32,255 nt of DNA from Nocardioides sp. Its GTDB lineage: Bacteria; Actinomycetota; Actinomycetes; Propionibacteriales; Nocardioidaceae. Below, one piece after another: positions 1 through 32,255 of the stretch. The notes beneath the pieces were generated by a model. The model had not been told where the DNA came from. It saw nothing but the letters and a program-made list of their open reading frames with translations, and did no database searches. The stretch covers positions 1 to 32,255 of the forward strand of contig JAOPXG010000110.1 in the NCBI GenBank assembly GCA_025965275.1, given 5' to 3'. The position numbers and the translations under genes are program-made. Position 1 is the stretch's first letter. Every line of letters starts with the position of its first letter.

Positions 1-1
1 C

Positions 2-220
2 GACGTCCTCGACGGCACGGCGACGCGGGTGATCGAGCTGGCCAAGCAGGCCGGCGTCGCGCTGACGCCTGCGGGCTCGTCCTTCCCCCACGGCGACGAC
101 CCGCGCGACCGGAACATCCGGCTGGCGCCCACGTTCCCGGAGCAGGCCGAGGTCGAGGCCGCCACCCGCGCGGTGGCGACCTGCGCGCGACTGGCCGCCG
201 CGGAGAAGCTGGTTGGCTAG
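2..220 (+). CDS. Aspartate-type aminotransferase, C-terminal part (cut by window edge)
   Basis: Only the last 72 residues are present; the frame is open to the left edge. The segment contains LDGTA, then LAKQAGVALTPAGSSFP, DPRDRNIRLAPTFP. This is the C-terminal small domain of fold-type I PLP aminotransferases, closest to the actinobacterial Rv3722c group of aspartate aminotransferases, where the arginine in NIRLAPT contacts the substrate carboxylate. The Schiff-base lysine lies outside the window. The stop TAG at 218-220 overlaps the next gene by 8 bases, so the two are probably co-transcribed. The family call rests on motif memory from a short fragment, so the exact substrate is uncertain. 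Confidence 0.75.
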   Translation, partial: DVLDGTATRVIELAKQAGVALTPAGSSFPHGDDPRDRNIRLAPTFPEQAEVEAATRAVATCARLAAAEKLVG

Positions 221-1256
221 CAACGACCGGTCCCTGCGCGAGCTCCCGAAGGCGCACCTGCACCTGCACTTCACGGGCTCCATGCGGCACGCGACGCTGC
301 TCGAGCTCGCCGAGCGCGACGGCATCCGGCTGCCCGACCAGCTGGTCTCCGAGTGGCCCCCCGAGCTCTCGGCGGCCGACGAGAAGGGCTGGTTCCGCTT
401 CCAGCGGCTCTACGACGTCGCCCGCTCGGTGCTGCGCACCGAGGACGACGTGCGCCGGCTGGTGCGTGAGGCCGCCGAGGACGACGTCCGCGACGGCGGC
501 CGGTGGCTGGAGATCCAGGTGGACCCCAGCGGGTACGGCGCGAGGTTCGGCGGGATCACGGCCTTCACCGACCTGGTGCTCGACGCGGTCCGCGACGCCT
601 CGGCCGAGACCGGGCTCGGGATGGCGGTCGTCATCGCGGCGAACCGCACCCGCCACCCCCTCGACGCCCGCACCCTGGCCCGGCTGGCCGGCCAGTACGC
701 CGGGCGCGGGGTGGTCGGCTTCGGGCTGTCCAACGACGAGCGGCGCGGGAGCACCGCCGACTTCGCGGGGGCCTTCCAGATCGCCGAGCGCGCCGGCCTG
801 CTGCTGACACCGCACGGCGGCGAGCTGCGCGGTCCGGAGCACATCCGGCTCTGCCTCGACACCCTCCACGCCGACCGCCTCGGCCACGGCGTCCGCGCCG
901 CCGAGGACCCCGCGCTCCTCGACCGGATCGTCGAGGCCGGTGTCGCCCTGGAGGTCTGCCCGGTCTCGAACGTCGCGCTCGGCGTCTACTCCGACCTGAC
1001 GTCGGTGCCGCTGCCCACGCTCCTGGCCGCGGGCGCCACGGTCGCCCTCGGCGCCGACGACCCGCTGCTCTTCGGCTCCCGGCTGGCCGGGCAGTACGCC
1101 ACGATGCGGGCCGCGCACGAGCTCGACGACGCGCAGCTGGCCGAGCTGGCCCGGATGTCGGTGCGCGCCTCCCGGGCGCCGGACGACGTGAAGGCCGCGA
1201 TCACCACCGACGTCGACCGGTGGCTGGCGGCCGAGCCTGAGACGATGACCCCATGA
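213..1256 (+). CDS. Adenosine deaminase-like amidohydrolase
   Basis: This 347-residue protein has the whole adenosine/AMP deaminase TIM-barrel signature: HLHLH (zinc ligands H17 and H19), TPHGGE (zinc ligand H201, catalytic E204), RLGHGVR (H225), LEVCPVSN (about 247-253) and GADDP (D282/D283). Classical adenosine deaminases read HLDG, HAGE and NTDDP at these places; here they are HFTG, HGGE and GADDP, so it belongs to a divergent branch and the substrate may not be adenosine. The predicted role is hydrolytic deamination of a purine nucleoside or base in the cytoplasm. The start is a TTG inside the end of the aminotransferase gene (8-base overlap), and the stop overlaps the next ATG, giving a tight run of three genes. 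Confidence 0.82.
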   Translation: MASNDRSLRELPKAHLHLHFTGSMRHATLLELAERDGIRLPDQLVSEWPPELSAADEKGWFRFQRLYDVARSVLRTEDDVRRLVREAAEDDVRDGGRWLEIQVDPSGYGARFGGITAFTDLVLDAVRDASAETGLGMAVVIAANRTRHPLDARTLARLAGQYAGRGVVGFGLSNDERRGSTADFAGAFQIAERAGLLLTPHGGELRGPEHIRLCLDTLHADRLGHGVRAAEDPALLDRIVEAGVALEVCPVSNVALGVYSDLTSVPLPTLLAAGATVALGADDPLLFGSRLAGQYATMRAAHELDDAQLAELARMSVRASRAPDDVKAAITTDVDRWLAAEPETMTP

Positions 1257-1732
1257 GTTCCTCCGACCCCGGCCCTGGACCCGAGCAGCCCCCGCCGACG
1301 CACCAGCCCTACGGGCAGGACCCGTACGGCCCCCCGCAGGCGGGCCAGCCGTACCAACAGCCCTACCAGCAGCCCCAGCCCGGGCAGCCGTCGTACGGCC
1401 AGTACAGCTTCGCACCACCGGTGCCGGCGCACCCCTCGGCGACCACGGCGCTGGTCCTCAGCCTCATCGGCCTCGCCGGCATCCTCGTCTGCGGCGGCAT
1501 CACGCTGGTGCTGTCGCCCTTCGCCTGGGTGATCGGCGGCCGGGCGGTGAAGGAGATCGACGCCAACCCGGGTGCCTACAGCGGCCGCGAGCTCGCCAAC
1601 GCCGGCCGGATCATGGGCATCATCGGCACGGTGCTCCTGATCGTCGCGATCGTGGTCCTGATCGCGTTCATCGGACTCGTGGTCGTCGCCGCGGGCGACA
1701 GCGGCACCACCATCAACAACAACGGCTACTAG
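1253..1732 (+). CDS. DUF4190-type small membrane protein with Pro/Gln/Tyr-rich N-terminus
   Basis: The first 60 or so residues are rich in P, Q, Y and G (repeated QPY and QQPYQQP units) and look disordered. They are followed by two hydrophobic segments (about 64-92 and 120-150) joined by a short loop with GGRAVKEID and the phrase ELANAGRIMGIIGT. This is the pattern of DUF4190 proteins, common in actinobacteria. The C-terminus ends in SGTTINNNGY. The ATG overlaps the upstream TGA as ATGA, so translation is probably coupled. The function is unknown; an envelope role is only a guess from the membrane segments. The stop lies three bases from the murB stop, convergent. Confidence 0.8.
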   Translation: MSSSDPGPGPEQPPPTHQPYGQDPYGPPQAGQPYQQPYQQPQPGQPSYGQYSFAPPVPAHPSATTALVLSLIGLAGILVCGGITLVLSPFAWVIGGRAVKEIDANPGAYSGRELANAGRIMGIIGTVLLIVAIVVLIAFIGLVVVAAGDSGTTINNNGY

Positions 1733-1735
1733 CGG

Positions 1736-2761
1736 CTACAGCTCGACGCCGACCAGCACCGGCTCGTTGACGAGCCGGATGCCGAAGCGCGCCTCGACGC
1801 CGTCACGCACCTCGCGGGCGAGCGCGAGCAGGTCGTCGGTGCTCGCGCCGCCCCGGTTGGTCAGCGCCAGCGTGTGCTTGCCGGAGAGGGCCGCCCGGTC
1901 GGTGCCGTGGCCCTTGGCGAAGCCGGCGTGCTCGATCAGCCAGGCGGCGCTCGTCTTGACCGAGCCGTCGGGCTGCGACCACGCCGGCGCGCCCGCCGGG
2001 ACCGCCTCGGCCGCGACCACCGGGTTGGTGAAGAACGACCCGGCGCTCCAGGTGTCGTGGTCGGCCGGGTCGAGCACCATGCCCTTGCCGGCCCGCAGGC
2101 CGAGCACGGCCCGACGTACGTCGGCGAGCGGGGCGCGGGCGCCGATGTCGACGCCCAGGGTGCGGGCCAGCTCGGCGTACGCCACCGGCTCGCCGAGGCT
2201 GCCCTGACGCAGCTGGAAGGTGACGGACAGGACGACGTGTCGTCCGGGGTCCGCCTTGAAGCGGGACGTCCGGTAGCCGAAGCCGCAGTCGGCGTTGGCG
2301 AAGGTGCGCACACCACGGAGCTTGCGGTCCCAGACGCGCACGGACGCGATCGTCTGACTGACCTCCTGACCGTAGGCGCCGACGTTCTGGATCGGCGTCG
2401 CGCCGACCGAGCCGGGGATGCCGGAGAGGGCCTCGATGCCGATCCACTCCCGTTCGGCGGCGAGGGCGACCAGGTCGTCCCAGATCTCCCCCGCGGCGAC
2501 GGTCACCAGGACGCCACCACAGGAGGCCTCGTCCTCGACGTCCGGGCTGGCGCCCCGCGTCGCGACGTGGACGACGGTCCCGGGGAAGCCCGCATCGGCG
2601 ACCACGAGGTTGCTGCCGCCGCCCAGGACCAGCAGCGGCTCGCCCGCGGCGTCGGCGGCTCCGACCGCCTCGACCAGCTCGTCGTCGGTCGTCGCGCTGA
2701 CGAACCGGCCGGCAGGCCCGCCGAGGCGGAGCGTGGTGTGGTCGGCGAGCAGCTCAGCCAC
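1736..2761 (-). CDS. murB: UDP-N-acetylmuramate dehydrogenase (MurB)
   Basis: MurB reduces UDP-GlcNAc-enolpyruvate to UDP-MurNAc with NADPH and FAD, in cytoplasmic peptidoglycan precursor synthesis. Visible motifs are HTTLRLGGPA near the N-terminus, the FAD loop VLGGGSNLV (about 45-53), GIPGSVGATPIQNVGAYGQE (about 114-133), SAGSFFTNP with the proton-donor serine near 242, and a C-terminal NEPVLVGVEL carrying the conserved glutamate. A GTG at 2761 is preferred as start because GGGAAG lies about 9 bases upstream and the resulting N-terminus resembles other MurB proteins. An in-frame GTG at 2788 would add 9 residues with no ribosome site. The start overlaps the end of hadB by 8 bases, so murB is the last gene of hadA-hadB-murB. 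Confidence 0.95.
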   Translation of the reverse strand: MAELLADHTTLRLGGPAGRFVSATTDDELVEAVGAADAAGEPLLVLGGGSNLVVADAGFPGTVVHVATRGASPDVEDEASCGGVLVTVAAGEIWDDLVALAAEREWIGIEALSGIPGSVGATPIQNVGAYGQEVSQTIASVRVWDRKLRGVRTFANADCGFGYRTSRFKADPGRHVVLSVTFQLRQGSLGEPVAYAELARTLGVDIGARAPLADVRRAVLGLRAGKGMVLDPADHDTWSAGSFFTNPVVAAEAVPAGAPAWSQPDGSVKTSAAWLIEHAGFAKGHGTDRAALSGKHTLALTNRGGASTDDLLALAREVRDGVEARFGIRLVNEPVLVGVEL

Positions 2762-3146
2762 GCAGGGCTGCTTCCCGCAGGACAGCACGAGGCATGCCGA
2801 GGACCTTCACGCCGTCGCAGGTGACCGTGAGCAGCACCGTCGTCAGGCCGTCCTCGGTCCCCTTGACCTCGCCGACGACCTCGAGCTCGACGCCGCCGTC
2901 GGCGGGGACGACCACGGGGTTCGTGAACTTGCAGCCGAAGGAGACCACCTCGGAGTCCGGGAACCACTCCGAGACCGCGCGGGCGGCGAGCGCCATCGTG
3001 TACATGCCGTGCGCGATCACGCCGGGCAGGCCGACGCCCACCGCGACGGACTCGTCCTGGTGGATCGGGTTGTGGTCGCCGCTCGCCTCGGCGTAGCGGA
3101 CGAGGTCGGCGCGGGTGATCGTGAAGACCTGCGTGTCGAGGGTCAT
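2754..3146 (-). CDS. hadB: MaoC-family (3R)-hydroxyacyl dehydratase, HadB-like
   Basis: A 130-residue hot-dog protein carrying the hydratase-2 motif SGDHNPIHQDE (catalytic D24 and H29) followed by GVIAHGMYTM. In mycobacteria HadB is the catalytic subunit of the HadAB dehydratase, which removes water from 3-hydroxyacyl-ACP in type II fatty acid synthesis. The ATG at 3146 overlaps the hadA stop as ATGA, so the two subunits are translationally coupled, as expected for a heterodimer. The neighbouring hadA and rpmG repeat the mycobacterial rpmG-hadA-hadB order. The exact acyl chain length handled cannot be read from the sequence. Confidence 0.88.
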   Translation of the reverse strand: MTLDTQVFTITRADLVRYAEASGDHNPIHQDESVAVGVGLPGVIAHGMYTMALAARAVSEWFPDSEVVSFGCKFTNPVVVPADGGVELEVVGEVKGTEDGLTTVLLTVTCDGVKVLGMPRAVLREAALRG

Positions 3147-3544
3147 CCGTCGGCCCCCCGGTGCACGAGGGTCGCCGACGTCGAGCAGACCAGGGCGCCG
3201 GAGCCGTCGGTGATCTCGCTGGTGGTGCCGATGATGTCGTTGCCCGCGATCTGGCGCAGCGTGGCGACGGTGAGGGTCGCGGTGAGCACGTCGCCGGGCA
3301 CGACGGGGCGCTCGTAGGCGAACTTCTGCTCGCCGTGCACGATCCGGAAGAGGTCGATCGACTCGGCCTCGAGGAACGCGTTCATCGCGTCGAAGGCGAG
3401 CACGATCGGGAAGGTCGCGGGCGCCGGGCCGCCGGCGTAGTCGCCACCCGTGGACTCGACGAAGGTGCGGATCTTCTCCTCCGACACGACATAAGGTCGG
3501 GTGGGTGGGAAGACCCGGCCGACGAGAGACTGGTCGACTGGCAT
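3143..3544 (-). CDS. hadA: FAS1-like dehydratase-domain protein, HadA-like
   Basis: This 133-residue protein matches the MaoC N-terminal / FAS1_DH_region family: VGRVFPPTRPYVVSEEKIRTFVESTGG near the start, PATFPIVLAF in the middle, then GEQKFAYERPVVPGDVL. It lacks the catalytic Asp/His motif present in its partner, which fits the non-catalytic, substrate-binding HadA subunit of HadAB dehydratase. It is the first gene of hadA-hadB-murB. There is no Shine-Dalgarno sequence, but TAGGTT at 3551-3556 (minus strand) ends 6 bases before the ATG, the layout of a leaderless actinobacterial transcript. It diverges from the lipoprotein gene across only 38 bases. Confidence 0.86.
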   Translation of the reverse strand: MPVDQSLVGRVFPPTRPYVVSEEKIRTFVESTGGDYAGGPAPATFPIVLAFDAMNAFLEAESIDLFRIVHGEQKFAYERPVVPGDVLTATLTVATLRQIAGNDIIGTTSEITDGSGALVCSTSATLVHRGADG

Positions 3545-3550
3545 GCCGCC

Positions 3551-3556
3551 AACCTA
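3551..3556 (-). promoter_or_regulatory. -10 box of leaderless hadA promoter
   Basis: TAGGTT (minus strand) matches the TANNNT -10 consensus and ends 6 bases before the hadA ATG, so transcription should begin at or next to the start codon. No purine-rich ribosome site lies in between. Confidence 0.5.
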
Positions 3557-3582
3557 GCCAATGGCCGAGCCGATGGTTCCGG

Positions 3583-4584
3583 GTGCGGGGGGTGTCGGTC
3601 CTGCTCGCCCTGCTCCTGGGAGCCGCGGCCTGCACGTCGGGTGCCGGCGGCACCCCACCCGAGGGCTACGACGCCGGCAAGGTCGACGCCCGCGAGGGCT
3701 GCGGCCCGATCTCGTACGACGACGTGCGCGGCCGGCCGCCGTCGTACCTGCCGAAGAAGGAGCTCGACCGGTTCGCCAACGACCACGCGGTCTGCGCGGG
3801 CGTCTGGCTGCGCACCGGCAGGGGCTTCATCCCGCAGGGCGTCACCGTCGCGGGGGGCACCGCCTGGGTGAGCGGCTTCGACGGCGCGTCACCGGTGCAC
3901 TACCGCTACTGCATCATCGAGCGGGTCGACGTGCGGACGGGCAAGGTCGTGGACCGGCTGGACCCGGTGGCCGGCCAGGTCGGTGATCGGGACCCGCTCA
4001 AGTGCCGCCACGGCGGCGGGCTGGTCCGCGACGAGCACGGGCTGTGGCTGGTCGAGACGACCCGGCTGTGGCTGATCGACCCGGAGACGCTCGACGTCGC
4101 GCGGGTCTGGGCGCTGACACCGCCGCTGCGCGGGTCGTTCGCGTTGGTCGACGGCACGGGCCGGCTCGGTGTCGGCCGCTGGTACCCGCATCGGCGGGCC
4201 CAGGTCGACTGGTTCGACACCGACACCATCCTCGGCTCGTCCGTCCTGGACGTCACCCCGGACATGGCGAGCGGCTCGACCAGCGCGCCGCCGGCCACGC
4301 AGGGCGCCGTCTGGGGCTCGTTCGGCGGGCGGCCGGCCGCCGCGTGGTTCGCCCAGTCGGTCACCCGCTGCGGCGTGCTGGTCGGCCCCGCGGGCACGCA
4401 CCGGCGGGCGTTCGTCCCCGGCGCCGAGGGGATGGACCTCGTCGGCGACGACTCGCTCTGGGTGGTCAGCGAGGCCGGTGCGAAGCGCTACCAGGACCTC
4501 GGCGGGCGACCCGTCGTCCCGATGCTGCTGCGTCTCGACGTCTCCGACTTCGCGCGCTGGCAGCGCCCCGCCTGCTCGGTCTGA
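3583..4584 (+). CDS. Predicted secreted lipoprotein, beta-propeller-like, unknown function
   Basis: With the GTG at 3583 the protein has 333 residues and begins with a short positive region, a hydrophobic stretch (VSVLLALLLG) and AAAC followed by TSGAGG, a plausible lipoprotein signal with the lipid-anchored cysteine at residue 17. No in-frame ATG lies upstream; the open frame extends left to 3505 but would hide the signal peptide. The mature part has recurring phrases such as GVTVAGGTAWVSG, GLVRDEHGLWLVE, RLWLIDPETLDVARVW and GDDSLWVVSEAG, which look like blades of a beta-propeller of the NHL/SMP-30 kind. It is probably an extracytoplasmic binding or scaffold protein. The function is not recognisable. 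It ends just before a strong hairpin terminator. Confidence 0.72.
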   Translation: MRGVSVLLALLLGAAACTSGAGGTPPEGYDAGKVDAREGCGPISYDDVRGRPPSYLPKKELDRFANDHAVCAGVWLRTGRGFIPQGVTVAGGTAWVSGFDGASPVHYRYCIIERVDVRTGKVVDRLDPVAGQVGDRDPLKCRHGGGLVRDEHGLWLVETTRLWLIDPETLDVARVWALTPPLRGSFALVDGTGRLGVGRWYPHRRAQVDWFDTDTILGSSVLDVTPDMASGSTSAPPATQGAVWGSFGGRPAAAWFAQSVTRCGVLVGPAGTHRRAFVPGAEGMDLVGDDSLWVVSEAGAKRYQDLGGRPVVPMLLRLDVSDFARWQRPACSV

Positions 4585-4591
4585 AATGACG

Positions 4592-4622
4592 TCGGCCCGC
4601 CAGACGATGTCTGGCGGGCCGA
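4592..4622. terminator. Bidirectional hairpin terminator between lipoprotein gene and rpmG
   Basis: A perfect 14-bp stem (4592-4605 paired with 4609-4622, core GGCCCGCCAGAC / GTCTGGCGGGCC) with a 3-base loop. It lies 8 bases after the lipoprotein stop and 15 bases beyond the rpmG stop on the other strand, so it can end transcription from both sides. No long T-run follows, as is usual in GC-rich actinobacteria. Confidence 0.85.
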
Positions 4623-4636
4623 TGGAAGAGCTGGGA

Positions 4637-4807
4637 TCAGCGGGTCTCGCGGTGATCGGTGTGGGTGCGGCAACGCGGGCAGAACTTCTTCAGCTCCATG
4701 CGGTCGGGATCGTTGCGGCGGTTCTTCTTGGTGATGTAGTTGCGCTCCTTGCAGTCCACGCACGCGAGCGTGATCTTGGGGCGAACGTCGGAGCTCTTGC
4801 TAGCCAC
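4637..4807 (-). CDS. rpmG: 50S ribosomal protein L33
   Basis: A 56-residue L33: [23 protein letters not shown] near the start, then [21 protein letters not shown]. The two CxxC pairs (CVDC and CPRC) form the zinc site of the C+ type of L33. The GTG start at 4807 is preceded at 6 bases by AAAGGA, a good ribosome site; an upstream in-frame start at 4894 would run into the tRNA-Met gene and is rejected. It sits downstream of two tRNA genes on the same strand and upstream of the hairpin at 4592-4622. The neighbourhood of hadA/hadB is typical for actinobacteria. Confidence 0.97.
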
Positions 4808-4861
4808 GGGAAGTCCTTTGTCGATGGGCGTTGCTGGGTGCTGCGGTCGAACACGTACGAG

Positions 4862-4935
4862 TAGCGGGAGCGGGACTCGAACCCGCGACACCACGATTAT
4901 GAGTCGTGTGCTCTAACCACCTGAGCTACCCCGCC
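4862..4935 (-). tRNA. tRNA-Met (CAT), elongator type
   Basis: A full cloverleaf can be drawn on the minus strand: acceptor GGCGGGG paired with TCCCGCT (G-T at both ends), D arm GCTC...GAGC, anticodon stem ACGAC/... with loop containing CAT, and T arm GCGGG-TTCGAGT-CCCGC. CCA is not encoded. The anticodon CAT and the first-pair geometry fit elongator methionine tRNA; the T-loop and stems are standard. It lies 54 bases upstream of the rpmG start. Confidence 0.95.
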
Positions 4936-4989
4936 ACGGGGACAGGGTGCACATCGGCCAGCGTACTGGCCGATGCCTCCCGAACCCAG

Positions 4990-5062
4990 AGCCCCTTTAC
5001 GGAATCGAACCGTAGACCTTCTCCTTACCATGGAGACGCTCTGCCGACTGAGCTAAAGGGGC
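4990..5062 (-). tRNA. tRNA-Thr (GGT)
   Basis: The minus strand gives acceptor GCCCCTT paired with AAGGGGC, D arm GCTC...GAGC, anticodon stem TCTCC/GGAGA with loop ATGGTAA (anticodon GGT), and T arm TACGG-TTCGATT-CCGTA. CCA is not encoded. It lies 54 bases upstream of tRNA-Met and is the first gene of a likely tRNA-Thr, tRNA-Met, rpmG transcript. Confidence 0.95.
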
Positions 5063-5073
5063 AACGACGGAGA

Positions 5074-5079
5074 ACGATA
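5074..5079 (-). promoter_or_regulatory. Likely -10 box for the tRNA-Thr/tRNA-Met/rpmG transcript
   Basis: TATCGT on the minus strand ends 11 bases upstream of the tRNA-Thr 5' end, which would place the transcription start a few bases before the tRNA. A weak -35 (TTCTCG) lies 18 bases further upstream. It overlaps the leader of the divergent thioesterase gene. Confidence 0.42.
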
Positions 5080-5092
5080 CACAGGGGGGTAC

Positions 5093-5902
5093 GTGATCGA
5101 GAAATCGGCTGAACAGACCTGTTTCTACCGCTCGATCGGCCCCTCCCCGCAGGGTGCGGCAGGCCCCCGCGAGACCTTCGAATCACTGCCCACGACGGCC
5201 GGTCCGTGGTCGCCGGAGGCCCAGCACGGCGGCCCTCCGGCGGCCCTCCTGGCGCGCTCCGTGGAGCGTCTGTCCGACGCCCGGATCGGCCGCTTCACGA
5301 TGGAGCTGCTCGGCCCGGTCCCGGTCGGCCCGGTGGCCGTCAGCGCCTCGGTGCTGCGGCCGGGCAGGTCCGTGCAGCTGGTCGGCGCGGAGCTGGTCGA
5401 CGTGGAGCGCGACCGGGTCGCGGCGTCGGCCCGGGCCTGGCTGTTCCCGAGGTCGGAGGGTCCCGGCGGTGCACCCGGGCCGCTGCCGCACGCACCGTCC
5501 GACGGCGTCCGCCACGACCGGCCGCGCGGCTGGCACGGCGGCTATCTCGACGCGGTCGACTGGCGCTGGATCCGCGGCGGCCTCGAGCAGCCCGGCACCG
5601 GCGTGGTGTGGATGCGGACGCCCGACCTGGTCGAGGGCGAGCCGATCTCGCCGGTGCAGCGACTGCTCGCCTGCGTCGACTCGGCCTCGGGCGCGAGCGC
5701 GGCCCTCGACGTGGCCGAATGGGGGTTCCTCAACACCGAGCTGACCGTGCACGTGCTCCGCGACCCGGTCGGCGCGTGGGTCTGCCTGGACGCCGAGACG
5801 ACGCTGGGCGACGGCGCGGTCGGCGTCGCCACGGCAGCGGTGTACGACGAGCTCGGGCTGGTCGCCCGGTCGGCGCAGACGCTGCTCGTCGTACGACGAT
5901 GA
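5093..5902 (+). CDS. Acyl-CoA thioesterase-like double hot-dog protein
   Basis: The 269-residue protein fits the TesB-like thioesterase superfamily (4HBT_3): the N-terminal half has FESLPTTAGPWSPEAQHGGPPAALLARSVE followed by a strand-rich part (RFTMELLGPVPVGPVAVSASVLRPGRSVQLV), and the C-terminal half has LLACVDSASGASAALDVAEWGFLNTELTVHV and GAWVCLDAETTLGDGAVGVATAAVYDELG. These are the two hot-dog folds typical of the family. The likely role is hydrolysis of a fatty acyl-CoA, but the substrate is not known. A GTG start at 5093 is preceded by GGGGGG at a normal distance. It is convergent with the amidase gene (9-base gap). Confidence 0.75.
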   Translation: MIEKSAEQTCFYRSIGPSPQGAAGPRETFESLPTTAGPWSPEAQHGGPPAALLARSVERLSDARIGRFTMELLGPVPVGPVAVSASVLRPGRSVQLVGAELVDVERDRVAASARAWLFPRSEGPGGAPGPLPHAPSDGVRHDRPRGWHGGYLDAVDWRWIRGGLEQPGTGVVWMRTPDLVEGEPISPVQRLLACVDSASGASAALDVAEWGFLNTELTVHVLRDPVGAWVCLDAETTLGDGAVGVATAAVYDELGLVARSAQTLLVVRR

Positions 5903-5911
5903 CCGCGACGC

Positions 5912-7312
5912 TCAGCCGGTGATCCTGGGCCAGGGCGCGGCCTCCTCGAGCTCGTAGGCGAGCTCCAGGAGCGTGGACTCGCGACCCGCGCCGGCGGCGA
6001 ACATCATCCCCTGCGGCAGCCCCGCGGCCGTGGTCGCGAGCGGCAGCGACACCGCTGGGTCGCCGGTGGCGTTCTGCCACGGGGTGAACGCGACCCACTC
6101 GAGGATCCGCTCCATCACGGTGTCGAAGTCGTTGGTGGGGTCGAGGTGGCCGACCAGCGGCGTCTGCAGCGCGAGCGTCGGGGTCAGCGCGACGTCGTAG
6201 CGCTGGTGGAAGTCGGCCGAGACCCGGCTCAGCCGCCGCAGCCGACGGATCGCGCCGGGCAGCCGGTGCATCCGGCGGCTGCAGTGCCGGTCCAGCCCGA
6301 GCGTGAGGTTGTCGAGGCGGGTCCGGTCCCAGGTGGGACCGTACTGGCGCCGGCCGGTCCGGGTGATCGCCATCGCGAGCATCGACCAGTAGAGGAGGAA
6401 GTCGTCGGGCGTGCTCGCCGGGGCAGGGTGCTCGACCTGCTCGACCTCGTGGCCCAGCTCCTCGAGCAGCCGCGCGGTCTTGAGGGTGAGCTCCACGACC
6501 TCGGGGGACGCGGGGCGGCCGATGCCGCCGGTGTGGACGGCGATGCGCAGCCGCTTGCGCCCGGGCCGGGTCACGTCGCCGACCGGGGGGAGCGGCAACG
6601 CGCGGTAGACCTGCTCGGCCTCGCGCAGGAACGCCGCGGTGTCGCGTACCGACCGCGTCAGCACGCCGTCGGAGACGATCCGCACGGGCATCTGCCGGTT
6701 CATCGCGTCCTGGGCCAGCCGGTCACGGGTCGGCTTCAGCCCGACCAGGCCGTTGACCGCCGCCGGGATCCGGATCGAGCCGCCGCCGTCGTTGCCGTGC
6801 GCGAGGGGTACGGCGCCGGCGGCGACCAGGGCCGCCGTACCGGCCGATGACGCGCCGGCGGTGTGCGCCGGGTCCCACGGCGAGCGGACCGGCCCGATCC
6901 GCGGGTGCTCGGCCGAGGGGCTGAAGCCGTACTCGGAGAGCTGGGTCTTGCCGAGCGGGACCAGGCCGGTGGCCAGGAACATGCGGGCGAAGTCGCCGTC
7001 CTTCGCGAGCGGCGTCGGCGAGTAGGCGTCGGCGCCCTGCTGGGTCGGCATCCCGGCGATGTCGACGTTGTCCTTGAGGAACGTCGGGACGCCGGCGAAG
7101 AAGCCACCGCGGGGGTCGCGCGCCTCGGCCCGGGCGCGGTCGTAGGCGACGTACGCGACGGCGTTGAGGTCGGTCTGGAGGCGCTCGGTGCGCGCGATGG
7201 CGGCGTCGATCACCTCGGGGATCGAGACCTCCCCGTCCTGGATCGCGGCGACCAGGCCGACCGCGTCGTGGTGCCCGAGGGCGTCGTCTCCGAAGGCGTG
7301 TACGCGCATCAC
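5912..7312 (-). CDS. Amidase-signature family hydrolase
   Basis: A 466-residue member of the amidase signature (AS) family. The Ser-cisSer-Lys triad is visible: lysine in FLKDNVDIAG (about residue 80), the cis-serine in TAGASSAGTAALVAAGAVPLA (about 155) and the nucleophile in GNDGGGSIRIPA (about 179). The second motif normally reads GGSSGG and is GASSAG here. It hydrolyses a carboxylic amide or related compound; the substrate is not predictable. The GTG at 7312 is preferred because TAGCGT ends 7 bases upstream, as in other leaderless genes nearby; GTG 7321 and ATG 7309 are alternatives differing by 3 and 1 residues. It lies downstream of the DoxX gene on the same strand. Confidence 0.88.
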   Translation of the reverse strand: MMRVHAFGDDALGHHDAVGLVAAIQDGEVSIPEVIDAAIARTERLQTDLNAVAYVAYDRARAEARDPRGGFFAGVPTFLKDNVDIAGMPTQQGADAYSPTPLAKDGDFARMFLATGLVPLGKTQLSEYGFSPSAEHPRIGPVRSPWDPAHTAGASSAGTAALVAAGAVPLAHGNDGGGSIRIPAAVNGLVGLKPTRDRLAQDAMNRQMPVRIVSDGVLTRSVRDTAAFLREAEQVYRALPLPPVGDVTRPGRKRLRIAVHTGGIGRPASPEVVELTLKTARLLEELGHEVEQVEHPAPASTPDDFLLYWSMLAMAITRTGRRQYGPTWDRTRLDNLTLGLDRHCSRRMHRLPGAIRRLRRLSRVSADFHQRYDVALTPTLALQTPLVGHLDPTNDFDTVMERILEWVAFTPWQNATGDPAVSLPLATTAAGLPQGMMFAAGAGRESTLLELAYELEEAAPWPRITG

Positions 7313-7319
7313 GCGGGTC

Positions 7320-7325
7320 ACGCTA
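7320..7325 (-). promoter_or_regulatory. -10 box of leaderless amidase promoter
   Basis: TAGCGT on the minus strand ends 7 bases before the GTG at 7312. No Shine-Dalgarno sequence is present, so the amidase is probably also transcribed on its own as a leaderless message. Confidence 0.4.
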
Positions 7326-7348
7326 CCGACCCGGACGTCACCAGGGGG

Positions 7349-7732
7349 TCAGAACGCCTGTGGTCCGAACCGGTACGCCGCCAGCACGACGCACATGACG
7401 ACGACCGCCAGGGAGCGCAGGGCGTCGGGCAGGAACTCCCGGCGGCGGATGTGGACGGCGGTGGCGCCGGTCATCCCGAGGGCCAGGCAGCTCGCGGCCA
7501 CCGGGGACAGGACCGGCACGATGTCCAGCAGCGGCGGCACGACCAGGCCGACCGCCCCCAGCAGCTCGGCGATCCCGATCAGCCGGATCTGCTCCTGCGA
7601 GAACTCCCGCGCCCAGCCCATGCCCGCGGCGACCAGCCGGTCGCGCGGGGTCGTCAGCTTGAGCAGGCCGGTGCCGACGAAGATGGCCGCCAGGAAGCCG
7701 GCCAGGATCCAGAGCAGGGTGTTGGGTTCCAC
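7349..7732 (-). CDS. DoxX-family membrane protein
   Basis: A protein of about 127 residues with four hydrophobic segments: LLWILAGFLAAIFVGTGLLKL, IGIAELLGAVGLVVPPLL, LSPVAASCLALGMTGATAVHI and LRSLAVVVMCVVLAAY. The phrases LLKLTTPRDRL, GIAELLGAVGL and HIRRREF are typical of DoxX/DoxD-like proteins of actinobacteria. Its role is unknown; some relatives take part in redox or quinone-linked membrane complexes. The GTG at 7732 is chosen because TACCTT ends exactly 7 bases before it; a TTG at 7741 is an alternative. It lies between the ROK regulator and the amidase on the same strand. Confidence 0.8.
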   Translation of the reverse strand: MEPNTLLWILAGFLAAIFVGTGLLKLTTPRDRLVAAGMGWAREFSQEQIRLIGIAELLGAVGLVVPPLLDIVPVLSPVAASCLALGMTGATAVHIRRREFLPDALRSLAVVVMCVVLAAYRFGPQAF

Positions 7733-7739
7733 GGGGGTC

Positions 7740-7745
7740 AAGGTA
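7740..7745 (-). promoter_or_regulatory. -10 box of leaderless doxX-like gene
   Basis: TACCTT on the minus strand ends 7 bases before the GTG at 7732. It supports that start over the TTG at 7741, which would lie inside the box. Confidence 0.42.
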
Positions 7746-7760
7746 CGGGGTCCGCCGGCG

Positions 7761-8963
7761 TCAGCCGGTGGCGGCGAGGCGGGCGTCGACCGCGAGCGGG
7801 CTGAGCACGTGGTCGAGGGCCAGCGCGGCGCAGCCGACCACGCCGGCGCGGTCGCCGTGGGTCGCCGCGAGGAACTGCAGGTCGCGGGTGGCCAGCGGGG
7901 CCGACCTCCGGTAGACGCTCTCGCGCACGCCCGCGACGTAGAAGTCGAACGCCGCGGCCATGTCGCCGCCGATCACGACGGCGGCGGGGTTGAGCAGGTT
8001 GATGGCGACGGCGAGCACCTCGCCGAGCTCACGGCCGCTGTCGCGGAGCAGGCCGCGGGCGAACGAGTCGCCCTGGAGGGCGAGCGCGACGAGGTCGCGC
8101 ACGTGGCCGACGGGCTGGCCGGCCTCGGCCATCCTGGCCACCAGCGCCCACCCGGCGGCGATCGTCTCGAGGCATCCGGTCGCACCGCACCGGCAGGGCA
8201 GCTCGCCGGCCGCGTCGACGATGGTGTGCCCGATCTCGCCGGCCGCGCCCAGGCTGCCGCTCAGCACCCGGCCGTCGGCCACGATGCCGAGCCCGAGCCC
8301 GGTGGACGCCTTCACGACGAGGACGTCGTCGAGCGAGCCGGCCCCGCCGAGCAGCTCCGAGCGGGCCAGCACGTCCGCGTCGTTCGCCACGAAGAGCGGC
8401 GCCTCGCCCAGGCCGGCGAAGAACGGCGCGAGCTCGACGCCGTCCCATCCCGACATCACCGGCGAGCCGATGCTCAGGCCACGCACCGGGTCGAGCGTGC
8501 CGGGCAGGCTGAGCCCGATGCCGAGGATCGGCGGTTGCCCAGAATCGGACTGAGCGCCGTCGAGGAGCGTGCGGAGCCGCTCGACGATCTGGGGCATCAG
8601 GTCGTCGGGACCGACCCCGACCTCGTGGTCGCGCGAGTCGGAGGTGAGCTCCTGGCCGTCGAGGTCGAGCACGGCCAGCTGGCTGCGCGACCGGCCGATG
8701 GCGACGGCGAGGACGACCGCGGCGTCCTTGTTGAAGACCAGGGCGCCGGGCGGGCGGCCGCCGGTGGAGGCGAGCTCCTCGCCGAGGAGGAGCAGCCCGG
8801 CGGCGGTCAGCGACGAGACCCGCGCGGTCACGGCGGTGCGCGAGAGGCCGGTCAGCAGCCGCAGCTGGGACCGCGTGCTGGCCCGCCCCGAACGCACGAG
8901 CTCGAGCAGCTCGCCGGCCGTGGCAGGCGCGGTCGTCTCGCGGGTCTCGACCAACTCGATCAC
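7761..8963 (-). CDS. ROK-family transcriptional regulator
   Basis: A 400-residue ROK repressor. Residues about 16-62 form a winged helix-turn-helix (STRSQLRLLTGLSRTAVTARVSSLTAAGLL); the rest is a sugar-kinase-like domain with the ATPase-like fold, FVANDADVLA (about 191-200), EIGHTIVD (H246) and the zinc motif CRCGATGCLE (C257, C259, C264). Such proteins bind a sugar or sugar phosphate and control carbon use. The divergent arrangement with zwf-edd-eda, sharing an 87-base intergenic region, makes control of the Entner-Doudoroff operon likely; this is inference. The GTG start has TATGCT ending 6 bases upstream and no ribosome site. Confidence 0.9.
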   Translation of the reverse strand: MIELVETRETTAPATAGELLELVRSGRASTRSQLRLLTGLSRTAVTARVSSLTAAGLLLLGEELASTGGRPPGALVFNKDAAVVLAVAIGRSRSQLAVLDLDGQELTSDSRDHEVGVGPDDLMPQIVERLRTLLDGAQSDSGQPPILGIGLSLPGTLDPVRGLSIGSPVMSGWDGVELAPFFAGLGEAPLFVANDADVLARSELLGGAGSLDDVLVVKASTGLGLGIVADGRVLSGSLGAAGEIGHTIVDAAGELPCRCGATGCLETIAAGWALVARMAEAGQPVGHVRDLVALALQGDSFARGLLRDSGRELGEVLAVAINLLNPAAVVIGGDMAAAFDFYVAGVRESVYRRSAPLATRDLQFLAATHGDRAGVVGCAALALDHVLSPLAVDARLAATG

Positions 8964-8969
8964 GGAGTG

Positions 8970-8975
8970 AGCATA
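8970..8975 (-). promoter_or_regulatory. -10 box of leaderless ROK regulator promoter
   Basis: TATGCT on the minus strand fits TANNNT and ends 6 bases before the GTG of the regulator. No Shine-Dalgarno sequence lies between. Confidence 0.5.
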
Positions 8976-9011
8976 ATCGGACCTACTTTGACCTTGAAAA
9001 AACCTTACTTA

Positions 9012-9032
9012 GACTTGTATCGATCCAAAGTC
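9012..9032. promoter_or_regulatory. Candidate operator between ROK regulator and zwf
   Basis: GACTT (9012-9016) and AAGTC (9028-9032) form an inverted repeat with 11 bases between, around an ATCGAT core. The dyad covers the presumed -35 of zwf (TTGTAT, 9015-9020), where a repressor would block transcription. The intergenic region is unusually AT-rich for this genome. The link to the ROK protein is inferred from position only. Confidence 0.35.
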
Positions 9033-9043
9033 GTCCCTACCGT
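9015..9043 (+). promoter_or_regulatory. Leaderless zwf promoter
   Basis: TTGTAT (9015-9020) and TACCGT (9038-9043) are 17 bases apart, and the second box ends 7 bases before the ATG at 9051. There is no Shine-Dalgarno sequence. This layout predicts a leaderless zwf-edd-eda transcript. Confidence 0.5.
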
Positions 9044-9050
9044 GGATGCC

Positions 9051-12407
<3,357 letters not shown>

Positions 12408-12424
<17 letters not shown>

Positions 12425-13040
12425 GATGTCCGTCCTCGACGTCGTGCCGGTGATGCCGGTGGTCGTCGTCGACTCCGCCACCGATGCCGTGTCGATCGCC
12501 AAGGCCCTCGTCGCCGGAGGGCTGCCCGCCATCGAGCTGACACTGCGCACCCCCGCGGCCCTCGATGCGATCCGCGCGATCGTCGACGAGGTGCCGGGGA
12601 TCCTGGTCGGTGCCGGCACCATCGTGAAGCCCGGCCAGGCCAAGCTGGCCATGGGCGCCGGCGCGCAGTTCCTCGTCTCCCCCGGCGTGACCGGCTCGAT
12701 GCTGCACGCCATGCAGGACACGGGCCTGCCGTTCCTGCCGGGCACGGCCACCGTCTCCGAGGCGATGGCCGCGCTGGAGGCGGGCATCACCGAGCTGAAG
12801 TTCTTCCCGGCGGAGGCGTCGGGCGGCGTGGCCTTCCTCAAGGCGATCGCCTCGCCCGTGCCGGCCGCGCGGTTCTGTCCGACCGGCGGGATCACGGCCG
12901 CCTCGGCTCCGTCGTACCTCGCGCTGCCCAACGTGGGTTGCGTCGGCGGCTCCTGGCTGACCCCGGCCGACGCCGTCGCGTCCGGGGACTGGGACCGGAT
13001 CACCACCCTCGCCGCGGAGGCCGCAGCTCTGGTTCCCTGA
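12408..13040 (+). CDS. eda: 2-keto-3-deoxy-6-phosphogluconate aldolase
   Basis: Eda cleaves KDPG to pyruvate and glyceraldehyde-3-phosphate, finishing the Entner-Doudoroff pathway. With the TTG start the protein has 210 residues (204 from the ATG at 12426). IELTLRT carries catalytic Glu43, GAGTI follows, and [12 protein letters not shown] carries the Schiff-base Lys131 (E45 and K133 in E. coli). ARFCPTGGI is the phosphate-binding loop. The gene overlaps edd by 17 bases, consistent with coupled translation. It is the last gene of the zwf-edd-eda operon; the next gene starts 5 bases later and may be read from the same transcript. Confidence 0.95.
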
Positions 13041-13045
13041 CGCTC

Positions 13046-13876
13046 GTGCGCGAGTACGACGTCAGCCTGCCGAGCCACCCGGTCCACGTCCTCGAGTGGG
13101 GACCGCCGGACGGGCGGCTGGTGGTGGCGCTGCACGGCTTCCCCGACACCGCGTGGACGTGGCGCCGGGTCGCACCGCTGCTCGCCGAGCGCGGGCTCCG
13201 GGTCGCGGCGCCGTTCCTGCGCGGCTACGCCCCGTCGGGGATCCCGGCCGATGGCGACTACTCGGTGCGGGCGCTGGTCGGTGACGCGTTCGCCCTGCAC
13301 ACGGCCCTCGGTGGGGGCGCGGACGCCGTCCTCCTCGGCCACGACTGGGGCGCGATCACGACCAACGCGGTCGCGGCCGACCCGGCGTCGCCGTACGGCA
13401 GGCACGTCGCGCTGGCGGTGCCGCCGTTCTCCTCCATGAACCCGACGCGCGCGACCTTCGGCACCTGGGCGGGCGCGGTGGTGCGGCAGCCGCTGCACTC
13501 CTGGTACATCGCCTACAACCAGGTGCCCGGTCTCGCGGAGCGTCGCTTCGACCGGCTCGCCGCGCGGCTGTGGCGCTCGTGGTCCCCGGGGTACGACGCG
13601 ACCGAGGAGCTCGCCCTGCTGCGCGACGCGGTCCCGAACCATGCGCACGCGCGGGCGGCCGTGTCGTACTACCGGGCGATGCTCGACAGCGGCATCAAGC
13701 CGGCCCTGGCCGAGCCCGTCCACCCGCTGCTGGTCCTCCACGGGGCGGGCGACCGGTGCCTGGAGCCGCGCCTCGCCCGGCTCGCCGGCGCGACGCTCAT
13801 CGCGGGCGCGGGGCACTTCCTCCAGCTCGAGCAGCCCGGCGCGGTCGCCGAGGCGGTGCTCAGCTTCGTCGCCTGA
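13046..13876 (+). CDS. Alpha/beta hydrolase, epoxide-hydrolase-like
   Basis: A 276-residue alpha/beta hydrolase. The nucleophile elbow GHDWG has aspartate (D100) rather than serine, and the oxyanion motif HGFPDTAWTW (H30 on) is the HGxP type; both are features of epoxide hydrolases and haloalkane dehalogenases. The charge-relay acid is probably D236 (GAGDRCLEP) and the base H257 (GAGHFLQLEQP). The HGFP motif favours epoxide hydrolase. The GTG at 13046 is the most reasonable start, 5 bases after the eda stop; a ribosome site is weak, suggesting coupling. The last 17 bases overlap the 3' end of the convergent tag gene. Confidence 0.82.
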   Translation: MREYDVSLPSHPVHVLEWGPPDGRLVVALHGFPDTAWTWRRVAPLLAERGLRVAAPFLRGYAPSGIPADGDYSVRALVGDAFALHTALGGGADAVLLGHDWGAITTNAVAADPASPYGRHVALAVPPFSSMNPTRATFGTWAGAVVRQPLHSWYIAYNQVPGLAERRFDRLAARLWRSWSPGYDATEELALLRDAVPNHAHARAAVSYYRAMLDSGIKPALAEPVHPLLVLHGAGDRCLEPRLARLAGATLIAGAGHFLQLEQPGAVAEAVLSFVA

Positions 13877-14432
13877 AGCACCCCACCAGGTGCGGGTCGA
13901 AGATCCCGATCGCCTCCATCAGGGCGTACATCGTGGTCGGGCCGACGAACACGAAGCCGCGCTTCTTGAGCTCCGTGGAGAGCGCCTTCGACTCCGGGGA
14001 CATCGTCGCCATCTCGCCGGTGTCGCCCGGCGCCGGCGGGACCTCGGGGGCGAACGACAGGACGAACGCCTCCAGGCCCTCGCGCTCGCGGAGCGTCACC
14101 GTCGCCCGGGCGTTGGTGATCGTGGCCTGGATCTTCAACCGGTTGCGCACGATGCGGGCGTCGTCCATCAGCCGCGCGAAGTCGGCGTCGTCGAAGGCGG
14201 CGATCGCCTCGGCGTCGAAGTCGTGGAACGCCTCGCGGAACGCCGGGCGCTTGTTGAGGATCGTCGACCACGACAGCCCGGACTGGAACGCCTCGAGCGT
14301 CAGCCGCTCCAGGTAGCTCGCCTCGCCGTGGACCCGGTTGCCCCACTCGGCGTCGTGGTAGTCGCGCATCACGCCGGGCCCGCCCGCCCACGGGCAGCGG
14401 GTGAGGCCGTCGTCGCCGGTCACGGGTCGCAT
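13860..14432 (-). CDS. tag: DNA-3-methyladenine glycosylase I
   Basis: Tag removes 3-methyladenine from alkylated DNA in base-excision repair. The 190-residue protein has the family hallmarks: RCPWAGG with the N-terminal zinc cysteine, MRDYHDAEWGNRVHGE with zinc histidine and base-pocket residues, FQSGLSWSTILNKRPAFREAF (helix-hairpin-helix region), RNRLKIQATITNA, and FVGPTTMYALMEAIGIFDPHLVGC with the C-terminal zinc His and Cys. The ATG at 14432 is preceded by GGGAGG at 8 bases. The 3' end overlaps the epoxide-hydrolase-like gene by 17 bases. A palindromic repeat lies in the 80 bases between it and the upstream pirin gene. Confidence 0.95.
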   Translation of the reverse strand: MRPVTGDDGLTRCPWAGGPGVMRDYHDAEWGNRVHGEASYLERLTLEAFQSGLSWSTILNKRPAFREAFHDFDAEAIAAFDDADFARLMDDARIVRNRLKIQATITNARATVTLREREGLEAFVLSFAPEVPPAPGDTGEMATMSPESKALSTELKKRGFVFVGPTTMYALMEAIGIFDPHLVGCFRRRS

Positions 14433-14462
14433 GCGGTCATCCTCCCGGACGCCGCCGACAGG

Positions 14463-14501
14463 GGTGGTTTCGAGGCTCGCTTCGCTCGCACCTCAACCAC
14501 C
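14463..14501. repeat. REP-like palindromic repeat, copy 1 (between pirin and tag)
   Basis: GGTGGTT (14463-14469) pairs with AACCACC (14495-14501), and the next GAGG with CCTC, enclosing a loop with CTCGCTTCGCTCG. The outer arms GGTTTCGAG and CCTCAACCACCGGG are shared with the repeat inside hmgA at 19820-19856, while the loops differ. It could act as a transcription end or message stabiliser between pirin and tag, or be a mobile REP-type element. Confidence 0.75.
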
Positions 14502-14512
14502 GGGTCGTTTCG

Positions 14513-15484
14513 CTAGCGGCGCTCCTTGAGCCTCGCGTTGGGCAGCGGCGGGGCCGGGATGGGCGGGAGGTGGTCGCCGACCGGGATGCCGAACCAGCCG
14601 TCGGTGAGGTGCCCGTCGACGATCTGGGCCTGCCACTCGGTGCGCCAGGCGACGACCTCCTCGTGGGTGCGGGCCACGATGTTCCACCACATAACGATGG
14701 ACTCGCCGAACGGCGCGCCGCCGAGCAGGAGCAGTCGGACCGGTTCGTCGTACGACGTGATCTCGAGCGTCGCGCTGCCGGGCGGGACGTAGGCGAGGTC
14801 GTGCTGCTTGGTCTCGACGCCCGCCACCGAGAGGACGCCGGTGTCGACCAGGACGCCGTGCTCGAAGGTCGCGTCCACATCGAGCGCCAGCGTGGTCCGC
14901 GGCGAGAGCAGCAGCTCAGCGCCGAGCAGCGGCGTGTACGTCGGGACCGGCGACGTGTCGCCCAGCAGCGAGCCGAGGAAGACCCGCGCCTCCCAGCCGT
15001 CGCCGGTCACCGGCGTCGGTGCGTGGTGGGCGAAGCCCGGCTCGGTGTGCCGGTCGCTGTCGGGCAGCGCCACCCAGAGCTGCGCGCCGTGGAGGGTCGT
15101 GGTGGTGGCCGGCGAGACCTCGGAGTGGCTGATCCCGCGGCCCGCGGTCATCAGGTTCACCTCGCCCGGCCGCACCATCGCGTGGGTGCCGGCGCTGTCG
15201 CGGTGCTCGACCTCGCCGGTGAACAGCCAGCTCACCGTCTGCAGCCCGGTGTGCGGGTGCGGGGCGACCGACATGCCGCCGGAGTCCGCGACCTCGTCCG
15301 GCCCGTAGTGGTCGACGAAGCACCAGGCGCCGATGAGCGACCGGTGCCGCTGCGGGAGGGTACGGCGCACGTGCATCGCCCGCGGCCCGCCCAGCGGGAC
15401 CTCGCGCGGCGTCATGATCTCGACGGACCCGGTGACCCTGCCCGCGGCGGTGACCTCGTCCGGTCTCTCCTCGAGGTTGCTCAC
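14513..15484 (-). CDS. Pirin family protein
   Basis: This 323-residue bicupin has the pirin metal motif HPHTGLQTVSWLFTGEVEHRDSAG (two histidines of the metal site) and MTAGRGISHSEVS (further His and Glu ligands) in the N-terminal cupin, and YVPPGSATLEI and LLLLGGAPFGESIVMWWNIVA in the C-terminal cupin. Pirins bind iron; some are quercetin dioxygenases, others redox-sensing cofactors, and the role here is not known. The start VSNLEERPDEV at 15484 resembles other actinobacterial pirins; a GTG at 15520 would add 12 residues. The gene lies 45 bases downstream of the molybdopterin oxidoreductase gene on the same strand. Confidence 0.9.
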   Translation of the reverse strand: MSNLEERPDEVTAAGRVTGSVEIMTPREVPLGGPRAMHVRRTLPQRHRSLIGAWCFVDHYGPDEVADSGGMSVAPHPHTGLQTVSWLFTGEVEHRDSAGTHAMVRPGEVNLMTAGRGISHSEVSPATTTTLHGAQLWVALPDSDRHTEPGFAHHAPTPVTGDGWEARVFLGSLLGDTSPVPTYTPLLGAELLLSPRTTLALDVDATFEHGVLVDTGVLSVAGVETKQHDLAYVPPGSATLEITSYDEPVRLLLLGGAPFGESIVMWWNIVARTHEEVVAWRTEWQAQIVDGHLTDGWFGIPVGDHLPPIPAPPLPNARLKERR

Positions 15485-15529
15485 CTGCTCATTGTGGGCG
15501 GTTCCGATGCGATCGACCACCGGCCGGCG

Positions 15530-17917
15530 TCAGCTGAGGTGGAACGGCTCGACGTGCCGCTTCTCCTCGTCGCCACGTCCGTTCTCGGCGGCACCGGACG
15601 GCTCGCTCAGCTCGGGTCGACCCTCGCCCGGCTGCTCCCCGACCACCGCCTCGAGCCGGACGATGACCGACTTGAAAGCCGGCTGGTTGCTGCCCTCGGC
15701 CTTCGAGTTGAGCGGCACCAGCGCGTTCGTCTCGGGGTAGTACGCGCCCGTGCAGCCCCGCGGTGTGTCGTACGAAACCACCCGGAACCGCGGCGCCCGC
15801 CGCTCCGAACCGTCCTCCCACTCACTGACGATGTCGACGATCTGGCCTTCCTCGAGGCCCAGCCCCACGATGTCGTCGGGGTTCACGAAGACCACCCGGC
15901 GACCGTTCTTGATGCCGCGGTAGCGGTCGTCGAGGCCGTAGATCGTGGTGTTGAACTGGTCGTGCGAGCGCATCGTCTGGAGCAGGAGTCGGCCCTCGGG
16001 CACGTGCAGCACCTCGGTCGGGCTCACCGTGAAGATCGCGAGGTCTTTCTCGGTGGGGAAGGTTCGGGTGTCGCGCGGGGGGTGCGGCAGCACGAATCCT
16101 CCCGGCTGGTCCACCTTCTCGTCGTAGCCCGCACAGCCGGGCACGACGCGAGCGATCCGGTGTCGGATCTCGGTGTAGTCGTCGCGGAACGCGGCCCACG
16201 GGATGCTGTGCCGGTCACCCAGGGTCGCGAGCGCCATCGAGCAGACGATGTCGACCTCCGACCTGAGATGCGACGAGGCCGGCGGGAGGGGTCCCTGCGA
16301 GGCGTGCACGGCGCAGACCGAGTCCTCGACGGTGACTCGCTGCGGCTGACCGCCGGTGAGGTCCTTCTCGCTGCGTCCGAGCGCCGGCAGGATCAGCGCC
16401 TCGCGGCCGTGGACGACGTGCGAGCGGTTCGGCTTGGTCGAGACGTGCACGGTGAGTTCGGCCTGGCGCAGAGCGTCCTCGGTGACGGCGGTGTCGGACA
16501 TGGCGGCCACGAAGTTGCCGCCCAAGCCGAAGAAGACCTTCGCGTGGCCGTCGCGGAACGCCTTGACGGCCGCGACGGCGTCGAAGCCGTCTTCGCGCGG
16601 CGGCTCGAAGCCGAACTCGTCGCGCAGCGCGTCGAGGAAGTGCCCGGGCGGGCGCTCCCAGATGCCCATGGTCCGGTCACCCTGGACATTGGAGTGGCCG
16701 CGCACCGGGAAGAGACCGGCTCCCGGCTTGCCGATGTTGCCCTGCAGGAAAGCCACGTTGGCGATCTCCTTGACGTTGGCCACGCCGTTCTTGTGCTGGA
16801 CGAGGCCCATCGCCCAGCAGTAGACGGTCTTCCCGGAGGCCGCGATCATCCGGGCCGCCGCCTCGATCTCCACACGCGTCAGCCCCGTCGACGCGAGGAC
16901 GAGGTCCCAGTCCAGCGCCCGCAGGTGGGCGGCGTACTCCTCGAAGCCGAAGGTGTGCTGATCGATGAAGTCCCGGTCGAGCTCGCCCCAGGCCAGCAGC
17001 AGGGACCCGATCGCCTGGAACAAGGCGAGGTCGCCGTTGATCCGCACCGCCAGGTGCAGGTCGGCGATCCCGGTGCCGTGCCCGACCACGCCCTTGGGAC
17101 GCTGGGGGTTCTTGAAGCGGACCAGTCCCGCCTCCTTCAGCGGGTTGATCGCGATGATCTTCGCGCCGTTCTTCTTGGCCTCCTCCAGGGCGGTGAGCAT
17201 CCGGGGGTGGTTGGTGCCCGGGTTCTGCCCGGCGATCACGATCAACTCGGCCTCGAGGACGTCGTCGTAGGAGACGGACGCCTTCCCGATGCCGATCACC
17301 TCGGCGAGACCGACCGAGGTCGACTCGTGGCACATGTTGGAGCAGTCGGGCAGATTGTTGGTGCCGAACGCACGCACGAAGAGCTGGTAGACGAATGCGG
17401 CCTCGTTGGAGGTCTTCCCCGAGGTGTAGAAGACCGCCTCGTCCGGACTGGCCAGCCCGTTCAGGTGGCGCCCGATCAGCTCGAAGGCGCCGTCCCACGA
17501 GATCGGCTCGTAGTGCGTGGCGCCCGCGCGCAGCACCATCGGCTCGGTGATCCGGCCCTGCTGACCCAGCCAGTAGTCGGACTTGTCGGCGAGGTCGGCG
17601 AGTGAGTGCTCGCGGAAGAAGCCCGGCCCGGCCCGGCGCAGGGTCGCCTCCTCGGTGACCGCCTTGGCACCGTTCTCACAGAACTCGGCGGTGTGCCGGT
17701 GCTCGGGATCGGGGTCCGGCCAGGCACAGCCCTGGCAGTCGAAGCCGTCGACCTGGTTGAGCTTGAGCAGGGACTGCGCCGTACGACGGACCCCCATCTG
17801 CTCGAGGGATCGCTTCATGCTCACGGCGACGGCGGTGACTCCTGCCGCGGCGTGGGCGGAGCCCGACACCTCCAGCTCCCGCTCGTCGATATCCCGGCTC
17901 GGTGGCTTGCGGCTCAT
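15530..17917 (-). CDS. FdhF/YdeP-family molybdopterin oxidoreductase
   Basis: A 795-residue protein of the formate dehydrogenase alpha-like YdeP family. Near the N-terminus GFDCQGCAWPD and EFCENGAKA carry cysteines 61, 64 and 80, the family's iron-sulfur or structural cysteines. SNMCHESTSVGL (C196) aligns with the usual position of the Mo-binding Cys/Sec. Other Mo-cofactor motifs are VIAGQNPGTNHPR, QGNIGKPGAGLFPVRGHSNVQGDRTMG and LLLQTMRSHDQFNTTIYG. E. coli YdeP is linked to acid resistance, but its substrate is unsettled; formate is not proven. The ATG at 17917 has GGGGA just upstream. No FdhD or cofactor gene is adjacent. Confidence 0.9.
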   Translation of the reverse strand: MSRKPPSRDIDERELEVSGSAHAAAGVTAVAVSMKRSLEQMGVRRTAQSLLKLNQVDGFDCQGCAWPDPDPEHRHTAEFCENGAKAVTEEATLRRAGPGFFREHSLADLADKSDYWLGQQGRITEPMVLRAGATHYEPISWDGAFELIGRHLNGLASPDEAVFYTSGKTSNEAAFVYQLFVRAFGTNNLPDCSNMCHESTSVGLAEVIGIGKASVSYDDVLEAELIVIAGQNPGTNHPRMLTALEEAKKNGAKIIAINPLKEAGLVRFKNPQRPKGVVGHGTGIADLHLAVRINGDLALFQAIGSLLLAWGELDRDFIDQHTFGFEEYAAHLRALDWDLVLASTGLTRVEIEAAARMIAASGKTVYCWAMGLVQHKNGVANVKEIANVAFLQGNIGKPGAGLFPVRGHSNVQGDRTMGIWERPPGHFLDALRDEFGFEPPREDGFDAVAAVKAFRDGHAKVFFGLGGNFVAAMSDTAVTEDALRQAELTVHVSTKPNRSHVVHGREALILPALGRSEKDLTGGQPQRVTVEDSVCAVHASQGPLPPASSHLRSEVDIVCSMALATLGDRHSIPWAAFRDDYTEIRHRIARVVPGCAGYDEKVDQPGGFVLPHPPRDTRTFPTEKDLAIFTVSPTEVLHVPEGRLLLQTMRSHDQFNTTIYGLDDRYRGIKNGRRVVFVNPDDIVGLGLEEGQIVDIVSEWEDGSERRAPRFRVVSYDTPRGCTGAYYPETNALVPLNSKAEGSNQPAFKSVIVRLEAVVGEQPGEGRPELSEPSGAAENGRGDEEKRHVEPFHLS

Positions 17918-18031
17918 GTCCCCATCCTGTCCCTCGTGGCAAGTGCGCCTCCGTTCTGTACCCGATGTGGCGCTTCACGATGCCGTGTGAATAGCCCGTT
18001 TCGGCCCTGTACCTCGCGGGCAGCGCGCGAC

Positions 18032-18037
18032 TAGGTT
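18032..18037 (+). promoter_or_regulatory. Possible -10 box for the proline-rich membrane protein
   Basis: TAGGTT lies 42 bases before the ATG at 18080 and would give a short leader containing the AGGAG ribosome site at 18068-18072. No clear -35 box was seen. An imperfect dyad, TTGCCAACTGGCCAA, overlaps its 3' side. Confidence 0.3.
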
Positions 18038-18079
18038 GCCAACTGGCCAAGCCTTGAAGAGAGATCCAGGAGTCCCCGG

Positions 18080-18850
18080 ATGTCAACGAACGAGCCACCT
18101 TCCGAGCAGCCGCCCCCGCCGCCCACGTACGGTGAGGCCGCCCCGCCTCCCCCGCCCCCGCCACCACCGCCGTCGTACGGCGATCCCGGCGGCACGCCCC
18201 CGCCGCCCCCGCCCGCTCCGCCAGGACCGGGTGGCGCCTACAGCGCCACCACGGCGTGGAGCTACGGCTGGAACAAGTTCACCGGCAACCTGGGGTCGAT
18301 CCTGATCGCGATCCTGGTGCTGGTGGCGGTCCAGCTCGTGATCACGATCCTCAGCTATGTCGTGAGCGACAGCATCATCATCCGCTGGATCTTCAACCTG
18401 GCCTCGTGGATCATCTCGATGATCATCGGCGCCGGGATCGTCCGCGGCGCCCTCGACATCACCGAGGGCAAGGAGCTCGACCCGAAGACCCTGCTGTCGC
18501 CCCACAAGCTCGGCGAGGTCGTCGTCGCGTCCCTGGTCATCGGCATCGCCACCTTCATCGGCCTGATCCTGTGCGTGATCCCTGGCCTGGTGGTCGCGTT
18601 CTTCACGTCGTTCACGCTGTACTTCCTGATGGACCGGCAGGAGCTCGGCGCGATCGACGCGATCAAGGCGAGCTACGAGTTCACCAAGAGCCACGCCGGC
18701 GAGGTGATCATCTGGTTCCTGCTGAGCATCGCGACCTACTTCGTCGGCTTCCTGATCTGCGGCGTCGGCCTGATCGCGGCCATCCCGGTGATCCTGATCG
18801 GCACGGCGTACACGTACAAGACGCTCACGAACCAGCCGGTCGCTCTCTGA
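18080..18850 (+). CDS. Proline-rich N-terminus plus multi-pass membrane protein, unknown function
   Basis: Residues 1-52 are almost all proline with some G, Y and E, in runs of up to ten prolines, and are surely disordered. The remainder is a membrane domain with five or six hydrophobic segments (from SILIAILVLVAVQLVITILS near 74 to LIAAIPVILIGTAYTY near 240) joined by short charged loops such as DITEGKELDPKTLLSPHKLGE and DRQELGAIDAIKASYEFTKSH. It resembles DUF975-like membrane proteins of actinobacteria with proline-rich tails. The function is not known. The ATG is preceded by AGGAG at 7 bases. It diverges from the YdeP-type gene and converges with hmgA. Confidence 0.82.
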   Translation: MSTNEPPSEQPPPPPTYGEAAPPPPPPPPPPSYGDPGGTPPPPPPAPPGPGGAYSATTAWSYGWNKFTGNLGSILIAILVLVAVQLVITILSYVVSDSIIIRWIFNLASWIISMIIGAGIVRGALDITEGKELDPKTLLSPHKLGEVVVASLVIGIATFIGLILCVIPGLVVAFFTSFTLYFLMDRQELGAIDAIKASYEFTKSHAGEVIIWFLLSIATYFVGFLICGVGLIAAIPVILIGTAYTYKTLTNQPVAL

Positions 18851-18861
18851 CCCACCGAGCG

Positions 18862-20106
18862 TCAGCTGTTGGAGAAGACCGCCGGGTCGTCGCCGCCGCG
18901 GCCGGCCCAGGTCCAGGCGTACGCCGGGTCCTCGACCGCGAGGGCGGCCTCGCCCAGGTCGAGCGGGGCGAACGTGTCGACCATCACCGCCGACTCGTCG
19001 AAGAACTCCGCGCCCAGCGACGCCTCGACGGCGGCCGGCTGCGGACCGTGGGCGTAGCCACCCGGGTGCAGCGAGATCGAGCCGAGGTTGATGCCCGAGC
19101 CCTTGCGCGCCTCGTAGTCGCCGCCGACGTAGAACATCACCTCGTCGCTGTCGACGTTCGAGTGGTAGTAGGGCACCGGGACCGCCAGCGGGTGGTAGTC
19201 GACCTTGCGCGGCAGGAAGTTGCAGATCACGAAGTTGTGCCCCTCGAAGACCTGGTGCACCGGCGGCGGCTGGTGGATCTTGCCGGTGATCGGCATGTAG
19301 TCGTCGATGTTGAACGTGTAGGGGTAGAGGCAGCCGTCCCACCCGACCACGTCGAAGGGGTGGGTCGCGTAGGTCATCCGGGTGCCGACGATGCCGGTGC
19401 TGGTGCGGTGCTTGACGAGGACGTCGACGTCCGTGCCCTCCTGGACGAAGGGCTGCGTCGGCCCGTAGAGGTCCCGCTCGCAGTACGGCGCGTGCTCGAG
19501 CAGCTGGCCGTAGCGGGAGAGGTAGCGCTTGGGCGGCGCGATGTGGCTGTTGGCCTCGATGGCGTAGAGCCGGCTCGGTTCGGCCGGCACCCAGCGGTGC
19601 GTGGTCGCGCGCGGGATCATCACGTAGTCGCCGGTGCGGTAGCCGATGACGCCGAAGACGCTTTCCACGACGCCGGCGCCGGATTCGACGTAGACGCACT
19701 CGTCGCCGATCGCGTTGCGGTAGTACGGCGCCGGCCCTGAGTCATGGCCGCCGGTGACGACGTAGGAGATCCGCACGTCGTTGTTGCCGAGCACGAGGCG
19801 CCGGTCGTTGACGGCATCTTGGTTTCGAGACAGGCGCTGCGCGCCTTCCTCAACCACCGGGAACAAGGAGTGGAGCTTCAGGTGCCGCGGCTTGAGCGGG
19901 TGGTTGGGCGTGCGGGTCTGGTCGGGCAGCTCCCAGACCTCGGAGGCGACGATCGCCGAGGGGACGCCGCGGTGGTAGAGCAGCGAGGAGTCCGAGGAGA
20001 AACCCTCCTCCCCCATCAGCTCCTCGAAGTAGAGCCGGCCGTCGGGGTCGCGGACCTGCGTGTGCCGCTTCGGGGGCACCTCACCCAGGCGTCGGTAATG
20101 GGCCAC
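18862..20106 (-). CDS. hmgA: Homogentisate 1,2-dioxygenase carrying an in-frame repeat insertion
   Basis: HmgA opens the ring of homogentisate to maleylacetoacetate in tyrosine and phenylalanine breakdown. The protein (about 414 residues) shows KRHTQVRDPDGRLYFEELMG, ATHPFDVVGWDGCLYPYTFNI, and the iron-site region with PYYHSNVDSDEVMFYVGGDYE and SISLHPGGYAHGPQP (His, Glu, His ligands). Residues 83-96, PVVEEGAQRLSRNQ, are encoded by a palindromic repeat (19820-19856 with flanks) and sit between HLKLHSLF and DAVNDRRLVLGN, where relatives have a short loop. The frame is kept. The GTG at 20106 has GGAG 5 bases upstream and gives a typical N-terminus; GTG 20112 is an alternative. Confidence 0.93.
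   Translation of the reverse strand: MAHYRRLGEVPPKRHTQVRDPDGRLYFEELMGEEGFSSDSSLLYHRGVPSAIVASEVWELPDQTRTPNHPLKPRHLKLHSLFPVVEEGAQRLSRNQDAVNDRRLVLGNNDVRISYVVTGGHDSGPAPYYRNAIGDECVYVESGAGVVESVFGVIGYRTGDYVMIPRATTHRWVPAEPSRLYAIEANSHIAPPKRYLSRYGQLLEHAPYCERDLYGPTQPFVQEGTDVDVLVKHRTSTGIVGTRMTYATHPFDVVGWDGCLYPYTFNIDDYMPITGKIHQPPPVHQVFEGHNFVICNFLPRKVDYHPLAVPVPYYHSNVDSDEVMFYVGGDYEARKGSGINLGSISLHPGGYAHGPQPAAVEASLGAEFFDESAVMVDTFAPLDLGEAALAVEDPAYAWTWAGRGGDDPAVFSNS
19820..19856. repeat. REP-like palindromic repeat, copy 2, inside hmgA coding sequence
   Basis: TGGTT and AACCA pair at the ends, then GAG with CTC, and GGCGC with GCGCC around a TGC loop. The arms GGTTTCGAG and CCTCAACCACCGGG match copy 1 at 14463-14501; the centre differs (ACAGGCGCTGCGCGCCTT). 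The element has no stop codon in the hmgA frame and contributes about 14 codons. Confidence 0.75.
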
Positions 20107-20121
20107 CAGCACTCCAATTCA

Positions 20122-20146
20122 TCCGATAGTCGGACACCTTCGTCCG
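20122..20146. promoter_or_regulatory. Candidate operator in hmgA / fahA-operon divergent region
   Basis: TCCGA-TAG-TCGGA (20122-20134) is a perfect dyad, and CGGAC (20131-20135) pairs again with GTCCG (20142-20146). The site lies between the start codons of two divergent tyrosine-catabolism units, so one regulator could control both. Which regulator binds is unknown; the IclR protein at 22308-23072 is one candidate by distance. Confidence 0.4.
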
Positions 20147-20162
20147 TTATGTGCTTCATGGT

Positions 20163-20168
20163 TAGAGT
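20163..20168 (+). promoter_or_regulatory. -10 box of leaderless promoter for the 20176-22232 operon
   Basis: TAGAGT ends 7 bases before the GTG at 20176, with no Shine-Dalgarno sequence in between, which predicts a leaderless transcript for the unknown gene plus fahA. Confidence 0.5.
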
Positions 20169-20175
20169 AGCCAGC

Positions 20176-21027
20176 GTGTCAACGAACCCCACCGGTCCGG
20201 CCTGGCGTGGCCTGGTCGACGACGCCGCCATCTTCCCGCCCGGCGACGCCCCGCTCGGCGACGCGGCCAGGGCCCATGTCGCCCGCCGCTCACAGCCGTA
20301 CGGCGACCTGGTCGGCACCTTCGTGGTCCGCGACACCGACATCCCGGCGCTCAAGTCCACCCCGACCGCGCTCTCGGTCGTGCTCACCGGCGGTGCCGGT
20401 CAGGTGGCGGGGCCCGCCGACCTCTGCCGCAAGCTGCACATCGCGCTCGAGGGCCTGGAGCTCGCGCTGCGCGACCTCGACGACCTGGCCGGCAACGCCC
20501 GACGGGTGGTCGCCGCGGTCGACGCCGCCCGCGCCGACGGGGTGCTCGACGACCACGTGCCCGTCTACGTCGAGCTGCCGCGGGTGGGCTCGACGGCGGG
20601 GTGGCTGGCCGCCGCCGACGTGGTCGCGGAGAACGAGCTGCGGCTCAAGTTCCGCACCGGCGGCCTGGACGCGGTGGCCTTCCCGTCCGCGCCCGCCCTG
20701 GCCCGCTGGATCGACGCCTCGCTCGACCGGGAGACGCCGTTCAAGTGCACGGCCGGCCTGCACCGCGCGGTGCGCCACACCGGCGCCGACGGCTTCGAGC
20801 ACCATGGCTTCCTCAACGTGCTCGTCGCCACCCGGCTGCTGTTCGACGGCACCCCGCTCGACGACGTTGTCGAGGTCCTCGAGCTCCGCGACGGCACCGC
20901 GCTGGCCGACCAGGCCCGCGACCTCGACCTGGCCGGCGCACGCCGGTGGTTCACGTCGTTCGGGTCCTGCGACGTCGAGGAGCCCCTCGCCGACCTGCTC
21001 GCCCTCGGACTCCTGGAGGACTCATGA
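20176..21027 (+). CDS. Conserved protein of unknown function in the homogentisate cluster
   Basis: A 283-residue soluble protein with no signal peptide or membrane segment. Distinct conserved-looking blocks are RGLVDDAAIFPPGDAPL (11-27), the strand ELRLKFRTGG (to about 163), ETPFKCTAGLHRAVRHT (F189, K190, C191) and HHGFLNVLVATRLLFDG. Repeated VPVYVELP and LKFRTGG strand-loop units suggest a beta/alpha barrel, and the K/C/H in FKCTAGLH could form a catalytic site; both are guesses. I recall similar hypothetical proteins in other actinobacteria but no known function. It begins the transcription unit and overlaps fahA by 4 bases (ATGA), so a role in or near tyrosine breakdown is reasonable. The GTG start is supported by the leaderless -10 box. 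Confidence 0.82.
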   Translation: MSTNPTGPAWRGLVDDAAIFPPGDAPLGDAARAHVARRSQPYGDLVGTFVVRDTDIPALKSTPTALSVVLTGGAGQVAGPADLCRKLHIALEGLELALRDLDDLAGNARRVVAAVDAARADGVLDDHVPVYVELPRVGSTAGWLAAADVVAENELRLKFRTGGLDAVAFPSAPALARWIDASLDRETPFKCTAGLHRAVRHTGADGFEHHGFLNVLVATRLLFDGTPLDDVVEVLELRDGTALADQARDLDLAGARRWFTSFGSCDVEEPLADLLALGLLEDS

Positions 21028-22232
21028 CCACCTGGGTGGACGGCGCCGAGGGCTCGCTCTTCGACATCGACAACCTGCCGTACGGCGTGTTCTCGCTCGC
21101 CGGCGAGGAGCCGCGCGTCGGGGTCCGGATCGGTGAGCTGGTGCTCGACCTGGCTCCGGTCGCGGCGGCCGAGATGCTCGACGTCCACCACGTCTTCCAG
21201 GAGCCCTCGCTCAACGCGCTGATGGCGGAGGGGCGCCGGGTCCGCGAGTCCGTGCGCCGCTGGATCACCGGGCTGCTCACCGACGAGACCGAGCGCGACC
21301 TCGTCGAGCCCCACCTCGTGCCGGTCGCCGACGTGACCCTGCACCTGCCGGTCGAGGTCGCCGACTACGTGGACTTCTACGCGTCCCTCGACCACGCGTC
21401 CAACGTCGGCCGGATCTTCCGCCCCGACCAGGAGCCCCTGCTGCCCAACTGGCGGCACCTCCCGGTCGGCTACCACGGCCGCGCGGGCACGATCGTCGCG
21501 TCTGGGACGCCCGTGATCCGGCCCAACGGCCAGCGCCGCGGCGACGACGGCCCGACGTACGGCCCCAGCACCCGCCTCGACATCGAGGCCGAGCTCGGCT
21601 TCGTGGTCGGCACGCCCTCCGAGCTCGGCAGCCCGGTGGCGTACGACGCGTTCGCCGACCACGTGTTCGGCGTCGTCGGGCTGAACGACTGGTCGGCGCG
21701 CGACATCCAGGCCTGGGAGTACGTGCCGCTCGGGCCGTTCCTCGGCAAGTCCTTCGCCACCTCGATCTCCCGGTGGGTGACGCCGCTCGAGGCGCTCGCC
21801 GCGGCCTGGGTCGACCTGCCCGGCCAGGACCCCACGCCGCTCCCCTACCTCGGCCCCGGCGACGTGCAGGGCCTCGACATCGACGTCGAGGTGCTGCTCA
21901 ACGGCACGGTCGTGAGCCGTCCGCCGTACCGCACGATGTACTGGTCGCCGGCGCAGATGCTGGCCCACATCACCGGCAACGGAGCCTCTCTGCGCACCGG
22001 AGACCTCTACGCCTCCGGCACGATCAGCGGCCCCGAGCGCGACCAGCGCGGCTCGTTCCTCGAGCTGAGCTGGGGCGGCACCGAGCCGTTCGGTGCCGAA
22101 TTCTGGGGAGACGGTCGCACCTTCCTCGAGGACGGCGACGAGGTGATGCTCCGCTACACCGCGCCCGGCACCGCCGGCGGCCGGATCGCGCTCGGCGAGG
22201 TTTCCGGAGTCATCGAGCCGGCGCGGACCTGA
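21024..22232 (+). CDS. fahA: Fumarylacetoacetase
   Basis: This 402-residue enzyme hydrolyses fumarylacetoacetate to fumarate and acetoacetate, the last step of tyrosine catabolism. Motifs are DYVDFYASLDHASNVGRIFRP (calcium ligand Asp and catalytic His), LPVGYHGRAGTIVASGTPV, LDIEAELGFVVG (metal-binding glutamates), GLNDWSARDIQAWEYVPLGPFLGKSF (Asp, Arg and Lys of the active site) and GDLYASGTISGPERDQRGSFLELSW. Length and order fit the full-length fumarylacetoacetase rather than the shorter FAH-domain isomerases. GGAGGA lies just upstream of the ATG, which overlaps the previous stop as ATGA. A maleylacetoacetate isomerase gene is not in the window. Confidence 0.96.
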   Translation: MTTWVDGAEGSLFDIDNLPYGVFSLAGEEPRVGVRIGELVLDLAPVAAAEMLDVHHVFQEPSLNALMAEGRRVRESVRRWITGLLTDETERDLVEPHLVPVADVTLHLPVEVADYVDFYASLDHASNVGRIFRPDQEPLLPNWRHLPVGYHGRAGTIVASGTPVIRPNGQRRGDDGPTYGPSTRLDIEAELGFVVGTPSELGSPVAYDAFADHVFGVVGLNDWSARDIQAWEYVPLGPFLGKSFATSISRWVTPLEALAAAWVDLPGQDPTPLPYLGPGDVQGLDIDVEVLLNGTVVSRPPYRTMYWSPAQMLAHITGNGASLRTGDLYASGTISGPERDQRGSFLELSWGGTEPFGAEFWGDGRTFLEDGDEVMLRYTAPGTAGGRIALGEVSGVIEPART

Positions 22233-22248
22233 CGCGCGCTGTCGCGGG

Positions 22249-22307
22249 CCCGGCGTACGTCCTCCTGCCAAGCTGAGTGCCCCACGTGATTCCCGCGGCA
22301 CGCCGGG
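22249..22307. terminator. Weak hairpin between convergent fahA and iclR
   Basis: CCCGGCGT (22249-22256) pairs perfectly with ACGCCGGG (22300-22307), with an inner ACGT pair, across a 43-base loop. It fills the 75-base gap between convergent stops and may help end transcription. The long loop makes this tentative. Confidence 0.28.
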
Positions 22308-23072
22308 TCAGTCGGCGACGCGGTCCGCGACCTGCTGGTGCGGTGACCCGGTCCCGAACGCCTGTCCGACGTGCCGCATCGCCTCCACCAGGCCGGCGAC
22401 GCGGCCGCCGGCGAAGCGGTCGGCCGGACCGGAGAGCGACATCGCCGCGAGCGTCGGGCCCGGACCGCCCACGGGCACGGCGACGCAGCGCACCCCGGCC
22501 TCCTGCTCCTCCTCGTCGGCGGCCCAGCCCTGCGCCGCCACGAGGTCGAGCTCGGCCTCGAACGCCGCGAGGTCGGTGATGGTCGCGTCGGTGCGCGGGG
22601 CGAGGCCGGTCCGCCGCAGGATCGTCAGCGCCACCTCGCGCGGCAGCGCGGCAAGCAGCACCTTGCCGACCGCAGTGGAGTGCGGCGGCACGTGCCGCCC
22701 GACCTCGGCGAACATCCGCAACGTGTGCGGCGAGGACACCTGCGCGATGTAGACGACGTCGTCGCCCTCGCGGACGGCGAGGTTGGCCGTCTCGCCCGAC
22801 AGCGTGACCAGCTCGGCGAGGTAGGGCCGGGCACTCCGGGCCAGGGCGCGCTGCGCACCGTCGGCGAGCCGGACGGCGGAGGTGCCGAGCGAGTACTTCC
22901 GCGACCCGTCCCGCCGCACGTAGCCGCGCTCCTGGAGGCTCTGGAGGATCCGGTGCGCGGTGCCCTGGGGCAGGCCGGTGCGCGCCGCGAGCTCGCCGAC
23001 GCCCAGGGGCTTGCCTGCTTCGGCCAGCGCCTCCAGGACGTCGAGGGCCCGGTCGACCGACTGCACCGCCAT
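22308..23072 (-). CDS. IclR-family transcriptional regulator
   Basis: A 254-residue IclR regulator: N-terminal winged helix (VDRALDVLEALAEAGKPLGVGELAARTGLPQGTAHRILQSL, residues 6-46, then YVRRDGSRKYSLG) and a GAF-like effector domain with VYIAQVSSPHTLRMFAEVGRHVPPHSTAVGKVLLAALP and GVRCVAVPVGG. In IclR proteins the effector is often a small organic acid; IclR and AllR/GclR respond to glyoxylate or pyruvate. It is the last gene of the glycolate operon, 11 bases after the permease, so glyoxylate or glycolate is a sensible effector. The ATG at 23072 has GGAGG at 4 bases. It faces fahA and might also control the homogentisate genes. Confidence 0.92.
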   Translation of the reverse strand: MAVQSVDRALDVLEALAEAGKPLGVGELAARTGLPQGTAHRILQSLQERGYVRRDGSRKYSLGTSAVRLADGAQRALARSARPYLAELVTLSGETANLAVREGDDVVYIAQVSSPHTLRMFAEVGRHVPPHSTAVGKVLLAALPREVALTILRRTGLAPRTDATITDLAAFEAELDLVAAQGWAADEEEQEAGVRCVAVPVGGPGPTLAAMSLSGPADRFAGGRVAGLVEAMRHVGQAFGTGSPHQQVADRVAD

Positions 23073-23083
23073 CCGACCTCCCT

Positions 23084-24769
23084 CTAGGGCACCATCCAGT
23101 CCAGGACCGGCGTGGACTGCAGGCCGACGATGATGCACATCAGCAGCAGCAGGCCGAGGCTCCAGCCTATGACCTTGCGGAAGATGTCGCCCTCGCGACC
23201 GGCCATGCCCACGGCGGCCGCCGCGATGGCCAGGTTCTGCGGGCTGACCATCTTGCCGAGCACGCCGCCGGACGAGTTCGCGGCGGCCATCAGGGTCGGG
23301 TCGAGGCCCGCCTGCGAGGCGGTCTGCACCTGGAGCGCACCGAACAGCGCGTTCGCCGAGGTGTCCGAGCCGGTCACCGCGACGCCGATCCAGCCGAGGA
23401 TCGGCGAGAGGATCGCGAAGCCGGCGCCGGCGCCCGCGAGCCAGGCCCCCAGCGAGCCGGTCTGGCCGGACAGGTTCATCACGTAGGCCAGCCCCAGCAC
23501 GGCCATCACGGTGATGATGGCCGAGCGCAGCTCGACGTACGTGCCGACGTAGGTGCGCGCCATCGTCGACGGCGAGATCCGCAGGAGCACGGCCGTGATG
23601 AGTCCGGCGACGATCATGAGGGTGCCGGCCGCGGGCAGCCAGTTGAGGGCGTACGTCGTCGTCGACACCGGGTCGCCGGCCGTGTTGAACACGTCGAGCC
23701 CCGGCCAGGCGAAGGAGTAGGTCCACGGCTCCTTCGCGAGGAACTCCTTGACCGCGGTGATGTTGGTGATGGAGAAGATCGCGATGATCACGAGGTAGGG
23801 CGCGTAGGCGCGCGCCACCTCGGCGCGGCTGTCGTCCGGCACCTCGGCGGCGGAGCCGGCCGAGCCGCCCCGGCCACCGCTGCTCGCGGTCACCGGCACC
23901 GGCGCGTCGGTCCGGGGCTCGGCCACCAGCACGTCGGCCGGGGTCCACACCCGCAGCAGCACCACCACGGCGGCCGCGGCGACCAGGGCGGCGACGATGT
24001 CGGCGAGCTGCACGGAGATGTAGTTGGACGCGACGAACTGGGCGAGCGCGAAGGCGACGCCGCAGACCAGCGCCGCGACCCAGGTGTTGCGCAGCCCGCG
24101 CTTGCCGTCGACGACGAAGACCAGAATCAGCGGCACGACGAGGGCGAGGATGGGCGTCTGCCGGCCGACCATCGCGCCCAGGGTGTCGACGTCGAGGCCG
24201 GACGCGTCGCTGGCGCCGGACGCGACCGTCGAGAGCGTGACGATCGGGGTGGCCAGCGCGCCGAACGCCACGGGGGCGGTGTTGGCGATCAGCGCGACGG
24301 CCGCCGCCTTGAGGGGCTCGAAGCCCAACGCCATCAGCATCACCACGGTGATGGCGACCGGCGTACCGAACCCGGCCAGCGCCTCGAGCAGCGCGCCGAA
24401 GCAGAAGGCGATGATGATCGCCTGGATCCGCTGGTCGGGGCTGACCTTCTCGAACGAGCGGCGCAGCACGTCGAAGTGCCCCGTCGCGACGGTCAGGTTG
24501 TAGACCCAGATGGCGTTGATGACGATCCAGAGGATCGGGAAGAACCCGAACGCCGCGCCCTCGGTGCCGGCGAGCAGCGCCTGGCCGGTGGGCATGTCGA
24601 AGAGCGCGATCGCGACGACGAGCGACACCGCGAGCGAGATCAGCCCGGACAGCCAGGCCCGGACCTTGAGGCCGCCGAGCAGCACGAAGAGGGTGAGCAG
24701 CGGGATCGCGCCGCACAGGGCGCTGAGGGCGAGCGACCCGCCGACCGGGTCGAGGTCTTGCTGGAACAT
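23084..24769 (-). CDS. lldP: LldP/GlcA-family lactate or glycolate permease
   Basis: A 561-residue membrane transporter with about 13 hydrophobic segments. Family signatures are FGFFPILWIVINAIWVYNLTV, CFGALLEALAGFGTPVAI, PLKAAAVALIANTAPVAFGALATPI, ILGWIGVAVTGSDTSANALFG and AANSSGGVLGKMVSPQNLAIAAAAV. LldP and GlcA carry L-lactate, D-lactate and glycolate with protons and cannot be told apart by sequence; the glycolate oxidase genes upstream favour glycolate. The hydrophilic loop around TASSGGRGGSAGSAAEVPDDSR is an insertion between membrane halves. The ATG is preceded by GGGAGA. It lies 30 bases after glcF and 11 before iclR. Confidence 0.93.
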   Translation of the reverse strand: MFQQDLDPVGGSLALSALCGAIPLLTLFVLLGGLKVRAWLSGLISLAVSLVVAIALFDMPTGQALLAGTEGAAFGFFPILWIVINAIWVYNLTVATGHFDVLRRSFEKVSPDQRIQAIIIAFCFGALLEALAGFGTPVAITVVMLMALGFEPLKAAAVALIANTAPVAFGALATPIVTLSTVASGASDASGLDVDTLGAMVGRQTPILALVVPLILVFVVDGKRGLRNTWVAALVCGVAFALAQFVASNYISVQLADIVAALVAAAAVVVLLRVWTPADVLVAEPRTDAPVPVTASSGGRGGSAGSAAEVPDDSRAEVARAYAPYLVIIAIFSITNITAVKEFLAKEPWTYSFAWPGLDVFNTAGDPVSTTTYALNWLPAAGTLMIVAGLITAVLLRISPSTMARTYVGTYVELRSAIITVMAVLGLAYVMNLSGQTGSLGAWLAGAGAGFAILSPILGWIGVAVTGSDTSANALFGALQVQTASQAGLDPTLMAAANSSGGVLGKMVSPQNLAIAAAAVGMAGREGDIFRKVIGWSLGLLLLMCIIVGLQSTPVLDWMVP

Positions 24770-24799
24770 GACGGTGTCTCCCGAGGTGGCGCGGATGGG

Positions 24800-26149
24800 T
24801 CAGGGCATCAGGGTCGCGGCGGGCCTCCCCGTGATCGACGCATCGAGGACCTCGACGGTGTGGGCCATGCCCATCGGGTGGCCCGACCTGTCGATGGCCG
24901 AGGCCACCTGCATCAGGCAGCCCGGGTTGGCGGTGACGAGCAGTTGGGCGCCGGTGGCGACGATGTTGGCCGCCTTCCGGTCGCCGAGCTCGCGCGCGGG
25001 CTCGGGGTTGAGCACGTTGTAGATGCCGGCGGAGCCGCAGCAGATCTCGCCCTCCGCGATCTCGCGCAGCTCGAGTCCGGGGATCGCTTCGAGCAGCCGG
25101 CGCGGTTCGGCGCGCACGCCCTGGGCGTGGGCCAGGTGGCAGGCGTCGTGGTAGGCGATGGTCATCTCGAGCGGGTGCCGCGGGGCGACCGGCCCGAGCT
25201 CGTCGAGGATCTCCGAGACGTCGCGGACCCGGTCGGCGAAGGCGCGGGCGCGGTCGGCGTACGCCGGCTCGTCGGCCAGCAGCTCGGCGTACTCCTTCAT
25301 GGTGGAGCCGCAGCCGGCGGCGTTGACGACGATCCACTCGACGCCGCGGTCCTCGAACGAGTCGACGAGCCTGCGGGCGAAGCCCTGCGCCTCGGCCTCG
25401 CGGCCGTTGTGGACCGACAGCGCGCCGCAGCAGCCCTGCGCGGGCGGGACGACGACGTCGCAGCCCTCGGCCCGGAGCACCCGCGCGGTCGCGGAGTTCA
25501 CCCCGGGGAAGAACGCGCTCTGCACGCAGCCGGTCAGCAGCCCGATGGTCGCCCGGCGCTCGCCGGTCGCAGGGATCAGCTCGGGCAGCGGCTCGGGTCG
25601 GCCGAGCCGCGGAGCGAGCCGCTCCATCGCGGCCAGCTGGGGGGCCATCCGGTCGAGCAGGCCGGTGCGCCGCATCGCCCGGTCGAGCCCGGTGCGCTGC
25701 AGGAGCCGGAGCGGACCGCGCAGCAGCCGCAGCCGCTTCGGGTGCGGGAAGAGGGCGAAGATCAGGCCGCGGAGCGCGCGGTCGCCGGCGGAGCGGTCGT
25801 GGTGGCGCTCGACCTGGGCGCGGGTCTGCTCGATGAGGGTGTCGTACTGCACGCCCGACGGGCAGGCCGTCACGCAGGCCATGCACCCGAGGCAGGCGTC
25901 CCAGTGGGACACCATCGCGTCGGTCATCGGCGCGCCCTCGAGGCCCTCCTTCATCAGGTAGATCCGGCCGCGCGGCGAGTCCATCTCCTCGCCCCACAGG
26001 ATGTACGTCGGGCAGGTCGGCAGGCAGAAGCCGCAGTGCACGCAGTCGCCGACCAGGGCGGCGTCGGGCGGGCGGTGCTCATCGAAGGCCCCGCCCTCGA
26101 CGGGCGCGCCGAAGTCGACGATGGCGCCGGTCTCACCGAGGTCCGTCAC
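24800..26149 (-). CDS. glcF: Glycolate oxidase iron-sulfur subunit
   Basis: GlcF passes electrons from the FAD subunits GlcD/GlcE to the membrane. The 449-residue protein has two 4Fe-4S ferredoxin motifs, CVHCGFCLPTCPTY (C36, C39, C42, C46) and CLGCMACVTACPSG (C86, C89, C92, C96), followed by two CCG-type cysteine-rich domains: GCCGALSVHNG, and YHDACHLAHAQGV with EICCGSAGIYNVL. The GTG at 26149 has GGAGG 6 bases upstream and overlaps the glcE stop in TAGTG, so the two are coupled. Confidence 0.95.
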   Translation of the reverse strand: MTDLGETGAIVDFGAPVEGGAFDEHRPPDAALVGDCVHCGFCLPTCPTYILWGEEMDSPRGRIYLMKEGLEGAPMTDAMVSHWDACLGCMACVTACPSGVQYDTLIEQTRAQVERHHDRSAGDRALRGLIFALFPHPKRLRLLRGPLRLLQRTGLDRAMRRTGLLDRMAPQLAAMERLAPRLGRPEPLPELIPATGERRATIGLLTGCVQSAFFPGVNSATARVLRAEGCDVVVPPAQGCCGALSVHNGREAEAQGFARRLVDSFEDRGVEWIVVNAAGCGSTMKEYAELLADEPAYADRARAFADRVRDVSEILDELGPVAPRHPLEMTIAYHDACHLAHAQGVRAEPRRLLEAIPGLELREIAEGEICCGSAGIYNVLNPEPARELGDRKAANIVATGAQLLVTANPGCLMQVASAIDRSGHPMGMAHTVEVLDASITGRPAATLMP

Positions 26150-27258
26150 TAGATGCCTCCTACGAAGCGGCCCGGCGCCAGGCGGTGCTCGGGGTCGAAC
26201 TGGTCCTTGACCCGGCGCATCAGGTCGAGGGCCGGCACCGGCCCCCACACGTCGACGGCCTGCTTGACGTCGTCGGGCGCGTCGACCACGACGACCGAGC
26301 CGCCGTGCCGCGCGCAGACCGCCCGCAGGGCGTCGAGCGCGCCGGCGTCGTCGGCCGCGGCGTGCACGACACCGGCGCCGGCCGAGCCGCGGACGTGCAC
26401 ACCCGCCTCGCGCGCGGCGGTGAGCACGTCGCGCAGGCCGGACAGGGCGAAGGTGAGCTTGAGCAGGACGGGTCCGGCCGGGTACGCCGCCCAGCCCGGC
26501 GGGGTCGTGTCGGTGACCTCGGCGGCGTCGCCGAGGAGGCGTCGTACGGTCTCCGCACGGTCGGCGACGCCCTCGGCCTTGCCGCCGAGCAGCACCCCGA
26601 GGGTGCCGGGCCCGGACGCCGGGAGGTCGACCTCCACCGCCCACGGCACGGCCTGCGAGTGGACGACCGCCTGCGCGAGCTCGTGGGCACGGCCGGGGCC
26701 GTCGACCGGCGTGACGACCCAGCGCTCGACGTCGGGGAGCGGGTGCAGCCGGAAGACCGCCTCGGTGATGACCGCGAGGGTGCCGTAGGAGCCGATCACC
26801 AGCTTGCCGAGGTCGTAGCCGGCGACGTTCTTCACGACCCGGCCACCGGCCTTGGCGACGACGCCGTCGGCGCGGACCACGGTGACGCCGATGAGCAGGT
26901 CGCGGGCGGTGCCGAAGAACATCCGCTGGGGGCCCGAGGTGTTGGTGGCCAGGGCGCCGCCCACCGTCGTGCCGGGCACGGTCTCCTCGAGGACGAGTCG
27001 CTGGCGCTCCGTGCCGACGACGTCCTGCACGTCGGAGAGGAGCGCGCCCGCCTGGGTGTCCACGATCAGGTCACCCGCCTGGTGGTCGAGCACCCGGGCG
27101 AGGCCGCTCAGGTCGACGACGAGGTCGGCCGAGGTCGGCGGCATTCCCCACCCCTGCTTGGTCCCTCGACCGCGGGCGACGACGGTGAGCCCGCGCGACG
27201 TGGCGTCGCCCAGCACCTCCGCGACCTCGGCGGTGCTGGTCGGGTGCGCCTCCTCCAC
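26149..27258 (-). CDS. glcE: Glycolate oxidase FAD-binding subunit GlcE
   Basis: A 369-residue FAD-linked oxidase of the GlcE type, shorter than GlcD and lacking its long C-terminal domain. PCMH-type FAD motifs are VARGRGTKQGWGMPP, LVVDLSGLARVL, ETVPGTTVGGALATNTSGPQRMFFG and KNVAGYDLGKLVIGSYGTLAVITEAVF. The start is a GTG at 27258 whose first base is the last paired base of the palindromic element upstream (27258-27425). GGTGA 6 bases ahead is a weak ribosome site supplied by the element itself; GGAGGAGG lies just after the start codon. If the element is removed, the glcD stop and this GTG would overlap as TAGTG, as at the glcE/glcF joint. The stop overlaps glcF. Confidence 0.93.
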   Translation of the reverse strand: MEEAHPTSTAEVAEVLGDATSRGLTVVARGRGTKQGWGMPPTSADLVVDLSGLARVLDHQAGDLIVDTQAGALLSDVQDVVGTERQRLVLEETVPGTTVGGALATNTSGPQRMFFGTARDLLIGVTVVRADGVVAKAGGRVVKNVAGYDLGKLVIGSYGTLAVITEAVFRLHPLPDVERWVVTPVDGPGRAHELAQAVVHSQAVPWAVEVDLPASGPGTLGVLLGGKAEGVADRAETVRRLLGDAAEVTDTTPPGWAAYPAGPVLLKLTFALSGLRDVLTAAREAGVHVRGSAGAGVVHAAADDAGALDALRAVCARHGGSVVVVDAPDDVKQAVDVWGPVPALDLMRRVKDQFDPEHRLAPGRFVGGI

Positions 27259-27425
27259 TAGTGGTCACCACCGGAAATTCGTCGGGTGTCCCGCACCCCG
27301 GGCACGCACCTCGCGGCGTTGCCGCCCCTCGCGGGACGACCAAGTACGGCTTCGCGACGGCGCCTTGCGATGCACGCACCCGAAGCACGGGCCACCGCCG
27401 ATGAACTTCCAGTGGCAACCACTAG
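27258..27425 (-). repeat. Long palindromic element (MITE-like) filling the glcD-glcE junction
   Basis: CTAG lies at both ends (27258-27261 and 27422-27425) around a 160-base core. The two arms, about 58 bases each, match as inverted repeats with few true mismatches; on the minus strand they fold into one long hairpin with about 13 G-U pairs, a 2-base bulge and four mismatches. The central part (about 27310-27370) can make smaller stems such as GTCCCGC/GCGGGAC. It encodes no transposase and is too short for one. The ends suggest a MITE of the IS630/Tc1 type that duplicates TA within CTAG, or a dispersed structured repeat. It begins inside the glcD stop codon and ends at the first base of the glcE start. 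Confidence 0.85.
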
Positions 27426-28891
27426 AACACCTCCGCCAGTCCGGCTTCCTGGAGCGGGTGGGCACCCTTGTGCCGGCCCGGCACCTCGCCGCAGAGGCGC
27501 GGCGTCGGGAAGACCTTGCCGGGGTTGGAGATGCCGTCGGGGTCGAACGCGCAGCGCACCAGCTGCATGGTGTCGAGGTCGGCCTCGTCGTACATCCGCG
27601 GCATGTAGCGCGCCTTGTCCATGCCGACGCCGTGCTCGCCGGTGATCGACCCGCCGTGCTCGATGCAGAGGTCGAGGATCGCGCCGCTGACCTCCTCGGC
27701 CGCCTCGGCCTCGCCGTCCTTCGACTCGTCGAAGAGCACCAGCGGGTGGAGGTTGCCGTCACCGGCGTGGAAGACGTTGGCGACCCGGACGCCGGACGTG
27801 CCGGACAGCTCGGCGATGGCCTTGAGCACCTCGGGCAGCGCGGTCCGCGGGATCACGCCGTCCTGGACGATGTAGTCGGGGCTGATCCGGCCGACGGCGG
27901 CGAACGCCGACTTGCGGCCCTTCCAGATCAGCGCCCGATCGGCCGGGTCGGTCGCGAGCCGCTGCTCGAAGGCGCCGTTGTCGTTGCAGAGCCGTTCGAC
28001 CTCGTCGTACTCCGCGGCCACCTCGACCGCCGCGCCGTCGAGCTCGATGACCAGGACGGCGCCGGCGCCGTCCGGGTAGTTGCAGTGCACGGCTGCCTCG
28101 GCGGCCTCGATCGCGAGGGCGTCCATCATCTCGATGGCCGCGGGCACGATGCCGGCCGCGATGATCGCGGAGACCGCGGCGCCGGCCTGGTCGGTCGACG
28201 CGAAGCCGACCAGGATCGTGCGCACCTCCTCGGGCAGGCGGACCAGCCGCACGGTCGCCGACGTGACGATGCCGAGGGTGCCCTCGGAGCCGACCACCGC
28301 GCCGAGCAGGTCGTAGCCCGGGGTGTCCGGCGCGATCCCGCCGAGCTGGACGACGTCGCCCTGCGGGGAGACGAACTCGGCGCCGAGCACGTGGTTGGTG
28401 GTGAAGCCGTACTTCAGGCAGTGCGCACCGCCGGAGTTCTCGGCGACGTTGCCGCCGATCGAGCAGATCTGCTGGCTCGAGGGGTCGGGCGCGTAGTAGT
28501 AGCCGTGCGGCGTCGCGGCCCGGGTGACGTCGAGGTTGATGACGCCGGGCTCGACGACGGCGCGCTGGTCGTCGGGGCGTACGGCGGTGATCGTGCGCAT
28601 CTTCGACGTCACGACGAGGACACCCTCGGCGTGCGGCAGCGCGCCGCCGGACAGGCCGGTGCCCGAGCCGCGGGCGACGAACGGGACGCCGTGCTCGGCG
28701 CAGGCCCCGACCACGCCCGCCAGCTGGGCGGCGTCCTCCGGGATGACCACGAGCGCGGGCACGACCCGGTAGTGGGACAGCCCGTCGCACTCGTAGGTGC
28801 GCAGCCGGGCGACGTCGGTGATCACGCCCTCGGGCGGGATCAGCTCCCGGGCCCGCTGGGTGACCGCGTCGACGCCTGGCATCCCCGGCAT
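27422..28891 (-). CDS. glcD: Glycolate oxidase FAD-linked subunit GlcD
   Basis: GlcD oxidises glycolate (or D-lactate) to glyoxylate with FAD. The 489-residue protein has the PCMH FAD domain (VVIPEDAAQLAGVVGACAEHGVPFVARGSGTGLSGGALP and SIGGNVAENSGGAHCLKYGFTTNHVLG, VVGSEGTLGIVTSATVRL) and the C-terminal FAD-linked oxidase domain with VANVFHAGDGNLHPLVLFD and IEHGGSITGEHGVGMDKARYM. GEHG and FHAGDGNLHP hold the substrate-site histidines. The ATG at 28891 overlaps the upstream stop as TGATG; an ATG three codons later is possible. The stop TAG lies inside the end of the palindromic element. Confidence 0.96.
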   Translation of the reverse strand: MPGMPGVDAVTQRARELIPPEGVITDVARLRTYECDGLSHYRVVPALVVIPEDAAQLAGVVGACAEHGVPFVARGSGTGLSGGALPHAEGVLVVTSKMRTITAVRPDDQRAVVEPGVINLDVTRAATPHGYYYAPDPSSQQICSIGGNVAENSGGAHCLKYGFTTNHVLGAEFVSPQGDVVQLGGIAPDTPGYDLLGAVVGSEGTLGIVTSATVRLVRLPEEVRTILVGFASTDQAGAAVSAIIAAGIVPAAIEMMDALAIEAAEAAVHCNYPDGAGAVLVIELDGAAVEVAAEYDEVERLCNDNGAFEQRLATDPADRALIWKGRKSAFAAVGRISPDYIVQDGVIPRTALPEVLKAIAELSGTSGVRVANVFHAGDGNLHPLVLFDESKDGEAEAAEEVSGAILDLCIEHGGSITGEHGVGMDKARYMPRMYDEADLDTMQLVRCAFDPDGISNPGKVFPTPRLCGEVPGRHKGAHPLQEAGLAEVF

Positions 28892-29313
28892 CAGCCGGTC
28901 TCGGCGGTCAGGCCGGCGCTCTCGATACCCGCCACGGCGGCGGCCTCGTCGTTGTCGGACGTGTCACCGGTGACGCCGACCGCTCCGACCAGGGCGCCGT
29001 CGGCATCACGCACCAGCACCCCGCCCGGGACCGGCACCAGCGCGCCGCCCACCGCCGAGGTGACCGCGGCGATGAAGTACGGCTGCTGCTCGGCGCGGCC
29101 CATGATCGCGCGGGACCCCATCCCGAGGGACAGCGCGCCGTGGGCCTTGCCGAACCCGATCTCGAAGCGCTTCATCGAGGAGCCGTCCTCCCGCTCGACG
29201 GCCACCACGTGGCCGCCCGCGTCGAGGACGACCACGGTCAGCGGCTTGAAGCCCGCCGAGCTGCCGTGGGCGCGGGCTCCCGCCACGATGGTGCGGGCGG
29301 TGTCCAGGTCCAT
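28891..29313 (-). CDS. GlcG/HbpS-family heme-binding-domain protein
   Basis: A 140-residue DUF336 protein. Family features are the LTVVVLDAGGHVVAVEREDGSSMKRFEIGFGKAHGALSLGMGSR block and VPVPGGVLVRDADGALVGAVGVTGDTSDNDEAAAVAGI. In E. coli glcG is part of the glc operon with an unclear role; HbpS in Streptomyces binds heme and senses iron or redox stress. It has no signal peptide. Its place between malate synthase and glcD, with 1-base overlaps (TGATG) on both sides, ties it to glycolate use. AGAAGGAGA precedes the ATG. Confidence 0.9.
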   Translation of the reverse strand: MDLDTARTIVAGARAHGSSAGFKPLTVVVLDAGGHVVAVEREDGSSMKRFEIGFGKAHGALSLGMGSRAIMGRAEQQPYFIAAVTSAVGGALVPVPGGVLVRDADGALVGAVGVTGDTSDNDEAAAVAGIESAGLTAETG

Positions 29314-31502
29314 CAGGAGCTCTCCTTCTTGTGGGCACGGCGGCGGTGCAGGATCGGTTCGGTGTAGCCGCTGGGCTGCTCGAGCCCCTCGAACACCAGC
29401 GCACGCGCGGCCTCGAACGCGTCGCCGTCGTAGCCCGGAGCCATCGGGACGTACGACGGGTCGCCGGCGTTCTGCTCGTCGACGACCTTGGCCATCCGGC
29501 GCAGCGTCTCCTCGACCTGGTCGCGGGTGACGACGCCGTGGTGCAGCCAGTTGGCGACGTGCTGCGAGGAGATCCGGCAGGTGGCCCGGTCCTCCATCAG
29601 CGCCTCACCGGTGATGTCGGGGACCTTGGAGCACCCGACGCCGGCGTCGACCCAGCGGACGACGTAGCCCAGCAGGCTCTGGAGGTTGTTGTCGATCTCG
29701 TGCTGGCGGTCGTCGTCGGACCACGAGCCGGGGTCGCCGAGCGGGATCTCGAGCAGCTCGCCGCGGTCGCGTCGCCGACCGCCCGCGGCGAGCTCCTCCT
29801 GGCGGGCGCGCACGTCGACCTGGTGGTAGTGCAGTGCGTGCACGGTGGCCGCGGTCGGCGACGGCACCCAGGCACAGCTGGCGCCGGCCTCCGGGTGGGC
29901 GACCTTCGCGTCGTACATCGCGGCGAGGCTGTCGGGCGCGGCCCACATGCCCTTGCCGATCTGGGCGCGGCCGAGCAGGCCGCACTCGAGGCCGATGTCG
30001 ACGTTGAGGTCCTCGTAGGCCTGGATCCAGGTCTCGCCCTTCATGTCGTTCTTGCGGACCATCGGGCCCGCCTGCATGGAGGTGTGGATCTCGTCGCCGG
30101 TGCGGTCGAGGAAGCCGGTGTTGATGAAGGCGACCCGCTCGCTGGCCTCGGCGATGCAGGCCTTGAGGTTGAGCGACGTACGCCGCTCCTCGTCCATGAT
30201 GCCGACCTTGATCGTCAGCCGTGGCAGGCCGAGCATCTCCTCGACCCGACCGAAGAGCTCGACGGCGAAGGCGACCTCGTCGGGCCCGTGCATCTTCGGC
30301 TTCACGACGTACATCGACCCGGTCCGGGAGTTGCTCAGCTCGGAGCCGCCGCGCAGGTCGCGCAGGCTGCCGAGGGCGGTCATGACCGCGTCGAGGATGC
30401 CCTCTGGGACCTCGTTGCCGTCGCGGTCGAGCACCGCGTCGCTGGTCATCAGGTGGCCGACCTGGCGGATGAACAGCAGCGAGCGGCCGGGCAGCGTGAC
30501 CTCGCCACCGGAGGTCGTCGCGTAGGTGCGGTCGGGGTTCATCGCCCGCGTGAAGGTCTCGCCGTTCTTGGTGACCTCCTCCGCGAGGGTGCCCGACATC
30601 AGCCGCATCCAGTTGCGGTAGCCGAGCACCTTGTCGTCGGCGTCGACGGCCGCAACGGAGTCCTCGAGGTCCATGATCGTGGAGACCGCCGACTCGAGCA
30701 GCAGGTCCTTGACCCCGGCGGCGTCGGTGCTGCCGACCGGGTCGTCGTGGTCGACCTGGATCTCGACGTGGAGACCGTGGTGGACCAGGAGCACGGCCTC
30801 GGGCGCATCGGCCGCGCCGCGGAAGCCGACCAGCTGCGCCGTGTCGGCCAGCCGCACGACGTCGTCCTTGACGGTCACGGCCAGGCCTTCGTCGTCCAGG
30901 GCGTACGACGTGGCGTCGGCGTGCGAGCCGGAGGCCAGCGGGAAGTGCGCGTCGAGGAAGGCGCGGCCCCGGGCGATCACCTCGGCGCCGCGGACCTCGT
31001 TGTAGGTGTCGCCGGGTGCGAGGTCGCCGTCCTGCGGGACGACGTCGGAGCCGTAGAGGGCGTCGTACAACGAGCCCCACCGGGCGTTCACGGCGTTGGT
31101 GGCGAACCGGGCGTTGAGCAGCGGCACCACCAGCTGGGGGCCGGCGATCCGGGCCACCTCGTCGTCGACGTCGGAGGTCGTCACCGCGACGCCGGACGGC
31201 TCGTCGCGCAGGTAGTCGATCTCGCGCAGGAACCCGGCGTACGCCGCGGGGTCGGGCCGGCCGGGGTTCGCGCGGTGGAAGTCGTCGATCTGCGCCTGGA
31301 GCTCGTCGCGGCGGGCGAGGAGCTCACGGTTGCGCGGGGCCAGCTCGTGGACGAGGGAGTCGGTGGCCGCCCAGAACGCGTCCGGGTCGACGCCGGATCC
31401 GGGGAGCGCCTCCTCGGTGACGAAGCGATGCAGCACCTCTGCCACGGCGAGATCGCCGACCTGTACCCGAGTCACCACGTCAGCCTCCGTCATATTCCAC
31501 AT
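29313..31502 (-). CDS. glcB: Malate synthase G
   Basis: Malate synthase G condenses glyoxylate with acetyl-CoA to malate. At 729 residues it has the length of the G isoform (about 720-730) rather than the A isoform (about 530). Signatures are [111 protein letters not shown] and [22 protein letters not shown]. It is the first gene of the operon and consumes the glyoxylate made by GlcDEF. The ATG at 31502 is followed by a second in-frame ATG at 31493; neither has a clear ribosome site. Confidence 0.96.
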
Positions 31503-31530
31503 CGTGGGGGTTTTCTTCTACTTACTGGAA
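31495..31530. promoter_or_regulatory. Possible regulatory dyad at the glcB start
   Basis: TTCCA (31495-31499) and TGGAA (31526-31530) form an inverted repeat 26 bases apart around the glcB ATG. IclR-type regulators often bind TGGAA/TTCCA half-sites, but usually much closer together, so this is weak. Confidence 0.18.
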
Positions 31531-31632
31531 CCCTAGGCACGGACGCCCCACGATGGCAACGATCCGGGGTGACCGGCGTCACTCACCGTCCCACGCACCG
31601 CGCACTGACGCACCACCCGTTCGGACACGGGT

Positions 31633-31638
31633 TAGCCT
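31633..31638 (+). promoter_or_regulatory. -10 box of leaderless promoter for the DUF385 gene
   Basis: TAGCCT ends 6 bases before the ATG at 31645 and no ribosome site is present. The divergent region 31503-31644 is otherwise without clear boxes. Confidence 0.45.
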
Positions 31639-31644
31639 CCGGCC

Positions 31645-32130
31645 ATGGGTCTCTTGACGCCGCTGGCGATCCGCATCGGAGCGATCCCGTGGATGCCCAG
31701 GCTGCTGCCTCAGATCGTGGCCTGCGACCGCTTCCTCCGGCAGGTCACCCGCGGTCGGTTCACGATCCTCGACATCGCCGGGCTGCCCAACCTCAGCCTC
31801 ACCGTGATCGGGCGCAAGAGCGGCATCCCGCGCACGACCCCGCTCCTCTGCGTGCCCCACCAGGGCGACTGGCTGATCGCCGGGTCCTACTTCGGCGGGC
31901 CGGACATGCCGCTGTGGGTCGGCAACCTCCGCGCCGCGGGCGAGGCCACGATCGGCACCAAGCGCGAGCAGATCCCCGTCGCGGCGCGGGAGATCGAGGG
32001 CGACGAGCGGGCCCGGATGTGGCAGGTCATGCTGCGCACCTGGCCGAACTTCGCGAAGTACGAGGAGCGCACCGACCGCGTGATCCCGGTCTTCCTGCTC
32101 ACCCCCACCTCCCCGTCCGCTCGCCCCTAG
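31645..32130 (+). CDS. DUF385 / nitroreductase-family deazaflavin-dependent protein
   Basis: A 161-residue split-barrel flavin-binding protein of the F420-dependent nitroreductase (Ddn/DUF385) family: LSLTVIGRKSGIPRTTPLLCVPHQGDWLIAGSYFGGPDMPLWVGNLRAAGEATIGTKREQIPVAAREIEGDER contains the usual GRKSG and PLWVGNLRA elements. Members reduce quinones or other compounds with F420H2 or bind other flavins; the substrate here is unknown. The N-terminal helix around IRIGAIPWMPRLLPQIV could touch the membrane, as in Ddn. The start is supported by the leaderless -10 box. The stop overlaps that of the convergent partial gene. Confidence 0.88.
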   Translation: MGLLTPLAIRIGAIPWMPRLLPQIVACDRFLRQVTRGRFTILDIAGLPNLSLTVIGRKSGIPRTTPLLCVPHQGDWLIAGSYFGGPDMPLWVGNLRAAGEATIGTKREQIPVAAREIEGDERARMWQVMLRTWPNFAKYEERTDRVIPVFLLTPTSPSARP

Positions 32131-32255
32131 CCGATCTCGTTGGAGTCCGACAGGCCGCTGTCGTCGGGTCCGAGATGGAGCCGCCACACCACCCGGCACC
32201 GCCCCGCCACGCGGCAGACCGATGCCGCGACGAAGGAGTGCCGCCACGTGCCCGA
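32127..32255 (-). CDS. C-terminal end of an unidentified protein (cut by window edge)
   Basis: On the minus strand a frame open from the right edge encodes 42 residues, beginning GTWRHSFVAASVCRVAGRC and ending DDSGLSDSNEIG with TAG at 32127-32129. Nearly every codon ends in G or C, as in real genes here, so it is probably the 3' end of a gene. The stop shares bases with that of the convergent DUF385 gene. The family is not recognisable from this fragment. Confidence 0.55.
   Translation of the reverse strand, partial: SGTWRHSFVAASVCRVAGRCRVVWRLHLGPDDSGLSDSNEIG

Follow-up and report, generated by a model that had tools for sequence, protein, structure and literature searches.

The window analyzed here is a stretch of 32,255 nucleotides from Nocardioides sp. 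(contig JAOPXG010000110.1). The segment of interest lies between two open reading frames on its minus strand, for which we adopted the names glcD and glcE from the first-pass annotation, a reading of the sequence without database searches. That annotation had noticed a palindromic element exactly between the glcD stop codon and the glcE start, and direct reading together with folding confirmed its presence. It had been described as a 160-base element flanked by CTAG; the CTAG copies are found at both ends, but the length is 168 bp. The limits of the whole element are based on sequence reading, host copies and folding. Strand S designates the strand forming the stronger hairpin, in the window element the minus strand, which is also the sense strand of glcD and glcE.

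27422-28891, minus strand: open reading frame named glcD
26149-27258, minus strand: open reading frame named glcE, with GTG as the first possible start
27258-27425, minus strand: whole element, 168 bp
27422-27425, no strand: CTAG copy whose TAG is the glcD stop codon
27403-27425, minus strand: terminal inverted repeat on the glcD side, CTAGTGGTTGCCACTGGAAGTTC
27284-27398, minus strand: conserved hairpin core, recognised by model R1 with E 4.3e-20 and 109.9 bits (the rows on which R1 was trained include the window copy)
27361-27368, minus strand: first strand of a near-invariant motif, GCAAGGCG
27313-27321, minus strand: second strand of this motif, CAACGCCGC (CAACGCNGC)
27258-27280, plus strand: terminal inverted repeat on the glcE side, CTAGTGGTCACCACCGGAAATTC
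27258-27261, no strand: CTAG copy that, on strand S, supplies with its last G the first base of the predicted glcE start codon GTG

The element is a near-palindrome with CTAG at either end. Its outer arms (28 nt, ungapped) are 82% complementary, in line with the earlier remark that the arms agree at most positions, and the minus strand folds into a single hairpin over the full length with -112.8 kcal/mol (z -9.0; 200 dinucleotide shuffles gave a mean of -75.6 and a standard deviation of 4.1). The plus strand reaches -81.7 kcal/mol (z -4.1). As already stated in the first-pass annotation, there is no transposase gene within 27258-27425.

The host assembly, which has 4.38 Mb in 416 contigs and is 87% complete, contains 10 matches to the window element. 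Six of these, the window copy included, span at least 166 of the 168 positions with 88-100% identity; four of the six have exact CTAG at both ends and the other two are one base off at one end. The copies are dispersed and their flanks are unrelated, which is the pattern that the annotation had named as support for a miniature inverted-repeat transposable element (MITE), and the element is accordingly not a single-copy feature. Among 39 genomes searched, 11 contain a match to it, counting the host. At the end of G000:C404 (L086), at position 88 of G000:C52 (L004) and at the Frankia loci L111, L112, L115 and L116, a contig is interrupted next to a copy or within it, or the copy is replaced by a run of N that reflects an assembly gap or masking. 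Given these breaks and N runs, the true copy numbers may be higher than counted.

The insertion site was reconstructed using relatives. In three genomes of the same genus (G010, G011 and G001) and one of the same order (G054) glcD ends with TTCTGATG, where glcE overlaps (TGATG). When the element is deleted from the window together with one CTAG, the joined sequence reads TTCTAGTGG at the place where the relatives read TTCTGATG. The insertion at CTAG thus preserved both the TAG that terminates glcD and the GTG predicted to start glcE. A target duplication of TA and one of CTAG give the same sequences here, and the empty site is a reconstruction. A different short palindromic repeat (GGTCGAGCCGCGAGCGAAGCGAGCGTGTCGAGACC) was seen near the glcE start at the glcE 5' end of G001 (L237).

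The annotation had guessed at an IS630-type MITE, and the guess is supported by the dispersed copies, the CTAG ends and an end class, CTAGTG, in common with IS630 loci. Genes for IS630 transposases (PF13358) were detected in 26 of 116 genomes searched, and the host assembly, which is 87% complete, gave no DDE_3/PF13358 match. The annotation had also proposed to look for an IS630-like transposase with matching terminal repeats, and for the end class this was successful in relatives: elements of 1.13-1.22 kb bounded on either side by CTAGTG were present at 13 of 30 fetched IS630 (DDE_3) loci, the 13 originating from 12 genomes, in a search for end pairs that required only TA and inverted similarity, not CTAGTG. 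In genome G014 the ends of an intact IS630 (NF033545, 245 bits at a cut-off of 100) match those of a MITE of the same genome at 19/21 and 15/21 positions; this MITE belongs to another subfamily than the window element. A degenerate IS630 in G030 (NF033545, 62 bits, below the 100-bit cut-off) carries the end CTAGTGTCCTGAGTC, which is also present on MITEs of other genomes. The window element's own end CTAGTGGTTGCC agrees at 14/21 positions with the better of two IS630 ends compared, none of the 30 IS630 loci has an end within 4 of 20 of it, and no autonomous partner for the exact end (CTAGTGGTYRCC) was found in the genomes examined. A search for an autonomous element with the end CTAGTGTCCTGARTC gave matches in 7 of 77 genomes; those of the loci that were read contained hairpin elements, deletion derivatives, isolated ends and, in one case, a broken IS630. 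A looser end pattern allowing one mismatch gave mostly chance matches, and the control pattern gave more. The L178 piece has an NCBIfam match and no Pfam match. At L222 (1375-2481, G014) the reading frame of the IS630 transposase terminates with the TAG contained in the CTAG end of the same element.

Going by the title of a 1991 publication of Tenzen and Ohtsubo, IS630 reportedly prefers the TA in CTAG. Insertion at TA with duplication of the TA is the mode of IS630 elements, demonstrated in vitro for ISY100 (PMC2170065). An IS630-family transposase acting in trans would recognise the CTAGTG-type ends, excise the element and insert it at the TA within CTAG, with duplication of the target. From the ends, the copies and the reconstructed empty site we infer that the window element was moved in this way by an IS630 transposase.

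The ends are not constant among elements with the same core. Relatives carry this core between other ends, among them CTAGTGTCCTGAGTC, CTAGTGCCGCGTCTC, CTAGTGGCGTGTCGC and CTAGTGACCTGCACT, and more distant elements found with R1 have ends such as CTAGGGGCTGTCGTTTGGATCA, which agrees at 18/22 positions with the end of the IS5 element L161 of another genome. L161 encodes PF13340 and PF01609 in the correct frames and has CTAG ends; of 30 IS5 loci fetched, 21 were examined, and only 4 of them showed paired CTAG-like ends. A search for the core within 60 loci of IS5 and IS630 gave two weak matches (E 0.14 and 0.49), and the core was taken as absent from them. As read from these sequences, the same core occurs across the phylum with different ends, some of them IS630-like and some IS5-like.

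Several further arrangements were observed. At L122 (G164:C22) roughly 60 bp separate an element from an IS5 (PF13340) gene, and the two may have one CTAG in common. The end CTAGTGTCCTGAGTC occurs in G056 (L186, L194, L198, L202 and L181) and in G008 with differing cores and in two families of the order; several of these copies look identical over the printed stretch in G056 and G008, which suggests recent activity. Deletion derivatives with both ends and a lost or shortened core were found at L049 (1491-1523, 33 bp), L093 (1501-1599, 99 bp), L110 (7213-7279, 67 bp), L179 (1501-1597, 97 bp) and L190 (1501-1524, 24 bp), and that at L093 looks like a recombination between GGTGCGTGC direct repeats of the core. 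At L085, at about 1480-1530, two outward-facing element ends are located on one common CTAG (GATTCAGGACACTAGTGTCCTGAATC), a tandem or an inside-out remnant.

Using model R1, which was built from 27 cores, members were identified in 22 of 396 genomes of the phylum (the host included) and 12 of 237 genera; the phylum was taken as Actinomycetota from the named matches. The exact window-type end is present in named genomes in 10 stretches, from Frankia sp. CIT1 (6), Nocardioides (2), Actinocrispum and Actinophytocola. Four full elements were measured, and those of N. ferulae, Actinocrispum and Actinophytocola have 168 bp and that of Frankia 167; the interior of the Actinocrispum, Actinophytocola and Frankia elements differs strongly from the window element. 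Among the 27 elements bounded on both sides by an exact CTAG, the length is 165-171 bp in 26 (168 bp in 14 of these) and 190 bp in the remaining one. Plasmid searches with the element of L119 yielded 50 records, 46 of them from Streptomyces, and those with the window element and with L144 gave no match. On viral contigs 3 stretches match a longer motif pattern. Rfam gave no match within an element in 12 loci at the gathering score; a relaxed search of 11 loci placed only MIR898 over an element (L119, E 1.7; 22.8 bits, where the gathering score is 75), which was taken as chance. Ysr141 matched L136 at 105-321, which is outside the element there, and this match was disregarded. Among the matches listed in searches of the literature on MITEs and repeats of actinomycetes, on IS630 and on ERIC (titles and beginnings of abstracts; most subscription journals lie outside the coverage) no description of the family was found. 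In the available text of a 2024 review of MITEs the words 'actino', 'streptomyces' and 'is630' do not occur (PMC10969869).

The inner part of the element, which lay outside the account of the first-pass annotation, is the unusual one. In 69 distinct core rows (alignment A3, fitted to the model) standard pairs fill 92.4% of 1833 cells, and double changes occur in 25 of 27 pairs. The cells with double changes number 336 in these rows, compared with 104.7 (standard deviation 9.0) after shuffling and at most 63 with the partner slid. An alignment of 27 cores by MAFFT, made without fitting to a model, still has double changes in 22 of 27 pairs. Part of this covariation can stem from template switches in the DNA that repair the palindrome. 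The two strands GCAAGGCG and CAACGCNGC face each other across an internal loop, and each of their bases is conserved in 61 to 70 of 70 rows. Judged by these alignments, the core is a conserved structured hairpin and not transposon debris. Because the hairpin is conserved widely in the phylum while the ends were exchanged, the hairpin itself probably does something.

The two strands of the element are not equivalent. When 62 non-redundant elements (70 rows minus one secondary match, one contig edge and six near-duplicates) were folded as stretches extended regardless of their ends, S as defined by the motif folded better in 61; the model used to collect this set itself favours pairing on S. For elements retrieved by BLAST or by an end pattern, without a structure model, the same result was obtained in 44 of 45 cases, with ends chosen by complementarity. 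For 34 of these, fixed stretches of 120 nt were folded with no choice of ends; S was better in 31, and L021, L032 and L036 were slightly better on the other strand. The advantage of S stems largely from G-U pairs. At the non-Watson-Crick arm positions of the 62 elements, S contains 488 G-U and 171 A-C oppositions (253 and 69 in the outer 40 nt of each arm). Purine-purine oppositions number 483 and pyrimidine-pyrimidine 78, and given this difference a plain composition bias of S may contribute.

The orientation relative to genes is mixed: for 42 copies with both neighbours we counted 9 >>, 13 <<, 8 convergent (><) and 12 divergent (<>) arrangements, using a crude gene finder that cuts reading frames at the element edge, so that distances were not used. 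A terminator or 3'-end signal selected together with the upstream gene was rejected on account of this mixture, within the precision of that gene finder. Since a strand effect on the host side should follow the host genes, yet the orientation is mixed, S would be selected for the success of the element itself and not for the adjoining host gene, presumably as RNA and less likely as single-stranded DNA. At the locus described here, the glcD-glcE mRNA would carry a hairpin of 168 nt between the two frames, which would probably alter processing of the message.

The position exactly between two genes, with the stronger strand in their sense, could also be explained by a conserved cis-regulatory element of the glcD-glcE operon. 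We consider this highly improbable, because the core is absent from 12 of 12 other glcD-glcE loci collected with a GlcE query (best E 0.1, compared with 5e-22 for the window), copies adjoin other genes, and glcD and glcE overlap in G010, G011, G054 and G001. These observations refute an ancestral feature of the operon, and with it the possibility, raised by the annotation, that the element is present at every such junction; a lineage-specific effect on the expression of glcE is possible. The window copy might, on the other hand, have been moved by a transposase of the IS5/IS427 type instead of IS630. Elements with the same core and IS5-like ends exist elsewhere, the host has one IS5 (PF13340) gene, and CTAG is a target of the IS5 type as well, as described for MITEPsy1 of Pseudomonas syringae (PMC3189936). 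The sequence adjoining the host IS5 gene is, however, GAGACACGCCCTAG (CTAGGGCGTGTC class) and not CTAGTGG, so the window copy does not have its ends in common with the host IS5 element, and CTAGTG ends were seen on IS630 loci; this mover is therefore rated as very unlikely.

A more serious alternative, which we nevertheless regard as rather unlikely, is an ordinary IS630 MITE with a functionless core, whose long inverted repeat is kept palindromic by template switching of the DNA. It would account for the near-palindromic nature of the whole element and for Watson-Crick covariation, which can arise by template switching, and the internal deletion derivatives demonstrate that the palindrome rearranges. 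Template switching should, however, erase mismatches and not leave G-U mainly on one strand (488 compared with 171 A-C), and divergent ends around a persisting core are the reverse of what recognition by a transposase alone would keep. In our interpretation, the window element is probably a non-autonomous DNA transposon, namely a MITE of the IS630/Tc1 type, with a conserved hairpin core that would be under selection on S.

Several known elements resemble this one in part. RUP of Streptococcus pneumoniae (IS630-Spn1) is likewise short and geneless, with IS630-class terminal repeats and a TA-type target (PMC2229807), and the same source names RUP as the one repeat whose ends had been found to resemble those of an IS; the family described here differs from it by a structured core conserved across the phylum, a narrow length range and the occurrence of the same core with IS5-like ends elsewhere. 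The Yersinia palindromic sequence YPAL (RU-2, 167-168 bp) is comparable in length and is described as palindromic and MITE-like (PMC2759123), but it has no TA at its termini according to Table 1 of PMC2229807. YPAL and RU-3 were rejected as relatives, with a motif score of 11/16, the commonest shuffle score. MITEPsy1, probably of the IS5 type, is similar in its CTAG or YTAA target and the absence of genes (PMC3189936); it has 100 bp and other ends. The Correia/NEMIS elements of Neisseria are reported to be MITEs whose hairpin is transcribed as part of mRNA and cleaved by RNase III (PMC2229807, PMC10969869).

A resemblance was also noticed in ERIC (RU-1, 127 bp), which has a long one-strand-biased hairpin, TA at its termini with duplication of TA, as reported for ERIC-type enterobacterial repeats (PMC2759123), and the inner motif; its ends are different and its inner hairpin is longer. 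The E. coli consensus contains GCAAGGCG, 60 bases and CAACGCAGC on the better-folding strand (-61.8 compared with -45.2), a motif score of 16/16, with the motif located at the inner end of the outer stem. A score of 16 was reached by none of 40000 first-order Markov shuffles and 15 by 8 of them, and 15 was reached by 1 of 3000 palindrome-like shuffles, in a test that was framed after the resemblance had been seen. The Salmonella reference ERIC scored 14/16 and ten further copies 12-15/16 with gaps of 51-61, and the motif strand folded better in 10 of 10 ERIC copies. The covariance models did not detect ERIC significantly: R1 gave 2.2 bits (E 8.6) and R2 6.2 bits (E 1.9), both out of register. 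With the motif-centred model R3, a search of 34.5 kb gave 14 matches, headed by a pair of nearly identical ERIC copies from Rahnella that reached at best 14 bits and a non-significant E of 0.37; a Pantoea copy followed at E 5.2, and the other seven of the ten copies had no match at E up to 10. We regard kinship with ERIC as a lead. Tentatively, and with more doubt than conviction, ERIC and these actinobacterial elements might be seen as two branches of one ancient superfamily of one-strand hairpins with the GCAAGGCG/CAACGCNGC motif, in which the hairpin was inherited and the ends were taken from the CTAG- or TA-targeting IS630 or IS5 of the respective host. How ERIC moves is not explained in the passages on it in PMC2759123 and PMC2229807.

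Taken together, the element appears from its sequence to be an IS630-type MITE of a kind that we did not find described, with exchangeable ends and a conserved hairpin. MITEs are usually thought to retain only the ends that are read by the transposase. The present family does the opposite: across much of the phylum its interior persists while its ends vary, and these ends resemble those that belong to two transposase families with no relation to each other. The inside is thus the thing to explain, a structured hairpin with a bias for one strand that rides on other elements. A concrete motif and covariance models are now available to test this, and the findings may also point to where ERIC, which is widely used as a marker for typing, originated.
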